64,000 nucleotides of DNA, from the NCBI RefSeq assembly GCF_023091865.1, contig NZ_JAHXDI010000003.1, positions 248,001-312,000 of the forward strand, given 5' to 3'. The position numbers and the translations under genes are program-made. Every line of letters starts with the position of its first letter. Positions within the stretch are counted from its first letter, which is position 1. A model generated the notes under the pieces. That model did not search any database. It saw only the letters and a program-made list of their open reading frames with translations, and was not told the DNA's origin. This stretch comes from Chromohalobacter moromii (lineage in GTDB: Bacteria; Pseudomonadota; Gammaproteobacteria; Pseudomonadales; Halomonadaceae). Below, in pieces: positions 1 to 64,000 of this stretch.

Positions 1-1
1 C

Positions 2-958
2 TCGTCGCTGATCGCCGTGCTCTACCACCTGAAGATCATGCAGTGGGTCATCCGCCTGCTGGGGGGCGCGCTCCAGCGCGTACTGGGTACCTCACGCACT
101 GAATCGATGTCGGCCACGGCGAACATCTTCGTCGGACAGACCGAAGCCCCCTTGGTCGTACGCCCCTTCATCGCCTCCATGACGCGCTCGGAGCTATTTG
201 CAGTCATGTGCGGCGGGCTGGCCTCGGTGGCAGGGTCGGTGCTGGCAGGATATGCGAGTCTGGGCATCCCCATGGAATACCTGATCGCGGCGTCCTTCAT
301 GGCGGCGCCGGGTGGGCTGCTCTTCGCCAAACTGTTGATGCCGGAAACCGAAACGCCCGATGACAGTATCTCCCGCGCCGAAGAAAAGATCGAAGCGGAT
401 GACAAGCCCGCCAACGTGCTCGATGCCGCCGCCACCGGTGCTACCTCAGGCATGATGCTGGCGGCCAACGTCGGCGCCATGCTGCTGGCATTCATCGGCT
501 TGATCGCGCTGATCAACGGCATTCTCGGCGGCGTGGGCGGCTGGTTCGGCATGGACTCGCTGAGCCTGGAGATGATTCTCGGCTGGCTCTTCGCGCCGCT
601 GGCCTTCCTGCTCGGCATTCCCTGGAGCGAAGCCACGCTCGCCGGCTCGTTCATCGGCCAGAAGATCGTCGTCAACGAGTTCGTCGCCTTCATCAACCTG
701 GCGCCGTATATCTCCGGCGATACCGTGGTGGCCGCCACCGGCGAGGCCATGTCCAAGCACACCGCCGCCGTACTGTCCTTCGCGCTTTGCGGCTTCGCCA
801 ACTTGTCCTCGATCGCCATTCTCCTCGGCGGGCTCGGCCTCATGGCGCCCAATCGCCGCCAGGAAATCGCCCGCTACGGCCTCAAGGCCGTGCTCGCCGG
901 GACACTGTCCAATCTGATGTCGGCCACCATTGCAGGGCTTTTCATTAGCTTGGCGTAA
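2..958 (+). CDS. nupC: NupC-family nucleoside transporter (5' partial)
   Basis: C-terminal part of a concentrative (CNT/NupC) nucleoside transporter of the inner membrane. The frame is open to the left window edge (codons for [10 protein letters not shown] precede the first GTG), so the true start lies upstream. About 318 residues are visible, against roughly 400 for the family. Family features seen are the stretch [15 protein letters not shown], the hydrophobic segments, and [10 protein letters not shown] with the later [11 protein letters not shown], which form the nucleoside and cation binding core. The tsx porin follows 54 bp downstream on the same strand, so the two genes together make an outer- plus inner-membrane nucleoside uptake route. 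The family is clear, but substrate preference cannot be read from this fragment. Confidence 0.88.
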
Positions 959-1012
959 CGCTGAACGTATCTCGACCACAACGTACAAAACGTAACGATG
1001 GGAAGAATGACC

Positions 1013-1867
1013 ATGAACAAGATCACAATAAGCAAGTGGGTTGGGGCGTCGTGCTTTGCCACGATGGTAGGTGCTACTCCGGCCATGGCGGCGGATTATT
1101 CAGAGGGCATTCACGAAGACGACAACCTCTGGTTGACCTTCAATCTGATGCACAGCGAGGACAACCGCCTGCCTTTTCGTAACGCTCAGGATACCTACGT
1201 CGAGATGGAATTCGGCGGGCGCTCGGGCATCGTCGACCTCTACGGTTATGTCGACATGTTCGATGCCCTCGACGACGGTAGCGACGATCAGAGCGGCGGC
1301 GACAACGTGTTCATCAAGCTCGCGCCGCGCTTCTCGCTGGACGCCATGAGCGGTCGCGATCTCTCCGTGGGTCCGGTCAAGGAATGGTACATCGCCACCG
1401 TGACGACGATCGGCGACAACGGCCCTGGCGGCGGTCTGTGGGAGCACTATGTCGGCCTGGGGTCGGACGTCGAAGTGCCCTGGTTCGGCGAAATCGGCCT
1501 CAACCTCACCGCACGCTACGTGCGTGAGAACTACGGCGGTCCGGATGAGAGCTCATGGGACGGTTTCATGGCCTCTACCAACTGGTTCAAGCCGTTCTAC
1601 ACCTTCTCCAATGGCAGCTATTTTTCCTACCAGGGATATATCGACTATAAATTCGGCGCGGATACCGTCGCCGAACAGGCGGGACGCAGCAGCAACAGTC
1701 TGGAGTGGTTCAACGGCCTGTATTACCACACCGACCGTTTTGCCATCGGCTATGGCCTGAAGCTCTACAACAACATGGCCTTCTATCGCGACGACACCGA
1801 TGCCTCCGGCGTCCGCCAGGACACCTCAGGCCCGGGTCATTACTTCAGCATCAACTACAAGTTCTGA
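1013..1867 (+). CDS. tsx: Tsx-like nucleoside-specific outer-membrane channel
   Basis: Outer-membrane beta-barrel of the Tsx (nucleoside-specific channel-forming) family. A signal peptide of about 20 residues ends in ATPAMAA, and a barrel with many aromatic residues closes with the terminal phenylalanine (SINYKF) typical of Bam substrates. Three in-frame ATGs exist (998, 1007, 1013). The third is chosen because GGAAGA at 1001-1006 sits about 6 bases before it and directly abuts the second. The gene lies just downstream of the nupC-like gene, so nucleosides crossing the outer membrane here would be taken up by that symporter. Confident on family; co-transcription is inferred from spacing. Confidence 0.85.
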   Translation: MNKITISKWVGASCFATMVGATPAMAADYSEGIHEDDNLWLTFNLMHSEDNRLPFRNAQDTYVEMEFGGRSGIVDLYGYVDMFDALDDGSDDQSGGDNVFIKLAPRFSLDAMSGRDLSVGPVKEWYIATVTTIGDNGPGGGLWEHYVGLGSDVEVPWFGEIGLNLTARYVRENYGGPDESSWDGFMASTNWFKPFYTFSNGSYFSYQGYIDYKFGADTVAEQAGRSSNSLEWFNGLYYHTDRFAIGYGLKLYNNMAFYRDDTDASGVRQDTSGPGHYFSINYKF

Positions 1868-1967
1868 CGCATTCGCGTGTCCGCCACCTCCGGCGGGCAC
1901 GCATCATCCACCAGCGCCATCCGTCGAGGCGCGCATGCAACGCACAAGGCGTGGCGGAACGTCCGGC

Positions 1968-2285
1968 TTACCAGCCGGCAGGCGCCCCGAGATCACGGCT
2001 GTTGTCGGAAAGGATCTCCAACCAGCTACGCTCGTCATCGGCTTGATCGGCGTCACCGGCATCCGCGTTGACGGCGCGCTGGCTGTCCGCCATGGCGACA
2101 CTCATGCCAGCGTCGCGATAGCCTGTAGCGTCAGCGTGGCGCACGCCCGATTCAGCCGTGGTTTGAGAGGCCAGTTGCAGCGGCTCGTGATTAACCGCGG
2201 CAGCTTGTTGGGAAGCCGTGCTGGCTTGAGCAGCTAGCGGCAGGAAAGCGGCCAGTAGTGCGATAGCAGTGATTGAACGTGCCAT
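1968..2285 (-). CDS. Small secreted protein of unknown function
   Basis: A 105-residue protein that starts with a good signal peptide (MARSITAIALLAAFLPLAAQA) and continues as a hydrophilic Ala/Asp-rich chain ending SRDLGAPAGW. I do not recognise a domain. The start at 2285 is chosen because AAGGAGA lies 7 bases upstream; a longer frame to 2321 lacks such a site. A 7-bp inverted repeat (TGTCGTG / CACGACA, 2299-2305 and 2312-2318) lies in the leader just before the ribosome binding site. Probably a monocistronic periplasmic protein; the function is unknown. Confidence 0.6.
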   Translation of the reverse strand: MARSITAIALLAAFLPLAAQASTASQQAAAVNHEPLQLASQTTAESGVRHADATGYRDAGMSVAMADSQRAVNADAGDADQADDERSWLEILSDNSRDLGAPAGW

Positions 2286-2394
2286 GGGAATGTCTCCTTG
2301 TCGTGAATGAACACGACACATTCTATTAGCCCGCTAAACATTATCCTACTATAGTCTTACTATCGCACTTATAGCTTTAATCTATCGCTTGGAT

Positions 2395-2429
2395 AGAAAA
2401 TATCATGGCTCAAGCCAGTAACTTGAGCC
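2395..2429 (-). terminator. Probable terminator of the SMR pair
   Basis: Perfect 8-bp inverted repeat GGCTCAAG (2407-2414) and CTTGAGCC (2422-2429), with a 7-base loop. It straddles the stop codon of the second SMR gene and is followed, in minus-strand sense, by the T-rich run ATATTTTCTAT. This is an intrinsic-terminator layout. Confidence 0.5.
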
Positions 2430-2730
2430 CCACTACACCCAAGACAATCAGTGCGGTAAAGGCGATTCGTAGGGGATGGTGTGACTCTCCCCAGTATAGC
2501 ATCCCCAGCAACGTACCGCAGACGGTGCCGATGCCGGTGAACACGGCATAGGCGATACCCAGGTCGATGCCACGCAACGCCAAGGCCAGAAACCCAAGCG
2601 CCGTGCCGAACCCCAGTGTCATGAGCAAGCCACCGGCAAGCGTCTGGCCTCGACTTACCCGCGCGAAACCGACGACCCCGACGACTTCGAAAATACCCGC
2701 GCCCAATAAGGCTAACCAATGCCAGGTCAT
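2410..2730 (-). CDS. ykkD: SMR transporter subunit, YkkD-like
   Basis: A 106-residue four-helix small multidrug resistance protein. The essential membrane glutamate is in AGIFEVVGVV (residue 15), and the conserved AYAVFTGIGTVCGTLLGM follows. By memory of the sequences it is closer to Bacillus YkkD than to EmrE. The start at 2730 overlaps the stop of the preceding SMR gene by 4 bases (ATGA), so the two are translationally coupled and likely form a heterodimer. YkkCD-type pairs export guanidinium or cationic drugs. No guanidine riboswitch was seen; control is more likely by the divergent TetR. Substrate is uncertain. Confidence 0.8.
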   Translation of the reverse strand: MTWHWLALLGAGIFEVVGVVGFARVSRGQTLAGGLLMTLGFGTALGFLALALRGIDLGIAYAVFTGIGTVCGTLLGMLYWGESHHPLRIAFTALIVLGVVGLKLLA

Positions 2731-3104
2731 GACGACGCTCCTTCCCGTGAGGCATCGGTACGGGATGCCGATGTCTGCGTGGCGGGTTTGCCGCTGAATT
2801 GATGCAGGCCGATGACGCCCACCAGGATCACCCCGATACAGCCCAGCGAAGGCCAGGAGAAGTGTGTCCCGAACAGCCAGGCATCGGCTATCACCGTGCC
2901 CGCCGCGCCCAGGCCCACGAAGACCGTGTATACGGTACTGGCGGGTAAAAAGCGCACGGCACGTACCGCCAGCAGTAAGCTCATGGCGGCCACGATCACG
3001 GTCGCCAACCACTCGAGAGGGCTACTGGCGAGTTTCAATCCCGTCGCCCAACCGACTTCGGCCAGCGCCGCCAGCGGCAGGATCAACCAACGCATCGTCA
3101 TCAT
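2727..3104 (-). CDS. ykkC: SMR transporter subunit, YkkC-like
   Basis: A 125-residue small multidrug resistance protein with a hydrophilic tail of about 20 residues. The glutamate-containing first helix (ALAEVGWATGLKL) and the STVYTVFVGLGAAGTV segment match the YkkC/SugE branch. It is the first gene of a coupled pair with the YkkD-like subunit. The start is ambiguous among closely spaced ATGs at 3104, 3101 and 3095, all just downstream of AGGAGG; 3104 is listed but 3101 has better spacing. Transcribed away from the TetR gene across a 159-bp gap holding a palindromic operator. Confidence 0.8.
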   Translation of the reverse strand: MMTMRWLILPLAALAEVGWATGLKLASSPLEWLATVIVAAMSLLLAVRAVRFLPASTVYTVFVGLGAAGTVIADAWLFGTHFSWPSLGCIGVILVGVIGLHQFSGKPATQTSASRTDASREGASS

Positions 3105-3167
3105 TTCCTCCTCGATCGCCGACGCCTCGCGTCTTCCGGGGCAACACCGTGTGGCGCCACATAACTA

Positions 3168-3183
3168 ACTAACGGTCGTTAGT
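3168..3183. promoter_or_regulatory. Palindromic TetR operator between ykkC and the TetR gene
   Basis: A perfect inverted repeat ACTAACG-GT-CGTTAGT (7-bp arms, 2-base centre) lies in the divergent intergenic region. Size and position are typical of a TetR-family operator. Assignment to the adjacent regulator is inference. Confidence 0.65.
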
Positions 3184-3263
3184 ATAGAGTTTGCGCCATG
3201 ACTTGGCAATCGCGTACCGGAGCCGCGATCATATGAACCTTCACGCAGGCTCAGGGACTTTTC

Positions 3264-3842
3264 GTGCATACCCGAGACAAACTCAAACAAACCGCCCTCG
3301 CCCTGTTCGCCCAGCACGGCTACGAAGGCACAAGCCTGGCGCAAATCGCCGCCGAAACGGGCATCAAGAAGCCATCCATCTACAACCACTTTCCCAACAA
3401 GGCGTCGCTCTTCCTGGCGATCTTCGAAGAGGTCGAAAGCGGCATCGTCACGCTCATCGACGACAGCCTGACACGTTCCCACGACTTGCCCACGCGTGAA
3501 CGCCTAGAGCGACTCATCCGCTCGTGTGCCACCTTCATACGTCGCGAACACCAGGGCGTTTTCTACAAGCGCTACCTGCTCTTTCCGCCCACGGACGTGG
3601 CGACCCAGGTCGCCGCTATTTCGAATGACAACGAGCGACGCATCAACGCCCATCTGCACGTACTGTTCGAGAATGGCCGCCAAGCTGGCGAGCTACGCGC
3701 GCTGCCCGAAGCGCAGTTCATCGCCGCCTTCTACTGCCTGATGGATGGCTTGTTCGCCGAGAACTTCTATTACGACGCCGATACGTTCGAACGACGTCTG
3801 GAGGGAGCCTGGGCCGTCTTCTGGGCGGGATTGGAAGCCTGA
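3264..3842 (+). CDS. TetR/AcrR-family regulator of the SMR pair
   Basis: A 192-residue TetR/AcrR repressor. The N-terminal helix-turn-helix is clear (ALFAQHGYEGTSLAQIAAE, then IKKPSIYNHFPNKASLFLAI); the C-terminal ligand domain is not diagnostic. GTG start at 3264, with AGGGA at 3253-3257 six bases upstream. It is divergent from the ykkCD-like pair with the palindrome at 3168-3183 between them, so it probably represses the exporters and itself in the absence of a cationic ligand. Confidence 0.8.
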   Translation: MHTRDKLKQTALALFAQHGYEGTSLAQIAAETGIKKPSIYNHFPNKASLFLAIFEEVESGIVTLIDDSLTRSHDLPTRERLERLIRSCATFIRREHQGVFYKRYLLFPPTDVATQVAAISNDNERRINAHLHVLFENGRQAGELRALPEAQFIAAFYCLMDGLFAENFYYDADTFERRLEGAWAVFWAGLEA

Positions 3843-3851
3843 GCGTTTTGC

Positions 3852-4829
3852 TCAGTAGGACGAGGGCCAGGCCCGCGCCGCCATGCGCCGAATGAAGGCA
3901 GTCGTGGCCTCGGGCCGCATGATGGGCAGCATGTGCCCCGCTTCAGGCTTCACATGCACGAATATCTCGGGACGCTGACGCTGCAGCGTTTCGATATGCA
4001 ACGCGGGGTCGAGAATACGATCGTGAGCACCGAACATGACGCCTAGCGGCACTCCCAGCGCCGCATAGCGAGGCACCTGTCGAGGCAAGTCGTGCTCGAG
4101 CATGGCCAGGTCAGTGGAGGCCGCATGGAAGGCCTGGGGACGTAACGCCAGCAGCCCGCCACCGCAGGTGGCGTAATCCGCAGGCACCGCCTCCGGTGCG
4201 AACACCTGCGCCAATGCTTGCCGCGAGGTCACGCGTGTCAGGGGAATGGCGAGTGTCTCGGCCATCCAGCGCCGCCAGCGGGGCGAGCGAATCGCCAATA
4301 GACGCATCGCCGGCGGCACATCTGACACCTGCGCGACCAGTGGCGCGAGCAATGCCAGCCCCGCAACCTCCTTGGGATACTCCAGCGCCAGCGTCAGGGC
4401 CACCGCACCGCCCATCGAATGCCCCACCACAAGGGGCCGCTCGACGCCCAATGCCTGCCATGCCTCGTATAACGCCTGAGCCTGACAAGCCAAATGAGCG
4501 TGCCGGTCGTCGGTGGGAGCGGAATATCCCGCCCCCGGCCTATCGATGGCGATGACGCGGAAATCATGGCTCAGTGCCTGAGTCACCGCATAGGTGAAAT
4601 GCTGCAGCTGACCGCCCAGGCCATGGATCATGACCAGCGGCGGCCCCTGACCGACATCGACGTAATGCAAGCGCCCACTGGATGTGTCGATGAAGCTGCC
4701 GCGCGGCGGTAATCGTGCTTCGGCCTCGCGGGCCAGGTCACGCGTCATGCGGCGCAGCCCCCAGAGGCACACCGCGACAAACAACACACTGAGAAACATG
4801 AACCAGATCATGATCAGCATCATGACCAC
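3852..4829 (-). CDS. Alpha/beta hydrolase, membrane-anchored
   Basis: A 325-residue alpha/beta-hydrolase-fold protein with an N-terminal membrane anchor (about residues 3-24). The oxyanion region HGLGGQ, the nucleophile elbow GHSMGG (Ser), the Asp in GAHDRI and the His in EAGHMLP make a full catalytic triad. Substrate is unknown; esterase or lipase-like activity is plausible. The listed start is a GTG; ATG at 4823, two codons downstream, is an equal candidate, since no strong ribosome site distinguishes them. It lies 13 bp behind the methyltransferase-like gene on the same strand and may be co-transcribed with it. Confidence 0.75.
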   Translation of the reverse strand: MVMMLIMIWFMFLSVLFVAVCLWGLRRMTRDLAREAEARLPPRGSFIDTSSGRLHYVDVGQGPPLVMIHGLGGQLQHFTYAVTQALSHDFRVIAIDRPGAGYSAPTDDRHAHLACQAQALYEAWQALGVERPLVVGHSMGGAVALTLALEYPKEVAGLALLAPLVAQVSDVPPAMRLLAIRSPRWRRWMAETLAIPLTRVTSRQALAQVFAPEAVPADYATCGGGLLALRPQAFHAASTDLAMLEHDLPRQVPRYAALGVPLGVMFGAHDRILDPALHIETLQRQRPEIFVHVKPEAGHMLPIMRPEATTAFIRRMAARAWPSSY

Positions 4830-4842
4830 CCAACGACGCGGT

Positions 4843-5532
4843 TCACGATCTTGCCTCCGGTTTCTGAAAGGCCTGGTAGCAGTGCTGATTGCGCTCTAGC
4901 GCGATCAGGCTGTGCTGGTCGAGCCCGGGAATCGCGCGCGGGTACAACGCATCCAGCGCCGTCACGGCATCAGGCGGCACGGTGTTGTAGGGCGGGATAT
5001 CGTTCCAGCCCAGCAGGAGCTGTCCGCCGGGCCGCAGGCAGGCCACCGTCGAAGCAAAGGCCGTATCGATATCGCCAGGAGCATCCAATCCCCAGCCCAG
5101 CACACCGTTACACACCACGGCATCCAGACTTTCGGGCGGCAAATGCGCTGCCAACGCGTTCATGTCAGCGACGATATGGCGCTCAGCGCCGAAGGCTGAC
5201 TTGACAGGATCGACATCCAAGGTGGTCACGCGACTCGCGGGAAATAAATCGGGATAATCGCGCGTGTACCAAGCGCAGCCGACAAGCAACACATGGCCGA
5301 CACCGACTTCCCTGGCCAGCGCCGGAAGGATCACCTTCTCCAGCAACTGACGATCGCCATAGCGGTAGCCAACGCGCCACCCCAAAGTGTCGAAGACCCC
5401 CAACACACGTGCCATGGCGCGATATGCTTGCAATCTCGCGGGCATCCGCGTCTCCCGGTATCGCGCCCGTGCGGCGCTAGCGCCTTTAGCGTTGCCTACG
5501 GTCGGTGCACCTGTCAACGCGGTCGTCGTCAT
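4843..5532 (-). CDS. Class I SAM-dependent methyltransferase-like protein
   Basis: A 229-residue protein with a Rossmann methyltransferase pattern: motif I-like VLLVGCAWYTRDYPDLF, an acidic strand end at TTLDVDP, and the post-motif SLDAVVCNGVLGWGLD followed by LRPGGQLLLGW. The substrate is not recognisable. The 5' end overlaps the 3' end of the truncated sensor kinase by 47 bases, and the ribosome site is weak, so an internal start near 5445 (MPARLQAY) is possible. It shares a strand and a short gap with the hydrolase gene downstream. Confidence 0.65.
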   Translation of the reverse strand: MTTTALTGAPTVGNAKGASAARARYRETRMPARLQAYRAMARVLGVFDTLGWRVGYRYGDRQLLEKVILPALAREVGVGHVLLVGCAWYTRDYPDLFPASRVTTLDVDPVKSAFGAERHIVADMNALAAHLPPESLDAVVCNGVLGWGLDAPGDIDTAFASTVACLRPGGQLLLGWNDIPPYNTVPPDAVTALDALYPRAIPGLDQHSLIALERNQHCYQAFQKPEARS

Positions 5533-6205
5533 CCGCTGGCAAGCTCAACCAGAAGGCGTTGACGGTCGCATCGCTTTCGCACCAGGCCTCGCCCCCGTGC
5601 AACTGAGCCACGGACCGCACGATCGCCAGCCCCAGGCCACCGGTGCCCACCGGCCGCAGGCCACGCCGTACGACGATCCAGCCCAGCCCGCAGGCCAGCA
5701 CCGCGCCCGCCCCCATGGCGAGCCACAGCCGCAACCGATAGGCCGCCAGCATCCGTTCGCGCTCATCGAGCGTCTTGCCAGCTACCAGGGTCAGGTGGCG
5801 CCCGTCATGCTCGAAGGTGCGCCAGGCCAGACGCGTCGACTCGGCGGCAGGATGCGCCCCGAGTCGACCCTCCGGCGCCGGTGGCAGCTCGGGCACCGGC
5901 AGGCCCGGCGGATTGACCTCGATCAGCGGCACGCCGTGAGAATCGAGCATCCACAGCAGACTCTCGCGATTGCCCAGCATGTTGGCGTAGAGCAGCGGCC
6001 GGCGGCGCAACGCCGCGATGCTCTCGCCGTCGTCCAGAAGCGCTTCCATGCGCTCGAGACGGCCCTGCAGCATCTGGTCATCACGCCAGGCAATCTGTTG
6101 GCCCAGGGCATGGTAGAGATAGGCGCCCAGGCCGCCGAGCAGCACCAGGCTCACCAGAGCGAACAGCAGCGACAAGCGCATCGAGAGGGAGGCCGGCGCG
6201 CGCAT
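5486..6205 (-). CDS. Sensor histidine kinase with deleted catalytic core (HprS/CusS-like remnant)
   Basis: A 239-residue open frame that keeps both membrane segments (about residues 9-30 and 159-179) and the periplasmic sensor region of a CusS/HprS-type kinase. Residues 182-186 (GLRPV), where the HAMP linker normally begins, run straight into the ATP-domain G2 box GTGGLGLAIVRS. HAMP, the phosphoaccepting HisKA helix and the N, G1 and F boxes are all missing, so about half of a normal 450-480 residue kinase is gone without loss of frame. CCGGTGG occurs twice at the junction (around 5638-5652), consistent with deletion between short repeats. It cannot be an active kinase. It starts by a 1-base TAATG overlap with the response regulator. 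Confidence 0.8.
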   Translation of the reverse strand: MRAPASLSMRLSLLFALVSLVLLGGLGAYLYHALGQQIAWRDDQMLQGRLERMEALLDDGESIAALRRRPLLYANMLGNRESLLWMLDSHGVPLIEVNPPGLPVPELPPAPEGRLGAHPAAESTRLAWRTFEHDGRHLTLVAGKTLDERERMLAAYRLRLWLAMGAGAVLACGLGWIVVRRGLRPVGTGGLGLAIVRSVAQLHGGEAWCESDATVNAFWLSLPADDDDRVDRCTDRRQR

Positions 6206-6876
6206 TAGCCGCGATCCTCCAGCACGTAGCCCATGCCACGCTCGGTGTGAATCAGTCGACGCGTGAAGGGATCGTCCACTTTGGCCCGCAGTCGACGCAT
6301 GGCCACTTCCACCACATTAGTGTCACTATCGAAGTTCATGCCCCATACCTCGGCGGCGATCAAGGTCCGCGACAACACCTCGCCCTCCCGCTCGAGCAGC
6401 AGTTGCAGCAGCGCGAACTCCTTATTGGTCAGCGCCAGCCGCGTCTCGCCCCGTGTGACCCGACGTTTCAGCACGTCCATGTGCAGCTCGGCCACCTGGA
6501 AGCGTTCCCGCTCACGCAGCGGGCCACGACGCAGCAGCGTCTTCACCCGGGCCAGCAGCTCGACGAAAGAAAAAGGTTTGACCAGATAGTCGTCGGCGCC
6601 CAGCTCCAACCCCTTGACCCGGTATTCCACGGCGTCCCGAGCGGTCAGGAACAACACCGGCACCTGGCTGCGGCGCCGGATCAGCCGCAGCAGCTCCCAG
6701 CCGTCGAGCCCCGGCAGCATGACGTCGAGGATGATCAGCTCGAAGTCGGCCTCCTCGATCAGGTGCCGGCCGTCCAGCCCGTTCCGGGCCACCTCGACCC
6801 GATACCCGGCCTCACCCAACCCCCTGGTCAGGTAGTCGGCGGTCTTGCTCTCGTCTTCCACCAGCAGGATGCGCAT
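6205..6876 (-). CDS. hprR: OmpR-family response regulator, HprR/CusR-like
   Basis: Response regulator of the heavy-metal/HprR (YedW) branch. The receiver has acidic pocket EDE, phosphoacceptor Asp in [14 protein letters not shown] and switch Lys in [10 protein letters not shown]. The winged helix ends [10 protein letters not shown]. Start at 6876 gives MRILLVEDE, the family N-terminus; the longer frame to 6906 adds ten non-conserved residues. Divergent from a periplasmic HIU hydrolase gene, with an HprR-type box between them, the same arrangement as E. coli hprRS-hiuH. The partner kinase gene downstream has lost its core, so phosphorylation must come from elsewhere, or the regulator acts without it. 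Confidence 0.85.
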
Positions 6877-6934
6877 GGAGCATGCCCTTTCGATCAATGA
6901 CGCCACAGGCTAGCCCGTCGCGCGCGGACTGCCC

Positions 6935-6950
6935 ATTACAAAGTCGTAAT
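6935..6950. promoter_or_regulatory. HprR/CusR-type box
   Basis: ATTAC-AAAGTC-GTAAT, 5-bp arms separated by 6 bases, preceded by C. This matches the known E. coli HprR box pattern CATTAC-N6-GTAATG found before hiuH. It lies between the regulator (start 6876) and the HIU hydrolase (start 7020). Confidence 0.7.
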
Positions 6951-7019
6951 CCTGCCGTCAGGCAGGCGACGGCAAAGCACTGCCAAGATGCCACCTCCAT
7001 CACGACAGGAGGTCTACCC

Positions 7020-7427
7020 ATGCGCCTATCCCGCACGCTGATCGCCGCCCTCGGCCTTTGCGCTGCCGCCCCGGCCCTGGCTGCCGACAACCCGCTGAGC
7101 GTGCACGTGCTCAACATCCAGTCCGGCCAGCCGTCGCCGGGCGTCGAGGTTCAGCTCGAGAAGCGCACCGAGAGCGGCTGGGAGTCGCTGGCCACCGGGG
7201 TCACGGCAGAATCCGGCCGCATCTCGGCGCTCTACCCCGACGACCAAGCTTTCACACCGGGCATCTATCGCGTGACCTTCGAAACCGGTGAGTGGTTCGC
7301 CGAACACGATACCCAAACCTTCTTCCCCGAGATTCCGGTGCCCTTCGAGGTGACCGATACCTCGCAGCACTACCATATCCCGCTGTTGCTGAGCCCCTAC
7401 GGTTACTCTACCTACCGCGGCAGCTAA
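7020..7427 (+). CDS. hiuH: Periplasmic 5-hydroxyisourate hydrolase (HiuH/YedX type)
   Basis: A transthyretin-like 5-hydroxyisourate hydrolase of 135 residues with a signal peptide (about residues 1-22, ending APALAA). Family motifs are VHVLNIQSGQPSPGV, the His-rich HYHIPLLLSPYGYSTY and the C-terminal YRGS. It converts HIU, the product of urate oxidation, to OHCU, here in the periplasm. Start at 7020 follows AGGAGGT at good spacing. A second, cytoplasmic copy lies at 31096-31452. The upstream HprR-type box links this copy to oxidative or metal stress control rather than to the purine cluster. Confidence 0.88.
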   Translation: MRLSRTLIAALGLCAAAPALAADNPLSVHVLNIQSGQPSPGVEVQLEKRTESGWESLATGVTAESGRISALYPDDQAFTPGIYRVTFETGEWFAEHDTQTFFPEIPVPFEVTDTSQHYHIPLLLSPYGYSTYRGS

Positions 7428-7451
7428 CGCCGCCTCGGCCCGCCAAAAGCA

Positions 7452-7482
7452 AGAAGCCCCCGGCCTTGGCCGAGGGCTTCTC
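7452..7482. terminator. Hairpin terminator between hiuH and djlA
   Basis: Stem AGAAGCCC / GGGCTTCT around an inner CGGCC-TT-GGCCG hairpin, between convergent genes. On the minus strand the stem runs into a T-rich tract (TTCTTGCTTTT), so it may act in both directions. Confidence 0.6.
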
Positions 7483-7510
7483 TGCGTCCTGGACGAAGAT
7501 CGCTAAAAGC

Positions 7511-8287
7511 TCAGGCGTTCGCCTCGCGAGACTTCTTGATCAGATCGTAGGCGTTGGAGATTTCCTGGGTACGGGTCTCGGCCATTTCGCGCATGCTCTC
7601 GGGCAAGCCCTTGCCGGCGAGCTTGTCCGGGTGGTTCTGGCTCATCAGGCGGCGATAGGCCCGCTTGAGTTCGGCATCGCTGGCATCGGATTCCACACCG
7701 AGCACTCGGTAGGCATCGGTCAACGCCTGCTGCGATGTCGCGCCACCGCCCGCCTGCTGCTGACCGCCACGCAACATGGCCTCGATCTGCTCGATCTCAG
7801 CTTCGCTGCATCCCAGTCCGCGCGCCACGCGCAGCAGCATGTCATGCTCGGCGGGATGCAATTCGCCATCGGCGGCAATGGCCGAGAGCTGGACTTGCAG
7901 GAACACCTGCAACAGTGCGCGCTGCCCACCGGTCACGCGCCGCACCGTGGCCAGTTCGGCATCGAGGTCGAAGTCATCGGCTTTGCCGCGTTCGAAGGCC
8001 GCCTTCGCGCGCTCGCGCTGCTCTTCGTTCAAGCGTAAACGCTCAAAAAGCGCTTCGACGACACGCAGCTCGTCACCGCTGACGTGGCCATCCGCCTTGC
8101 AGACGCACCCCATGACCGCGAACGTCGAGTCGAGGAACTGGCCCTGCATTTGCGATAGCTTGGAGATGACCACACGGCGTACCAGACGCCGCGCGACCCA
8201 ATACCCCAATAAGGCACCGATAATCAGTCCCGGCAATTTACCGAACATGAAGCCGAGCCCGGCCCCAATCAAAATGGCGATCAGCAT
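7511..8287 (-). CDS. djlA: DnaJ-like membrane co-chaperone DjlA
   Basis: A 258-residue DjlA. An N-terminal glycine-rich membrane segment (MLIAILIGAGLGFMFG onward), a central TerB-like helical domain (DGHVSGDE and ADGELHPAEHDML), and a C-terminal J domain with the HPD motif (SQNHPDKL) that stimulates DnaK ATPase. Length and domain order are normal for the family. It lies 25 bp downstream of dxs on the same strand and could be the last gene of the xseB-ispA-dxs transcript. Confidence 0.9.
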   Translation of the reverse strand: MLIAILIGAGLGFMFGKLPGLIIGALLGYWVARRLVRRVVISKLSQMQGQFLDSTFAVMGCVCKADGHVSGDELRVVEALFERLRLNEEQRERAKAAFERGKADDFDLDAELATVRRVTGGQRALLQVFLQVQLSAIAADGELHPAEHDMLLRVARGLGCSEAEIEQIEAMLRGGQQQAGGGATSQQALTDAYRVLGVESDASDAELKRAYRRLMSQNHPDKLAGKGLPESMREMAETRTQEISNAYDLIKKSREANA

Positions 8288-8312
8288 GAAGTTTCCGTCT
8301 TGTCGCTAAATG

Positions 8313-10286
8313 TTAGTCATCGTGGTGTGGCGCACCCCAGCGCTGGCGTATCGCGGTCTCGATACCCTCGGCGTCGAGACCGCACGCCGTCAGCAATTCG
8401 GCGGGCTTGCCGTGCTCGACGAAAGTATCCGGCAAGCCAAGATTCAATACCTCGACCTGGACACCTTCGGCGGCCAAGAGTTCATTGACGCCGCTCCCCG
8501 CGCCACCGGCGACGACATTCTCCTCGAGTGTCACCAGCAGCCGATGTCGACGCGCCGCCGCGAGTATCGCGTCACGATCCAGCGGTTTCACGCTGCGCAT
8601 ATTGATGTGCGTGGCGTCGAGATTGTCGGCCACCTCGGCGGCGGGCCCGTTCATGCTGCCGAACGCCAGTAGCGCCACACCGTCCTGTGCGCCGTTACGC
8701 CGCGTCTCGGCCTCACCGATGGGCAGTGCCTCGAGGCCGGGCGCAAGCGTCGTACCCGGCCCGGTGCCGCGCGGATAGCGCACCGCCGCCGGGCCTTCGT
8801 GATGATAGGCAGCGCTCAGCATGGCGCGGCATTCGGCTTCATCGGCGGGTGCCAGCACCACCATGCCTGGAATGCAGCGCAGATAAGCGAGGTCCAGCGC
8901 GCCATGGTGCGTGGGGCCGTCTTCGCCGACCACGCCTGCGCGGTCGATAGCGAAGGTGACGTCGAGCTCCTGTACCGCCACGTCGTGGATCAGCTGGTCA
9001 TAGCCGCGCTGCAGAAAGGTCGAATAGATCGCCACCACGGGCTTCATGCCTTCACACGCCATGCCCGCCGCCAGCGTCACCGCGTGCTGCTCGGCGATCG
9101 CCACGTCGTAGTAACGCTCGGGATACTCGCGCGAGAAGCGGATCAGATCGGAGCCCTCGCGCATCGCCGGCGTGATACCGATCAAGCGCGTATCCGCCGC
9201 CGCCATGTCGCAGAGCCACTCACCGAAGACATTGCAATATTTGCGCGGGGTCGGGCGCATGACATCTTCGCTGCGGGGCTTGGGCTTGGCTTCAGGCTCG
9301 GTCTCGTTGGGCGAGCGCGGCTCCACCTTGGGCGGCGGCTCGCTGGCGGTTTTTTCGAGCTTGGTGATGGCATGGTAGCCGATTGGGTCGGCCTCGGCGG
9401 GGCGAAAGCCGCGTCCCTTGCAGGTCTTGATATGCAGGAACTGCGGCCCCTCCAGATTCGCCATGTTGCCCAGCGTCTGCACCAGCGTCGGCAGGTCATG
9501 ACCGTCGATGGGACCGATGTAGTTGAATCCCATCTCCTCGAACAGGGTCGCCGGGCTGACCATGCCCTTGACGTGCTCCTCGGTGCGCCGGGCCAGCTCC
9601 AGCGCGCCCGGCAGGTGCGAGAGCACGCGCTTGCTGTTCTCGCGCATCACCGTGTACGGCTTGCTGACCAGAATGCGTGCCAGATAGCTCGCCATGCCGC
9701 CAACGTTCTCGGAGATCGACATCTCATTGTCGTTGAGAATCACCAGCATATTGGCATCGACATGTCCCGCGTGCGCCAGCGCTTCGAACGACATGCCGGC
9801 GCTCAAGGCACCGTCACCGATGACCGCACAGACACGGCGCTTCTCGCCCTTGGTTCGCGCCGCCAGCGCCATGCCCAACGCCGCCGAGATCGAGGTGCTC
9901 GAATGGCCGACACCGAAGGTGTCATAGGGCGATTCATCGCGCTTGGGAAACGCCGCCAACCCGCCGAACTGGCGAATGGTCGACATCTGCTCGCGGCGCC
10001 CGGTGAGGATCTTGTGCGGATAGGCTTGATGGCCGACATCCCAGACCAAGCGGTCATACGGTGTGTCGAGAATATGGTGCAAGGCGACGGTCAACTCGAC
10101 CACGCCCAGCCCCGCGCCGAAGTGACCGCCGGTACAGCCGACGCTGTACAGCAAATAAGCACGCAACTCGTCGGCCAGCTGGCGCAACTGGGTCGCATTG
10201 AAATCGTGTAACGCCGCGGGAGACTCGAGAGTATCGAGCAACGGCGTGGCCGGACGTTCGGCAGGAATCTCGTCGAACAGCTTCAT
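8313..10286 (-). CDS. dxs: 1-deoxy-D-xylulose-5-phosphate synthase
   Basis: A 657-residue DXS, the thiamine-diphosphate enzyme joining pyruvate and glyceraldehyde-3-phosphate, first step of the MEP isoprenoid pathway. It shows the N-terminal [15 protein letters not shown], the ThDP motif [14 protein letters not shown]...LNDN, the catalytic Glu in [11 protein letters not shown] and [13 protein letters not shown]. It is some 35 residues longer than E. coli Dxs, mostly from a Pro/Glu/Lys-rich linker (about residues 315-345). Follows ispA by 19 bp in the conserved xseB-ispA-dxs order. Confidence 0.97.
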
Positions 10287-10305
10287 AAGCGTTGTCTACA
10301 ACCGA

Positions 10306-11199
10306 TCAGTGATCGCGGTCGATCATATGGCGGGCCAGGTCGGCCAAAGGAAAGGCTCGCTCGCCCAAGGGCGCCAAGGCGTCCAGCGCCTCGTCGAGCA
10401 GGCCGTGCGCCTTGGCACGGGCGCCTTCCAGGCCGAGCAAAGCCGGATAAGTGGGTTTGGCACGCGCCGCGTCGGCGCCGGTGGCCTTGCCCAGGGTCGC
10501 GGCGTCGCCAGCGACATCGAGGATGTCATCCTGAATCTGGAACGCCAAGCCGATGGCGGCAGCGTAGGCATCCAGCGCCGCCACGCGAGGGTCGTCTTCA
10601 TCAACGGCCGCCAGGGCGCCGAGCCGCACGGCAGCACGAATCAGCGCACCGGTCTTGTAACGATGCATGGTCGCCAGGGCATCGACATCCAACTGGCCAC
10701 CCACTGCGCACAAATCCAGCGCCTGGCCGGCGGCCATACCGTCACGCCCCGAGGCGTGGGCGAGCACACCCACCATTGCCCCCAGACGCGGTGGGCGCGC
10801 CTCGGCGAGCACCTCGAAAGCCAGCGTTTGCAGCGCGTCGCCGGTCAGGATAGCCATCGCCTCGTTATAGACACGATGCACCGTAGGACGCCCACGCCGC
10901 ATGTCATCGTCGTCCATGGCGGGCAAGTCATCGTGGATCAGCGAGTAAGCGTGGATCAGCTCGATGGCGGCCGCGGGGGCATCCAGTGCGGTGTCCGCAG
11001 CGCCCAGTGCGCGGCCGGCGGCATACACCAGCACTGGCCGCAGGCGCTTGCCGCCGCCCAGTACGCCATAGCGCATGGCGGCATCGAGCTCGCCAGCGAC
11101 AGGCGTCGCGCGCTCGAAAACTTGCGCCAACACTTGCTCGGTACGCGTCCGCGCCGTGGTGATGATGTCACGCTCGGCCAAGGGTTCAACGCTCACCAT
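10306..11199 (-). CDS. ispA: Polyprenyl (farnesyl/geranyl) diphosphate synthase
   Basis: A short-chain trans-prenyltransferase with both Asp-rich motifs, DDLPAMDDDDMRRG and QIQDDILDVAGD, and GKRLRPVL for substrate binding. It condenses IPP with allylic diphosphates to give FPP. The start at 11199 is chosen because GGGAGGTCG directly precedes that ATG; it then overlaps the xseB stop by 14 bases. A longer frame to 11241 has no comparable site. Second gene of xseB-ispA-dxs. Confidence 0.95.
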   Translation of the reverse strand: MVSVEPLAERDIITTARTRTEQVLAQVFERATPVAGELDAAMRYGVLGGGKRLRPVLVYAAGRALGAADTALDAPAAAIELIHAYSLIHDDLPAMDDDDMRRGRPTVHRVYNEAMAILTGDALQTLAFEVLAEARPPRLGAMVGVLAHASGRDGMAAGQALDLCAVGGQLDVDALATMHRYKTGALIRAAVRLGALAAVDEDDPRVAALDAYAAAIGLAFQIQDDILDVAGDAATLGKATGADAARAKPTYPALLGLEGARAKAHGLLDEALDALAPLGERAFPLADLARHMIDRDH

Positions 11200-11491
11200 C
11201 GACCTCCCCAGCATCGAAGGGCGTCTCGTGGAAGCTACCATCGGGCTGCTCCAGAAGCGCCTTGACGCGCAACTCGGCGTTTTCTAGGCGTTGCTGGGCA
11301 TCGCGGGTCAAATGCACACCGCGCTCGAACGCCACTAATGACGCTTCCAGAGACAGCTCGCCCGACTCCAGTTGAGCCACCAGCGATTCCAGACGCGTCA
11401 GCGTGGCCGCGAAGTCCTCCGGCGCAGCGTCCTGAACATCCGTTTCGTCGGGCTGGGCGCCATCGCCAACCGATGCATCCTTTTCCACCAT
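11186..11491 (-). CDS. xseB: Exodeoxyribonuclease VII small subunit
   Basis: A 101-residue XseB. The core FAATLTRLESLVAQLESGEL and LEASLVAFERGVHLTRDAQQRL form the two helices that bind XseA. N- and C-terminal tails are acidic and not conserved. First gene of the xseB-ispA-dxs operon, overlapping ispA by 14 bases. Confidence 0.93.
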   Translation of the reverse strand: MVEKDASVGDGAQPDETDVQDAAPEDFAATLTRLESLVAQLESGELSLEASLVAFERGVHLTRDAQQRLENAELRVKALLEQPDGSFHETPFDAGEVDGER

Positions 11492-11807
11492 GGCGTTTCT
11501 CGCTCATCCGTGCGGACCGATGCTACGGCCCGGCTTGCCAAGAGTTGGGCACACAGTATACACCCAAGCCCCGGGGACGCGTCTGCCCCGGCGTGGCCGC
11601 CAGCATTGCCGATGCAAAGGCGTTCATGCGCAAGGTGCAGCGAATTCATCCTCAAACTGGGTGCCTGTGCTACGATATGGCCCCTGTCGCTGGGCAGTCT
11701 CCTCCCCCTTTTCATGCCTCGGGGGCCTCGGATCGCCCGCTTGGACAGGCCACCACCATACCGATTAGATAAACGTCGCATCAGTCGACGAAAGGGTTGA
11801 ACCGACA
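11492..11807. other. Divergent intergenic region xseB/serA
   Basis: A 316-bp gap without a convincing gene. On the plus strand TTGCCA (11535-11540) and TATACA (11557-11562), 16 bases apart, resemble a sigma-70 promoter for serA. The same AT-rich spot read on the minus strand gives TATACT, a possible -10 for xseB. No riboswitch fold was recognised. Promoter assignments are weak. Confidence 0.3.
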
Positions 11808-13058
11808 ATGGCCAAGACGTCTCTGGACAAGAGCAAGATCAAGATCCTGCTGCTCGAGGGCATTCACCAGTCCGCCGTGGACAACCTGCTGAATGCCGGT
11901 TACACCAACATCGAAACGCTCTCCACTTCCTTGTCCGAGGACGAGCTGGTCGAGAAGATCCGCGACGTTCATTTCATCGGCCTACGCTCGCGCACGCAGC
12001 TCACCGAGCGCGTATTCGCCGCCGCCGAGCGGCTCACCGCCGTGGGTTGCTTCTGCATCGGCACCAACCAGGTCGATCTCAACGCAGCGCTCGAACGTGG
12101 CATTCCGGTCTTCAACGCGCCGTATTCCAATACCCGCTCGGTGGCCGAGCTGGTCCTCGCCGAAGCCATCATGCTGCTGCGCGGTATCCCGGAGAAGTCC
12201 GCCCGCGCCCACCAGGGCGGCTGGTTGAAGTCGGCCAAGAATTCCCATGAAGCACGTGGCAAGACGCTGGGGATCATCGGCTACGGCAGCATCGGCGCCC
12301 AGCTCTCGGTGCTCGCCGAATCGCTGGGCTTCGATGTCCTCTATTACGACGTGATCACCAAGCTGGCCATGGGCAATGCGCGTCAGGTGGGCTCGCTCGA
12401 GGAGCTGCTAGCGCGTGCCGACATCGTCAGCCTGCACGTGCCTGACGTGCCGTCCACGCGCTGGATGATCGGCCGCGACCAACTGGCGCTGATGAAGCAG
12501 AGTGCCATCTTCATCAACGCCTCGCGCGGCACCGTGGTGGACATCGAAGCCCTGGCGGAAGTGCTGGAGAGCGGCAAGCTGCTCGGCGCGGCCATCGACG
12601 TCTTCCCCGTCGAACCCAAGGGCAGCAACGATGAGTTCGTCTCGCCGTTGCGCGGTAAGGAAAACGTCATCCTCACGCCGCACATCGGCGGCTCGACCTT
12701 GGAAGCCCAGGAAAACATCGGCATCGAGGTCTCCGAGAAGCTGATCACTTACTCCGACAACGGCACCACCATCACCTCGGTCAACTTCCCCGAGGTTGCG
12801 CTGCCCGCCCATCCGGACAAACACCGCCTGTTGCACATTCACGAGAACGTGCCGGGCGTCATGTCCGAGATCAACAAGGTACTCGGCGACGAGGGCATCA
12901 ACATCTCGGCGCAGTACCTGCAGACCAACAGCGGCGTCGGCTACGTGGTCATCGATGTCGACAAGGCCTACGGCCCCAAGGCGCTGGAAGCGCTCAAGCG
13001 CGTCAACCATACCCTGCGTCTGCGCGTGCTCTACTCCGAGAGCAACTTCGAAGCTTGA
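11808..13058 (+). CDS. serA: D-3-phosphoglycerate dehydrogenase
   Basis: A 416-residue SerA, first enzyme of serine synthesis (3-phosphoglycerate to phosphohydroxypyruvate). NAD-binding GIIGYGSIGAQLSVLAE, catalytic-loop residues around NASRGTVVD and LTPHIGGSTLEAQ, and a C-terminal ACT domain (HENVPGVMSEINKVLG onward) for serine feedback. Length matches the E. coli type. Monocistronic, ending at a strong terminator. Confidence 0.97.
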   Translation: MAKTSLDKSKIKILLLEGIHQSAVDNLLNAGYTNIETLSTSLSEDELVEKIRDVHFIGLRSRTQLTERVFAAAERLTAVGCFCIGTNQVDLNAALERGIPVFNAPYSNTRSVAELVLAEAIMLLRGIPEKSARAHQGGWLKSAKNSHEARGKTLGIIGYGSIGAQLSVLAESLGFDVLYYDVITKLAMGNARQVGSLEELLARADIVSLHVPDVPSTRWMIGRDQLALMKQSAIFINASRGTVVDIEALAEVLESGKLLGAAIDVFPVEPKGSNDEFVSPLRGKENVILTPHIGGSTLEAQENIGIEVSEKLITYSDNGTTITSVNFPEVALPAHPDKHRLLHIHENVPGVMSEINKVLGDEGINISAQYLQTNSGVGYVVIDVDKAYGPKALEALKRVNHTLRLRVLYSESNFEA

Positions 13059-13082
13059 GGCACGCTGACCGCCCAACGCAAA

Positions 13083-13114
13083 ACGGCCCCTCCAAGGAGG
13101 GGCCGTGGCGTTTT
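13083..13114 (+). terminator. Intrinsic terminator of serA
   Basis: Perfect 11-bp stem ACGGCCCCTCC / GGAGGGGCCGT with an AA loop (13083-13106), then GGCGTTTT. Confidence 0.8.
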
Positions 13115-13149
13115 GACCTGCTAGATCCAGCGCCTTCCCTATCGCGGCC

Positions 13150-13317
13150 TCACGGCGTCTCGTTGGAACGCGAGACATCCGCCGGGTTGCTGGTCGGACC
13201 GGTCTGTGGCACGCCGGTCTTGACCTCGCGCTGACCGTCGTCATAGGTATTGACCGTGCAGCCGGCGATTCCCGCCATTAGCAGCACAGCGCCTGCCATT
13301 GCCAATAGATAACGCAT
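13150..13317 (-). CDS. Small lipoprotein, 55 residues
   Basis: Open frame MRYLLAMAGAVLLMAGIAGC followed by a polar tail ending SNETP. The signal segment ends in a lipobox (IAGC, Cys20), so it is a predicted lipoprotein. GAGGGAAC lies about 6 bases before the ATG. It sits between the serA terminator and the TonB receptor gene, 79 bp downstream of the receptor stop on the same strand. Function is not recognised; it resembles small envelope lipoproteins of the entericidin size class, but that is only a similarity of form. Confidence 0.6.
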   Translation of the reverse strand: MRYLLAMAGAVLLMAGIAGCTVNTYDDGQREVKTGVPQTGPTSNPADVSRSNETP

Positions 13318-13396
13318 GAGTTCCCTCTTTTATCGCTTATCGATCCCGAGCCCACCGGCCGATGCCATCGACCAGTGAGCGATTGATGCGACGCGC

Positions 13397-15433
13397 CTAG
13401 AACGCGACTTCCATACCAGCGTAGACGGTCCGCCCCGACGCCGGCTCGAAATAGCGGTCATTGTTGGCATTGATTCGCACATTGGCGAAATGCTCACGGT
13501 CGAAGAGATTGCGCACCCCCACGTAGCCCTTGAGCAAGGTATCCCCCCCCAGGTGCCAACCATCGCCGGCGCGCAGGTTGACCAGCCAGTAATCGTCGAC
13601 CTCTACCTCGTTGGCGTCGTCCGCCACCATGTCGCCGATATACTGCGTCTCGAGCGTCGCGAAGCGCTCGTCGAAGCCCTGCCAGGTCAGCTGGTTCATC
13701 CAGGTCTGCTCCGGCAGGCCGGGGATGCGGTTACCCCCGTAGTTACCATCCTGAGTGTCGTATTCGTCGAATTCGTAACTGGCCAGCGTCAAGGCGCTGT
13801 CGAGGCGCCAGCTCGGCGTCATCTGCCAGCCCAGCGCCAGCTCGATACCGTCCCGCGAGGAATCACCGGCATTGCGGTAAAAGTCTCGCCCATTTTCATT
13901 GTAAGGCACCAGTTCGTCACGCACCCGCACCGAGAACAGCGCCAGATCGTAATCCACGCCATTGTCGAAATTGCCCCGCAGCCCGATTTCGCGATTCCAG
14001 GCTTTCTGTGGCTCGACCGACGGGTTGAAGCCGCCTACCCCAGTGGGATTGGCGAATTCAGAAAACGTGGGGGTTTCAAAAGACGTGCCGGTATTGGCAT
14101 AGACCTGATGTGTCGGCAAATACCGATAGCTCAAGCCGGCCGAGCCGCTCCATTCGCGGAAGGTACGCTCGCCGCTCTGGTCGCCGTCGCTGCCGAAGTC
14201 ATCGTCGATATCGAAGTCGACGCGGTCGTAGCGGGTCCCCAGCGATAGCGTCAACTTGTCGGTGAGATCCAGATCGCCTTGGGCGAAAATCCCCACAGAG
14301 GTCGCCTCCTGAGTCTCGTCAGCGGCTTCACCGCTGACCGTGCCGTCGAATTCGACGTCACGCCGCCAGCGATCGTCTTCCTGACGGGCCACATCGACAC
14401 CTACGACATAGCGCAGCGGCAGCTCGCCGAGGGTCAGATCCTGATGGTACTCGGCACTCCCACCGTAGTAATCGCGCTTGTAACCAAGAAGACTGTCGCC
14501 GGGATAGGGCAGTTGCTGCTCGAAGTCACGCTGCAGATAGAAGCCCTTGACGTACAGCTCGCCCGGCCCCGCGGAAAGATCCTCGTACTGCAGCCCCAGT
14601 ACCTGCTGGTCGACGTTCTGGCCAGTGTCGTATTCTTCAGTGAAGTCACCAGCCTGGTCGCGGTCTTCGTTGACCTGCTCGCGCGTCAGCCCGCCCGGGT
14701 CCTCGGAGCGCGGGTTGTCCAGCAAGTTGACGATGGCCGTCAGTGCCCGGTCATTGCCCAGCTCGCGACGCACCTTGGCATTCAAGTGATACTTCTCGAC
14801 CTGGCTCTGCTCACGATACCCGTCGAAGTTCAGCGCCGACACACTCACATGGTGCGACCAGGGGCCGTTCACGCCGCCATCGCTGAAGCGATATTTCTGG
14901 TAGCCGTCGCTGCCGATCTCAGCGCCCAGGCGGGTCTTCTGATCATCGCGACCATCGGCCGTGGTCACACTGAGAACGCCCCCTGCCGCATTACCGTAAA
15001 GCACCGACGACGGCCCGCGAATCACCTCGATCCGCTCGGCGCTGTCGAGGTCGATGGCATCCAGCTGTGCCTGCCCATCGGGCAATGTGTAAGGAATGCC
15101 GTCGGTCATCACCGTGACCCCGCGCACACCGAACGGCGCCCGCGCGCCGAAGCCGCGAATCGCCAGGCGCTCGCCCTGGGCGAAGTTGTCACGGTTTTGC
15201 AAGAACACCCCGGGCACGGTCGCCAGCGACTCGTCGAGCCGAACACGCTGCTGGCCTTGCGCGATGCTATCGTGGTCGACCACGGAAACGGCGGCGGGTG
15301 TGGCATAGAGCTCGCGATCGAGACGCGGCGCCGTCACCTCCATTACCTCTGGCGAAGTCGTTTGGGCGAACGCGACGCCGGAAGCGCTCAAGGCGCCAAG
15401 CAGCAAGGAAGCAGGAAGGTAGCGATGGGTCAT
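13397..15433 (-). CDS. TonB-dependent outer-membrane receptor, PqqU/YncD-like
   Basis: A 678-residue TonB-dependent receptor. Signal peptide ends ASGVAFA; the plug domain has LAIRGFGARAPFGVRG, VMTDGIPYTLPDGQ and VIRGPSSVLYGNAAGG; the barrel ends with a terminal Phe (GMEVAF). The C-terminal stretch GDMVADDANEV and NDRYFEPASGR closely recalls E. coli YncD (PqqU), the pyrroloquinoline quinone receptor, so PQQ is a candidate ligand; siderophores cannot be excluded. No clear Fur box was found upstream. Confidence 0.8.
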   Translation of the reverse strand: MTHRYLPASLLLGALSASGVAFAQTTSPEVMEVTAPRLDRELYATPAAVSVVDHDSIAQGQQRVRLDESLATVPGVFLQNRDNFAQGERLAIRGFGARAPFGVRGVTVMTDGIPYTLPDGQAQLDAIDLDSAERIEVIRGPSSVLYGNAAGGVLSVTTADGRDDQKTRLGAEIGSDGYQKYRFSDGGVNGPWSHHVSVSALNFDGYREQSQVEKYHLNAKVRRELGNDRALTAIVNLLDNPRSEDPGGLTREQVNEDRDQAGDFTEEYDTGQNVDQQVLGLQYEDLSAGPGELYVKGFYLQRDFEQQLPYPGDSLLGYKRDYYGGSAEYHQDLTLGELPLRYVVGVDVARQEDDRWRRDVEFDGTVSGEAADETQEATSVGIFAQGDLDLTDKLTLSLGTRYDRVDFDIDDDFGSDGDQSGERTFREWSGSAGLSYRYLPTHQVYANTGTSFETPTFSEFANPTGVGGFNPSVEPQKAWNREIGLRGNFDNGVDYDLALFSVRVRDELVPYNENGRDFYRNAGDSSRDGIELALGWQMTPSWRLDSALTLASYEFDEYDTQDGNYGGNRIPGLPEQTWMNQLTWQGFDERFATLETQYIGDMVADDANEVEVDDYWLVNLRAGDGWHLGGDTLLKGYVGVRNLFDREHFANVRINANNDRYFEPASGRTVYAGMEVAF

Positions 15434-15574
15434 GGCGATATCGACAGGTCGGGTCTACCGGAAGGCGAAATACCACCGGTGGACGAATTCATTAAGCGGG
15501 CAAGCATATTAGCATATCGCACGCATACCCGCCTTACGTCTAATCGCCATTTCGCATGGTGCATGCCTGCGTCA

Positions 15575-16789
15575 TTAAAAGTACGTCGTCATCACCTCCG
15601 TCACTGCCAGCGACTCATCGACACACAATACGCGCCGCCACTTGTCGAACGTCAGACACGGATGAGAGGTACCGAAGGCCAGCACATCGCCTACCGCGAT
15701 ATCGGCGTGCTCGGGAATCTCGAGAAACGCATGCTGATCCATGATGTGCGTCGTGCGCCAGCCGCTGACGTCCACGCTCACCGCATCTCCCGCCTCCCGT
15801 GGATAGCGGCGTAGCGGCAATGGCAGATCCGGCTCGTGACCGATATCGCGCTTGCCCAGCGCGATGATCGCCAGGCCCGGCTCGGGCAGCGACTGGACAT
15901 GGGCAAAGACTTCCAGCGCCGGGCGCAGCTCGCCCTCCAGATCGGGATCGCGCGCCTTGATCGCCTCCATCGCGCCGGCATAGAGCTTGTGATCGTGCAC
16001 CACGTAGCAGCCCGGCCTCAGCACCGGCGTGTAGTGCTCGCGCAGCTCCGCCCTATCGAACGTCTCCGCGATCAGGTCGAACCACTTGGAGCCGGAGGCC
16101 GTGACGATCGGCGCCTCGCGTTGAAGTACGCCACTGTCCTGCAACGTGCGGACGGTCTCGACCAATCGCTCGCCGTAGGCACGCACGGCAGCGACTTCAT
16201 TGCCACCGGCGATCATGCCCTCGTAACCTTCGATGCCGACCAGCGCCAGCGCTGGTTGCTCGGCGATCGCCGCCACCAGCGTCTCGACCTGTTCGGCGGT
16301 GCGGCAACCGCAGCGGCCACCGTCGACACCCAGCTCGATCAGCACGTTCAGTGTCAGGTTCCTTTCGGCGAAGAATACCCCCAAATCGCGCACGTTATCG
16401 ACACCGTCCACCACACAGTAGAACTCCATCCCTGCCTCGATGGCATCCGCCACCAGCGTCATATTGGGATGGCCAACCAATTGATTGGCCATCAACACAC
16501 GTTCGATGCCGTGAGCATGCGCCGTCACCGTCTGTACCGCCGTCGCCAACGTGATTCCCCAGGCGCCCGCCTCGATCTGTCGCTTGAACAACGCCGGGGC
16601 CATGGTGGTTTTCCCGTGCGGCGCCAACTTGGCGCCGTGCTCGTCGGCGAAGCGCTGCATCCACGCCAGGTTGTGGGTCAGCGGCGATTCGAAGACCACC
16701 GCCGCCGGCAGCGGCACATCTCGCAGCAGATGCGCCGGACGTGACAGCGGTATGCCTTTTTCCATTTCCCATTGCCCGGGTGCAGCCAT
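15575..16789 (-). CDS. PLP-dependent D-amino acid deaminase / D-serine dehydratase-like protein
   Basis: A 404-residue fold-type III PLP protein of the DSD1/D-threonine aldolase group. The PLP lysine is in LAPHGKTTMAPAL (about residue 59) and the C-terminal metal-site pattern is FGTSHPCLTFDKW. Such enzymes deaminate or dehydrate D-amino acids. It is divergent from an RpiR regulator that heads an operon for an N-acyl-D-amino-acid deacylase, a RidA protein and a symporter, which supports D-amino acid catabolism. The start follows GAGGAAAATACG. The exact substrate is unknown. Confidence 0.78.
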   Translation of the reverse strand: MAAPGQWEMEKGIPLSRPAHLLRDVPLPAAVVFESPLTHNLAWMQRFADEHGAKLAPHGKTTMAPALFKRQIEAGAWGITLATAVQTVTAHAHGIERVLMANQLVGHPNMTLVADAIEAGMEFYCVVDGVDNVRDLGVFFAERNLTLNVLIELGVDGGRCGCRTAEQVETLVAAIAEQPALALVGIEGYEGMIAGGNEVAAVRAYGERLVETVRTLQDSGVLQREAPIVTASGSKWFDLIAETFDRAELREHYTPVLRPGCYVVHDHKLYAGAMEAIKARDPDLEGELRPALEVFAHVQSLPEPGLAIIALGKRDIGHEPDLPLPLRRYPREAGDAVSVDVSGWRTTHIMDQHAFLEIPEHADIAVGDVLAFGTSHPCLTFDKWRRVLCVDESLAVTEVMTTYF

Positions 16790-16825
16790 CGTATTTTCCT
16801 CGCCTCGTTATACATCCTGGGTATT

Positions 16826-16856
16826 TACTAACACATAAAATAAAAATATGTTAGTA
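16826..16856. promoter_or_regulatory. Inverted repeat operator between deaminase and RpiR genes
   Basis: Perfect 8-bp inverted repeat TACTAACA (16826-16833) and TGTTAGTA (16849-16856) with an AT-rich 15-base spacer, centred between the divergent starts at 16789 and 16894. Probably the RpiR binding site (inference). Confidence 0.6.
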
Positions 16857-16893
16857 GATAACAAGCCCGTCAGTCATCGAATATGGATCGCTC

Positions 16894-17757
16894 GTGAGTC
16901 AAGAATTCGACATCCTGTCGCATATCACCGCCTGCTTGCCGAGCCTGCGCGTGTCGGAGCAAAAAGTCGCCACGCTGGTTCATGACGACATCGACTTCGT
17001 CACCGAGGCGAGCATCGGCGAGATCGCCAGGCGCGCCGAGGTGAGCGATGCCACGGTCACGCGCTTCGCGCGCGCAGTGGGTTGCCGCAATGTGCGCGAC
17101 TTGAAAACACGCCTCACGCGTGCCCTGGCGGCTGGCCGCCGTTTCATTCAGGAAGCCAACGAGGAAGACGGCCTCGGCGTCATCTACGACACCGCCGCGC
17201 AAACACTCTCGCTCAACCGCGAACTGATGGAACAGGCCGATGTCGAGGGCGCGGTGGCAATGCTCGACGACGCTCGCCAGATCCTGGTGTTCGGCGCCGG
17301 CGGTGGATCGACCGTCATGGCGCAAGAGTTGCAATTCCGGCTGGTGCGGCTCGGTTACGCCATCAGCGCCTATCCGCAAGCGCTCTTGCCACGCATGGTC
17401 GCCTCGACCCTGGAGCCCGATGATGTCGTCGTCACGCTTTCGGTGACCGGCTACACCCCTGAGATCGTCGAAGCAGCCGAGCTGGCACGCCAGTACGGCG
17501 CCCGCGTGCTCGCCATCACCGCCGTCGGTTCGCCACTCGCAGAGATCGCGAACATTGCCCTGCCGTTGGCCGCTCGCGAGACCGATTACATCTATTTCCC
17601 GTCGTCGTCGCGCTACGCCATGATGGCCGCCATCGACATGCTGGCATTGGGCCTTGCACTGCGGCACCGCGACCGTACACGCGACAAGCTGCGACGACTC
17701 AAGATCACCCTCGATGCCCACCGCGGTGGCGACAATCGCCAGCCGCTGGGGGATTGA
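16894..17757 (+). CDS. MurR/RpiR-family regulator
   Basis: A 287-residue RpiR-type regulator. N-terminal HTH (IGEIARRAEVSDATVTRFARAVGC) and a C-terminal SIS domain (VFGAGGGSTVMAQELQFRL; VVVTLSVTGYTPEIVEAA). SIS domains usually bind phosphosugars, but RpiR proteins beside D-amino acid genes are known. GTG start. It is followed 23 bp later by the deacylase gene and probably controls both directions through the inverted repeat at 16826-16856. Confidence 0.82.
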   Translation: MSQEFDILSHITACLPSLRVSEQKVATLVHDDIDFVTEASIGEIARRAEVSDATVTRFARAVGCRNVRDLKTRLTRALAAGRRFIQEANEEDGLGVIYDTAAQTLSLNRELMEQADVEGAVAMLDDARQILVFGAGGGSTVMAQELQFRLVRLGYAISAYPQALLPRMVASTLEPDDVVVTLSVTGYTPEIVEAAELARQYGARVLAITAVGSPLAEIANIALPLAARETDYIYFPSSSRYAMMAAIDMLALGLALRHRDRTRDKLRRLKITLDAHRGGDNRQPLGD

Positions 17758-17780
17758 GCCATGCAGATCCAGGAGCCGCC

Positions 17781-19280
17781 ATGCACGTCGATTTACTGAT
17801 TCGCCACGCCACGATCATCGACGGCCGTGGGGGCGATGCCTTCACCGCCGATGTCGCCATTCGGGGCGAGCGGATCGTCGCCATCGGCACACTGATCGAC
17901 ACCAGCGCCAATGACATCATCGACGCCAAGGGCCTGACGCTTACCCCTGGCTTCATCGACGTTCACACCCACGACGATACCAATGTCATCCGCACGCCGG
18001 AGATGCTTCCCAAGCTCTCCCAGGGCGTTACCACGGTGGTGGTCGGCAACTGCGGTATCAGTGCCAGCCCGGTCACGCTCACGGGCGACGTGCCCGATCC
18101 CATGAATCTGCTCGGCCGCGCGGAAGACTTCCGTTACCCCACCTTCGCCGCGTACGCCCAGGCGGTCGATGCATCGACACCCAGCGTCAACGTGGCGGCG
18201 CTGATCGGCCACACCAGCCTGCGCAGTCAGGTGATGGAGCGCTTCGACCGTCCCGCCAGCGACGACGAGGTCGCCGCCATGCGCGAGCAGCTGGAGACGG
18301 CGCTGGCCGCAGGCGCCGTGGGCATGAGCTCGGGCCTGGCCTACCGCAACGCCTTTTGCGCTCCGACCGAGGAGATGAACGCGCTGGTCGAGGCGGTTGG
18401 CCGGGCCGGCGGCGTCTATACCACGCATCTGCGCGACGAGTTCGCCGGGCTCCCCGAGGCGATGGACGAAGCCGTCGCTACCGCCCGGCACGGTCAGGCA
18501 CCGCTGGTGATCTCGCATCTCAAGTGCGCCGGCGCCGGTAACTGGGGCAACGCGCCCAAGGCCCTGTCGAAGCTCGATGACGCTGCGCGCACCCATGGCG
18601 TTCACTGCGACTGCTACCCCTATACCGCCGGCTCCTCGACCTTGGATCTCGGCCAAGTCACCGACGAGATCGACATCTTCATCACCTGGTCCGATCCGCA
18701 TCCGGAGATGGCCCGTCAGCCCCTCGGGGACATCGCCAAGCAGTGGGAGCTGTCGCTGATGGAAACCGCTGAACGCCTGCAGCCAGCCGGTGCGGTCTAC
18801 CACAACATGAGCGAGGCGGACATGCAGCAAGTGCTGTCGCATCCGCTCTCGATGGTCGGCTCCGACGGCCTGCCCAACGATCCACATCCGCACCCGCGCT
18901 TGTGGGGCTCCTTCCCGCGCGTGCTCGCGCATTACAGCCGCGACCTGAAGCTTCTGTCGCTGACCGAAGCCGTGCGCAAGATGACCGCGCTCTCGGCGAC
19001 CAACTTCGGCCTCACCGACCGCGGGATCATACGGACCGGCGCCTTCGCCGACCTGGTGCTGCTCGATCTCGAGGCACTCGAAGACACCGCCACCTACAGC
19101 ACCCCGATGTCGCTCGCCAAAGGCATCGAGCTGGTCATCGTCAACGGCTGCATCAGCTACCGCCACGGCCAGGCGAGCGGCAAACGTGCCGGGCGGCTGC
19201 TACGCCGCAACGCTCGGCTTTCGCCAGCCCCGGCGTCCACAGACATCCACCACGGGCGCGACAGCGCCACATTCCACTAA
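17781..19280 (+). CDS. N-acyl-D-amino-acid deacylase
   Basis: A 499-residue amidohydrolase-superfamily enzyme of the D-aminoacylase type. Metal ligands are in FIDVHTHDD; further conserved stretches are GHTSLR, AVGMSSGLAY, THLRDEF and the late GSDGLPNDPHPHPR. It frees D-amino acids from their N-acyl forms. The start at 17781 has AGGAG six bases upstream; the longer frame to 17754 would overlap the rpiR stop. Within the operon it would supply D-amino acids to the divergent deaminase. Confidence 0.87.
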   Translation: MHVDLLIRHATIIDGRGGDAFTADVAIRGERIVAIGTLIDTSANDIIDAKGLTLTPGFIDVHTHDDTNVIRTPEMLPKLSQGVTTVVVGNCGISASPVTLTGDVPDPMNLLGRAEDFRYPTFAAYAQAVDASTPSVNVAALIGHTSLRSQVMERFDRPASDDEVAAMREQLETALAAGAVGMSSGLAYRNAFCAPTEEMNALVEAVGRAGGVYTTHLRDEFAGLPEAMDEAVATARHGQAPLVISHLKCAGAGNWGNAPKALSKLDDAARTHGVHCDCYPYTAGSSTLDLGQVTDEIDIFITWSDPHPEMARQPLGDIAKQWELSLMETAERLQPAGAVYHNMSEADMQQVLSHPLSMVGSDGLPNDPHPHPRLWGSFPRVLAHYSRDLKLLSLTEAVRKMTALSATNFGLTDRGIIRTGAFADLVLLDLEALEDTATYSTPMSLAKGIELVIVNGCISYRHGQASGKRAGRLLRRNARLSPAPASTDIHHGRDSATFH

Positions 19281-19308
19281 ACATTTCAGCCGAACAGGAG
19301 AATAGGAG

Positions 19309-19701
19309 ATGAGTATTCAGCGGTATGGCGTCGAAGGCGGCGTCGGTACAGGCGGTCAGAAACTGCCCTTCGCACGCGCCACCGAAGCGGGCGGTTGGCT
19401 GTTCGTCTCGGGACAGACACCGATGACCGATGGCGAGGTCGTCGAAGGCAGCATCGTCGAACAATCCCGGCTGGCCTTCGCCAACTGCCTGAAGATCATG
19501 GAAGAGGCCGGCTATGGCGTGGAGCACGTCGTGCATGTCACCGCCGTGCTGACCGACGCACGCTACTTCAGTTCATTCAACAAGGTCTTCAAGGAGGTGT
19601 TCGGCGAGCACCCCCCGGCGCGCATCTGCAGCGTTCAGGACCTGGTGGTCGACTGCAAGGTAGAGGTCGACGTCAAGTGCTATCGGGCGGACAAGGCCTG
19701 A
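19309..19701 (+). CDS. RidA family (YjgF/YER057c/UK114) protein
   Basis: A 130-residue RidA-like protein with LFVSGQTPMTDGE, NCLKIMEEAGYGVEHVV and the C-terminal DLVVDCKVEVDVKCY. RidA proteins hydrolyse reactive enamine/imine intermediates released by PLP dehydratases. Its place in an operon with D-amino acid genes fits that job for the divergent deaminase. The characteristic Arg of archetypal RidA appears as PPARICSV. Starts 28 bp after the deacylase stop. Confidence 0.83.
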   Translation: MSIQRYGVEGGVGTGGQKLPFARATEAGGWLFVSGQTPMTDGEVVEGSIVEQSRLAFANCLKIMEEAGYGVEHVVHVTAVLTDARYFSSFNKVFKEVFGEHPPARICSVQDLVVDCKVEVDVKCYRADKA

Positions 19702-19820
19702 GCGATCCCTGGGCGGACGCATAGCATCGTTCGAAGAAGAGAACGGCAAAGCAAGATGGCCGCGCCCCGGCAAGGGCGCGACCGCAGTGAAAAAACCATT
19801 GGCTATGAATTCCACACTGC

Positions 19821-19842
19821 CCCGGCCGCGGCAACGGCCGGG
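19821..19842 (+). other. Hairpin ahead of the symporter gene
   Basis: CCCGGCC / GGCCGGG (7-bp arms, 8-base loop) with no T-run after it. It lies 22 bp before the symporter ATG and could be a processing or stability element within the operon. Confidence 0.35.
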
Positions 19843-19864
19843 ACAACAATTATAAGAGGTTATT

Positions 19865-21355
19865 ATGAACAGTCACGTTTTCCTCGGGGCCTTCATCGCC
19901 TACGTGGTGGTCATGATCGCGTTCGGGTGGTGGGTCTCCCGCCATAGCCGAAGCAACGGCGACGATTTTCTTCTCGGTGGTCGCAGCGTTCCGATCTTCC
20001 TGACCATCGGCACGACAGTGGCAACCATGGTAGGCACCGGCTCCAGCATGGGCGCCGTCGGTTTCGGCTACGCCAACGGCTGGGCCGGCGCCCTCTACGG
20101 CATCGGCGGCTCCATCGGCGTTCTGCTGCTGGCGTTCTGCTTTGCGCCGGTGCGCCGCTTCCGCTTCATGACCATGAGCGAGGAGCTCTCCTACTACGTT
20201 GGTGCCAACCGCTGGGTGCGCAATATCGTCGCCGTGCTGATCTACATTGCCTGCATCGGGTGGCTGGGCGCACACATTCTCGGCGGTGGGCTCTATTTAT
20301 CGTGGATGGCAGGGATCGACCTGACCACCGCGCGCATCCTGGTGGCGCTGGGTTTTGGCATCTATTGCGTGATCGGTGGCTACATGGCGGTGATCTGGAC
20401 CGATACCGTGCAGGCCGTCGTGCTGTTCGTCGGCTTCATCGTGATGGCGATCATTGCGCTGTTCGAGGTTGGCGGCTTTTCAGGCCTGGGCACCAACATG
20501 GACGTCGCCACCACCAGTTTCCTGGGTATCGACAAGATCGGCGTGGTGCCAGCCTTGTCGCTGGCGGCGGTCATCGCCGTCGGTGTGCTGGCGACTCCCT
20601 CCTACCGTCAGCGCATCTACTCCGGCAACTCGGTCCATTCCGTACGCAAGTCATTCGTGATCACCGGCATTCTTTATATGATCTTCTCGATCATCCCGGC
20701 GATCATCGGCATGGCGACCCACGCGCTCAATCCTGACCTCGACAACAGCAACTTCGCCTTTCCGTTTCTGGCAACCGAAATCCTGCCGCTGTGGCTGGGG
20801 TTGTTGCTGCTCGTCGCGGGTCTCTCGGCGACCATGTCTAGCGCTAGCTCAGACGCCATCGCCGGTGTATCGATCCTGTTGCGCGACGTCTACGTGCTGT
20901 TCACCGGGCACACACCGTCGGCGCACAAGGTCGTCAAACTCTCACGTCTCGCCCTGGTCGCCACCATCGGCCTGGCGCTATTGTTCGCATTGACCTCCGA
21001 CAACGTCATCGACTACATCACCAGCATGATCGCCACGGTCATGGCCGGCATGTTCGTGTGTGGCGTGCTGGGACGCTTCTGGCCACGCTACAACTGGCAG
21101 GGCGCCGTCGCCACGCTCATCGCCGCCTCCGCTACCTCGCTCGCCGTCATCGGCGTCGATAGCTGGAGCACCTTCTGGGGCAATCCGAGCATCCCCGCCG
21201 TGCTGGTCGCACTCCTCGTGGGCGTCGTGGTCAGCCTGATCACGCCCGCCTCTCAGGTGACCCCGGAGCAGGCACTCAAGATCATCGACGACGAACGTGA
21301 GCGCATGGAAATGACCGAGGACCCAGCCGGGGCCATCAACCATAAGGCAACATAA
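19865..21355 (+). CDS. Sodium:solute symporter (SSS family)
   Basis: A 496-residue multi-spanning symporter. SSS features are DDFLLGGRSVPIFLTIGTT near the N-terminus, the helix with GLSATMSSASSDAIAGVS (the family Na+ site region) and about 13 hydrophobic segments. AAGAGGT precedes the ATG. Last gene of the RpiR-headed operon, so the likely cargo is a D-amino acid or N-acyl amino acid; substrate is inferred from context only. Confidence 0.82.
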   Translation: MNSHVFLGAFIAYVVVMIAFGWWVSRHSRSNGDDFLLGGRSVPIFLTIGTTVATMVGTGSSMGAVGFGYANGWAGALYGIGGSIGVLLLAFCFAPVRRFRFMTMSEELSYYVGANRWVRNIVAVLIYIACIGWLGAHILGGGLYLSWMAGIDLTTARILVALGFGIYCVIGGYMAVIWTDTVQAVVLFVGFIVMAIIALFEVGGFSGLGTNMDVATTSFLGIDKIGVVPALSLAAVIAVGVLATPSYRQRIYSGNSVHSVRKSFVITGILYMIFSIIPAIIGMATHALNPDLDNSNFAFPFLATEILPLWLGLLLLVAGLSATMSSASSDAIAGVSILLRDVYVLFTGHTPSAHKVVKLSRLALVATIGLALLFALTSDNVIDYITSMIATVMAGMFVCGVLGRFWPRYNWQGAVATLIAASATSLAVIGVDSWSTFWGNPSIPAVLVALLVGVVVSLITPASQVTPEQALKIIDDERERMEMTEDPAGAINHKAT

Positions 21356-21373
21356 GCGCTTTACCGCACCCTA

Positions 21374-21398
21374 GCCGCCCCACTTCAACGGGGGCGGC
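21374..21398 (+). terminator. Hairpin after the symporter gene
   Basis: GCCGCCCC / GGGGCGGC with a 9-base loop, 19 bp after the symporter stop. No clear T-run, so termination strength is uncertain. Confidence 0.4.
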
Positions 21399-21508
21399 AT
21401 CCTGCCGCAGATGCATCCCCCTCCTGGAATGCGTAAAATACGCGCCTCGGCCCATTGCCGAACCTTACCCGGTCCGTCCTTTACGGGGACGATTACCAGG
21501 AGACAGAC

Positions 21509-22471
21509 ATGACCGATTCGCACGACACGCCGCCCATCGTGGTGGCGGCGCTCTATCAGTTCGTCACCCTCGACGATTACGAAGCCCTGCGCGAGCCCCT
21601 GCTCGAGACGATGCGTGCCCACGACGTGAAAGGCACCCTGCTGCTGGCCAATGAAGGCATCAACGGCACCGTCTCCGGCACGCGCGAGAGCATCGATGCG
21701 CTGCTTGCCTGGCTGCGTGCCGACCCGCGCCTGGCCGCGGTCGACCACAAGGAATCCTACTGCGACGCGCATCCGTTCTATCGCACCAAGGTCAAGCTCA
21801 AGCGCGAGATCGTCACCCTCGGCATCGACGGGGTGGACCCCAACCAGAAAGTCGGCACCTATGTCGAACCCGAGGATTGGAACGACGTCATCGCCGATCC
21901 GGAAGTCCTGGTCATCGACACGCGCAACGACTACGAAGTGGAAATCGGCTCGTTCGAGGGCGCCATCGACCCACAAACCAAGACGTTCCGCGAGTTTCCG
22001 GATTACGTAAAGGCGCATTACGATCCCGAACGGCACAAGAAAGTAGCGATGTTCTGCACCGGCGGCATCCGCTGCGAAAAGGCTTCCAGCTTCATGCTCA
22101 ATGAGGGCTTCGAAGAGGTGTATCACCTCAAGGGCGGTATTCTGAGCTATCTGGAAAAGGTGCCCGAGGAACAATCACGCTGGCAGGGCGAGTGCTTCGT
22201 GTTCGACAACCGCGTGACCGTGCGCCACGACCTCGCGGAGGGCGAATTCGAACAGTGCCACGCCTGCCGGCGGCCGATCTCCGAAGCCGACATGGCCTCC
22301 GCGAAATACGAGCCCGGCGTGAGCTGCCCGCACTGCTGGGACAGCTTGCCAGAGAAGACCCGCAACAGCGCCCGCGAACGCCAGCGTCAGATCGAGCTCG
22401 CCAAGCAACGCGGCGAACCGCACCCGCTGGGGCGCGACCCGCGCCGTGACAAGGCAAGTCACGAAGCTTAA
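21509..22471 (+). CDS. trhO: tRNA uridine(34) hydroxylase TrhO (rhodanese family)
   Basis: A 320-residue YceA/TrhO protein, which hydroxylates U34 of tRNA in the route to cmo5U. N-terminal ferredoxin-like domain ([17 protein letters not shown]), central rhodanese domain with catalytic Cys in [13 protein letters not shown], and a C-terminal Cys-rich part ([16 protein letters not shown]). The start at 21509 follows AGGAGA; the longer frame to 21455 has no ribosome site. Confidence 0.92.
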
Positions 22472-22495
22472 ACCCATCCCACCGCGAAAGACACG

Positions 22496-22521
22496 CGAGC
22501 CGACGCCACGACGTCGGCTCG
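22496..22521. terminator. Bidirectional hairpin between trhO and chrA
   Basis: Perfect 9-bp stem CGAGCCGAC / GTCGGCTCG with an 8-base loop, between convergent genes. T-runs are weak. Confidence 0.5.
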
Positions 22522-22557
22522 AATCGGCACTTATCCCCACGCCCGCACTCGCTCCCA

Positions 22558-23787
22558 CTACAGCGTAATGACGAGCCCCCCGAGCGCCAGGATGGCCACG
22601 ACCGCCCAGGCCGGCCATTTCCAGACGCTCAGCAGCAGAAAGCCCGTCAATGCCAAGGCAAACTCGGAAGAGCCGGCAATCACACTGGTCCAGACCGGTT
22701 GGTAGAGAGCGGCACCCAAAATGCCCACCACCGCAGCATTCGCGCCTCGCATCAATGACTGCACGCGCTCCAGGCGCCTGAAGCCATTCCAGTAGGGCAG
22801 CACGGCCACCAGCAATGCGAGCCCCGGCAGGAAGATCATGGTGAGCGCCAAGGCCGCACCGAGCAGCGGCACGGACAACGCCCCCATCTCGGCGCCGAGA
22901 TACGCCGCGAAGGTGAACAGCGGCCCGGGCACCGCCTGAGCGGCACCATATCCCGCGAGAAAACTATCGGGTGTTACCCAGCCGGACTGGACGACCTCGC
23001 TTTCCAGCAGCGGAAGCACCACATGTCCGCCCCCGAAGACCAGCGCACCGGCCCGGTAGAAGGCATCCGCCATCGACAGCACCGGGGACGACGACACCCA
23101 GGCCAGTCCCGGCAGCCCGATCAGCAGCGTGATGAAACACACCGCTGCGATTCGGGCAGCGCGGCGAGACACCGGGAAGTGCAAGTCTCGCGACACAGGA
23201 TCGCCTTGGTCCCGACGCACTTGGTCTCGATACGCCGAGTCCCGGCACAACAGCATACCGCCCACCGCGCCAGCGAGAATGGCCGCTATCATCCCCGCCG
23301 GACCACCGATCAGCACGACGATCAGCACCGCCGCCAGCGCAATGCCGGCACGCCGCTGATCCGGGCACAGCTTGTGCGCCATGCCCCAGACCGCATGGGC
23401 GACAATCGCCACGGCCGCCACCTTGAGCCCATGCAGGAGACCCTCGCTGACCGGCCCGTCGAAAGATGCAGCCCCTGACGCGAACAGCACCAGCACCAGG
23501 GCCGAAGGCAAGGTGAAGGCCGTCCAGGCAGCAGCGGCTCCCCATCCCCCACCCCGCAACAGTCCCAGGGCGAAGCCGACCTGACTACTGGCCGGGCCCG
23601 GGAGAAACTGACACAGCGCCACTAGATCCGCGTAGTCCGCTTCCGACAGCCAGCGGCGACGCGTGGCGAACTCGGCACGGAAATACCACAGATGGGCAAT
23701 GGGGCCGCCGAAGGAGGTCAAACCCAGCACCAGAAAGGCAAAGAAGACTTCCTTGATACGTTCGATGGAATGGCGAGCATCTCGCAT
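22558..23787 (-). CDS. chrA: Chromate transporter ChrA (CHR family)
   Basis: A two-domain CHR transporter of about 409 residues. Each half carries the signature pattern: LGLTSFGGPIAHLWYF...LCQFLPGPASSQVG in the first, and FGGGHVVLPLLE...AQAVPGPLFTFAAYLG in the second. It exports chromate across the inner membrane; some members act on other oxyanions. The start at 23787 gives the usual short N-terminus; a GTG at 23832 with AAGGGCGG upstream is an alternative. No chrB is present in the window. Confidence 0.88.
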   Translation of the reverse strand: MRDARHSIERIKEVFFAFLVLGLTSFGGPIAHLWYFRAEFATRRRWLSEADYADLVALCQFLPGPASSQVGFALGLLRGGGWGAAAAWTAFTLPSALVLVLFASGAASFDGPVSEGLLHGLKVAAVAIVAHAVWGMAHKLCPDQRRAGIALAAVLIVVLIGGPAGMIAAILAGAVGGMLLCRDSAYRDQVRRDQGDPVSRDLHFPVSRRAARIAAVCFITLLIGLPGLAWVSSSPVLSMADAFYRAGALVFGGGHVVLPLLESEVVQSGWVTPDSFLAGYGAAQAVPGPLFTFAAYLGAEMGALSVPLLGAALALTMIFLPGLALLVAVLPYWNGFRRLERVQSLMRGANAAVVGILGAALYQPVWTSVIAGSSEFALALTGFLLLSVWKWPAWAVVAILALGGLVITL

Positions 23788-23877
23788 GGAACCGGCCCCC
23801 GAGCAAGCGGATGAGGAGAAACCAGCGCTCACCGTGCCCGCCCTTACCGTTGAACGCCATCATGGCGGGGCGCGTGC

Positions 23878-24363
23878 TTATAAACTCACTCGGATTTCGA
23901 GCGGGAACTCGTCGCAGTTGTCACCCGCTCCACCACGGTCGACCACCAGAAACTCGCCTTCCACGTCGAGCACCGAGTGGATGGCGTGCCAGGTGCCGGC
24001 GCGGTAGTTGACGCCCTGGCGACCATCGGTGACGAAGGCACGTACCTGGGCTGGGTCCACGGCATCTCCCGATGGTGCGACGACGACGATGAAGCGCTCG
24101 CCATGCAGGGGCATGAACGCCTGGCTACCCAGCGGATGGCGCTCCAGCAATGCAAGGCTGAGCGGCAACGCCACGGGCTGGCTGACGAAGAGACTGATCA
24201 ACGGCCGTGCCCCCTCGCCGAGCGTTTCGATCCGCGCCAGATCGTGATAGCGCTGGGTGCGGCCGTTGTTGATGGGAAAGCCGTCGGCGTCTCGGCGATC
24301 GATGACATCGCCGAACGGCGCGAAAGCCTCGGCGGTCAGGGGCTGGGCGATCAGTTCGAGCAT
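23878..24363 (-). CDS. allA: Ureidoglycolate lyase
   Basis: A 161-residue AllA, which splits ureidoglycolate to glyoxylate and urea. Conserved segments are FAPFGDVI at the N-terminus, HPLGSQAFMPL, FIVVVAP and the GTWHAIHSVL strand of the cupin-like fold. The ribosome site GAGGAGG precedes the ATG. Third gene of puuE-allE-allA, 9 bp after allE. Confidence 0.92.
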   Translation of the reverse strand: MLELIAQPLTAEAFAPFGDVIDRRDADGFPINNGRTQRYHDLARIETLGEGARPLISLFVSQPVALPLSLALLERHPLGSQAFMPLHGERFIVVVAPSGDAVDPAQVRAFVTDGRQGVNYRAGTWHAIHSVLDVEGEFLVVDRGGAGDNCDEFPLEIRVSL

Positions 24364-24372
24364 AGTGCCTCC

Positions 24373-25221
24373 TCAGCTCAGGCGTAATTTCATGTGCCGA
24401 TTCACATCCTTGTAGAGCAGGTAGCGAAACGGCCCCGGCCCGGCGGCGTAGCAGGATTGCGGACAGAAGGCCCGCAGCCACATGTAGTCGCCGGCCTCGA
24501 CCTCGACCCAATCCTGATTGAGGTGGTAGACCGCGCGCCCCTCCAGCACGTAGAGCCCATGCTCCATGACATGGGTTTCGTCGAACGGGATCACGCCCCC
24601 GGGCTGGAAGGTCACGATGTTGACGTGCATGTCGTGGCGCACGTCCTGGGGATCGACGAAGCGCGTCGTGGCCCAGCGGCCGTCGGTATCCGGCATGGCA
24701 ACCGGCGCGATGTCGTTGTCGTTGGTGACGAAGGCCTCGGGCACGTCCAGTCCCTCGACATACTCGTAAGCCTTGCGAATCCAGTGGAAACGCACCGGCG
24801 CGTCGCTGCCGTTATGCAGCTGCCAGTCGCAGCTCGGCGGCAGATAGGCATAGCCTCCCGGTCCCATCGCGTACGACACCCCCGCGATGGTCAGCGTCAT
24901 CTCGCCCTCGACCACGAACAGCACGCCCTCGGCGCCTTCGTCCGGCTCCGGCCGCTCGCTGCCGCCACCGGGCGAGACCTCCATGATGTACTGCGAAAAC
25001 GTCTCCGCGAAGCCGGAAAGCGGCCGCGACAGCACCCACAACCGGGTCTTCTCCCAGTGCGGCAGGAAACTGGTGACGATGTCGCTCATCACCCCTTTGG
25101 GAATGACCGCATAGGCCTCGGTGAAGACCGCACGACCATGAATCAACTGGCTCTGCGGCGGCAAACCGCCATGGGGGGCGTAGTAGGTTCTTTCAGGTGC
25201 GTCGTGGCTGCGTTGTGACAT
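24373..25221 (-). CDS. allE: (S)-ureidoglycine aminohydrolase (bicupin)
   Basis: A 282-residue two-cupin protein of the YlbA/UGlyAH family, converting ureidoglycine to ureidoglycolate plus ammonia. It shows ERTYYAPHGGLPPQ, the first cupin GVLFVVEGEMTL, and the second cupin IPFDETHVMEHGLYVLEG with its metal-binding Glu/His residues, ending YKDVNRHMKL. The start at 25221 has GAGGAAC seven bases upstream; an upstream in-frame ATG at 25296 lies inside puuE. It passes its product directly to AllA in the same operon. Confidence 0.9.
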   Translation of the reverse strand: MSQRSHDAPERTYYAPHGGLPPQSQLIHGRAVFTEAYAVIPKGVMSDIVTSFLPHWEKTRLWVLSRPLSGFAETFSQYIMEVSPGGGSERPEPDEGAEGVLFVVEGEMTLTIAGVSYAMGPGGYAYLPPSCDWQLHNGSDAPVRFHWIRKAYEYVEGLDVPEAFVTNDNDIAPVAMPDTDGRWATTRFVDPQDVRHDMHVNIVTFQPGGVIPFDETHVMEHGLYVLEGRAVYHLNQDWVEVEAGDYMWLRAFCPQSCYAAGPGPFRYLLYKDVNRHMKLRLS

Positions 25222-25238
25222 GAGAGGTTCCTCGCTTT

Positions 25239-26180
25239 TCAAGCCGGATGCGTCGCCGCCCAGTGACGCGCGATATCCACACGCCGGGTTATCCACACCC
25301 GGTCATGGGCCTCGAGGTGATCGAGGAAGCGCTGCAGCGCGCGGAAGCGTCCGGGGCGGCCGATCAGTCGGCAATGCAGGCCGATGGAGAGCATCTTCGG
25401 CGTTTCCGCGCCTTCTGCGTAGAGCACGTCGAAGGCATCGCGCAGGTACTGGAAGAAGGGCTCGCCGTGGTCGAAGCCGGTGGGCGAGGCGAAGCGCATG
25501 TCGTTGGTATCCAGCGTGTAGGGCACGATCAGGTGACGGTGCGTCTGGCCCTGGCTGTCCTGGACGTCGCTCCAGAACGGCAGATCGTCACCGTAGTAGT
25601 CGCTGTCGTAGAGGAAGCCGCCCTGATCGAGCAACAGCCGCCGTGTATTGGGGCTATCGCGACCGGTGTACCAACCCAGCGGGGCCTCTCCGTAGAGCGT
25701 TCGGAAGATCTCGACGGCACGCTGCATGTGCTCACGCTCGACGGCTTCCGGCACGTTCTGGTAGTGAATCCAGCGATAACCGTGGCAGGCGATCTCGTGG
25801 CCCAGCTCCTGGAAGGCCTGGGCCACCTCGGGATGACGCTCCAGCGCCATGGCGACGCCGAATACGGTCAATGGCAACCCGCGCCGCTCGAACTCGCGCA
25901 GCACGCGCCACACCCCCGCTCGCGAACCGTACTCGTAGATCGACTCCATGCTCAGGTGGCGGTCGGGATAGGCCTCGGCCCCGGCGATTTCGGAGAGAAA
26001 CTGTTCGGAGTGGCTATCGCCGTGCAGCACGCTGTTTTCACTGCCCTCTTCGTAGTTGAGGACGAACTGCACGGCGACGCGGGCCTTGCCCGGCCAGTTC
26101 GCTTGCGGTGGCGTGCGGCCATAGCCGACGAGATCGCGTGGATAAACGTCGGACGGATCGGTGGAGGATGCCATGCCCAT
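25239..26180 (-). CDS. puuE: Allantoinase PuuE (polysaccharide deacetylase fold)
   Basis: A 313-residue PuuE-type allantoinase, metal-independent and related to polysaccharide deacetylases. Conserved segments are YPRDLVGYGRTPPQ, QFVLNYEEGSENSVLHGD, EIACHGYRWIHYQ and GWYTGRDSPNTRRLL. It opens S-allantoin to allantoate. GGGAG lies six bases before the ATG at 26180. First gene of the minus-strand puuE-allE-allA operon, with a TTGTATACAA-like site 52 bp upstream. Confidence 0.93.
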   Translation of the reverse strand: MGMASSTDPSDVYPRDLVGYGRTPPQANWPGKARVAVQFVLNYEEGSENSVLHGDSHSEQFLSEIAGAEAYPDRHLSMESIYEYGSRAGVWRVLREFERRGLPLTVFGVAMALERHPEVAQAFQELGHEIACHGYRWIHYQNVPEAVEREHMQRAVEIFRTLYGEAPLGWYTGRDSPNTRRLLLDQGGFLYDSDYYGDDLPFWSDVQDSQGQTHRHLIVPYTLDTNDMRFASPTGFDHGEPFFQYLRDAFDVLYAEGAETPKMLSIGLHCRLIGRPGRFRALQRFLDHLEAHDRVWITRRVDIARHWAATHPA

Positions 26181-26231
26181 GAAGACTCCCGGTTTATTGT
26201 TGTGCCGCTCGGATTACCTTAGCGTGCGTTG

Positions 26232-26241
26232 ATGTATACAA
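26232..26241. promoter_or_regulatory. GntR-type operator copy upstream of puuE
   Basis: ATGTATACAA, one mismatch from the palindrome TTGTATACAA at 31532-31541. It lies 52 bp before puuE. Together with the copies at 26381 and 26402 it suggests a shared regulator. Confidence 0.5.
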
Positions 26242-26380
26242 AAAATCAATCCCTCTTCGCGCCCTTGCCGACGCCTCGACTCGCTGACCGCAGAAAACGC
26301 CATCCGGCGAATTTCGGCGGCTCGAGGCATGTCTGGCGCGGCAGCCGTCCGACATCAGGGCGATCCGGCATTGACTTATT

Positions 26381-26411
26381 TTGTATTCAATACTAGAAAT
26401 TTTGTAGACAA
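26381..26411. promoter_or_regulatory. Two GntR-type operator copies upstream of the racemase gene
   Basis: TTGTATTCAA (26381-26390) and TTGTAGACAA (26402-26411), each one mismatch from TTGTATACAA and 21 bp apart start to start, so on the same helix face. They lie 40-70 bp before the racemase ATG. Confidence 0.5.
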
Positions 26412-26449
26412 AAAATGTGCGATCCAGTCGCGCACCCAAGGAATGCCCC

Positions 26450-27181
26450 ATGCGCTTGCACCTCATCAACCCCAACACCAGCACCGGCATGACGACACGC
26501 ATCGGCGAGTCCGCCAGCCGCATCGCGGCGCCGGGCACCCGGATCGTGGCCACGCAACCGGAAAGCGGCCCGGTGTCCATCGAGGGTCACTTCGACGAGG
26601 CGATCAGCGCCGTGGGCGTGACCGAGGAAATCGCCAAGGGCGAGCGCGACGGCAGCGATGCCTACATCATCGCCTGCTTCGGCGATCCTGGGCTGATGGC
26701 GGCCCGGGAGCTGACCCGCGCGCCAGTGCTGGGCATCGCCGAGGCCGGCTTTCACGTGGCCAGCCTGATCAGCACGCGCTTTTCCATCGTCACGACGCTG
26801 AGCCGCACCGGCATCATCGCCGAGCACCTGCTGCAGGCCTATGGCTTCGCGCATCATTGCCGTCGTATCCGTGCCGCGGAAATCCCCGTACTCGACCTGG
26901 AGGACGATGGCGACGCCGCCCTCACACGGGTGATCGAGACCTGCCGACGCGCCCGGGACGAGGACGGCATCGGCGCCATCGTGCTCGGCTGCGGTGGCAT
27001 GGCCGATCTGCGCGCCACCATCGAAGAAGCGGTGGGCATCCCCATCGTCGAGGGGGTCACCGCCGCCGTGAAATTGGCCGAGGCACTGGTCGGCCTCGGG
27101 CTCGGCACCAGCAAACATGGCGATCTCGACTTTCCACGTCCCAAGTCCTTCACCGGCCATTTCGCCCATTTATCACGCTAA
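26450..27181 (+). CDS. Hydantoin/allantoin racemase (Asp/Glu racemase superfamily)
   Basis: A 243-residue HyuE-like racemase. It starts MRLHLINPNTS, carries the two active-site cysteines in IIACFGDPG and VLGCGGM, and ends with a short basic tail. In a purine cluster it most likely interconverts R- and S-allantoin so that both enter PuuE. AAGGAA precedes the ATG. Divergent from puuE across a region with three GntR-type sites. A hydantoin substrate cannot be excluded. Confidence 0.82.
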   Translation: MRLHLINPNTSTGMTTRIGESASRIAAPGTRIVATQPESGPVSIEGHFDEAISAVGVTEEIAKGERDGSDAYIIACFGDPGLMAARELTRAPVLGIAEAGFHVASLISTRFSIVTTLSRTGIIAEHLLQAYGFAHHCRRIRAAEIPVLDLEDDGDAALTRVIETCRRARDEDGIGAIVLGCGGMADLRATIEEAVGIPIVEGVTAAVKLAEALVGLGLGTSKHGDLDFPRPKSFTGHFAHLSR

Positions 27182-27393
27182 TGCCCGCAAACGGGGGGAG
27201 CCACGTTTTCGCGCCACGACCCATACTCGCTAACGCTCAAGCCTGAAGTATCACCGGCGTCCTCTTGCCGACAATCACAACACCAGGGCGCCTGACAGAT
27301 AGCCAAACAGCAGCACGCTACGCCACTCGGACGTCCCCCAGCGGGGCGCACAACAACAAATCGCGGGGCACGGTCCCGCCCGAGGAAAGCGTC

Positions 27394-28752
27394 ATGACAA
27401 GCGACTCCGCCACGTCGGAAGGGCCGCGCCCTGCCGGCAAGGCACCGGGACAAGAGTCCCTGGACCCACAGCGTACCCGCATCATGGGACGCCTCTCCTA
27501 TCTACTGGCCTGGTTTGGCGGCTGCGTGTCGATCGGCACCTTCGCCATGGGCTCGAGCATCGTCGGTACGCTCAACCTGTTGCAGGCCTCGCTGGCGATC
27601 GCCATCGGCTGCTTCGTGATCGGCGTCGCGCTGACGATCAACGGCGCCGCCGGCTACAAGTACGGCATTCCTTTCATGGTCCAGGCACGCAGCGCCTTCG
27701 GCTTTACCGGCACGCGCTTGCCGGGGCTCATCCGCGCGGTGCCGGCCATCGTCTGGTACGGATTTCAGAGCTGGATCGGCGCCGGCGCCCTGAACGCCGT
27801 CTCGTCGACCCTGCTGGGCTTCGACAATCTGGTGTTCTATTTCATCGCCTTCCAGCTCTTGCAGATCGCCCTGTCGGTGTTCGGCTTTCAGGGCATCAAG
27901 TGGCTGGAAAACATCGGCAGTGGCTTCATCCTGGCCTCGCTGGTCTACATGTTCGTCAGCGTGCTCGACAAGTACGGCGATGTGATCGGCGAACAACTGA
28001 TCGACATCGACGGCACCTGGGGACTGCCCTTCTGGGGCGCGACGATGCTGTTCCTGGGCATCTACAGCACCATGATCCTCAATGCCAGCGACTACTCCCG
28101 CGAGCTCAAGCACGGCAGCGGGCCGGGGCTTCTGACCACGCTCTACGCCATGTCGATTTTGCCCTGCACGCTGTTCATGGGCTTGATCGGGCTAATGGTC
28201 TCCGGTGCCACCGGCGTCGCCGATCCCATCGATGTCTTCGCCAATGCCGTCGACAACCCACCGCTTCTGATCACCACCCTGCTGTTCATTGCCTTCGCCC
28301 AGGTCACCACCAACGTGCTCAACAATGTGGTGCCCCCCACCTACGTGCTGATGGACGTCTTCAAGCTGAAATTCCGCAGCGCCACCGTGATCGTGGGGTT
28401 GCTGGCCTTCGCGACCTTTCCCTGGGAACTGGTCAAGGACGATTCCGCGGCCGGACTGCAGCTGTTCGTGCAGACCTATTCGGCGTTTCTGGGGCCGATC
28501 TTCGCGATCATGGCGGTGGATTATTACCTCATTCGCCGGCGCACGCTGGATCTCGACAAGCTCTATGACGCGCATGGCCCTTATCGCGGCATCAATTACG
28601 CCAATTACGCCGCCTGCATCGCCACGCTGATCGGCGCCCTGGTGGCGCTCAACGTCTCGGCGGTCTCGTGGTACGCGAGCCTGCTGCCGGCCGGCCTCGC
28701 CTATTACCTGCTGATGCGCCACTGGCCGGCCTGCCGGCGTTTCAACCAATGA
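27394..28752 (+). CDS. NCS1-family allantoin/nucleobase permease
   Basis: A 452-residue, 12-helix NCS1 symporter. The N-terminal GRLSYLLAWFGGCVSIGTF, YKYGIPFMVQARSAFG and the later GPIFAIMAVDYYLIRRR are family features. GAGGAAAG precedes the ATG at 27394. It lies downstream of the racemase gene and upstream of a second, broken NCS1 gene. Allantoin or a related purine product is the likely cargo from context. Confidence 0.85.
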   Translation: MTSDSATSEGPRPAGKAPGQESLDPQRTRIMGRLSYLLAWFGGCVSIGTFAMGSSIVGTLNLLQASLAIAIGCFVIGVALTINGAAGYKYGIPFMVQARSAFGFTGTRLPGLIRAVPAIVWYGFQSWIGAGALNAVSSTLLGFDNLVFYFIAFQLLQIALSVFGFQGIKWLENIGSGFILASLVYMFVSVLDKYGDVIGEQLIDIDGTWGLPFWGATMLFLGIYSTMILNASDYSRELKHGSGPGLLTTLYAMSILPCTLFMGLIGLMVSGATGVADPIDVFANAVDNPPLLITTLLFIAFAQVTTNVLNNVVPPTYVLMDVFKLKFRSATVIVGLLAFATFPWELVKDDSAAGLQLFVQTYSAFLGPIFAIMAVDYYLIRRRTLDLDKLYDAHGPYRGINYANYAACIATLIGALVALNVSAVSWYASLLPAGLAYYLLMRHWPACRRFNQ

Positions 28753-28800
28753 CGATCACGCTGTCCTCCACGACGATGCCTACCGACATAGAGCGCTACC

Positions 28801-30258
28801 ATGAACGATAATGACCTGCGCCTCACGGCGCCCGATGCAAGTCTCTACAACGCCGATCTGGCGCCGCTGCCCCATGGCGAACGCCGCTGGGGCGCCTTCG
28901 AGATCTTCAATGTCTGAGCCAACGATATCCAGAGCCTGTTCGGCTATACCCTGGCCGCGTCATTGTTTCTGAGCTACGGCCTCAACGGCTGGGCGGTCAT
29001 GGCCGCCATCATCCTCGCCGGCCTGGTGGTCATGGCGCTGGTCAACCTGACCGGGCGCCCCAGCGTCAAATACGGCATTCCGTTTCCGGTGGTGGTGCGC
29101 GCCAGCCTCGGCGTGCACGGCGCCAACCTGCCGGCGATGCTGCGCGCGGTGATCGGCATCTTCTGGTACGGCGTGCAAACCTACTTCGCCTCCACGGCCG
29201 TCACGCTCTTGCTGACCGCGCTGGGCGTGCCGGAGGGCGGCCAGTTCCTGGGGCTGTCGAGCGTGGCCTGGCTGGCCTTCGTGGTGGTATGGGCCTTTCA
29301 ACTGGCGATGTTCTGGGCGGGCATCGAGCGCATCAAGCACTTCCTCAACTGGGCCGGGCCGCTGGTCTACGCGGTCATGATCGTGCTGATGGGCGTGGTC
29401 TGGTGGCAAGCCGGCGCCTCGCTGCTGCCGGCCATCGGCAACATCTTCAGCGGCAACAGCGACGCCGCCGGCAGCGCCGTCGGTGCCTTTTTCACCGTTG
29501 TCGGCACCATGATCGCGTACTTCGCCGCGGTGGTGATCAACTTCGGCGACTTCGCGCGCTTCGTGAAAAGCGAGCGCGCCATGCGGCTCGGCAACTGGCT
29601 CGGGCTGCCGCTCAACGTCGCGGTATTCTCGTTCATCGCCCTGATCATCACCGCCGGGACGCTGGCCCTGTTCGGCGAGGCGCTGACCAACCCATCGGAC
29701 ATCGTCGACCGCGTCGATAGCCTACCGCTGACGATCGTCGCTGCGCTGACCTTCTTCGCCGCGACGGTGGGCATCAACCTGGTGGCCAACTTCATTCCCC
29801 CCGCCTATGACTTGTCCAACCTGTTCCCGCGCCGTATCAGCTTTCGGATCGGCGGGCTGATCACGGCGATCATCGCCTTCTTCATCGGGGCCTTGTGGGT
29901 CAGCGTGATCAGTCAGATCGGCATTCCCGGCTTCGTCAACGCCATCGGCGCCGTCATCGCCCCGTTCTACGGCATCATCGTGATCGACTACTACGTCATC
30001 CGCCGAGGCCATTTGGACGTTCAGGCGCTGTTCTCCACCGCGCCGGGCAGTGCCTATTACTATCAGAATGGCTGGAACCGCCGCGGACTGGCGGCTTTCG
30101 CCATTGGCGCACTGTTCTCGCTGGCCTCGGTGTGGATGCCGGCGCTCGCCGCGCTGGAAGGCTTCGCATGGCTACTCGGTGCCGGCCTGGGCGGGGCGTG
30201 CTACTACGCTTTGATGCGCGGGCAGGACGTGTCCACCGCACCGTCAGGTGCATCATGA
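28801..30258 (+). pseudogene. NCS1-family permease interrupted by an in-frame TGA
   Basis: From ATG 28801 the frame reads a typical NCS1 start (NADLAPLPHGERRWGAFEIFNV), then meets TGA at 28915-28917 and continues as ANDIQSLFGYTLAASLF and the rest of a 12-helix permease to 30258. NCS1 proteins carry Trp in the FNVWANDI context, so TGG to TGA at codon 39 is the simplest reading. Downstream the frame is intact (YGIPFPVVVRASLG, GIIVIDYYVIRRG), so the lesion looks recent. A restart at 28963 would lack the first helix. A sequencing error or readthrough are alternatives. Confidence 0.8.
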
Positions 30259-30301
30259 AGAGGTGCGATATCTTGAATGCCCCGCCGTCGCCGGCGGGAC
30301 A

Positions 30302-31045
30302 TCAGCCGAGCGCACCGTCGAAAATCCGCTTCAGATCCGGGGTTTCTTCGGGCGCATCGGCGATGGAGAGCGAGGCTTCGATGGCCTTGAGGTGGCGCTG
30401 CATGAAGGCGCGGGCACGCTCGCCGCTGCCGCTTTCGAGATGGCGAATCAGTTCGTCGTGGTCGTGCGACTCGCAACCGAGGTGGCCGGTGTTGCCGTAA
30501 ACCGCCAGGATCAGCGACGAGCGCGAGCATAACCGGCCGACGAATTCGCTGAGCGTGGCGTTGCCCGCCAGCTCGGCCAGACGCACATGGAAGGCCGCCG
30601 ACAGCTTGATCGCCTCGCTCTGCTTGCCGGCCTTGAGTGCCTGACGCTCGCGGCGCGCGTCGTCGCGTAGCCGCGCCACATCCGCCGCCGTGGCCCGCTG
30701 CACGACCTGTTCCATCAGCCCGCACTCGACCAGTTGCCGCGCGGCGAAGACATCGCGCGCCTCTTCGGCGGTCGGCCGCGAGACGCTCGCGCCGCGACGT
30801 GGCGTCAAGGTGACGAGATGCTCCAGGGCCAGGCGTTGCAGGATCTTGCGAATTCCGGTGCGGCTGACACCGAAGACGTCCGACAGGGCATCTTCGCGCA
30901 GACGCGCACCGGGCTGCAGGCGGTGTTCGATGATGGCGTCGCTGATCGCACGATAGATGGCGTCATGACGCTGCGCACCGTCGCCGGCCTTGCCCTCGTT
31001 GCGACGCGTTTTCTTGGCGGCATGCGCCTGACGTGACTCGCTCAT
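30302..31045 (-). CDS. GntR-family (FCD) regulator, likely of purine catabolism
   Basis: A 247-residue GntR/FadR-type regulator. Basic N-terminus, then the winged helix (LREDALSDVFGVSRTGIRKILQRL) and an FCD ligand domain with metal-type residues (AAFHVRLAELAGN; HDELIRHLESG). It is followed 50 bp downstream on the minus strand by uraH... in map order uraH lies just upstream of it. The TTGTATACAA-like sites in this cluster fit the palindromes bound by FCD-type GntR proteins, so it is the best candidate for their regulator. Confidence 0.82.
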   Translation of the reverse strand: MSESRQAHAAKKTRRNEGKAGDGAQRHDAIYRAISDAIIEHRLQPGARLREDALSDVFGVSRTGIRKILQRLALEHLVTLTPRRGASVSRPTAEEARDVFAARQLVECGLMEQVVQRATAADVARLRDDARRERQALKAGKQSEAIKLSAAFHVRLAELAGNATLSEFVGRLCSRSSLILAVYGNTGHLGCESHDHDELIRHLESGSGERARAFMQRHLKAIEASLSIADAPEETPDLKRIFDGALG

Positions 31046-31095
31046 TCACGGCTCCCGAATGCGTTTGCGCTGATCATCGCATTGCCCGCCCGGCA

Positions 31096-31452
31096 TCAGC
31101 TACCGCGGTAGGTGGAATAACCGAAGGGGGACAGCAAAAGCGGGACATGGTAGTGGGCGCCCGCATCGTCGATGCCGAAGCGCAGCGGAATCCGCGCCAG
31201 AAAGCGCGGCCCCGTCGGCGCAACCTCGTCTTGGCGGTCGAGATACTCGCCGGCCTCGAACAGCAGCTCGTACTCGCCCACCCGGAAGGCTTCGCCCTCC
31301 AGCAGCGGGCCATCGCAACGACCATCCTCGTTGGTCACGAACTCGCCCAGCGCCTGACGGGTGTCGCCATCGAGCCGATACAGCGACAGGCGCATGCCGC
31401 GTGCGGGGCAGCCCCGAGCGGTGTCCAGAACGTGCGTGGTGAGATAGCCCAT
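31096..31452 (-). CDS. uraH: Cytoplasmic 5-hydroxyisourate hydrolase
   Basis: A 118-residue transthyretin-like HIU hydrolase without a signal peptide. It has the family start LTTHVLDTARGCPA, the HYHVPLLLSPFGYSTY motif and the terminal YRGS. It works between uricase and UraD. The start at 31452 is set by AAGGAGT; a longer frame to 31557 runs through the operator. Divergent from uraD across 122 bp with a perfect TTGTATACAA site. Confidence 0.93.
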   Translation of the reverse strand: MGYLTTHVLDTARGCPARGMRLSLYRLDGDTRQALGEFVTNEDGRCDGPLLEGEAFRVGEYELLFEAGEYLDRQDEVAPTGPRFLARIPLRFGIDDAGAHYHVPLLLSPFGYSTYRGS

Positions 31453-31531
31453 GGTCACTCCTTGCGATCGTCGGCGGGCATCGAGCGGCGGCCCGGGATG
31501 GACGCCCGTGGCGCCACCGCTTACCCTGATT

Positions 31532-31541
31532 TTGTATACAA
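31532..31541. promoter_or_regulatory. Perfect TTGTATACAA operator between uraH and uraD
   Basis: Ten-base perfect palindrome 34 bp before the uraD ATG and 80 bp before uraH. It is the best copy of the motif also seen at 26232, 26381 and 26402. Probably bound by the GntR regulator at 30302-31045. Confidence 0.6.
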
Positions 31542-31574
31542 CAATCCCGAACAACATAGCATCAGGAGACGCGC

Positions 31575-32099
31575 ATGCGCCATGCCCTGCTCTCGCCGCG
31601 CCCCACGCAACTCGACCGCGAGGCCTTCGTGGCCGCGTATGGCGACATCTACGAACACTCTCCGTGGATCGCCGAAGCGGTATGGGACGCCGGCATCGAT
31701 ACCCACCATGACAGCTCCGCGGGTCTCGCCGAGGCGATGGCCGCCGTGCTCGACGCCGCCTCCGCCGAGCGCCAGCTCACGGTCATCCGCGCGCACCCCG
31801 ACCTGGCCGGCAAGGTCGCGCTGGATGGCGGGCTCACCCAGGCCTCGAGCCAGGAACAGGCCGGTGCCGGGCTCGATCAGTGTACCCCGGACGAGCTGGC
31901 CCGCTTCGAGCGCCTGAACGCCGCCTACCAGGCACGCTTCGGCTTTCCCTTCGTGATGGCGGTCAAGGGCTACCACCGTCACGAGATTCTCGATGCCTTC
32001 GAACTCCGCATCGCGCATGGGCCCGACGAGGAACGCCGCACCGCCATCGCGCAGATCCATCGCATCGCGCGACTACGCCTGGACGCCCATGCCACCTGA
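31575..32099 (+). CDS. uraD: OHCU decarboxylase
   Basis: A 174-residue UraD, converting OHCU to S-allantoin stereospecifically. Conserved are the catalytic-His region YEHSPWIAEAVW, IRAHPDLAGK, the SSQEQAGAGL stretch and FGFPFVMAVKGYHRHEIL. AGGAGACGCGC precedes the ATG. With uraH and puuE it makes the HIU to allantoate part of urate breakdown. Confidence 0.94.
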   Translation: MRHALLSPRPTQLDREAFVAAYGDIYEHSPWIAEAVWDAGIDTHHDSSAGLAEAMAAVLDAASAERQLTVIRAHPDLAGKVALDGGLTQASSQEQAGAGLDQCTPDELARFERLNAAYQARFGFPFVMAVKGYHRHEILDAFELRIAHGPDEERRTAIAQIHRIARLRLDAHAT

Positions 32100-32161
32100 A
32101 GACCGTCCTGCATTGGAATGAGCGGCGGTGTGCGTCTTTGGTGGGCTGGCGAGGCAGCGGA

Positions 32162-32186
32162 ATTCATGGAAGAATTTTCCATGAAT
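32162..32186. promoter_or_regulatory. IclR/AllR-type operator
   Basis: Perfect 10-bp inverted repeat ATTCATGGAA (32162-32171) and TTCCATGAAT (32177-32186), 5-base spacer. Its core TGGAA-N5-TTCCA is the known IclR/AllR-family pattern. It sits 22 bp before the GTG start of the IclR gene, so autoregulation is likely. Confidence 0.7.
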
Positions 32187-32208
32187 GCTTCGTGAGAGAG
32201 AGCCAGGC

Positions 32209-33039
32209 GTGACGGAAAGCAAACGCAAGACGGTCGGACGCCCCGCCGGCAACGGCAAGGCCGCCAGCGGCCACAGCCAATCGCTGGTGCGGGGCCTGAA
32301 TATCCTCGAAGGGCTCGCTGCCGCTCCCGGTGGGCTGGCCCTGTCCGATATCGCCCAGATCGTGGGTCTGGCCCCGTCGACCACGCACCGCTTGCTGCAG
32401 GCGCTCCACCAGCAGGGCTTCATCGCCCAGGACGCGGAGATGGGCGTGTGGCACATCGATGCCAAGACATTCCGCGTGGGCAACGCCTTCCTAGAGGCAC
32501 GCGATTTCGTCGCCACCGCCCGCCCCTTCCTGCATCAATTGACGGCAGAGACCGAGGAAACCGCCAACCTGGGCATCCGGGATCAGGGCATGGCCGTGTT
32601 TCTCGCCCAGAGCGAGTCGCCGCAGATGATGCGCATGATCACGCGGCTGGGTTCGCGCGCCCCGCTGCACGCCTCGGGCGTCGGCAAGGCCCTGCTCGCC
32701 TGGCTGCCGCGCGACGAGGTCGAGCGCATCCTCCACACGCGCGGCCTCGACAAGGTGACGCCCAATACCCTCGACACCCCGTCCCGCCTGCGCGACGCCC
32801 TCGGCGAGATCCGCCGCCAGGGCTATGCCTGCGACCGCGAGGAACACGCCATCGGCCTCAACTGCGTTGCAGCGACGCTGCACGACGAGAACGGCCTGCC
32901 GCTCGCCGCCATCTCGGTGTCCGGGCCCGCCGCACGCATACCCGAAGCGCGCCTCGCCGAACTCGGCGGTCTGGTGAGCCGCGCCGCCCGCGAGATCACG
33001 GTACGCCTGGGCGGGCGGCTGCCCAGCGATGCCGACTGA
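32209..33039 (+). CDS. IclR-family regulator
   Basis: A 276-residue IclR-type regulator. Winged helix in ILEGLAAAPGGLALSDIAQ and LAPSTTHRLLQALHQQGF; C-terminal effector domain with GVGKALLAWLP and GYACDREEHAIGLNCVAA. The GTG at 32209 is chosen because the in-frame ATG at 32185 lies inside the palindromic operator and lacks a ribosome site. IclR proteins such as AllR often govern allantoin or glyoxylate genes, which fits the neighbouring purine cluster, though the betaine-type genes downstream are alternatives. Confidence 0.83.
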   Translation: MTESKRKTVGRPAGNGKAASGHSQSLVRGLNILEGLAAAPGGLALSDIAQIVGLAPSTTHRLLQALHQQGFIAQDAEMGVWHIDAKTFRVGNAFLEARDFVATARPFLHQLTAETEETANLGIRDQGMAVFLAQSESPQMMRMITRLGSRAPLHASGVGKALLAWLPRDEVERILHTRGLDKVTPNTLDTPSRLRDALGEIRRQGYACDREEHAIGLNCVAATLHDENGLPLAAISVSGPAARIPEARLAELGGLVSRAAREITVRLGGRLPSDAD

Positions 33040-33117
33040 CGCCGCCCCGTCGCCGGCCACGGGAACGCGCATGCTGTACAATGCCCCTTCGGCACACCAA
33101 CTGCGGGAATCGAGACC

Positions 33118-33720
33118 ATTAGCAAGCAGCGCCAGCGTATCGAGCCCGAAACACGCAAGCGAACCATCATCGAGGCAACGCTCAAGTGCGTGACGCGTTA
33201 CGGCCATGCCGGCACGACGATGACGCGCGTCGCACGTGAGGCCGGCGCCTCCATAGGCTTGGTGAGTCACTACTTTCAATCCAAGGAATCGCTCATGCTG
33301 GCGGCCTACCAGGAGCTCACCGAGCAACTGCGCCGGGAGAGCGACCAGCGCGATGCCGCATTGGAGTGCTCCGCACGTGAGCGGCTGACGCTCATGATTC
33401 GTTCAGCCTTCAAGAGCGAGATATTCAACCGACAGGTACTGGCGTCCTGGGTAGGTTTCTGGAGTGCCGCTGTGGCAACGCCAAGTCTGGCGAGTCTCAA
33501 CCGGAAGCTTTACGAAGAGTATCGGGAGGAGATGCAGTCACTCGTCGAAGCCATTGCCATCGAAGAAGGACGTGTTATCGATGCGAAGGGCATTGCTCGA
33601 ATTCTGACAGCACTGGTAGACGGCTATTGGTTGGAGTGGGCACTTGATCCCGAGGCTTTCGCTGTTGACGAGGCGCTGCAGGATTCCTTGGAAATCGCGG
33701 AGCGCCTGCTTCGAGATTAA
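33118..33720 (+). CDS. TetR-family (BetI-like) regulator with no canonical start
   Basis: A TetR regulator whose first HTH helix (RKRTIIEATLKCVTRYGHAG) lies upstream of the first GTG (33190), so that GTG cannot be the natural start. The frame stays open back to the stop of the iclR gene at 33037 but holds no ATG, GTG or TTG. ATT at 33118, nine bases after GGGA, is the best available start and is listed with reserve. The HTH ends GLVSHYFQSKESLMLAAY, recalling BetI. The adjacent binding protein, alcohol dehydrogenase and aldehyde dehydrogenase genes suggest quaternary-amine control. Confidence 0.65.
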   Translation: MSKQRQRIEPETRKRTIIEATLKCVTRYGHAGTTMTRVAREAGASIGLVSHYFQSKESLMLAAYQELTEQLRRESDQRDAALECSARERLTLMIRSAFKSEIFNRQVLASWVGFWSAAVATPSLASLNRKLYEEYREEMQSLVEAIAIEEGRVIDAKGIARILTALVDGYWLEWALDPEAFAVDEALQDSLEIAERLLRD

Positions 33721-33728
33721 GCCATCAT

Positions 33729-34667
33729 TTAGCGAAAGCTCACTTCATAAGCTTGCTGAGCGGACTCTCCATCACGTGTTGTTACCCCTTTGAGGAATTC
33801 CGCCACGCGCTTGGGATGATCCGCGAGCCAATCGTGCGCGACATCCGTCTTGGACCGCTCCTCAAGGCTATAAGCGCTGATGAACTGGCTCTGCTCATCG
33901 GCGGTCAACGTGAACTGCTCCAACAACTGCATGATGTTGGCGTTTTCTTCGGCATACCCCGTACGCACGATCGTGCGTACTTCGCTACGCCCCTGATTCT
34001 CACCGTAGACTTCTTCGGGGTCGTCCAGGATATGCATGTCGTACTTGATCGCCATCCAGTGCGGCGTCCAGCCGTAGAAAGCGATCCACTGCTTATCGTT
34101 ATAGGCCGCATCGACCTCGGACAGCATGCCGGGAGTCGATGAGTCGAGAATCTCCCAGTCCTTGAGGCCATAGGTATCGGCGTCCGCCGCCTCGTGAACC
34201 ATGATGCTCGCCTGGGCGCCACTCTCGATCGAATAGTATTCCGCACCGAAGCGTGCGCGATTTTCCGGTAGGTCCAACTGCTCGGCACTGGTCACGCCGG
34301 CGTCATGAACGTATCCCGGCACCGCGAACCCCATTCGCGCGCCCGCAACGTTGTTGACGACATCGACGATGGCACCGGCTTCCATGGCCGCGTCGTAACT
34401 CTCCTTCTGGGCCGGCATCCACCCCGCCAGCATGATGTCACTGTCGCCCGTTTCCATCGTCTTGTAACCGACGGTGGCGCCCATTTCGATCTGCTGCGAG
34501 TCATAGCCCAACGTCTCCAGCAGTTGCGCCAGTATTTCCGTCTTGACCGTCACGCCGGGCCAAGGCGGCACCACCATGCGGATCGGTGTCGATTGCGCCT
34601 GGGCCAACATGGGCAGGCTCAAGCCCAGTACCGCCGTGCCAAGTATCTTGGTGATTGTTGTCATCAT
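33729..34667 (-). CDS. Glycine-betaine-type ABC transporter substrate-binding protein
   Basis: A 312-residue periplasmic binding protein of the OpuAC family. Signal peptide ends LPMLAQAQ; then RMVVPPWPGVTVKTE, a GYKTMETGDSDIMLAGWMPA stretch and several Trp/Tyr residues of the aromatic cage type (WIAFYGWTPHWMA). No permease or ATPase gene is nearby, so it either serves a remote transporter or is an orphan. Convergent with the TetR gene, 8 bp apart. Betaine, choline or a related amine is likely; the exact ligand is unknown. Confidence 0.82.
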   Translation of the reverse strand: MMTTITKILGTAVLGLSLPMLAQAQSTPIRMVVPPWPGVTVKTEILAQLLETLGYDSQQIEMGATVGYKTMETGDSDIMLAGWMPAQKESYDAAMEAGAIVDVVNNVAGARMGFAVPGYVHDAGVTSAEQLDLPENRARFGAEYYSIESGAQASIMVHEAADADTYGLKDWEILDSSTPGMLSEVDAAYNDKQWIAFYGWTPHWMAIKYDMHILDDPEEVYGENQGRSEVRTIVRTGYAEENANIMQLLEQFTLTADEQSQFISAYSLEERSKTDVAHDWLADHPKRVAEFLKGVTTRDGESAQQAYEVSFR

Positions 34668-34703
34668 GGTTCCTCTCGGTCTTGGTTGATAACTCCATGC
34701 CGC

Positions 34704-35885
34704 TCAACGTGCGGCATCAATGGCTTCGTGAATCAGTGCCGCCAAGGTCTCGCGTGGGCAGTGCACCGGATTGGTCGCGTAAGCGGGATCGCCTTCGACG
34801 GCGGCCAGAATGTCGTCGACGATCTCGTGCGGCACCCCGAGCGCGGACAACCCCTTGGGAATGTCCAGCCGATCCAGCAGCGAGCAGATGGCCGCATGAA
34901 AGGTCTCGAACCGATCATCGTCGAGCTGCATGGCATGAGCGATCGACGGTAGCTTGGGTTCGAGGGCGGAACGGTTGAAACGCATGATGGCGGGCAACAG
35001 GATGGCGTTGGTCATGCCATGATGCGTATGGCACGCGGCACCGACCATGTGACTGATGGCATGCACCAGCCCCAACCCCTTGAGAAAGCCCACTCCGGCC
35101 AGGAACGATCCCGTCAGCATGTTGCTGCGCGCGTCCAGGTTCGCGCCGTTCTCGACGCTTTCCTCGATATTGCCCCAGATCAGCGCCAGCCCTTGAAGTG
35201 CCGCGCCATCACACAGCGGATGGAACATCGGCACGAGGTAGGACTCCAGCGCATGGGTCAGGGCATCCAGTCCCGTCCACGCCGTCAGGCTGGCTGGCAG
35301 CCCCAGCGTGAAATTGGGATCGAGAATGATCTTTTCCGGGCGTGCCTGGGGATGGTGCACGCACTCTTTGGTACCGCGTCCGGTATCGATGAGCATGGCG
35401 GTGCTATCTCCCTCGGCGCCCGTACCCGCCGTGGTCGGCACGGTGATCAACGGCGGGAAGTCATCGCGCGTCAGATCCGTCGGCGTTGCGCCGTTGTAAT
35501 CGAAGTCCCACAGCGAATAGCGATTCTGCCTGGCAATCAATGCCGCGCCCTTGGCGCCGTCCATGGCACTTCCGCCCCCGATGGCGATGACAGCGTCGGC
35601 ATCATGATCGCGATAGCTTTGTGCCGCCGCGTACGCATCGGCGTCCGAGGGATTGGCCTGCACGGCGTCGAACTGGGCACAGACGATGTCCGCCTTCGCC
35701 AGTTGGGCTTTCAGGTCTGCCAGATGGTCGAGCTTCGCGAATCCCGGATCGGTCACGATCAAGGGCCGCTTTATCCCGCGCCGCGTGAAGAAGTCGTTCA
35801 AGGTAGCGACCGCGCCCGGCCCCGATTCAACGCAGTAAGAAAGCTCCCATGCGACCGGATCGCGTGAAGAATAAGCGGCGCACAT
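34704..35885 (-). CDS. Iron-containing (type III) alcohol dehydrogenase, GbsB-like
   Basis: A 393-residue group III alcohol dehydrogenase. NAD-binding GGGSAMDGAKGAAL, the signature TGLDALTHALESY, and the metal-ligand run LVHAISHMVGAACHTHHG. The start at 35885 has GGAGC six bases upstream, whereas the longer frame to 36017 would cross the palindromic operator. Divergent from an aldehyde dehydrogenase gene; in Bacillus an equivalent pair (GbsB/GbsA) oxidises choline to glycine betaine. Other amino alcohols are possible. Confidence 0.82.
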   Translation of the reverse strand: MCAAYSSRDPVAWELSYCVESGPGAVATLNDFFTRRGIKRPLIVTDPGFAKLDHLADLKAQLAKADIVCAQFDAVQANPSDADAYAAAQSYRDHDADAVIAIGGGSAMDGAKGAALIARQNRYSLWDFDYNGATPTDLTRDDFPPLITVPTTAGTGAEGDSTAMLIDTGRGTKECVHHPQARPEKIILDPNFTLGLPASLTAWTGLDALTHALESYLVPMFHPLCDGAALQGLALIWGNIEESVENGANLDARSNMLTGSFLAGVGFLKGLGLVHAISHMVGAACHTHHGMTNAILLPAIMRFNRSALEPKLPSIAHAMQLDDDRFETFHAAICSLLDRLDIPKGLSALGVPHEIVDDILAAVEGDPAYATNPVHCPRETLAALIHEAIDAAR

Positions 35886-35982
35886 AAAACGCTCCATTCG
35901 AAAGAAGAGTGATGGCCCTGAGGCCTTGCCGCGGCGGTAAAGCGATGCCCGAGTGGCAAAAGGCGAGCCGATGCTTTTATAC

Positions 35983-36016
35983 TGGCCACTATTGAAATAG
36001 TTTTCAATAGTGGCCA
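35983..36016. promoter_or_regulatory. 34-bp palindromic operator between the two dehydrogenase genes
   Basis: Perfect 15-bp arms TGGCCACTATTGAAA (35983-35997) and TTTCAATAGTGGCCA (36002-36016) with a 4-base spacer. Only 24 bp separates it from the aldehyde dehydrogenase start. The ATTGAA/TTCAAT core recalls BetI-type sites, so the TetR protein at 33118-33720 is a candidate. Confidence 0.7.
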
Positions 36017-36040
36017 TGCGACGGTATCGAAGGAGCCCTC

Positions 36041-37492
36041 ATGAGAGACACTTGCCAGCAGTTCATCGATGGGCAGTGGCGTGCAAGCGATGGCGGACGT
36101 GATCTGGACGTGGTCGATCCCTATCGGGAAACCGTCATCGCCAAGCTGCCCGCGGGCAATGCACGCGACGTCGACGCGGCGGTGCGCGCCGCCAGGGATG
36201 CACTGCCTGCTTGGCGGCGATTATCGGGTGAGGCCCGTGGGCGCTATCTGGAAGGACTGGCCGATGGACTGGCAGAACGGCATGCCGCGTTGTGCCAAAC
36301 GGTCAGTCTCAATGGCGGCAAGCCTTTGGCCGAGAGTCAGTTGGATGTCGACGATGCGATCGCTTGCTACCGGTACTACGCCGATCTCGCCAGACAGCTG
36401 GATGCCCGCCAGGGCGAGCCGAGCGCGCAACCTGTAGCGGGTGTTCAGATCCGTCGCTATTTCGATCCCATCGGCGTGGTCGGCCTGATCACGCCCTGGA
36501 ACTTCCCCTTGGTGACGGCCGCCTGGAAAATCGCCCCCGCGCTGGCGGCCGGTTGCTGCATCGTGTTCAAGCCCTCGGAAGTCGTGCCGATGCCGGAGCA
36601 GGCAATTGCCGATATCGCCCAGGCCATCGACCTGCCGCGTGGCGTCCTCAACCTCCTCAACGGCGACGGACGCGGCATCGGCGAGGCACTGACCCAGCAC
36701 ACCGGGATCGACAAGATATCCTTTACCGGAAGCAACCCGACCGGCGAGACGGTCATGCGCGTCGCGGCCACGGGGGTACGCAATGTCTCGCTCGAGCTGG
36801 GCGGCAAGTCCCCCATCATCGTGACCGAGGACGCCGACATCACGCAGGCGGCAAGTCTCGTCATGAACGGCATTTTCGCCAATGCCGGCCAGATATGCTC
36901 AGCCACCTCGCGGTTGCTGGTTCACCAGGCCGTGGCCGAGGACCTGTACGCGGCCCTAAGCCGGCATATCGACGCCCTCGTGATGGGAGACCCGCTCGAC
37001 GAGGCAACGACTCTCGGACCACTCGTCAGCGATAAGCAGCGGACAACGGTCGACCGCTATCTGACGTTCGCGAAGGATGAGGGACTGATCCCCGTGCGTG
37101 AAGCCTCCCACCGCGAGCTTCCCCGCCAGGGCTTTTTCGTGGCGCCCACGCTGTTCCGCGACGTTCCCGTCGAGAGCCGGCTCTGGCAGGAAGAAATATT
37201 CGGCCCGGTCCTCTGCGCGCGCCAATTCGCCAGCGACGACGAGGCCATCGCCGTCGCCAACGACAGCGACTACGGCCTGGCGGCTAGCGTCGTCAGCGGC
37301 AGTCATGAACGGGCATCCGCCATTGCGCGGCATCTCACGGCAGGATCGATCTGGACCAACATGGACCAGGTAGCCCCGCCCCAAGCGGCCTGGGGCGGTG
37401 GCAAAAAAAGCGGAATCGGCCGTGAACTCGGTCCCGAGGGCCTGGCTGCCTACCAGGAATTGAAGCAGGTGATGGCGCCCGTAGATACCTGA
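36041..37492 (+). CDS. NAD-dependent aldehyde dehydrogenase, betaine-aldehyde type
   Basis: A 483-residue aldehyde dehydrogenase. Rossmann part with TPWNFPLVTAAWKIAPALAAGC and FTGSNPTGE, catalytic Glu in LELGGKSP and catalytic Cys in NAGQICSATSRL; the C-SATSRL context is typical of betaine aldehyde dehydrogenases. AAGGAGCCCTC precedes the ATG. With the divergent alcohol dehydrogenase it would take an amino alcohol through the aldehyde to the acid. Confidence 0.87.
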   Translation: MRDTCQQFIDGQWRASDGGRDLDVVDPYRETVIAKLPAGNARDVDAAVRAARDALPAWRRLSGEARGRYLEGLADGLAERHAALCQTVSLNGGKPLAESQLDVDDAIACYRYYADLARQLDARQGEPSAQPVAGVQIRRYFDPIGVVGLITPWNFPLVTAAWKIAPALAAGCCIVFKPSEVVPMPEQAIADIAQAIDLPRGVLNLLNGDGRGIGEALTQHTGIDKISFTGSNPTGETVMRVAATGVRNVSLELGGKSPIIVTEDADITQAASLVMNGIFANAGQICSATSRLLVHQAVAEDLYAALSRHIDALVMGDPLDEATTLGPLVSDKQRTTVDRYLTFAKDEGLIPVREASHRELPRQGFFVAPTLFRDVPVESRLWQEEIFGPVLCARQFASDDEAIAVANDSDYGLAASVVSGSHERASAIARHLTAGSIWTNMDQVAPPQAAWGGGKKSGIGRELGPEGLAAYQELKQVMAPVDT

Positions 37493-37531
37493 GCGCCCCA
37501 CCGAAAGCGACGATCGCCGCCCGTGTCGCGG

Positions 37532-38386
37532 TCAGGTATTGAGGATCACGCCGCCGTTGAGATGTAGCGTCTGGCCGTTCATGTAGGAAGATTCCTCGCT
37601 GGCGAGGTAGACGTAGGCGGGGCCCATTTCACTGGGCTGGCCGGCGCGGTCCATGGGTACCTGGCCCCCGAAGCCGGCGACCTTGTCCGCGTCGAAACTG
37701 GCGGGGATGAGGGGCGTCCACACCGGGCCGGGGGCGACGGCGTTGACGCGAATGTCGCGATCGACCAGTGACATCGCCAGCGAGCGGACCAGCCCCTGGA
37801 TGGCGCCCTTGGTCGCGGTGTAGTCGATCAGCGTGTCGTTGCCCTTGAAGGCATTGACCGATGAGGTGGCGATGATGGTGTCGCCTTCGTGCATGTGCGG
37901 TAGCGCGTGCTTGGCCATGTAGAAATGGCTGAAGACGTTGGTCTGGAAGGTCTGCTGCAACTGGTCGTCGGGAATCTGCGTGACATCGTCCCAGTCGTAC
38001 TGCTCGGCGGCGTTGTTGACCAGGATGTTGATCGCGCCGAAGCTCGCCAGCGTCGTATCGACCACATGGTGGCACAGCATCGGATCGCCGACATCGCCGT
38101 GCACCAGGACGCACTCACGCCCCTCAGCTTCGACCAGCGCCTGGGTATCCTCGGCGTCACGCGTTTCGTTGAGATAGACGACGACGCAATTGGCGCCCTC
38201 GCGGGCAAAATGCACCGCCACGGCGCGACCGATGCCGCTGTCGCCGCCGGTGATGATGGCGACCTTGCCGTCGAGCTTGCCGGTGCCGCGATAACTGTCG
38301 CGGATATACTCGGGCTCGGGCCGCATGGCATGTTCATCGCCGGGCTGGTCGGCCTGTTCCTGCGCGGGGAAATGTTGCTCACCCAT
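37532..38386 (-). CDS. Short-chain dehydrogenase/reductase, YghA-like
   Basis: A 284-residue SDR with an N-terminal polar extension (about 35 residues) typical of YghA/GSP39-type stress SDRs. Cofactor motif TGGDSGIGRAVA, NNAAEQ, catalytic Ser in TSSVNAF and YTATKGA with Tyr and Lys. Start at 38386 follows AAGGAGCG. Monocistronic and convergent with the aldehyde dehydrogenase gene. Substrate unknown. Confidence 0.85.
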   Translation of the reverse strand: MGEQHFPAQEQADQPGDEHAMRPEPEYIRDSYRGTGKLDGKVAIITGGDSGIGRAVAVHFAREGANCVVVYLNETRDAEDTQALVEAEGRECVLVHGDVGDPMLCHHVVDTTLASFGAINILVNNAAEQYDWDDVTQIPDDQLQQTFQTNVFSHFYMAKHALPHMHEGDTIIATSSVNAFKGNDTLIDYTATKGAIQGLVRSLAMSLVDRDIRVNAVAPGPVWTPLIPASFDADKVAGFGGQVPMDRAGQPSEMGPAYVYLASEESSYMNGQTLHLNGGVILNT

Positions 38387-38551
38387 GACATTCGCTCCTT
38401 GAATGGTGGGAACTACCATGTCTCACCATAGAAGCCGCTAGCGCCCAGGCCAAGCGAAGCGCGCCGATCGACGCAAGCAGCGGATGAAGCCAACGGCGCG
38501 TATGCGTACACTACGCGCAGCGATCCCCTGCGCCACTTGCGAGGCTTACCG

Positions 38552-39583
38552 ATGAGTTCCCACCTGCTTTCCGTCGATTCCCTGTCCCGCGATTACGTCG
38601 AGCACCTGATGCAGCTCGCCGGCCGCATGGAACCCTTCGCCCAGCGGCGCAAGGTAACCCGTGTGCTGGAAGGCGCGGTGCTAGGCAACCTGTTTTTCGA
38701 GGCCAGCACGCGCACCCGCATCAGCTTTCACGCGGCGTTCTCGCGTCTCGGCGGTAGTGTCTGCGACACCACCGGTTTCACCTTCTCGTCGATGGCCAAG
38801 GGCGAATCCCTCTACGACACCAGCCGCGTGATGGGCGGTTATGTAGACGCCGTCGTCCTGCGCCATCCCGACCAGGGCGCCGTGGCGGAATTCGCCGAGG
38901 CCACGCGGGTGCCGGTGATCAACGGCGGCGACGGCCCCGGCGAGCATCCCAGCCAGGCGCTGCTGGATCTGTACACCATCGAGAAGGAATTCGCGCGCCT
39001 GGGCAAACGCCTCGAAGGCGCACACTTCCTGCTCACCGGCGATCTCAAGCACGGCCGCACCGTACATTCCCTGATCAAGCTGCTGTCGCTGTTCGGCCCG
39101 CTACGCATCACGTTGGTATCACCGCCGGGGCTGGAAATGCCGCGTCACTTGATCGACCTGGTCACCTCGCGCGGGCATCGCGTGGAGCAGCGCGAGAGCT
39201 TGGCCAACGATTTCGGCGACCTCGACGTGATCTACACCACGCGCATCCAGAAGGAACGCTTCACCGACGAGATGTCGGAGACCTTCGCCGGCATCTCCCA
39301 GGACTTCATCGTCGACCGCGCCTTCCTCGACCAGCGTTGCTCACCGACCACCATCGTCATGCACCCCCTGCCACGCGACAGCCGCCCCGGCGCCAACGAC
39401 CTCAACGTCGACCTCAATGGCGACCCGCGCCTGGCCATCTTCCGCCAGGCCGACAATGGGATTCCCATGCGCATGGCGATCTTCGCCAACCTGCTGCAAG
39501 TCGAGGAGTACATCGAGCGCGACGCCCAGGACGTGCGCTGGTTCGTGCCGCCGACCTTCGGCGTCGACGACCGCACGTTGTAG
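38552..39583 (+). CDS. pyrB: Aspartate carbamoyltransferase
   Basis: A 343-residue carbamoyltransferase, first committed step of pyrimidine synthesis. The carbamoyl-phosphate loop is FFEASTRTRISFHAAFSRLG, followed by HPDQGAVAEFAE, NGGDGPGEHPSQALLDLYT and the C-terminal HPLPRDSRPGAND. The pattern and length fit PyrB rather than ArgF. No pyrI or pyrC follows. The start at 38552 has GCGAGG upstream; the frame to 38537 has none. Confidence 0.9.
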   Translation: MSSHLLSVDSLSRDYVEHLMQLAGRMEPFAQRRKVTRVLEGAVLGNLFFEASTRTRISFHAAFSRLGGSVCDTTGFTFSSMAKGESLYDTSRVMGGYVDAVVLRHPDQGAVAEFAEATRVPVINGGDGPGEHPSQALLDLYTIEKEFARLGKRLEGAHFLLTGDLKHGRTVHSLIKLLSLFGPLRITLVSPPGLEMPRHLIDLVTSRGHRVEQRESLANDFGDLDVIYTTRIQKERFTDEMSETFAGISQDFIVDRAFLDQRCSPTTIVMHPLPRDSRPGANDLNVDLNGDPRLAIFRQADNGIPMRMAIFANLLQVEEYIERDAQDVRWFVPPTFGVDDRTL

Positions 39584-39585
39584 GG

Positions 39586-39608
39586 CTGCGCCCCCGGGCC
39601 GGGCGCAG
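39586..39608. terminator. Hairpin between pyrB and the LuxR gene
   Basis: CTGCGCCC / GGGCGCAG, 7-base loop, two bases after the pyrB stop and between convergent genes. No T-run. Confidence 0.45.
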
Positions 39609-39626
39609 ACAGTTGTCGTGCCAGGC

Positions 39627-40454
39627 CTAGGGGCGCGCCTGCCAGAACAGAGAGAACAATTCCGACTGCGAGTTGATGCCCAGCTTGGCGTAGAGATGTT
39701 TCTTGTGGGCGCGTACGGTTTCCACCGAGATCGCCATGCGCCGGGCGATCTCCTTGGTCGAGCTGCCGCCTAGCATGAGCTGGCTGACTTCGCGCTCGCG
39801 TTCGGTTAGTGACTGGTGGGATTCCAGCTCGCGCGGCGTTTGGGGCGAGGGATGCCATGGATGCGGCCCCGGCGGCATGCCATCTTCGTTCTCGAATTCG
39901 AAATGCATGCGCTGGCGCATCAGGGCCAGCACCCACGGCTGCACCAGACTCAGAAGGCCGAGCGCCTCGGGCGAGTAAGCGCGGGTCGATCCCAACGACA
40001 GGCATAGCGTGCGCTCGGCATCGAGCGGGCAGTTGAACTGCACTTCGTCGGCGACGATGTTGCGCTGGAAGTAACGCTGGTAGTACTCGGTGCTCTGGAA
40101 GCACTGCGGCGCCACATCAGCCAGCGTATACAGCCCGGCGCGCGCGTGGTCACGGGCATCGATATAGAACGGATCGAGCAGATACAGGCCGCGCTGATAA
40201 TCCTGGAACAACGCCTCGTCGGCCCCATCATCCTCGTCGCTTTCCGCGAGGATGCGCGGCGGCTGGCGATGATGGAAGATCAGCACTACCCATGTATCGA
40301 AATCGACGTGACGCCCCAGGGTACGCACCGTGGCCAGCCAGAAATTGGCGCCATCCAGCTTATCCGCCAGGGCCCCGAAGGCGCGATGCCAGGCCACGCT
40401 TTCCAGACCGCTCGGTGCTGCCATCTGCTCGCTATCGTCTGCGTCGCTCATCAT
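39627..40454 (-). CDS. LuxR-family transcriptional regulator
   Basis: A 275-residue regulator with a C-terminal LuxR HTH (SLTEREREVSQLMLGGSSTKEIARRMAIS and VRAHKKHLYAKLGI). The N-terminal 190 residues look like an autoinducer- or PAS-type sensor region but were not assigned. ATG 40454 is nine bases after GGAGG; the GTG at 40463 abuts that site and is rejected. Divergent from an AT-rich hydrolase/permease pair that it may control. No LuxI gene is in the window. Confidence 0.8.
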   Translation of the reverse strand: MMSDADDSEQMAAPSGLESVAWHRAFGALADKLDGANFWLATVRTLGRHVDFDTWVVLIFHHRQPPRILAESDEDDGADEALFQDYQRGLYLLDPFYIDARDHARAGLYTLADVAPQCFQSTEYYQRYFQRNIVADEVQFNCPLDAERTLCLSLGSTRAYSPEALGLLSLVQPWVLALMRQRMHFEFENEDGMPPGPHPWHPSPQTPRELESHQSLTEREREVSQLMLGGSSTKEIARRMAISVETVRAHKKHLYAKLGINSQSELFSLFWQARP

Positions 40455-40468
40455 CTCGCTCACCCTCC

Positions 40469-40481
40469 AAGGGTAACCCTT
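40469..40481. promoter_or_regulatory. Palindrome at the LuxR-gene leader
   Basis: AAGGGT-A-ACCCTT, a perfect 6-bp inverted repeat next to the luxR-type ribosome site (GGAGG). It could be an operator for autoregulation or a leader hairpin. Confidence 0.35.
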
Positions 40482-40573
40482 CTATGGAATAGGCATTGCT
40501 CGCAAATTGCGCATACTGGCAGTGAAACAACAAAGTCGCCAGATTTTTAAGTACAACCGTTCGGAACCATATC

Positions 40574-41392
40574 ATGGACATCACCCTTGCCCAGCTCTCA
40601 TATACAGAAGGCAATATAAAAAGAAACTTAGAAAAAGCCTTATCAGTCATATACAACTGCAATCACGATACTGATATTATCGTTTTCCCTGAAATGTATC
40701 TGACTGGCTTCGTTGAAACAGATCATGTGAGTGATCGCGCGCTCAGCCTTGAAAGCCAAGAAATCACGACACTACATGAAGTGGCGAAAGAGAAAGACAT
40801 AGCCATTGCCATCGGGCTGATCGAAAGTAAAGGCAACACATTCTATAACTCAACCATATTAATCACGCCGGAAGAACGTGTCGCTTTATGCTATCGCAAG
40901 ACCCATTTATGGCCAGATGAACGCAACTTGGTACAGCCGGGAGACCGGCTATCCACTTGCCTATGGAGAGGCACCAGAATAGGGCTTCTTATTTGTTATG
41001 ACATTGAGTTTCCTGAACCTGCCCGAGCTCTTGCCAGCATGGGCGCAGACCTATTACTCATAACAAATGGCAACATGGACCCCTATGGGAAAGTACACAA
41101 TACTGCAGCACTTTCCCGTGCCATGGAAAACCAAATATTCATTGCCATGGCCAATCGCGCCGGCCAAGGTACCGGACTAACGTTCGCTGGCGAAAGCGCT
41201 ATCGTGGACCCGCTAGGTAATATTGTCGCCAAGTGCGATCGCTCAGAACAAACCTGCCATGCCAGTATCGATCTTTCTTTGATACACGAGTCTCGTCAAG
41301 AATATTGCTATAAAGAAGATAGAAAACTAAGCCTGACCGGACACCAAGTAGAACACGGCAACGCAATAAAAGAGTGGGTCATAAATAACTAA
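40574..41392 (+). CDS. Carbon-nitrogen hydrolase (nitrilase superfamily)
   Basis: A 272-residue nitrilase-superfamily amidase with the full catalytic triad: Glu in IVFPEMYLTGF, Lys in CYRKTHLWP and Cys in LLICYDIEFPE. It is likely an omega-amidase or carbamoylase-type enzyme; the substrate is unknown. The coding sequence is visibly richer in A and T (many AAA, ATA, TTA codons) than its neighbours, a sign of transfer. The APC permease follows 53 bp later on the same strand, and the LuxR gene is divergent. Confidence 0.83.
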   Translation: MDITLAQLSYTEGNIKRNLEKALSVIYNCNHDTDIIVFPEMYLTGFVETDHVSDRALSLESQEITTLHEVAKEKDIAIAIGLIESKGNTFYNSTILITPEERVALCYRKTHLWPDERNLVQPGDRLSTCLWRGTRIGLLICYDIEFPEPARALASMGADLLLITNGNMDPYGKVHNTAALSRAMENQIFIAMANRAGQGTGLTFAGESAIVDPLGNIVAKCDRSEQTCHASIDLSLIHESRQEYCYKEDRKLSLTGHQVEHGNAIKEWVINN

Positions 41393-41445
41393 TATAATAC
41401 ACCAATACTCAGAATCATCTACAAAAAAGACAACCTGGAGAAATC

Positions 41446-42765
41446 ATGAGTGATCTCAAAAAAACGCTAACTCTAAGTGCTATAGTGCTTTTCGGGTTAG
41501 CATACATGACGCCGACAGTAGTTCTGGCTACTTTCGGAATCCTTGCTGATACGACCCAAGGGGGAGTTCCCTCAGCATACGTAGCAGCATTAATTGCAAT
41601 TATTTTCACTGCTATCAGCTATGGCCATATGGCAGCCATATATCCAATGGCTGGTTCTGCCTATACCTATGTCAGAAAAGCCATAGATACACGCCTAGGC
41701 TTTTTAGCTGGGTGGGCCGTGCTTTTGGATTATTTATTCCTTCCCATGGCCATCTGGTTAATTGGTTCTGCTTATCTCCATTCGGCATTCCCTTCTATTC
41801 CTCAATCGATTTGGGTGCTCGCATTTATCGTCGCCACCACAACGGTAAATATCTTGGGGATCAAGACTGCTAATACCATCAATATACTAATGATGACCAT
41901 TCAGTTCTTAGTCTTGATCGCATTTGTGGCGCTGTGCGTTCACTATGTATGGGGTGATGCCACGCAACCATTGTGGACGTTTTCACCATTTATCCCCACG
42001 GATGGCCTTGATGTATCACTGATAATGTCAGGAGCGGCGATCGCCTGCTATTCATTCCTAGGCTTCGACGCCATCACCACACTCGCAGAGGAAACACGCG
42101 ATTCACGCCGCACGATACCTAAAGCAATCATCCTTACGACGCTAATTGGCGGCGCCATCTTCATTATAACGTCATACTTTGTTCAGCTTTCTCACCCAGG
42201 TGCGAGCTTTGAAAATACTGATGCAGCAGCCTTCGAGATTGCCCAAAACATTGGCGGCGACATTTTCGTGTCCATCTTCATGATCGGCATGCTGGTCGGG
42301 CAGTTTGCTTCTGGCTTAGCTTCACAAGCTAGTGCATCTCGCCTTCTCTTTGCGATGGGGCGTGATAGTGTCCTGCCAAACAAGATTTTTGGTAAGCTTG
42401 GTAAATTCCAAACGCCTGTCAACGCACTCATACTTTGTGGAACAGTCGCGTTACTAGCGCTCAAACTTGATGTTTCCACATCAACTTCCTTTATTAACTT
42501 CGGCGCTTTTCTCGCTTTTTCACTTGTCAATCTATCCGTTATTTTCGCCTGCTATATCGGCAAAAGAAAGCAGGGATTAAAACCACACCTGTTGTACTTG
42601 GCCTTCCCCGTCATTGGAATCTTGGCCATGATATGGCTGATGATTAGCCTGGATCACCTAGCCATCATGCTGGGCAGTGCGTGGCTGTTGTGCGGCCTGG
42701 CGTGGCTGACCTGGCTGACGCGTGGCTTCAGCCGCCCCACGCCGGAGCTGAACCTGGAGAGTTGA
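41446..42765 (+). CDS. APC-family amino acid/amine permease
   Basis: A 439-residue, 12-helix APC transporter. N-terminal LSAIVLFGLAYMTPT, GHMAAIYPMAGSAYTYVRKAI and FLGFDAITTLAEETRDSRRTIPKAI are family signatures, and the type recalls putrescine importers such as PuuP/PlaP. It is AT-rich like the hydrolase gene, except for the last 30 or so codons (after about 42660), which return to GC-rich usage. The pair probably imports and hydrolyses an amide or amine. Ribosome site CTGGAGAAATC precedes the ATG. Confidence 0.83.
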   Translation: MSDLKKTLTLSAIVLFGLAYMTPTVVLATFGILADTTQGGVPSAYVAALIAIIFTAISYGHMAAIYPMAGSAYTYVRKAIDTRLGFLAGWAVLLDYLFLPMAIWLIGSAYLHSAFPSIPQSIWVLAFIVATTTVNILGIKTANTINILMMTIQFLVLIAFVALCVHYVWGDATQPLWTFSPFIPTDGLDVSLIMSGAAIACYSFLGFDAITTLAEETRDSRRTIPKAIILTTLIGGAIFIITSYFVQLSHPGASFENTDAAAFEIAQNIGGDIFVSIFMIGMLVGQFASGLASQASASRLLFAMGRDSVLPNKIFGKLGKFQTPVNALILCGTVALLALKLDVSTSTSFINFGAFLAFSLVNLSVIFACYIGKRKQGLKPHLLYLAFPVIGILAMIWLMISLDHLAIMLGSAWLLCGLAWLTWLTRGFSRPTPELNLES

Positions 42766-42784
42766 TAAGCAAGGGCGAATCGCT

Positions 42785-42820
42785 AACGCCCGCGATCGGC
42801 TCAGGCCGGTCGCGGGCGTT
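42785..42820. terminator. Bidirectional terminator between permease and ruvX
   Basis: Perfect 11-bp stem AACGCCCGCGA / TCGCGGGCGTT with a 14-base loop, between convergent genes. It touches the ruvX stop codon. Confidence 0.7.
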
Positions 42821-43266
42821 TATGGCATGCGGTGCAGGAAGGTGTCGTCGGCGAAGAAGCTTTCCAGAATCAACTGCGCGGCGATGCCGTCCACGCCGTC
42901 GTCACGATAGTTGCCCCGGTGCCCGGCATCGCGGGCGATGCGCTTGGCGGCCCGCGTCGAGCCGCGCTCGTCGAACACCTCCACCGGCTTGCCGAAGCGC
43001 CCATGCAGGCGATTGCCGAACTTGCGCGCCCGCCGACTCATGTCTGACTCGGTGCCGTCCATGTTGAGCGGCAGCCCTACGACCAAAAGATCCGGCTGCC
43101 ATTCGTTGAGCAACTGGCCGATCTGCTGCCACTCGGGAATCCCGTTACGCGCGGGCAACGGCGCCAGGGCCGTGGCACTGCCCAGCATTTCGTTACCTAC
43201 CGCCACGCCGATGCGCCGCGTGCCATAATCGAAGGCCAGTACCAGCCGCTGCCCCGCCTCGGCCAT
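42820..43266 (-). CDS. ruvX: RuvX/YqgF RNase H-fold nuclease
   Basis: A 148-residue YqgF-type nuclease (pre-16S rRNA 5'-end processing; also called putative Holliday junction resolvase). Asp motif LAFDYGTRRIGVAVG, VVGLPLNMDGTE, and FDERGSTRAA with catalytic acids. The start at 43266 makes a TGATG-type overlap with yqgE, the usual arrangement. A longer frame to 43392 is not used. Confidence 0.93.
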   Translation of the reverse strand: MAEAGQRLVLAFDYGTRRIGVAVGNEMLGSATALAPLPARNGIPEWQQIGQLLNEWQPDLLVVGLPLNMDGTESDMSRRARKFGNRLHGRFGKPVEVFDERGSTRAAKRIARDAGHRGNYRDDGVDGIAAQLILESFFADDTFLHRMP

Positions 43267-43823
43267 CAGGAATGTCCCGCCTCGCGCGTCATCAGGTTCA
43301 GATCGACGCCCAAGATACCCGCCGCCGCGTTCAGGCGCTGCTCGGCATGCACGTCGAAGAGGATCGAGGCGTCGCCTTCCACCGTCAGCCAAGTGTTCTG
43401 CTTGAGTTCGTCCTCGAGCTGGCCTGCCTGCCAGGCGGTGCAGCCCAGGCAGACGATGAAGTCTTCGGGGCCCCGGCCCTCGGCGATGGCCTTGAGCATA
43501 TCCATGGAGGTCGTCAGGGCGAGGTCGTCAGCGACCTGCAGGCTGGAATCCCAGGGTAGATTCGAGCCGCGATGCAGGATGAAGCCACGATCCTTGTGGA
43601 CCGGGCCACCATAGTGAACCGGCAAGTCGCGCTGCAGGCACTCCGAGGCATCCAGCTCGAGCTGCTCGAGCAGGGCATCCAGCGTCAGCTCCATGGGGCG
43701 ATTGACGATCACGCCCATGGTGCCGTTGTCGTCATGGTCACAGATGTAGGTCAACGTCCCCTTGAAGTTAGGGTCGTCGAGATGCGGCATCGCCAGCAGA
43801 AAATGATGCTTCAAGCTTTGCAT
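43266..43823 (-). CDS. yqgE: YqgE/AlgH family protein
   Basis: A 185-residue YqgE/AlgH protein: FLLAMPHLDDPNF, the NGTMGVIVNRPMEL core and HYGGPVHKDRGFILH. The biochemical role is unsettled. GGGAGGCTC precedes the ATG. Overlaps ruvX, downstream of gshB, in the conserved gshB-yqgE-ruvX order. Confidence 0.93.
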   Translation of the reverse strand: MQSLKHHFLLAMPHLDDPNFKGTLTYICDHDDNGTMGVIVNRPMELTLDALLEQLELDASECLQRDLPVHYGGPVHKDRGFILHRGSNLPWDSSLQVADDLALTTSMDMLKAIAEGRGPEDFIVCLGCTAWQAGQLEDELKQNTWLTVEGDASILFDVHAEQRLNAAAGILGVDLNLMTREAGHS

Positions 43824-43941
43824 GAGCCTCCCGGGCGTCGAGGCGCGTCCCGCCCCTCGCTTACGCCGAAATTGGTGCTTGTCGCAGCGATTGTATCACT
43901 GCCCTTGCCGAACCTCGCCATCGTGGGATGGCAAGCGGCGC

Positions 43942-44895
43942 TCAAAAGCGCCGGGCAATGGCGTCCATCAATAATCCACCGATGTCGGTGCCGCGCTGGG
44001 CGTCGATCTCGCGCACGCAGGTGGGGCTGGTGACATTGATCTCGGTGATGTAATCGCCGATCACGTCGAGCCCAACGAAGATCAGCCCCTTGTCGAGGAT
44101 CGCCGGCTTGACCTGCTCGATGAGCCAATAATCGCGGTCGGTGAGCTCGCGGGCCTCGCCGCGCCCGCCGGCCGCCAGGTTGCCGCGTGTCTCGCCAGCG
44201 CTGGGAATGCGCGCCAGACCATAGGGCACCGGCTCGCCGTCGATCAGTAGGATGCGCGTATCGCCGGCCTTGATCTCGGGCAGATAACGCTGCGCCATGA
44301 TCTGGCGCGTGCCGCGCTCGGTGAGCTGCTCGATGACCGAGCCCAGATTGCGGCCCTCCGGCGTGATATGAAAGATGCCGCTACCACCCATGCCGTCCAG
44401 CGGTTTGAAGATCACATCGCCATGCCGGGCATGAAAATCGCGCAAGACGGCATCGTGGCAAGAGACCACGGAGGGCGGGATGCAGTGCGGGAACTGCTGG
44501 GCAAAGAGCTTCTCGTTGCTGGTCAAAAGCGCCTGGGTGGGATTGACCACCAGCACGCCCTCGCGCTCGGCGAAGCCCAGCAAGTGCACGGCGTTGAGGA
44601 AGTGATCATCCACCGGCGGGTCCTGGCGCATCAGGATCACGTCGAGCTCCGCCAGCGGCGCGGCTTGCACTTCCTCGAGTCGATACCACGCCTCGGGGTC
44701 ACGGTACGCCTCCAGCGCGCGCATGCGGCCCATGGCGCGCCCACCTTCCAGGTACAGGTCTTCCGGCTCGAGATAATAAAGCGACCAGCCGCGTTGCTGC
44801 GCGGCCCACAGCATGGCCAGGGTGGTGTCTTTCTTGTAGGCGATATCGGCGATGGGGTCCATCACCACGCCGAGCTTCAAGGCGCGCTCGCTCAT
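43942..44895 (-). CDS. gshB: Glutathione synthetase
   Basis: A 317-residue ATP-grasp ligase joining gamma-glutamylcysteine and glycine. N-terminal VMDPIADIAYKKDTT, ATP-grasp segments FKPLDGMGGSGIF and MAQRYLPEIKAGDTRIL, and DYITEINVTSPTCVREID. Normal length. In many gammaproteobacteria rsmE directly precedes gshB; here cvfB and an inserted island lie between them. Confidence 0.96.
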   Translation of the reverse strand: MSERALKLGVVMDPIADIAYKKDTTLAMLWAAQQRGWSLYYLEPEDLYLEGGRAMGRMRALEAYRDPEAWYRLEEVQAAPLAELDVILMRQDPPVDDHFLNAVHLLGFAEREGVLVVNPTQALLTSNEKLFAQQFPHCIPPSVVSCHDAVLRDFHARHGDVIFKPLDGMGGSGIFHITPEGRNLGSVIEQLTERGTRQIMAQRYLPEIKAGDTRILLIDGEPVPYGLARIPSAGETRGNLAAGGRGEARELTDRDYWLIEQVKPAILDKGLIFVGLDVIGDYITEINVTSPTCVREIDAQRGTDIGGLLMDAIARRF

Positions 44896-44973
44896 GATCG
44901 GTCTTCCAGGCTAGGAATGAATGCGCGCAGTATGCCGCAGCGACCAGCGGAAGACCAAGGCGCCAGCGGCGCG

Positions 44974-45708
44974 TCAGCCGGACTGATGCGCGTCTATCGC
45001 CTCGCGCGTCAGGCGGATGCCTTCTTCTTCGATGGTGATCAGCCGCTTCTTGTAGAGCCTGCCCACCGCCTGTTTGAAGGCGCTCTTGCTCACGCCCATG
45101 CGTGCCTTGATCTCGGCGGCGGGCGTCTTGTCGCCCAGCGCCACATACCCGCCATGGCAGCGCAGCAGCTCCAGCACCTTGTCACCGACCACATCGAGCC
45201 CTGCCTCGCCGGGCGGTAGCATGGCCAAATCGAGGCGCCCGTCTTCGCGCACGCGCTTGATATAACCGGTCAGCCGTTGGCCACGCCGAGGCGGATGGAT
45301 GATGTCATCGGCGTACAGCAAACCCCAATAGCGGTGATCGACCACCGCCTTGAAGCCCAGGTCAGTACGCTCGGCGATCACTAGCGCGACGCGGTCGCCG
45401 GCCGTCATATCCGGTGCCTCATCGGCCAGGAAGCGATCCAGACGCATCGACGCCACCGGCCGTCCTTGAGCGTCTTCGTAGAGCATCACCAACACCCGCT
45501 TACCGACCTCGGGACGAAAACGCTGCTCGGCGAACGGCAGCAACACGTCCTTCGGCTGGCCCCAATCGAGAAAAGCCCCGGTGGTATTGACCGCCACCAC
45601 CTTGAGATACGCCACCTCACCGATGCGTGCCAGAGGTGGCCGCGTCGAACTCGACGCACGCCGGCCGGGAGCGGAGGAACGTGGGGCGGGATCTGGGGAA
45701 CGGGACAT
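44974..45708 (-). CDS. cvfB: CvfB-family S1-like RNA-binding protein
   Basis: A CvfB/YitL-type protein of about 244 residues: S1-like repeats (LKVVAVNTTGAFLDWGQPKDVLLPF; YWGLLYADDIIHPPRRGQRLTGYIKRVREDGRLDLAM) and a C-terminal winged helix (GDKTPAAEIKARMG; FKQAVGRLYKKRLI). The start is uncertain: 45708 is listed, and 45741 is possible; neither has a strong ribosome site. The N-terminal 25 residues are Ser/Arg/Pro rich. Confidence 0.85.
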   Translation of the reverse strand: MSRSPDPAPRSSAPGRRASSSTRPPLARIGEVAYLKVVAVNTTGAFLDWGQPKDVLLPFAEQRFRPEVGKRVLVMLYEDAQGRPVASMRLDRFLADEAPDMTAGDRVALVIAERTDLGFKAVVDHRYWGLLYADDIIHPPRRGQRLTGYIKRVREDGRLDLAMLPPGEAGLDVVGDKVLELLRCHGGYVALGDKTPAAEIKARMGVSKSAFKQAVGRLYKKRLITIEEEGIRLTREAIDAHQSG

Positions 45709-46249
45709 GATGGCGACCACTGACGAGAGATATGTCCTCATTATGACGCCGCCCGGCAATGCGAGCAAAGGGCGTTGTAGGGAGCGGCATCGACAACTGC
45801 CGGCAGGCGATGACGTACAGGACCGCCCCACCGCGCGCCGTCGTCTGACTAGTGACGGTTCACACCGGCACATCGGCTGCAAACGTTTACCGGGATGCCG
45901 ACCGCAACTGCTACGGCGACGTATCTGGATTCGATGGAGAGCGGATCACGCCACCGCCGATTCCGTGGAAGATGGCAACCCATTGAGTCGCAGCACTCAC
46001 CCCAAATCGCCGAAGTGATGCTGGAGCAGCGTAAGGGCGACGACGGGGGCGGTTTCGGTGATGGAATGGGCCTTATCGTACGAAGTGAGGCGATTTATAG
46101 AGCAGCATGGGCGTGAATTTGCGATGTCCCCAAACATCTGGGCTCAAGCGTAGAATTTCCGCCTGAATCTGCAGGTATGTTGGCTAAATCGTTAGCCTAT
46201 GCCATATTAAATGTTAATTAAATTAATCAGCATAATATAAGCCAAGGCC
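45709..46249. other. Gene-poor region spanning the left end of the island
   Basis: A 541-bp stretch with no convincing gene. It contains the left copy of the 61-bp rsmE repeat (45999-46059). Just after it a 30-codon frame from ATG 46061 to TAG 46153 (MEWALSYEVRRFIEQHGREF...) starts at the repeat edge; it may be a gene remnant but was not recognised. From about 46160 the DNA turns AT-rich towards the racemase-like gene. Confidence 0.4.
45999..46059 (+). repeat. Left copy of the rsmE 3'-end direct repeat (attL-like)
   Basis: 61 bp matching 49864-49924 at 59 of 61 positions (differences at 46012 and 46054). The right copy is the real 3' end of rsmE. Duplication of a gene 3' end at both borders is the mark left by site-specific integration of islands. 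Confidence 0.75.
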
Positions 46250-47050
46250 ATGATACCCAATACACTCCATCAGCCCATAGCGGTGTTCGATGCAGGGATC
46301 GGCAGCTATGCCATTGTTGCCGAGATACAAAGGCAATTGCCGAACCAAGACATCATCTATTTAGCAGACCGTGCCAGTTTTCCTTATGGTGACAAATCGC
46401 CTGATGCTCTTTCCCTTATCATGCAGAAAACTCTACGTTTTCTTGAGGAGTTTAACCCCTCCGCAATCGTCGTAGCGTCTAATGCACCTTCCATCACGGT
46501 GCTGGAAGCTATCCGCCCCATGACCCGAACACCCCTATTCGGTGTCTTCCCTCCGCTAAAAGAGGCGATCTCGCGCTCCCAAAGCGGTAAGGTTGGCATC
46601 ATGGGCGTGCGCGCGCTCGTCGAAAGTGAGATGTTGAGGAACTTCGTCAGTAATAACAGTACTAGTGTCGAGAATGTTGCTCTGCTTGATGCATCAAGCA
46701 TGGTAGAGCTAGTCGAGAGCGGCACTTTTCTTTTCGATCCCGCGCGTACCCAGGCGAAGGTACAAGCGTTCGTCGAGGACATATTCAAAAAAGCACCTAC
46801 ATTAGATGTGCTAACGCTCTCGAGCACACACCTCCCTTGGCTGAAGCCTTTTTTCGAACGCGCACGCCCCCAATGCCATTTCCTGGACCCTGCCGAAAAT
46901 ATCGTTGCCAGCCTTGGTGAGGGCACCGCCGGAAGCGGAATTGTAAAAACACTGGTAAGTGAAGATGAACGTTACTCCGTTGACGATTTTCACCAGATGC
47001 TTTTCCAGTTGGGCGTCGACCTCCCTCTAGAAGTCGTTGAAGTTACCTGA
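46250..47050 (+). CDS. Glutamate racemase-like protein lacking both catalytic cysteines
   Basis: A 266-residue MurI/Asp-Glu racemase homologue. It keeps FDAGIGS (Asp14), IYLADRASFPYGDKS and the two-domain layout. The first catalytic Cys (usual ACNT) is Ser77 in VVASNAPS, and the second (usual GCTHYP) is Ser192 in LSSTHLPW. It is therefore unlikely to be a proton-transfer racemase. It could be a different enzyme, a ligand sensor or a decayed racemase. The frame is intact and ATG 46250 is the first in frame. It lies first in the island, 101 bp before the AraC gene. Confidence 0.75.
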   Translation: MIPNTLHQPIAVFDAGIGSYAIVAEIQRQLPNQDIIYLADRASFPYGDKSPDALSLIMQKTLRFLEEFNPSAIVVASNAPSITVLEAIRPMTRTPLFGVFPPLKEAISRSQSGKVGIMGVRALVESEMLRNFVSNNSTSVENVALLDASSMVELVESGTFLFDPARTQAKVQAFVEDIFKKAPTLDVLTLSSTHLPWLKPFFERARPQCHFLDPAENIVASLGEGTAGSGIVKTLVSEDERYSVDDFHQMLFQLGVDLPLEVVEVT

Positions 47051-47151
47051 GCGAACAACGCAGAGTGATACTGCACAAGCGCCAAGACTTCCGCTCCCGG
47101 CACAGTTGGCAGTACCCTTGAAGGATCGGCGTTATCTTTTGAAGAGTCGCC

Positions 47152-47958
47152 TTGAATGATTCTGCTGGAGACTGGTGCATCGTCGCCCCGCCCTCAAAAA
47201 TCGAGCAGATCGAGGCTCGTTTCCAGGGTCACGCCTACAGCATGCACCGGCACGACACCTTCGCGATCGGCGTCACCTTAGAAGGGGTTCAAAGCTTCCA
47301 CTACCGCCGTGATCATCGACACAGTCTACCCGGTACGGTAATGGTACTTCACCCGGATGAGGCCCACGATGGCCATGCTGGCGATAGGCGTGGCTTTCAT
47401 TACCGAATGCTTTATATTGCCCCGTCTCTGATCCAACCCGCGCTCGGTGGAAAAGCACTGCCGTATGTTACCGGCGGCCTCTCGACGGACCCGCGCTTGT
47501 CGGTCGCGGTGCGATCCTTATTGTTCTCTCTCGAAGCGCCGCTTGATGCCCTTGAGGAAAATGACGGCATCGCCGATCTAGCCGCCGCACTAGAAGCCAG
47601 CAGCGACACTCGAATCTCCCGCACTAGGTTGACCCTAGACTACCAAGCTGCAAGCCGGGTCAGGGCCTACCTAGACGCACACCGAATCGAGGGCGTCACA
47701 CTAGATGATTTAGAGTCGGTATCGGGACAGGAGCGCTGGACGCTCTCCCGGGACTTTCACGCGCTTTTGGGGACCAGCCCCTATTTCCTTTTGAGCGGGT
47801 TCAACTCGGGTCTACTGCAAGACCATGTGTGTAGCGACTCCGATCAAGATCAGACCCAAGACGCGTTCTATCCAGGGCTTGAGGCGCCAGATGGCCGACA
47901 AGAACCTCGGCGTCGAGAGCCAGAAGGCCACACCGCCAAACCAGGCAAGATGCGCTAG
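47152..47958 (+). CDS. AraC-family regulator truncated in its DNA-binding domain
   Basis: An AraC regulator with an N-terminal cupin-type ligand domain (YSMHRHDTFAIGVTLEGVQSF, LHPDEAHDG) and the first HTH (VTLDDLESVSGQERWTLSRDFHALLGTSPY). After GTSPYF the family sequence, including the second HTH, is missing; the last 48 or so codons (from about 47812) run antisense through the end of the convergent lysE gene. The truncation junction lies near 47795-47812. DNA binding is probably impaired. TTG start, with GAAGAG upstream. Confidence 0.7.
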   Translation: MNDSAGDWCIVAPPSKIEQIEARFQGHAYSMHRHDTFAIGVTLEGVQSFHYRRDHRHSLPGTVMVLHPDEAHDGHAGDRRGFHYRMLYIAPSLIQPALGGKALPYVTGGLSTDPRLSVAVRSLLFSLEAPLDALEENDGIADLAAALEASSDTRISRTRLTLDYQAASRVRAYLDAHRIEGVTLDDLESVSGQERWTLSRDFHALLGTSPYFLLSGFNSGLLQDHVCSDSDQDQTQDAFYPGLEAPDGRQEPRRREPEGHTAKPGKMR

Positions 47959-48438
47959 TGAGATGATCAGACCGCACAGGATTTGAACGGCAACCGGTGT
48001 AGAAGGCTGAATGATCTGGGTGAAAATACTCAAGAAGAACAGCGTCGTTTTCGGATTCAGAGCATTGCATAGAAAGCCGGATCCGAACGCCGAGCGATCT
48101 GTGATGTCACGTTGATCAGCATCAGCGGCTACCTGTAGTGAAGTAGATGCCAGAAGGCTTTTCACGCCGAGATAGACAAGATAGGCCGCTCCAATCCACC
48201 GGATCATGGAGTAGACCTGGGGGAAGTTAGTGATGAGCAGGGCAACACCGGTCACGCAATACGCCACGTGTAGCCATACAGCAGTTGCTATGCCAACACT
48301 CGATAAGAGGCCGGCACGTCGTGAATAAATCATCGCGTTGCGACTAACCAATGCGAAATCCTGGCCAGGGCTAATGGCCATGCCGACGGCGATCAATGTC
48401 ACTGTGCCGAGTAGCGGCAGGTAGTCAAGGTCGATCAT
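47812..48438 (-). CDS. LysE/RhtB-family amino acid exporter
   Basis: A 208-residue, six-helix LysE-type exporter: ISPGQDFALVSRNAM near the N-terminus, then GAAYLVYLGVKSLL and FLCNALNPKTTLFFLSIF. Its ATG overlaps the stop of the truncated dioxygenase gene (ATGA), indicating translational coupling. A LysR gene is divergent from that pair. It would export an amino acid, perhaps the hydroxylated product of the lost enzyme. Confidence 0.87.
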   Translation of the reverse strand: MIDLDYLPLLGTVTLIAVGMAISPGQDFALVSRNAMIYSRRAGLLSSVGIATAVWLHVAYCVTGVALLITNFPQVYSMIRWIGAAYLVYLGVKSLLASTSLQVAADADQRDITDRSAFGSGFLCNALNPKTTLFFLSIFTQIIQPSTPVAVQILCGLIISLAHLAWFGGVAFWLSTPRFLSAIWRLKPWIERVLGLILIGVATHMVLQ

Positions 48439-48692
48439 AAATTCAAGTATGCGGCGCTCGTCGGCCGAGCGCCGCAGCTCTCCAGCGGCATGTCGCCCCA
48501 GCTCGCTGCGAACTCACGCCAGTCCGACAGTGCATGCTGATGCAGGTCGGTGAGAATGTTGGTCGTGGTCAGTCCATCGATGAAAAGATAATTGTGACGC
48601 GCTAAACCAGAACATAGATCATCGATATCCAGGCGTTGGGATACGCGATCGGTGGAGTAACGTCTTGCTGTGGTTTCTTGTAAAGTCGACAC
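48435..48692 (-). CDS. Truncated probable 2OG-Fe(II) dioxygenase, 85 residues
   Basis: GTG start with AAGGAGATTAATA directly upstream, and a stop that overlaps the lysE ATG, so the signals are of a real operon head. The sequence RYSTDRVSQRLDIDDL, HNYLFIDGL and EFAASWGDMPLE recalls the N-terminus of the 2OG-Fe dioxygenase family that includes isoleucine hydroxylase; after MPLE the family sequence and all iron ligands are absent. It is probably a remnant joined to lysE by a deletion. The family call is from memory and moderate at best. Confidence 0.5.
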   Translation of the reverse strand: MSTLQETTARRYSTDRVSQRLDIDDLCSGLARHNYLFIDGLTTTNILTDLHQHALSDWREFAASWGDMPLESCGARPTSAAYLNL

Positions 48693-48841
48693 TATTAATC
48701 TCCTTACCCATAGGCATGCGCAAGCACGTATTCAGCGCACACATACACAATTGGACAGTAAGGCTCTTGTTGGGAAACGATTCCTTTTCACACGAAGACG
48801 TGAACTTTTCTCATGCCATGGATGAGTGCAAGGAGCACAGC

Positions 48842-49747
48842 ATGATCAGATCTCTAGATGCGCTGCGTGTGTTCGTGGCGGTTGCCCGAGCAGAAAACAT
48901 GACAGTTGCTGCGGAGCGCCTGTTTGTAACGCCCGGCGCAGTGAGCAAGCGAATAAGGGATCTTGAGCAAGAGCTCGGTGCCCAACTTTTCGATCGCCAA
49001 CACAATTCAGTACGCCTGACGACCAAAGGTGCCGAGCTGTATCGCGTGAGTCAGAGCCTTTTCGATACGCTCTCAAGCGCATTGACCACTTTCGAAAAGC
49101 CCGCCGCGTCCGACGCGCCGTTAGTAGTGTCATGCGAACCTACGATCACCATGCAGTGGCTAATACCCCGACTGCCAGATTTCTACGCCCAGCATCCCGA
49201 TATCACGCTCCATCTGTTCGCTGCCGGCGGGCCTATGGATTTCCAGGCTACCTCGATCGATCTGGCGCTACGTCGGGACGATTTCGAATGGGACCCAGAC
49301 GTTTTCACCTACCGCGTAGCGGATGAAATCACCGGCGTTGTAGCTTCGCCTGGGCTGCCAGCATCAGCCAACGCAAGGCAGACGATACTCCACACGGCAT
49401 CACGGCCATCGGCATGGACCCCATGGAGGTCTCGCTTTCGACAGACCACGAGCATCGATCGAGAAATCGAATTCGAGCACTTCTATCTCAGTCTCCAAGC
49501 TGCGCGTGCCGGGCTGGGCTTTGCCATGGGCTCGATCTATATGGTCGCCGATCAGATTGAGACAGGTGAGCTCGTTGCCCCCATGGGCTTCATCGCCGAC
49601 GGTTCGTCTTATTGGCTACTGTCGCCCTCGTCTATCGACTCCGATGCTCGTAAACGCGCATTCCGTGACTGGCTAATCGATGCGCTCGGCAAAACAGCAC
49701 AGGCTCAACAGGCAAACGAGCCAGAAGGCTTGCAAGCCAGCACCTAG
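48842..49747 (+). CDS. LysR-family regulator
   Basis: A 301-residue LysR regulator: HTH SLDALRVFVAVARAENMTVAAERLFVTPGAVSKRIRDLE, then a periplasmic-binding-type effector domain. It is of the GcvA-like branch by pattern (RLTTKGAELYR; SIDLALRRDDFEW). ATG 48842 follows AAGGAG; an upstream in-frame ATG at 48665 has no such site. It is divergent from the dioxygenase remnant and lysE and is their likely regulator. Last gene before the right repeat. Confidence 0.85.
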   Translation: MIRSLDALRVFVAVARAENMTVAAERLFVTPGAVSKRIRDLEQELGAQLFDRQHNSVRLTTKGAELYRVSQSLFDTLSSALTTFEKPAASDAPLVVSCEPTITMQWLIPRLPDFYAQHPDITLHLFAAGGPMDFQATSIDLALRRDDFEWDPDVFTYRVADEITGVVASPGLPASANARQTILHTASRPSAWTPWRSRFRQTTSIDREIEFEHFYLSLQAARAGLGFAMGSIYMVADQIETGELVAPMGFIADGSSYWLLSPSSIDSDARKRAFRDWLIDALGKTAQAQQANEPEGLQAST

Positions 49748-49861
49748 ATCCAGGCCTGGCGTTAAGAATAATACGGGACATGCGACCGTTCCGTTCGTGA
49801 TCGTGCCGCGCATCTTCCGGGAGGTCTTCGATGCTGGCCACACCTATTGAAGCCGACCTAA

Positions 49862-50590
49862 CTACCCCAAATCGCCAAAGTGATGCTGGAGCAGCGTAAG
49901 GGCGACGACGGGGGCGGTCTCGGTACGCAGGATGCGGGGGCCGAGGGTGAGAGCGGTGAAGTCGGCGGCGTGGGCGGCGTCGACTTCGTTGGGCGATAGT
50001 CCGCCTTCAGGGCCGACGAGCAGTGCGACGCGAGTGACGTCGCTGGCGTGTTGCCAGGCAGTGTCGGTGGAAGGATGCAGGACGAGGCGCAGCGTTTCGT
50101 CACGCGTTGCTAGCCAGGCGTCGAGCGTTTGCGGGGGATGCACGGTGGGCACGCGGCTGCGTCCGCATTGCTCGCAGGCGCTGACCGCGACGGCCTGCCA
50201 GTGGGCGAGCTTCTTGGCTTCGCGCTCACCCTTGAGGCGCACGTCGCCGTGCTCGGTGTAGAGCGGGGTGATGGCCGCGACGCCGAGCTCGGTGGCCTTC
50301 TGGATCGCGTAGTCCATGCGGTCGCCCTTGGAAATCGCCTGGCCCAGGTGCACCGCCAGCGGCGACTCGGCGCCACTCTCGGTCACGGCGGTGACCCGAA
50401 CGCGTACCTCGCGACGCCCCACACTGACGATTTCGGCCTCGGCTTCATGGCCCTCGCCATCGAACAGACGCAATGCCGCGCCTTCACGCAGGCGTAGCGC
50501 GCCCGCCACGTGGCGCGAGGCACCTTCGGGCAGGGTGATTTCCGCTGCGGCGACCAACGTGGCCGCCACATGAATGCGCGGTCCGGCCAT
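49862..50590 (-). CDS. rsmE: 16S rRNA (uracil1498-N3)-methyltransferase
   Basis: A 242-residue RsmE with the N-terminal PUA-like part (HVAGALRLREGAALRLFDGEG) and the C-terminal SPOUT knot LLVGPEGGLSPNEVDAA and LGPRILRTETAPVVAL. Follows secB by 3 bp on the minus strand. Its last 20 codons are duplicated at 45999-46059, marking the insertion point of the island; rsmE itself stays complete. Confidence 0.95.
   Translation of the reverse strand: MAGPRIHVAATLVAAAEITLPEGASRHVAGALRLREGAALRLFDGEGHEAEAEIVSVGRREVRVRVTAVTESGAESPLAVHLGQAISKGDRMDYAIQKATELGVAAITPLYTEHGDVRLKGEREAKKLAHWQAVAVSACEQCGRSRVPTVHPPQTLDAWLATRDETLRLVLHPSTDTAWQHASDVTRVALLVGPEGGLSPNEVDAAHAADFTALTLGPRILRTETAPVVALTLLQHHFGDLG
49864..49924 (+). 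repeat. Right copy of the direct repeat (rsmE 3' end, attR-like)
   Basis: The native 3' end of rsmE (up to one base of its stop codon), repeated at 45999-46059 with two mismatches. Confidence 0.75.
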
Positions 50591-50593
50591 CGC

Positions 50594-51088
50594 TTACTGC
50601 ACGTTCTCGGCGGCTTCGCTCTCACGCTTCTTCTTCTGGGCGTACATCGCCTCGAAGTTGACCGGTGACAGCATCAGCGGCGGGAAGCTGCCGCGATTGA
50701 CCAGGTTGTCGATGCACTCGCGCGCATAGGGGAACAGCATATTGGGGCAGAACGCGCCCAGGGTGTGGTCGAGCTGGTCGTCGCTCAAGCCGGCGATGCG
50801 GAACAAACCGGCCTGTTCCACTTCGACGAGAAACGCCGTGGCGCCGTCTTCGTTGTTGGTGACCTGCGCCGTCACCTTGACCACGACCTCGTAGAGGTTT
50901 TCACCGACCTGTTCGCTGGTGGTGTTGAGATCGAGCCCCACCTTGGGCTTGAACGCGTTCTGGAACACGCTCGGCGCATTGGGCGACTCGAAGGAGACAT
51001 CCTTGACGTAAATACGCTGCATGGAAAATTGCAGCTGGTTCTGCGTGTCGTTGCCACCTTGAGCGGCCTGATTGTTGTCTTCCGCCAT
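50594..51088 (-). CDS. secB: Protein-export chaperone SecB
   Basis: A 164-residue SecB tetrameric chaperone that delivers unfolded preproteins to SecA. FSMQRIYVKDVSFESPNAPSVF, the acidic NLYEVVVKVT strand and CPNMLFPYARECIDNLVNRGSFPPLMLSPVNF are conserved. AAGGAAG precedes the ATG. It lies 71 bp downstream of yibN; no glutaredoxin gene is between them as in E. coli. Confidence 0.97.
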   Translation of the reverse strand: MAEDNNQAAQGGNDTQNQLQFSMQRIYVKDVSFESPNAPSVFQNAFKPKVGLDLNTTSEQVGENLYEVVVKVTAQVTNNEDGATAFLVEVEQAGLFRIAGLSDDQLDHTLGAFCPNMLFPYARECIDNLVNRGSFPPLMLSPVNFEAMYAQKKKRESEAAENVQ

Positions 51089-51159
51089 GTTGCACTTCCT
51101 TTGACTTATCTATGCATGAGACGCGGGGCCCGGCGTGCGCCGCCCCGCCAGTGTATCGC

Positions 51160-51579
51160 TTACTTGCGGACCACCGGCAACTCATCGGACTGCCACTGGG
51201 TCATACCGCCCTTGAGCTTGGCCGCGCGGGTGAAGCCAGCCTGGGTCAACTGCCCCACGGCAGCGCCGGAGTGCTGGCCGTGCTGGCATACCACCACCAC
51301 CGGCTTTTCCTTGTAGTCCTCGAGCTCTTTGAGGCGATCCCCCAAACGGCCCTTGGGAATATTGCGGGCACCGGCGATATGCCCCGCCTTGAAGTCCTTG
51401 ACCTCGCGGATATCCAGAAACAGCCCCTCCTCGCGATTGATCAGCGAGGTGGCTTCGGACGGCGAGACGCCGCTGTTCGAGCCTTTCAGCTCGTAGGCGA
51501 TCCATGCCACCAGTACCACCAGAAAAGCGCCTGACAGTAGCAGGTGGTTTTGCACGAATTCGAATAACTGATCGATCAT
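51160..51579 (-). CDS. yibN: Membrane-anchored rhodanese-like protein YibN
   Basis: A 139-residue protein with an N-terminal membrane segment (about residues 10-29) and one rhodanese domain carrying Cys in VVCQHGQHSGAAV. It probably handles persulfide sulfur or acts as a membrane-protein biogenesis partner, as for E. coli YibN. The start at 51579 removes a poorly conserved 38-residue extension. Upstream of secB, in the usual order. Confidence 0.87.
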   Translation of the reverse strand: MIDQLFEFVQNHLLLSGAFLVVLVAWIAYELKGSNSGVSPSEATSLINREEGLFLDIREVKDFKAGHIAGARNIPKGRLGDRLKELEDYKEKPVVVVCQHGQHSGAAVGQLTQAGFTRAAKLKGGMTQWQSDELPVVRK

Positions 51580-51837
51580 GGGTGCGGATAACTCTCGTTG
51601 TGTGTCTGTCGGCGTCGTGTGCGCTCGGCGAACGCCGCATGCCCCGGCGGGCGCCTTAGTATACATGAGCCATGCGCGAGCGTCCGGCCCCACCGACGCG
51701 GCTGACGCTCTGTCGTGACTGCGTTATGATGCCGCAAGGAGACGTGAGTCGCGAACCCCGCAGCGGCACTGCCGCTTCATGGGGTCATCGGCCGGATGCG
51801 CCGATGCGACGCCCATCAGATTCCCGCGAGGCATGTT

Positions 51838-53415
51838 ATGGCAGATACCCACACCCAGCGTCCCCGGCCCGTTGCGCTGTTGATCCTCGATGGCTACGGC
51901 CAGAACGATGACACCGAGTACAACGCCGTCTACAGCGCCAAGACGCCGGTCATGGACGCGCTGAAACAACGCTACCCCTCCGCCTTGCTGCACACCGATG
52001 GCAAGTACGTCGGGCTGCCCGACGGCCAGATGGGCAACTCCGAAGTCGGCCACATGAACCTCGGCGCCGGGCGTATCGTCTATCAGGACTTCACGCGTAT
52101 CACCAAGGCCATTGAAGACGGTGAACTGGCCTCCAACACCGCGCTGACGGCGCCCATCGACGCCGCTGTGGCCGCCGGTCGCGCCGTGCATCTACTCGGT
52201 TTGCTCTCGCCAGGCGGCGTCCACAGCCACGAGGATCACATCCTCGCCGTGGCTGCGCTGGCCGCCGAACGTGGCGCCAAGCACGTCTATCTGCATGCCT
52301 TCCTCGACGGTCGCGATACCGCGCCCAAGAGCGCCCGCCCCTCGCTGGAACGTGCCAATGCACGGCTCGCCGAGCTGTTCGGCGCCGACAACGCCTACGT
52401 CGCTTCGATCGTCGGCCGTTACTACGCCATGGACCGCGACAATCGCTGGGACCGTGTCGAGCAAGCCTATCGCGTCATCGTCGAGGGTGAAGGCCAGCAG
52501 GTCGCCACCAGTGCCGAGGCCGGGCTGGACGCCGCCTACGAACGTGACGAAACCGACGAATTCGTCGCCGCCACCAGCATCCGCCCGCACGGCGAGCCGG
52601 TGCGCATGGCCGACGGCGATGCCGCGCTGTTCCTGAACTTCCGCGCCGACCGCGCCCGCGAGCTGACCCGCGCCTTCGCCGAGGACGACTTCAGCGGCTT
52701 TACTCGCCAGGCACGGCCCAAGCTGGCTCACGAAGGGCTGGTGATGCTCACCGAGTACGCCGCGAACATTCCGGCGCCGGTGGCCTTTCCGCCCACCGAT
52801 CTGGTCAACACCTTGGGCGAGACCGTCGCCAAGCGCGGCCTGAAGCAGCTACGCATCGCCGAGACCGAGAAGTACGCCCACGTCACCTTCTTCTTCTCCG
52901 GCGGCCGCGAAGACGAGTTCGACGGCGAGACTCGCGAGCTGATCCCCTCGCCGCAGGACGTCAAGACGTACGACGAGAAGCCGGAGATGAGCGCTTACGA
53001 GCTTACCGACAAGCTGGTCGCGGCCATTGATGCCGGCACGTACGATCTGGTGGTGTGCAACTACGCCAACGGCGACATGGTCGGCCACAGCGGCGACTTC
53101 GATGCCGCGGTCAAGGCCATCGAGGCGGTGGATGTCTGCCTGGGCCGGGTGATCGACGCCATCGAGCGTGCCGGCGGCGAGTGTCTGGTCACCGCCGATC
53201 ACGGCAACGCCGAGCAGATGGTGCATCCCGAGACCGGCAATCCGCAAACGGCGCACACCACCTTTCAAGTGCCGCTGGTCTATGTCACGCCACGCGCCGG
53301 CGCCACGCTGGCGGATGACGGCAGCCTGTGCGATTTGGCCCCGACCCTGCTGACGATGATGCACGAGTCGGTGCCCGAGGAAATGACCGGCCGCGTGCTG
53401 GTGGATACGCCCTGA
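51838..53415 (+). CDS. gpmI: 2,3-bisphosphoglycerate-independent phosphoglycerate mutase
   Basis: A 525-residue Mn-dependent i[15 protein letters not shown] (metal Asp), the active Ser in [26 protein letters not shown] and the metal-site [10 protein letters not shown]. Interconverts 3- and 2-phosphoglycerate. The start at 51838 follows GCGAGG. First of the gpmI-envC-ctpA run on the plus strand, a conserved gammaproteobacterial order. Confidence 0.97.
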
Positions 53416-53444
53416 ACGGTGTGCGTGTATTGCGGAGTCGGCGT

Positions 53445-54614
53445 ATGACGGCGCCAACGTCTGGCAAGCGAATCGCCATGGCCTGTGCCATGGCGATCTC
53501 GTGTGCGTGGCTGTCGCTGGGCGCTACCAGCGTCTGGGCGCAGAACTCGCCGGAGGCGGTCAAACGCCAACTCGAGGCCCTGGGAAGCGATATCCAGAAC
53601 GCCGAGTCGCGCCTCGAGGGCACCCGCGATGAACGCGATAGCGCGCAGGACGAATTACGCGAGGTTGAAACCGAGCTGGCCGATACCCAACAGCGGCTGA
53701 CAGGCCTGCAACGCGAGCAGGATCAACTCGACCAGGAAGTCGCCGAGCTCAAGCAGCAGCGCCAGACCCTCGAGGAAGAACGCCGCCAGCAACGCGCTGC
53801 GCTGGCCACACAACTCAACGCGCTATACCGGCTCGGCCCCACGCCACAGCTCAAACTGCTGCTCAATCAGACCGACCCCGCGCGGCTGGACCGCCTTCAG
53901 CAGTATCTCAATCATCTCAACCAGGCGCGTCAACAACGCCTCGACGCCCTGGCCAAGCTCGAAGACCAGCTCGACGACACGCAAAGCGCGCTACAGTCAC
54001 ACCAAGAGCGCCTGGACGACCTCGCCAGCGAGCTCACCGAGCGTCGCGAAACGCTCAGCGATCAACGCAGCGAGCGCGAAGCCATCCTCTCGAAGTACAA
54101 GGAACGCTACACCTCCCAGCAAGCCAAGCTGGCCGCGCTCACCGATAACCGCGAGGACGCTCAGCAACTGCTCGAACGAATGCAAGCCAAGCTCGAACGC
54201 CTCGACCAACCACCGCCCTCCACGGACATCGACCAAACCCGGGGCGAACTGCCCTGGCCCGTGCAGGGCAACATGCTCGCCACCTACGGCAACGGCGACG
54301 GCGTCGACCGCAACGGCATGCTCATCGGCGCCGCAGCAGGCACACCGGTCTCCGCCGTACACGCCGGCCGCGTGGTGTTCGCCAACTGGATGCGCGGTTT
54401 CGGTAACCTGTTGATCGTCGATCATGGCGACAATGTCATGACGCTCTACGCCCACCTGCAACGTTTCGATGTCGAGGTCGGCGCCCAGGTCACGCGCGGC
54501 GACACCCTCGCCGCCGTCGGCGACAGTGGCGGTCGCGACAGCCCCGCGCTGTATTTCGAAGTGCGCAAGGATGGCGACCCCATCGACCCCAGCGACTGGA
54601 TTGCCCGGCGCTGA
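53445..54614 (+). CDS. envC: Murein hydrolase activator EnvC
   Basis: A 389-residue periplasmic protein: signal peptide ending SVWAQ, a long Gln/Glu/Arg coiled coil (about residues 30-235), and a C-terminal LytM/M23 domain. The metal ligands of active M23 enzymes are absent (NGMLIGAAAGTPV and SPALYFEVR where His/Asp and His are expected), as in E. coli EnvC, so it activates amidases AmiA/AmiB at division sites rather than cutting murein. The start at 53445 follows GGAG, 29 bp after gpmI. Confidence 0.92.
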   Translation: MTAPTSGKRIAMACAMAISCAWLSLGATSVWAQNSPEAVKRQLEALGSDIQNAESRLEGTRDERDSAQDELREVETELADTQQRLTGLQREQDQLDQEVAELKQQRQTLEEERRQQRAALATQLNALYRLGPTPQLKLLLNQTDPARLDRLQQYLNHLNQARQQRLDALAKLEDQLDDTQSALQSHQERLDDLASELTERRETLSDQRSEREAILSKYKERYTSQQAKLAALTDNREDAQQLLERMQAKLERLDQPPPSTDIDQTRGELPWPVQGNMLATYGNGDGVDRNGMLIGAAAGTPVSAVHAGRVVFANWMRGFGNLLIVDHGDNVMTLYAHLQRFDVEVGAQVTRGDTLAAVGDSGGRDSPALYFEVRKDGDPIDPSDWIARR

Positions 54615-54751
54615 ACGTCCGCCGCGCTGGATTGCGTCGCCCCATAAAAGCTATGCTGGACTCTCGGCGCGCAGGTTAATCTTCGCGCTGCCATAGCCCT
54701 GCCCTTGAGGCCGACCGACACCAGTCCGTTCCGCCGCGTTGTGGAGACAGC

Positions 54752-56086
54752 ATGACCGCAAGCCAACCTCGTTCCCCGCGTCTCATCGTTCGTCACTTGC
54801 TAGCAATGGGCATGGCCCTGGTGATCGGTGCGCTAACCCTGCCGCTGCCGGCGCACGCCCAGCAAAACGCTCAGCCGCCGGCCGACAATGACGCTCTTCC
54901 CGTGGAAGACGTACAGACCTTCGCCGAGGTCTTCGAGCGCATCAAGCGCACCTATGTCGACGAAGTCGACGATACGACCCTGATGCGCAACGCCATTCGC
55001 GGCATGCTCGGCGAGCTCGACCCGCACTCCGCCTATCTCGACAAGGACGACTTCGAAGCGCTGCGCGAAACCACCGAGGGCGAATTCAGTGGCGTCGGCA
55101 TCGAAGTCGGTATGCAAGAGGGGCAGTTGACGATCATCGCACCTCTCGACGACACCCCCGCCGCGCGCGCAGGGCTCCAGGCCCAGGACCGTATCCTGCG
55201 CATCGACGACACCCCCACAGAGAGCATGTCGCTGCAGGAAGCCGTGGACATGATGCGCGGCGACGAGGGCGAGGATATCCGCCTGACCATCATGCGCGAG
55301 GGCGAGGATGCGCCGCGCAACGTCACCCTGACGCGCGAGACCATCCAGACCGAGAGCGTCAAACACGAGCTACTAGCGCCGGGCTATGGCTACCTGCGCA
55401 TCAGCCAGTTCCAGAGCCGCACCGGCGAGCAGGCCCTCGACGCCATCGCCGCACTGCGCGAGGAAGGCGACGGCGATCTCAAGGGGCTGGTGCTCGACTT
55501 GCGCAACAACCCCGGCGGTGTGCTCGACAGCGCCGTCGACGTCGCCGACCTGTTCCTCGACAGCGGCCTGATCGTCTACACCGAAGGCCGCCTGCCGGAC
55601 AGCGACATGCGCTTCTCGGCCTCCACGCAGACCAGCGCCCCGGATGTACCCATGGTGGTGCTGATCAACGGTGGCAGCGCCTCGGCGGCGGAGATCGTCG
55701 CCGGCGCGCTACAGGACCAGCAACGCGCCGTGCTGATGGGCACCGAAAGCTTTGGCAAAGGCTCCGTCCAGCAGGTACTGCCGCTCAACAACGGCGACGG
55801 CCTGAAGCTGACCACCGCGCTCTACTACACGCCGGACGGCCGTTCGATCCAGGCTCAGGGCATCGCCCCGGACGTCGAAGTCGTGCGCGGTCGCCTCGAG
55901 GTCGCCGAAGCCACCGGCCTGAGCATCCGCGAGTCGGATCTCGAGAATCATCTGCGCAACATCAACGGTGAGCGGGAACGCACCGAGCGCGAAAGCTCCC
56001 TCGCCGAAAGCGACTACCAGCTCGGCGAAGCCCTCAACCTGCTCAAGGCCCTCAACGTCCTGCCCCGCGTGCAGAGCGGCGACTAA
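54752..56086 (+). CDS. ctpA: Carboxy-terminal processing protease (S41)
   Basis: A 444-residue periplasmic S41 peptidase. Signal peptide ending LPAHAQ, PDZ domain (GIEVGMQEGQLTIIAPLDDTP), then catalytic Ser in NGGSASAAEIVAGAL and Lys in GTESFGKGSVQQV. It trims or degrades envelope proteins. It follows envC, and a strong terminator comes after it. Confidence 0.95.
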   Translation: MTASQPRSPRLIVRHLLAMGMALVIGALTLPLPAHAQQNAQPPADNDALPVEDVQTFAEVFERIKRTYVDEVDDTTLMRNAIRGMLGELDPHSAYLDKDDFEALRETTEGEFSGVGIEVGMQEGQLTIIAPLDDTPAARAGLQAQDRILRIDDTPTESMSLQEAVDMMRGDEGEDIRLTIMREGEDAPRNVTLTRETIQTESVKHELLAPGYGYLRISQFQSRTGEQALDAIAALREEGDGDLKGLVLDLRNNPGGVLDSAVDVADLFLDSGLIVYTEGRLPDSDMRFSASTQTSAPDVPMVVLINGGSASAAEIVAGALQDQQRAVLMGTESFGKGSVQQVLPLNNGDGLKLTTALYYTPDGRSIQAQGIAPDVEVVRGRLEVAEATGLSIRESDLENHLRNINGERERTERESSLAESDYQLGEALNLLKALNVLPRVQSGD

Positions 56087-56110
56087 CGCCCCACCCGCAC
56101 CTGAAACGCA

Positions 56111-56155
56111 AACGCCCCCGCGCCGTTATTTTGAAGTAAACGGCGCGGAGGCGTT
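56111..56155 (+). terminator. Terminator after ctpA
   Basis: Long stem AACGCC-C-CCGCGCCGTT pairing with AACGGCGCGG-A-GGCGTT, 12-base loop, followed by TTGTTTGG. Confidence 0.75.
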
Positions 56156-56178
56156 TTGTTTGGGGTCTTCCTTGCACA

Positions 56179-56198
56179 TGTAAAGTGACCGTTTTACA
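56179..56198. promoter_or_regulatory. TetR operator copy 1
   Basis: TGTAAA-GTGACCGT-TTTACA, directly before the TetR ATG (56207). Its right half CGTTTTACA recurs in copy 2 at 56862-56880 ahead of the MFS gene. Confidence 0.6.
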
Positions 56199-56206
56199 CT
56201 GCGGGT

Positions 56207-56734
56207 ATGGATATTCGCACACGATTGCTCGAAACCGCCGAGCAGCTCTTCGACAGGCACGGTTTCACCGCTACCGGCATGGATCGGCTGACGCAGGGCG
56301 CAGGTATCTCGAGCCGCACGCTCTACAAGCACGTCGGCAACAAGAACGGCCTGATCGCGGCGGTCTTGAACGAGCGCGACCGCCGCTTCCACCGCCAGGT
56401 GGAAACCGACAGCGTCGATGCGTTATTCGGCGCGCTGGAGATCTGGTTGGCCCAGGAGGCCGCGCGGGGTTGTCTGTTCCTGCGTGCCTGGGGGGAAACC
56501 GGCGGCGACGTGCCGGAGATCGCCGAGGCGATGGCACGCCACAAGCAGCGCATGCGGGAGCGGATCGACGCCATCGTCGTCGCGGAGATCGGTCGGCAGG
56601 ACGATGAGCTCGCCGAGTCGATTCAACTGCTGTTCGAGGGCGCGACCCACGCGGCGGCATATCGCGGCGTGGCGACCGTCGAGGTCGCACGGCGGGCGGC
56701 GCACCGGCTGGCCGGTCTCGCGCGGATCGCGTAA
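56207..56734 (+). CDS. TetR-family regulator of the MFS gene
   Basis: A 175-residue TetR protein: HTH LLETAEQLFDRHGFTATGMDRLTQ and ISSRTLYKHVGNKNGLIAAVL, and a short C-terminal domain with CLFLRAWGETGG typical of a subgroup paired with transporters. Starts nine bases after operator copy 1, so it is probably autoregulated. The MFS gene follows 190 bp later. Confidence 0.83.
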   Translation: MDIRTRLLETAEQLFDRHGFTATGMDRLTQGAGISSRTLYKHVGNKNGLIAAVLNERDRRFHRQVETDSVDALFGALEIWLAQEAARGCLFLRAWGETGGDVPEIAEAMARHKQRMRERIDAIVVAEIGRQDDELAESIQLLFEGATHAAAYRGVATVEVARRAAHRLAGLARIA

Positions 56735-56861
56735 CGGCGGCACTCGAATCGAACGCTAGCGGCTCGCCAACCGCCGCCAGCGACACCGCCGAGCGCTGAC
56801 CGTACGAGCGTCATCAGGTACACACGACCGGCGCCTGCGCCGGGGCTCGATACGTCCGTAA

Positions 56862-56880
56862 TGAAAACGATCGTTTTACA
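56862..56880. promoter_or_regulatory. TetR operator copy 2
   Basis: TGAAAACGATCGTTTTACA with a perfect 14-base palindromic core AAAACGATCGTTTT, 44 bp before the MFS start. Shares CGTTTTACA with copy 1. Confidence 0.65.
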
Positions 56881-56924
56881 TTCAGCAACACGATGCCGGC
56901 CACGGGCCGAGGGGAGCACACCGC

Positions 56925-58109
56925 ATGACGCGCACCGAATGCCGCCTGATCGTCGCCGGCACCATGCTGATCGGCACCACCTACGGCCTGGCGCGCTTCG
57001 CCTACGGGCTGTTCCTGCCCAGCATGCGCGAGGAAGTCGGCTTGAGCGCAACCCTGGCCGGCATCATCGGCAGCGGCGCCTATGTCGGCTACTGCCTCGC
57101 CATCGTGCTCAGCGCGCTGCTGGTGGAACGCTTCGGGCCGCGCCGGATCGCCGTCTCCGCCGCCCTGATCGCGGCGGTGGGCATGGCGGGCGTCGCCGTC
57201 AGCACGCAGGCGATATGGCTAGCCGGCGCCGTGCTGCTCGCCGGGACGAGCACCGGCCTGGCCTCGCCGCCCATGGCGCAGGCGGTGTCCCGCGCGATCA
57301 CCGTGCCTCGGCAAGGGCGGGCCAACACCGTCATCAATGCCGGTACCAGCCTAGGCGTCGCCGTCTCCGGACCGGTCGCGTTCATCGCCACCGGCCAGTG
57401 GCGGCTCGCCTACGCCGCCTTTGCCGTCGCCGCGTTGCTCAACGCCCTGCTGTTGTTGATCAGTGTGCCACGCACCAGCGCCAGCGATACCGCCAAGGCG
57501 GCCGATGGCCAGGACGACGACCGCTCCGGCGGGCTCTGGCGGCCCCGCGCATTGACGCTGATCGCCGCAGCCACCGGCATGGGCATGGCCAGCGCCGCCT
57601 TCTGGACCTTCTCGAGCGAGGTGGTCATCACGCTGGGGCACTTCGAGCAGGCCACGGCCAACATCGCCTGGATCCTGATCGGCGTCGCGGGCTTGGTGGG
57701 TGGCGCGGCGGGCGACCTGATCGCGCGCTTCGGCCTCAACACCGTGCATCGCGGCAGTCTCGCGGCGATGGCCGGTGCGCTCGGGCTGCTGGTACTCAGC
57801 CCCTCGAACCTGGCGGCGGTGTTCGTCTCGGGCGCACTGTTCGGCGCGGCCTACATCATGCTGACCGGCGTCTATCTCGTCTGGGGCATCCGGCTGTATG
57901 CGGACCGCCCCGCCATCGGGCTGGGGCTCCCCTTTTTGATGATCGCCGTGGGGCAGATCGTCGGCTCGCCTCTCGCGGGCTACCTTATCGGCAGCCGAGG
58001 GTATCTCGTCTGCTTCATCGCCTTTGCGCTGATCGCGGTGGCCACGGCTCTCATCGGCGACAGGACCACCGAGCGCGCGGCGCTCCAACCGGCTTCCACT
58101 TCCCCCTGA
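56925..58109 (+). CDS. MFS transporter, YbfB/YjiJ type
   Basis: A 394-residue, 12-helix MFS protein. It shows GTTYGLARFAYGLFLPSM, ERFGPRRIAVSAAL (motif A) and SGAYVGYCLAIV, the pattern of the YbfB/YjiJ family of uncertain substrate. GAGGGGAGC precedes the ATG. It is probably repressed by the TetR protein upstream through the twin sites. An overlapping frame of 499 codons in another register is a shadow. Confidence 0.85.
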   Translation: MTRTECRLIVAGTMLIGTTYGLARFAYGLFLPSMREEVGLSATLAGIIGSGAYVGYCLAIVLSALLVERFGPRRIAVSAALIAAVGMAGVAVSTQAIWLAGAVLLAGTSTGLASPPMAQAVSRAITVPRQGRANTVINAGTSLGVAVSGPVAFIATGQWRLAYAAFAVAALLNALLLLISVPRTSASDTAKAADGQDDDRSGGLWRPRALTLIAAATGMGMASAAFWTFSSEVVITLGHFEQATANIAWILIGVAGLVGGAAGDLIARFGLNTVHRGSLAAMAGALGLLVLSPSNLAAVFVSGALFGAAYIMLTGVYLVWGIRLYADRPAIGLGLPFLMIAVGQIVGSPLAGYLIGSRGYLVCFIAFALIAVATALIGDRTTERAALQPASTSP

Positions 58110-58186
58110 CATCTACGTCCCCGACAGATGCAGCGGCACTCACGGGACCTGTCAGGTTCTTGAAGGCAACGCGAGAAGGAGAAGGT

Positions 58187-58360
58187 ATGCATAACGAGGC
58201 GCAGTATCGCAAAAGCGAGCGAGACGAGCGTTCACCCGACGACCGGGCCGAGCATGAGCAGGCGCTGAAGGTGATGTACATGCCGGCGATGCCGCCTACC
58301 GGGCTCTTCGTCTGGAGCAAGAAGACACTCCAGCGACTTCTGGAAAAGGTACGATCCTGA
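58187..58360 (+). CDS. Small hypothetical protein, 57 residues
   Basis: ATG 58187 follows AAGGAGAAGGT, an excellent ribosome site. The N-terminal half is highly charged (SERDERSPDDRAEHEQ) and the C-terminal half has PAMPPTGLFVWSKKTLQRL with an amphipathic basic end. It is followed 26 bp later by a strong terminator, so it is the last gene after the MFS transporter or has its own promoter. I do not recognise it. Confidence 0.55.
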   Translation: MHNEAQYRKSERDERSPDDRAEHEQALKVMYMPAMPPTGLFVWSKKTLQRLLEKVRS

Positions 58361-58386
58361 TGCACTTGGAGGCACACAGCACGAGA

Positions 58387-58430
58387 CGGCATCCCCTGTG
58401 GGCATGACCCGCAGGGGATGCCGGTTTTTT
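58387..58430 (+). terminator. Strong intrinsic terminator
   Basis: Stem CGGCATCCCCTG (58387-58398) / CAGGGGATGCCG (58412-58423), then TTTTTT. Confidence 0.85.
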
Positions 58431-58482
58431 ACGGCGGACAATGCGTCGATTTTCCACTTTCCCCTGACGACAGGAGCTCTCA

Positions 58483-59355
58483 ATGGCAGGTGCAACGGCA
58501 CTCGTGGTTCTCGCCTCATTTTGCTGGGGTTTATCGGGCGGCATCGGCGGCATGCTCATGGCGGACGACTGGGACGCGTTCGTCGTCTCGTTCTACCGGG
58601 GCGCCATCGGCCTAGTGTTCGTGCTCGGCTGGCTGGCGATCCGCCCCCGCCATAGCGGGTTGAGCAACCCTCGCCTCTGGGGCTGGTCGGCGGTGGCCGG
58701 TCTGGGGGTCGCGGGCAACTTCGCGTTTTACTTCCTCAGCATCTCGCAGGGCAGCGTCGCGGTGGCGGCGACCCTGATGTACTCGGCGCCGATCTTCGTC
58801 TACCTGCTCTCGTTCGTGCTCAAGCTCGAAAAACCCACGCCGCTGAAGTGGGCCGCCATCGTGGTGGTGATGCTCGGCATCGTGCTGCTGACGCGCATCT
58901 ATGACGTCGGTGCGGGCGGGATCACCCTGCTCGGTGTGGGCGCCGGGCTGCTGGCCGGGGTCTCCTACGCGGTGTTCATCTTCGGGTTCAAGTACGCGGC
59001 GCCGCACGGCAGCCCGCAGGCCATTCTGGTGATCGCCTTCGCGGTTCTCGCCATGCTCCTGGCCGGCCTCGGCGATACCAGCCAAACCCTGGACGTGCTG
59101 CATACACCGGACTGGCCGCTGTTCGTCACGCTGGGGATACTCGGCGCCGGGCTCTCGTTCATCTTCTACGTCAACGGCCTGCACCACACCGCCCCGGCCG
59201 TGGCCTCCATCGTCGCCATGGTGGAACCCGTCACCGCCTCGCTCTTCGGTGTCGTGGTCCTCGGCGAAAGCCTGGTGAGCATCCAGATCGTCGGGATGGT
59301 GCTGATCCTCGCCACGGTGACCGCGCTGAGCGTCTACTCGAGTCCCAAGGAATGA
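58483..59355 (+). CDS. EamA/DMT-superfamily transporter
   Basis: A 290-residue, ten-helix DMT permease made of two EamA repeats (the second from about residue 145, GAGLLAGVSYAVFIFGFKYA). Conserved ends are SFYRGAIGLVF, LMYSAPIFVYLLSF and ASIVAMVEPVTASLFGVVVLGE. Ribosome site AGGAGCT. Metabolite or amino acid efflux is the usual role; substrate unknown. Convergent with the LysE gene. Confidence 0.85.
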   Translation: MAGATALVVLASFCWGLSGGIGGMLMADDWDAFVVSFYRGAIGLVFVLGWLAIRPRHSGLSNPRLWGWSAVAGLGVAGNFAFYFLSISQGSVAVAATLMYSAPIFVYLLSFVLKLEKPTPLKWAAIVVVMLGIVLLTRIYDVGAGGITLLGVGAGLLAGVSYAVFIFGFKYAAPHGSPQAILVIAFAVLAMLLAGLGDTSQTLDVLHTPDWPLFVTLGILGAGLSFIFYVNGLHHTAPAVASIVAMVEPVTASLFGVVVLGESLVSIQIVGMVLILATVTALSVYSSPKE

Positions 59356-59409
59356 GTCGGGGGCGGGGAATTCATGTAGCCGACGGAACACCCCGCCGCC
59401 ACCCTGCTG

Positions 59410-60045
59410 TCATCTGGTGCTGGCGGCTAGACGCGCCCCCAAGGCAACGAACATGGCACCAAGGCCGCGATCCATCCACATCCCGACTCGCGGACTTGCC
59501 TTCAAGAAAGCGCCCAGCTTCGCCCCCATCATTACCAAGAGGGGCTCGATAAAAGCCGCGACCACGATAATCAAGCTGCCATGCAAGAACAGCTGGGCAC
59601 TCACCGGCCCGGCACCTTCCACGACGAATTGCGGCAAGAAGGCGAGAAAGAAGATGGCCACTTTGGGGTTCAGCGCGGACACCAGCACTCCTTGCCAATA
59701 GACCGACTGCGCCTTTGCGTCCCGGCCCCCGCCATTGGAAATAAAAGAATCACCCTTGGATAACAGCATCTTGACGCCGAGCCATATCAAATAGACAGCC
59801 CCTACCCACTTGATCACCGAAAACGCCAACGCCGATGTGGCCAGAATGGCCGACAGGCCCGCCGCCGCCATGGCCACATGCAATGCCGTTCCTGACCACC
59901 CCCCGAGCATCGCAGCGAACCCATGTCGACGTCCGCTGCGTAGCGTCTGGCCTAGCATGAACGCGATATCCGGCCCCGGAGAAAGGTTCAGAAGCACCGC
60001 CGCTGACAAAAACGCCAGCCAATGCACCAACGAATAATCGAACAT
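59410..60045 (-). CDS. LysE/RhtB-family exporter
   Basis: A 211-residue LysE-type exporter: LNLSPGPDIAFMLGQTLRSG, KWVGAVYLIWLGVKML, LVSALNPKVAIFFLAFLPQF. AAGGAATC precedes the ATG at 60045. Substrate is likely an amino acid. It is the last GC-typical gene before the cassette-like region. Confidence 0.88.
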   Translation of the reverse strand: MFDYSLVHWLAFLSAAVLLNLSPGPDIAFMLGQTLRSGRRHGFAAMLGGWSGTALHVAMAAAGLSAILATSALAFSVIKWVGAVYLIWLGVKMLLSKGDSFISNGGGRDAKAQSVYWQGVLVSALNPKVAIFFLAFLPQFVVEGAGPVSAQLFLHGSLIIVVAAFIEPLLVMMGAKLGAFLKASPRVGMWMDRGLGAMFVALGARLAASTR

Positions 60046-60122
60046 ATCGAGATTCCTTTTATTTCTACGTCAACGGCTTGTGTCCAAGAGCCCAAAGGGT
60101 GAGCGTAGCGAATCAAAATCGC

Positions 60123-60614
60123 TTATGTCTCATCACTTGGCAGCCCGATCAGGTCGGTAACGCCGACATCAATGCCCAACTGCGTAAGAAGCGTTGTAGC
60201 CTGGCCACGATGATGTGTCTGATGGTTAAAGAAATGTGAAAGGGCAAACCAAAGCGGATATCGCCGAAGCACGGGATTTACGATGCCGGTATAGATCAAG
60301 TCTTCGTCTAAATCTTGCGGAGAAAGCGAGGCTACCCATTCGATTATGCGGTTGTCCTCAGCCTCGCGCTCGCTTCGAAGGACATCGAAGTCTGAGTAGA
60401 GCTCATGATCTAGTGACGTGATATGGAATGGCTTACCCGTAAACCGCCCCATCCAGACCCGATCAGTAAGTAGCAAATGGTTAAGAGTGCCATGAATCGA
60501 TTTGAAAAAGGCACCCATATCGCGCTTCCGCTTCTCATCTGACAACCCAGAGCAGCACTCGTAGATTTTCTGATTCATCCAGCGGTTATATCGCGCCATC
60601 GTTTGAATATGCAT
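60123..60614 (-). CDS. DinB-family protein
   Basis: A 163-residue DinB/YfiT-like four-helix protein: MARYNRWMNQKIYE, the first metal His in FKSIHGTLNHLLLTDRVWM and the C-terminal LSHFFNHQTHHRGQATTLL with two further His, so the metal triad is intact. Function is often thiol- or metal-dependent transfer; unknown here. The start at 60614 was chosen by fit to the family; 60647 and 60599 are alternatives. GTTGGGC (60642-60648, minus strand), an attC-type core site, lies shortly upstream. Confidence 0.8.
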   Translation of the reverse strand: MHIQTMARYNRWMNQKIYECCSGLSDEKRKRDMGAFFKSIHGTLNHLLLTDRVWMGRFTGKPFHITSLDHELYSDFDVLRSEREAEDNRIIEWVASLSPQDLDEDLIYTGIVNPVLRRYPLWFALSHFFNHQTHHRGQATTLLTQLGIDVGVTDLIGLPSDET

Positions 60615-60743
60615 TTGGCTTACGTCCTCATCTGTCTCGCCGCCCAACGCTGCAGATATCTCATCTGGATACTCATCAAGGCTGCCAACGCCAGAATTAA
60701 ATGCGCCTTCGCGCTGATCGCGGTGCCTCGGCCCTCCTCGGGT

Positions 60744-60770
60744 ATAGCACCGCTGGGAGCGTGGTGCTAT
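60744..60770 (-). other. Hairpin between the MoaF-like and DinB genes
   Basis: ATAGCACC / GGTGCTAT, 11-base loop, 14 bp after the MoaF-like stop. Terminator or cassette-junction fold; no T-run. The remaining 60648-60743 shows no gene. Confidence 0.35.
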
Positions 60771-60783
60771 CCAGCGTCACGCC

Positions 60784-61113
60784 TCATGAGGCGGACGTGA
60801 ATTCGATGCGACCCGCCAAACGCATCAGCTCGCCTTTTGCCGGCGTGACCACCGTGTGCGCCTGACGCGCTTCAAGATCCAGCACATGCACGATGGTGCT
60901 GCCGATATGCTCTTGCCAAGAAAGCATGATCAAGCCATCACGCAGTGCCACGGCTTCGTAATCGACCGTATCAGCGAAGCCGAGGTTATCCCCGGCAACG
61001 ATCTCCACGGTGAGCGTGTTGTGCGTCTCGATGGTGATTCGTGGCGTAAAGGCTGGGAACTGGATCTCCAGCACATCACCCACGCGCAGTGATGGCCGAA
61101 CCTCAGGCTCCAT
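60784..61113 (-). CDS. MoaF-like lipocalin-fold protein
   Basis: A 109-residue protein resembling MoaF-type proteins: VDYEAVALRDGLIMLSWQEHIGSTIVHV, then a beta strand pair ending LMRLAGRIEF. The family binds small ligands or takes part in amine metabolism, but the role is unsettled. The start at 61113 follows AGGAGTGAAT; the longer frame to 61146 has none. One of several minus-strand genes of mixed function here. Confidence 0.6.
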   Translation of the reverse strand: MEPEVRPSLRVGDVLEIQFPAFTPRITIETHNTLTVEIVAGDNLGFADTVDYEAVALRDGLIMLSWQEHIGSTIVHVLDLEARQAHTVVTPAKGELMRLAGRIEFTSAS

Positions 61114-61167
61114 ATTCACTCCTGCTTGCAGAAAGCACCCGTCCACGCGTAACGCACTGTCAGTCCT

Positions 61168-61647
61168 TCATTGGCCGCAGCGAATGTCGGCTTCACACGC
61201 GACCTCAAAATTCACCGAATTCGCAATGAAGCATAGCGAATGCGCTTTCTCATGAAGAGACGTCGCTAGCTCGCTATCGTCGTTTTGGCCGATGCTGACG
61301 GTGGGCTTGAGTGTCACTTTATCGAAATGACCGCCGCCACTTTTGGTCTCAATCATACGGCCTTCGGCGTTATCCTCGTAACTCGACACCGTGATGCCGG
61401 CATCCGCACACAGGTGTAGATACCAGAGCATGTGGCATGCAGAGAGCGAGCTCAGCAACAGCTCCTCCGGATTATAGCGGGACGAGTCACCAAGAAATGC
61501 CGGATCCGCCGACCCGGCGATTGTTGGTTTATCGCCACAGGTTATTTCATGATCGCGCGAGAAGGCGCGGTAGTGCTTTGTACCTTCGCCTGAATTACCG
61601 GTCCAGACGACGGTAGCAGAATAATTGTGCTCGCCTCTTTGTGGCAT
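61168..61647 (-). CDS. OsmC-family peroxidase-like protein
   Basis: A 159-residue OsmC/Ohr-fold protein. The two redox cysteines are in SLSACHMLWYLHLC and EKAHSLCFIANSV; NPEELLLSSL is conserved. Members reduce organic hydroperoxides. Ribosome site AGAGGGAGCC. It begins 28 bp after the GTTATAT end of a weak attC-like repeat, as expected for a cassette gene. Confidence 0.85.
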   Translation of the reverse strand: MPQRGEHNYSATVVWTGNSGEGTKHYRAFSRDHEITCGDKPTIAGSADPAFLGDSSRYNPEELLLSSLSACHMLWYLHLCADAGITVSSYEDNAEGRMIETKSGGGHFDKVTLKPTVSIGQNDDSELATSLHEKAHSLCFIANSVNFEVACEADIRCGQ

Positions 61648-61675
61648 CGGTGGCTCCCTCTAAGATAAGTTATTT

Positions 61676-61750
61676 ATATAACGTCGTAACCAAGCTTCTT
61701 TTTGAAACGCGGCAGAACTTTTAGCCAACGCTTTTAATGAACTGTTAAAC
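61676..61750 (-). repeat. Weak attC-like site after the GNAT gene
   Basis: On the minus strand the segment begins GTTTAAC and ends GTTATAT, 75 bp, between a stop codon and the next ribosome site, with partial inner complementarity (GTTCATTAAAAGC against GTCGTAACCAAGC). Position and ends fit an integron attC; the pairing is poor. Confidence 0.3.
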
Positions 61751-61755
61751 ACTCT

Positions 61756-62217
61756 CTAGTTCAGCCAGAGCTTCATCCCTTCATGCGACGCTTTAAAACC
61801 AAGCTTCTCGTAAAAACGAATTGCGTCCGGCCTTTTCTTGTCACTAGTTAATTGGACGATCAGGCAGCCTTTTTCCTTAGCTCGCTGTATTGCCCACTCG
61901 AAAAGCTTGGCACCAATCCCATCTCCTCGCTTAGACGACGCAACACGAACGCCCTCAACCAACGCTCGCCAGCTTCCGATATAAGTCAGGTAAGGGATCA
62001 ACGTCATTTGGAGCATACCAAGCAATTGGCCGTCCGATTCACAAACCACAAGCTCGTTATTTGGATCATTTTGGATAGCTTCGAATGCTCTGATGTAGCC
62101 GACTTTCAACGGCGTCCCCGGCGACTCACGGGTTTGCCCAAGTTCATCATCAGCAAGCATTTCGACTAGTGATGCGAGATCATCTGATCGCGCTTCGCGG
62201 AAGTGATACTCTTCCAT
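61756..62217 (-). CDS. GNAT-family N-acetyltransferase
   Basis: A 153-residue GNAT protein: REARSDDLASLVEML start, acetyl-CoA loop in VRVASSKRGDGIGAKLFEWAI, and the terminal DAIRFYEKLGFKASHEGMKL. Substrate unknown. Its ribosome site overlaps the end of the IS3 orfA remnant upstream (TAG followed by CA and ATG). AT-richer than the core genome; a common kind of integron cassette cargo. Confidence 0.85.
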   Translation of the reverse strand: MEEYHFREARSDDLASLVEMLADDELGQTRESPGTPLKVGYIRAFEAIQNDPNNELVVCESDGQLLGMLQMTLIPYLTYIGSWRALVEGVRVASSKRGDGIGAKLFEWAIQRAKEKGCLIVQLTSDKKRPDAIRFYEKLGFKASHEGMKLWLN

Positions 62218-62219
62218 TG

Positions 62220-62399
62220 CTACTCTACCTCGCTATTTTTTAGGACGTTATTTCCTGCTCGACATTCCTTTAACATGCGTGACAGCATTAATGGGTTAAT
62301 ATCCAGCGCTTCCGCGACCCCTTGAACACCTAGATGGGTATGATGCCTCGACCTCACCGCCTTCACCTTGAATTCCGGGATGTAACGTTGGTTGCTCAT
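62220..62399 (-). pseudogene. IS3-family OrfA remnant, 59 codons
   Basis: Starts MSNQRYIPEFKVKAVRS and has VAEALDINPLMLSR, the N-terminal HTH of IS3-group OrfA (usual ...IHPFMLSRWRKE), then ends early. No OrfB or right end is present. TAGGAGGAAGC precedes the ATG. The 40-bp IS-end repeat lies directly upstream. Confidence 0.65.
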
Positions 62400-62420
62400 G
62401 GCGCTTCCTCCTATGCACTC

Positions 62421-62500
62421 ATCATAGGCCAGAAGTGTCCACTAGAGTGGGGGAAGTCCAATCATAGGCCAGAAGTGTCCACTAGAGTGGGGGAAGTCCA
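62421..62500 (-). repeat. Perfect 2 x 40 bp tandem repeat, IS3-type terminal sequence
   Basis: 62421-62460 is repeated exactly at 62461-62500. On the minus strand each unit begins TGGACTTCCCCCACT and holds CTAGTGGACAC, like the terminal repeats of IS3-family elements. It is therefore a duplicated left end of the IS whose orfA remnant follows. Confidence 0.75.
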
Positions 62501-62520
62501 TGTCCGAGTTGATGACATTG

Positions 62521-63186
62521 TTAGCTCTCGCTCTTTGAATCCTCACCGATATAACGTACCAAAAGGCGACCGAGAGTAGTTATTCGGTTTGAGCGCCCGT
62601 CTTGTTCAATAAGTCCGAATCGAAGGAGAGCATTCTTATAGCTGTCCTGCAACGCACCTCGATCAATCTGCTCCTGTGGCGCGCCCATTTCGCGACTTAC
62701 TGGTTCTAAAACGTCCGGGTGTTTCTCCACTAACTCGCTGTACGGACCGCGACCCAAAGTGGGATTCATTGAATAGAAAATAAGCCATAGAACCTCTGGA
62801 TCGGTCAATTCTCGAAACAGATTTAGAAGCTTGCGCGATTCTTCGTATTTAATTTCCTCTGTGGTAAGGCTACGCCCGACTAATCGTGCTAATCTCTCTT
62901 TACGCTCTTCTGCAACCGATCGCGCGGCCTGTATCAATCCCTCCTCCATAACATCCAGCCCCTTCGGGGTTTGGAGATTACGTTCAAAAATCTCGAGGCG
63001 GGCATCAACGGCGGTGATTTCGCCCTCAAGCTGGCGCAGGAATTCCACCACCCTATCTAAACGCTGATTCGGAATAAGTGTGCCTATAGCTTCCGAAGCC
63101 ATAGGGCCTATTACCGGACAGGCTCCCGCTACGCCTTTGGCTACCGAAACAAGACGATCACGGGAGTTCGAATCAAGGTCTGACAT
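62521..63186 (-). CDS. Orphan protein of 221 residues in a cassette
   Basis: Not recognised. N-terminal part has a Gly/Pro hydrophobic stretch (VAKGVAGACPVIGPMASEAI) followed by NQRLDRVVEFLRQLE, a helical, possibly coiled region (about residues 45-110) rich in Glu and Arg, and a C-terminal part that looks like a winged helix (NALLRFGLIEQDGR, TTLGRLLVRYI). The hydrophobic hairpin plus helical domain could be membrane-active. The start follows GAGGAGCC and lies 20 bp after the GTTAGAC end of an attC-like site; the 3' end leads into what looks like the start of another attC cut by the IS. Confidence 0.7.
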   Translation of the reverse strand: MSDLDSNSRDRLVSVAKGVAGACPVIGPMASEAIGTLIPNQRLDRVVEFLRQLEGEITAVDARLEIFERNLQTPKGLDVMEEGLIQAARSVAEERKERLARLVGRSLTTEEIKYEESRKLLNLFRELTDPEVLWLIFYSMNPTLGRGPYSELVEKHPDVLEPVSREMGAPQEQIDRGALQDSYKNALLRFGLIEQDGRSNRITTLGRLLVRYIGEDSKSES

Positions 63187-63205
63187 GAAAAGAGGCTCCT
63201 CAGAG

Positions 63206-63308
63206 GTCTAACGACGAAGCTCAGTTGCCGCCGGCGCAGGCGAAGCCTGCGGAGGGAACCCGAAGCGCGGCAGCGCTTTGGCCAGTCAACTGCAGCGACC
63301 TGTTATGC
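63206..63308 (-). repeat. attC-like recombination site
   Basis: On the minus strand the 103-bp segment begins GCATAAC and ends GTTAGAC (consensus GTTRRRY). Inner arms pair as GCTGCAGTTG against CAACTGAGC, and GCCGC against GCGGC. It sits between a small gene and the orphan gene at the exact place of a cassette junction. Confidence 0.6.
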
Positions 63309-63362
63309 ATGCGTCACCTAACGAACGACTACGATGAACCGCTTATACGCTAGATGACGCAT
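63309..63362. repeat. Long hairpin beside the attC-like site
   Basis: ATGCGTCA (63309-63316) pairs perfectly with TGACGCAT (63355-63362), extended by CTAGCG against CGTTAG. It abuts the attC-like site and could be a terminator or part of a compound recombination site. Confidence 0.45.
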
Positions 63363-63380
63363 ACGTAGATTTAACTTCGC

Positions 63381-63530
63381 TTAGTTTTTACAGCCGTTTT
63401 TTTCGCAATTAATACGCTCGGAACTGGCTACCCAGTGATCCGGTTTTTTTGTAGTATCAAAGCCACAGCCGGTGTGACCCCCTTTTGATCCACGATGCAC
63501 TTCGCCAGTTTCTTTGTGCTTGACTGCCAT
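63381..63530 (-). CDS. Small Cys/His protein, 49 residues
   Basis: MAVKHKETGEVHRGSKGGHT start, then CGFD, DHWVAS and a tail NCEKNGCKN. Three cysteines (residues 22, 42, 47) and several histidines could bind a metal. AGGAGGAG lies directly upstream of the ATG, so it is very likely translated. It is the sole gene between two attC-like sites, that is, one cassette. Family not recognised. Confidence 0.65.
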   Translation of the reverse strand: MAVKHKETGEVHRGSKGGHTGCGFDTTKKPDHWVASSERINCEKNGCKN

Positions 63531-63625
63531 TTTTTCTCCTCCTTTTTAGGCCTGCCTCATCAGTCTCGGTCGGCCATTTCCGAGAGACGCTATTTCAAGC
63601 GTTTCGGCACCAGTGTTTTTTCTTT

Positions 63626-63703
63626 GCATAACGCCCGGCTCATGCGCCGGTTTGGAGCCGCTAAGCGGCGGAAAACCGGTCGCCGTGCAGCCGGTTGTTA
63701 TAA
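63626..63703 (-). repeat. attC-like recombination site
   Basis: On the minus strand the 78-bp segment begins TTATAAC and ends GTTATGC. Outer arms ATAAC and CCGGCT pair at both ends; next, CCGGTTT pairs with AAACCGG; the centre folds as GCCGC-TAA-GCGGC. This is the imperfect, bulged palindrome typical of integron attC sites. Confidence 0.65.
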
Positions 63704-63705
63704 AT

Positions 63706-63999
63706 TCATTGGCTCATTACTTCTGATGCATCCGAAGAGACATCCTCGTCTTCAAAATATTGACAGATCATTATTCGATTGTCGTAAGTTAGATCTATCC
63801 AGTGCCGCTTCCATATGACGAAGGAGTCCCACGACTTGCCCATGATTTTTCTCTTGGACATATTGTCAAACGAGGCCTCGACTGCTTTAAGGTACGCCTC
63901 TTCAAGAGGGGTCCCCTTAATGTCCATTATTGCCCCAATATGAACAAGCCAACCAGCCAAATGCTTGTATTGCTGCCAAGCGCCAGTGTCCCTAGTAAA
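63706..63999 (-). CDS. Unknown protein, 5' partial at window edge
   Basis: The frame is open to the right window edge (upstream codons read GAWQQYKHLAG), so the start lies outside; 97 codons are visible. The C-terminal part reads DIKGTPLEEAYLKAV, KSWDSFVIWKRHWIDLTYD and ICQYFEDEDVSS, Trp-rich and acidic at the end. Not recognised. It stops two bases before an attC-like site, as a cassette gene would. Confidence 0.55.
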   Translation of the reverse strand, partial: FTRDTGAWQQYKHLAGWLVHIGAIMDIKGTPLEEAYLKAVEASFDNMSKRKIMGKSWDSFVIWKRHWIDLTYDNRIMICQYFEDEDVSSDASEVMSQ

Positions 64000-64000
64000 A

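Follow-up and report, generated by a model that had tools for sequence, protein, structure and literature searches.

The window, as we call the whole 64-kb stretch of Chromohalobacter moromii DNA that was analysed, contains an intact rsmE gene of 242 codons (ORF 49862..50590, minus strand), which is present in 10/10 genomes of the genus, our own and nine congeners. On the 5' side of rsmE, the core flank begins with an ORF (50594..51088, minus strand) that we take to be secB, an order also seen in locus L119. The core flank on the other side is formed by a cvfB-like S1/winged-helix gene (44974..45708, minus strand; PF17783 CvfB_WH, 6.8e-22), the usual neighbour of rsmE, and by an ORF (43942..44895, minus strand) that is presumably gshB, encoding glutathione synthetase, and that shows family-wide synteny with cvfB and rsmE. 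The common gene order in the family is rsmE-cvfB-gshB, with cvfB at most 500 bp from rsmE in 37 of the 74 named loci outside the genus, and this order is broken in the window. The earlier note had located this break correctly; its statement that rsmE sits next to gshB needs the correction that cvfB lies between the two.

The interruption is bordered by a direct repeat of 61 nt, with copies at 45999-46059 and 49864-49924 that are identical at 59/61 positions (97%) and are separated by 3865 nt from start to start. This pair, which the earlier note had reported, was recovered by a repeat search in which the runner-up within 45000-51500 was a repeat of 23 nt at 74%, and a DNA search of the whole genome places the sequence at these two positions and at no third. 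The proximal (right) copy (49864..49924, minus strand) corresponds to the last codons of the intact rsmE, and the claim that it is the genuine end of an undamaged gene is borne out by the ORF. The distal (left) copy (45999..46059, minus strand) also represents the 3' end of rsmE, and is equal at 60/61 positions to the single copy of C. beijerinckii. It is adjoined by the 3' relic of a pirin gene (45892..45986, plus strand), convergent with rsmE, which aligns with the ends of the pirin genes of L025, L026 and L032, where the gene is intact, the L032 copy having Pfam matches to PF02678 and PF05726. We read the left copy as what remains of an older rsmE in its native place beside pirin, and it looks more like such a last remnant, left behind by ordinary recombination, than like the trace of an unknown integrase.

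The DNA between the copies has a GC content of 54.1%; the whole window averages 61.9%, and the stretches 43266-45770 and 49862-53415 reach 64.0% and 65.1%, respectively. From the left, a segment at 46060..47082 (plus strand) carries an Asp/Glu racemase gene (46250-47050; PF01177, 1.8e-10); it has no match at the rsmE locus of the congeners, as far as their contigs reach, and a 90% match elsewhere in congener G008, and relatives at E<=1e-60 are found in 24 of 275 family genomes, our own included. It is followed by an AraC-type regulator gene (47152..47785, plus strand) that has lost its C-terminal part and matches PF02311, the ligand-binding domain, only; the missing part would be the DNA-binding end. 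Homology with a longer C. canadensis gene stops at ~47783, a longer copy is found in L026, and L031 has the same junction. A LysE-type exporter gene (47812..48438, minus strand; PF01810, 5.5e-32) is then followed by the stump of a 2OG-Fe dioxygenase gene (48435..48692, minus strand), which retains 85 codons of a 260-codon gene and has no Pfam match. The full-length gene is intact in two congeners, the L031 copy matching PF10014 at 1.9e-63, and the deletion is also present in C. canadensis. A LysR-type regulator gene (48842..49747, plus strand; PF00126 and PF03466) and the 26-residue tail of a further gene, convergent with rsmE (49770..49850, plus strand), complete the right edge of the cargo; the same tail adjoins rsmE in L104, L107, L108 and L109, and lies 1.5 kb from it in L106. 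The description of the interval as foreign-looking and partly decayed is corroborated by the GC content, the dioxygenase stump and the shortened AraC gene, decay being partial, as open frames remain for the racemase, LysE and LysR. The cargo proteins of the window have no Pfam match to mobility families. A plasmid origin was also considered and rejected: 6 of 72,556 records match, with a query coverage of 3-8% and identities of 65-74%, which is not useful.

In C. beijerinckii, the closest relative (L024 and L103 are the same locus), the two flanks, which are 96.4% (left) and 98.3% (right) identical to those of the window, meet in a single 61-bp copy of the repeat. This is the empty site that the earlier note had suggested looking for. 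In other congeners, the same interval is occupied by differing contents, namely an MFS gene, a GH68 levansucrase gene, SDR and LysR genes, pirin and isochorismatase genes, or the LysE-LysR cargo (the SDR, MFS and isochorismatase identities being assigned by eye). The conclusion that the interval adjoining rsmE is an insertion hotspot is supported, since the site is empty in the closest relative, is filled with different genes in congeners, and holds cargo common to several species and to another genus. At position 56 of the repeat, the left copy and the other congeners have T, but both sister genomes carry C in their intact rsmE; this pattern, at one site, hints that the duplication may predate the split of the sisters and that the cargo may have been lost in C. 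beijerinckii.

All four cargo-bearing genomes of the genus (our own, G000, and G003, G008 and G009) have one same-strand relic of rsmE, at the edge of the cargo that is distal to the intact gene. It comprises the last 61 nt of rsmE in our genome; 47 nt at 96% together with nt 597-647 at 82% in G003 (C. canadensis), reaching with a gap at least 133 nt into the gene; about 43 nt in G009; and, on moderate evidence, an internal piece (nt 394-434) in G008. A constant core at both ends is therefore absent, as the distal copies differ in extent and exceed the 61-bp core. With 2/-3 scoring, the relics of G000, G003, G008 and G009 reach 123, 84, 50 and 51, all above the highest score (43) of a background of 4804 tile-strands from which tiles over rsmE and over relics were excluded. 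With 1/-1 scoring, G008 (28.0) and G009 (29.0) stay below the highest background score (29.5), which counts against the reading that we favour below; an initial control of 964 alignments, with a maximum of 23.0, had been insufficient in size, and against the larger one the scores of G008 and G009 carry less weight. The G009 relic is backed by collinearity with the pirin end, and that of G008 rests on its position and on the stringent 2/-3 score, so that we grade two relics as clear, one as clear by position and one as moderate. Lenient 1/-1 scoring of the 80 named loci and of contig C105 was uninformative, with wrong-strand scores of up to 42.5 in GC-rich relatives. No relic stands out in the six other genomes (G001, G002 and G004-G007, the G007 interval ending at a contig end), and the repeat, used as a query, finds one place each in the whole genomes of G002, G004 and G007. 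Among the ten genomes, there is no relic without cargo, and each relic comes with shared cargo of the LysE-LysR type.

The earlier note had attributed the hotspot to an unknown integrase family and envisaged larger, integrase-bearing versions. The hotspot is supported; for the integrase no support was found. PF00589 (tyrosine recombinase) has no match within 200 kb of rsmE on the rsmE contig in any of the ten genus genomes, as far as the contigs reach (26 kb in G008, 39 kb in G001 and 130 kb in G006), and this result, like the absence of further relics, is limited by an assembly reach downstream of rsmE of ~2.6 kb in G007 and ~4.1 kb in G008, two intervals being cut by contig ends. A further search covered 120 family loci (80 named and 40 others, the two sets overlapping; six of the 80 from Chromohalobacter) with an HMM derived from as many as 30 integrase loci of congeners, the HMM members being the longest ORF over each match and, in a few cases, perhaps in the wrong frame. 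It gave six matches, which come from four distinct Salinicola-group loci, two of them counted twice. These four recombinases lie about 6-10 kb downstream of rsmE, each at a tRNA-Arg gene; the 64-kb window contains no tRNA gene. Within the reach of these contigs and loci, an integrase acting at rsmE was rejected, and a short gene-end repeat beside an island is insufficient to infer a lost integrase. Literature searches on rsmE as an integration site for genomic islands returned, among the matches listed, only work on the CsrA family in Pseudomonas; those on yggJ with integration and genomic island found none; and the matches listed for Chromohalobacter horizontal gene transfer or genomic islands and for isoleucine dioxygenase with LysE were, respectively, not on point and off topic.

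The cargo appears to be exchanged between species. In our genome, it is 97-100% identical to that of G008 (47400-48999) and 96.5-99.5% identical to that of G009 (47800-49799), as against 87-94% in the rsmE bins (50000-50599). The excess is moderate, since some core bins on the secB side reach 90.5-99.5%, similar to the cargo, which counts against the favoured reading, and since mean flank identity is 93.6-95.4%. In the LysR tree, our genome groups with G009 with a support of 0.998, a grouping that the flank trees do not show, and the 3' end of rsmE has mosaic sites. LysR matches of at least 91% were found in 5/275 family genomes, the best 8 first-look candidates per genome being scored so that weaker relatives may have been missed; every one lies beside rsmE, once in another genus, where the DNA is 94-100% identical to that of C. 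canadensis across ~850 bp. In EAR18 (L109), the LysR DNA adjoins rsmE, with half of the protein in one frame, and no rsmE relic stands out, the best same-strand score being 20.5, which is a further point against the favoured reading. The EAR18 interval also has a transposase-like ORF, recognised by eye (L109 16583-17233).

We propose, as the rather probable explanation, that the hotspot was entered by homologous recombination with rsmE, which was duplicated in the process, an integrase being unnecessary. Cargo genes would arrive on the same piece of DNA as an rsmE copy and would enter through homologous recombination with the resident gene, which would result in the order secB, intact rsmE, cargo, second rsmE and native downstream genes. 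The distal rsmE, being redundant, would decay, and the 61-bp left copy would be its last stump, beside the relic of the native neighbour pirin. Once established, the cargo could be swapped among species by further homologous recombination, and it could be lost cleanly through the repeats. In this scheme, we infer the recombination mechanism, the circular (single crossover) or linear form of the incoming DNA, and the sequence in which gain and loss took place in the lineage. A double crossover in the flanking core genes alone does not create a duplication, which is to be counted against it.

It can also be hypothesised that an element was inserted at the rsmE 3' end by a site-specific recombinase that has since been lost or that came from another source, the 61-bp copies being attL and attR and the gene end being restored by the element. 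The position of the repeat at the 3' end of an intact gene and the empty site in a relative are in agreement with this, as is the fact that the LysR cargo, in another genus too, always adjoins rsmE with the same orientation. We nevertheless consider it unlikely: PF00589 is absent near rsmE within the reach given above, the recombinases in the Salinicola-group intervals sit at tRNA-Arg, the C. canadensis distal copy extends well beyond a short core, S. salarius duplicates rsmE with part of secB, and 45892-50600 has no match in 50,697 phage records. The low likelihood that we give to homology-facilitated illegitimate recombination is similar. In this process, described in naturally competent bacteria (PMC3240628), linear DNA would be anchored at one end in rsmE and joined randomly at the other inside the resident rsmE, duplicating the intervening stretch and leaving a stump whose length is specific to each acquisition. 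Stump lengths do vary among genomes, but the decay of a whole-gene copy predicts differing lengths equally, and in S. salarius the duplication takes in the entire part of rsmE present on the contig, together with parts of secB and of the rhodanese gene. Least probable, and quite improbable in our view, is a local tandem duplication of rsmE by replication error, followed by the insertion of unrelated genes between the copies one by one; the racemase segment, a separate addition found at the rsmE locus in our genome only, does suggest a stepwise build-up, but every relic accompanies the same cargo.

Salinicola salarius 1A01339 has two rsmE copies that are 90.4% alike and seems to represent the undecayed stage of a younger rsmE-secB duplication. 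On its contig C105, rsmE is followed by 13.9 kb with genes that look by eye like those of transporters and amidases, and then by a rhodanese fragment and secB codons 32-84, the order that a younger duplication would give; the integrase HMM has no match there. The contig would have inserted in tandem, and C105 fits either a circle or such an insertion; the structure is pieced together from contigs that break at ~283 missing bp, and it could also reflect a misassembly, a free circle or the presence of a second strain. Three or more RsmE matches occur in 12/275 family genomes, our own and G185 included. Six of these were examined again, and the extra matches gave no support in G264 and G250, which are incomplete and possibly mixed assemblies (71% and 89%), nor in G155 (apparently a frameshift), G042 (in parts that lie 279 kb from each other), G217 (interrupted around codon 140-163) and G125 (a weak third match).

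Some genomic islands are integrated at the 3' ends of protein-coding genes by tyrosine recombinases, and the locus resembles them in its gene-end direct repeat, its intact gene and the empty site in a relative; it differs in that no integrase was found, the distal copy exceeds a short core and the Salinicola duplication includes rsmE and part of secB. Unconventional circularizable structures consist of DNA between direct repeats that is excised as a circle, and they share with this locus the repeats around cargo and the lack of recombinase genes; here, however, the repeat is a housekeeping gene, and a circle is hypothetical. Integrase-less hotspots with recombination at flanking core genes were described as a class in 2017 (PMC5635113). 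They resemble this locus in their core-gene flanks, content turnover, lack of a detected integrase and exchange among relatives, but the published model is a double crossover leaving single flanks, whereas here a flanking core gene is duplicated and one copy decays.

It is possible, although doubtful, that rsmE in Halomonadaceae serves as an integrase-free mobility module, in which recombination between the two copies would release the cargo from its host as a circle that carries an rsmE copy, and a single crossover would then place it in a relative's rsmE, even in another genus; the copy displaced in this way would decay to an att-like short repeat. If this were general, pseudogene stumps would account for some of the short att-like repeats at the core genes of islands that lack an integrase. 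Many gene-exchange hotspots have no integrases, and how such hotspots first open is uncertain. At rsmE, a graded series is seen: the empty site, a cargo-bearing duplication of rsmE and secB in Salinicola that appears to be young, the distal copy of C. canadensis in a half-decayed state, the 61-bp stump of the window, and faint relics.

The claimed 61-bp duplication was confirmed: 45999-46059 and 49864-49924 agree at 59 of 61 positions with a spacing of 3865 bp, the right copy is indeed the 3' end of an intact rsmE (ORF 49862-50590, minus strand), and a DNA search found no third copy in the C. moromii genome (3.47 Mb). The intervening cargo comprises genes for a racemase, a LysE exporter and a LysR regulator, together with a shortened AraC regulator gene and the stump of a dioxygenase gene. 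Its description as foreign agrees with a GC content of 54.1%, against 61.9% for the whole window, and the proposed decay is partial, being seen in the shortened AraC and the dioxygenase stump. Among nine congeners, Chromohalobacter beijerinckii DSM 7218 presents the empty site, joining both flanks through a single 61-bp copy (42733-46059 at 96.4%, 49864-54000 at 98.3%). In congener G002, an intact pirin gene, the convergent neighbour of rsmE, ends 13 bp from the matching rsmE end, and window positions 45892-45986 are a 3' relic of this gene, common to C. beijerinckii. The pirin relic and the empty site therefore indicate that the left copy occupies the native place of the resident rsmE end. 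The racemase segment (46060-47082) is absent from the rsmE locus of the congeners, as far as their sequence extends; 24 of 275 family genomes, C. moromii included, contain relatives, and ten of these genomes belong to Salinicola group g20.

The AraC/LysE/dioxygenase/LysR cargo, whole or in part, adjoins rsmE in identical orientation in C. canadensis 85B and strains 296-RDG and 11-W, and different genes lie beside rsmE in G002 and G004-G007 (G005 is C. marismortui and G006 C. nigrandesensis), within the sequence covered. All four cargo genomes, including that of C. moromii, carry a same-strand rsmE relic on the cargo's distal side: the last 61 nt in the window, 47 nt at 96% followed by a gap and nt 597-647 at 82% in C. 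canadensis, about 43 nt in 11-W, and an internal piece (nt 394-434, 84%) in 296-RDG. No stretch stood out in the six cargo-less genomes (G007 with only 2.6 kb of sequence), and a whole-genome search with the repeat gave a single place each in G002, G004 and G007. Under stringent scoring the relics reach 123 (C. moromii), 84 (C. canadensis), 50 (296-RDG) and 51 (11-W), all higher than the background maximum of 43 over 4804 tile-strands; under lenient scoring, 296-RDG (28.0) and 11-W (29.0) do not pass the maximum of 29.5. The C. canadensis and 11-W relics are collinear with the pirin end, of which the score takes no account, and the 296-RDG relic is moderate evidence. Of 74 named loci from other genera, 37 have cvfB at most 500 bp from rsmE, three have it at 501-4000 bp and two farther away; six yielded gshB alone, 24 yielded no cvfB within ~10 kb, and two had too little sequence. 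From the cvfB counts, the common order is rsmE-cvfB-gshB. In C. nigrandesensis, a GH68 levansucrase gene (PF02435, 2.6e-151) occupies the rsmE-cvfB interval (L029 11332-12582).

We propose that rsmE-linked DNA would enter by homologous recombination with the resident rsmE, duplicating it, and that the redundant distal copy would then decay. This mechanism, which we infer, fits better than site-specific integration, for which the earlier note had invoked an unknown integrase family at the rsmE 3' end. Across the ten genus genomes, every match to the tyrosine recombinase profile PF00589 is either over 200 kb away from rsmE or on a different contig, the rsmE contigs being short in 296-RDG (26 kb), C. 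beijerinckii (39 kb) and C. nigrandesensis (130 kb) and the intervals cut in G007 and 296-RDG. Nor did the anticipated larger, integrase-bearing versions appear at rsmE itself: over 120 family loci, an integrase HMM gave hits at four distinct ones, which all belong to the Salinicola group and have a tyrosine recombinase ~6-10 kb from rsmE, each time at a tRNA-Arg(CCG) gene downstream of it (L063 7319-7395, L065 7141-7217, L071 9385-9461, L076 4174-4250). This pairing resembles an ordinary tRNA island site near the rsmE locus. Hotspots that lack integrases and are exchanged by homologous recombination in flanking core genes have been described (PMC5635113); unusual at this locus are the rsmE duplication footprint and its graded decay.

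A possible intermediate is offered by Salinicola salarius 1A01339, whose two rsmE copies (90.4% alike) lie on separate contigs, both broken at the identical base close to where rsmE starts; each rsmE frame is open within the contig sequence. One contig keeps synteny with S. salarius DSM 18044 across 8.9 kb; on the other, C105 (14,942 bp), amidase, asparaginase and peptide-transporter genes (named by eye) come after rsmE. At its far end C105 carries part of a rhodanese gene and codons 32-84 of secB, and it stops at the same base as the native secB contig. Joined most simply, as a tandem insertion, the contigs would read secB - rsmE - cargo - broken rhodanese + secB - rsmE - native genes, with ~283 bp between the contig ends absent from the contigs; given this joining, the order is that of Chromohalobacter with the distal rsmE still open. 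The same picture would arise from a free circle of 15 kb or from a mixed assembly. In G217, another family genome, rsmE breaks off around codon 140-163 and its end lies on another contig with a 35-bp identical overlap (L200, L201), either through rearrangement or through an assembly break.

Identity in 200-bp bins bears on cargo transfer between species. Against 296-RDG, the window cargo is 97-100% identical over 47400-48999 and 89.5-96% over 49000-49799, and against 11-W 96.5-99.5% over 47800-49799; the rsmE bins (50000-50599) give 87-93% and 89.5-94%, respectively, and the flank means are 93.6% with 296-RDG and 93.5-95.4% with 11-W. Several secB-side bins are also high (90.5-99.5% for 11-W, 92-98.5% for 296-RDG), which counts against a simple reading. 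The LysR tree pairs C. moromii with 11-W (support 0.998), and the flank trees differ. Since the window shares its AraC-end deletion with 296-RDG and its dioxygenase deletion with C. canadensis, the cargo is a mosaic. LysR matches at E<=1e-60 occur in seven of 275 family genomes; in five the identity is at least 91% and the gene adjoins rsmE, while C. nigrandesensis has a 77% copy elsewhere and G046 a 43% relative. The five include Halomonas sp. EAR18, of another genus group, whose LysR gene seems broken because the in-frame match is only half-length (146 of 301 residues). EAR18 and C. canadensis DNA agree at 94-100% over ~850 bp, and at 84-92% over the last 300 bp plus the first 100 bp of rsmE. 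Deeper in rsmE and in its flank the 50-bp bins give 64-96%, and longer alignments across rsmE give 74-79%; no stretch of the EAR18 interval stood out as an rsmE relic. A transporter gene of the interval common to EAR18 (L109 18370-19674) and C. marismortui (L028 11985-13349), 85.6% identical in DNA between flanks of ~71-74%, perhaps reflects a second transfer between genera.
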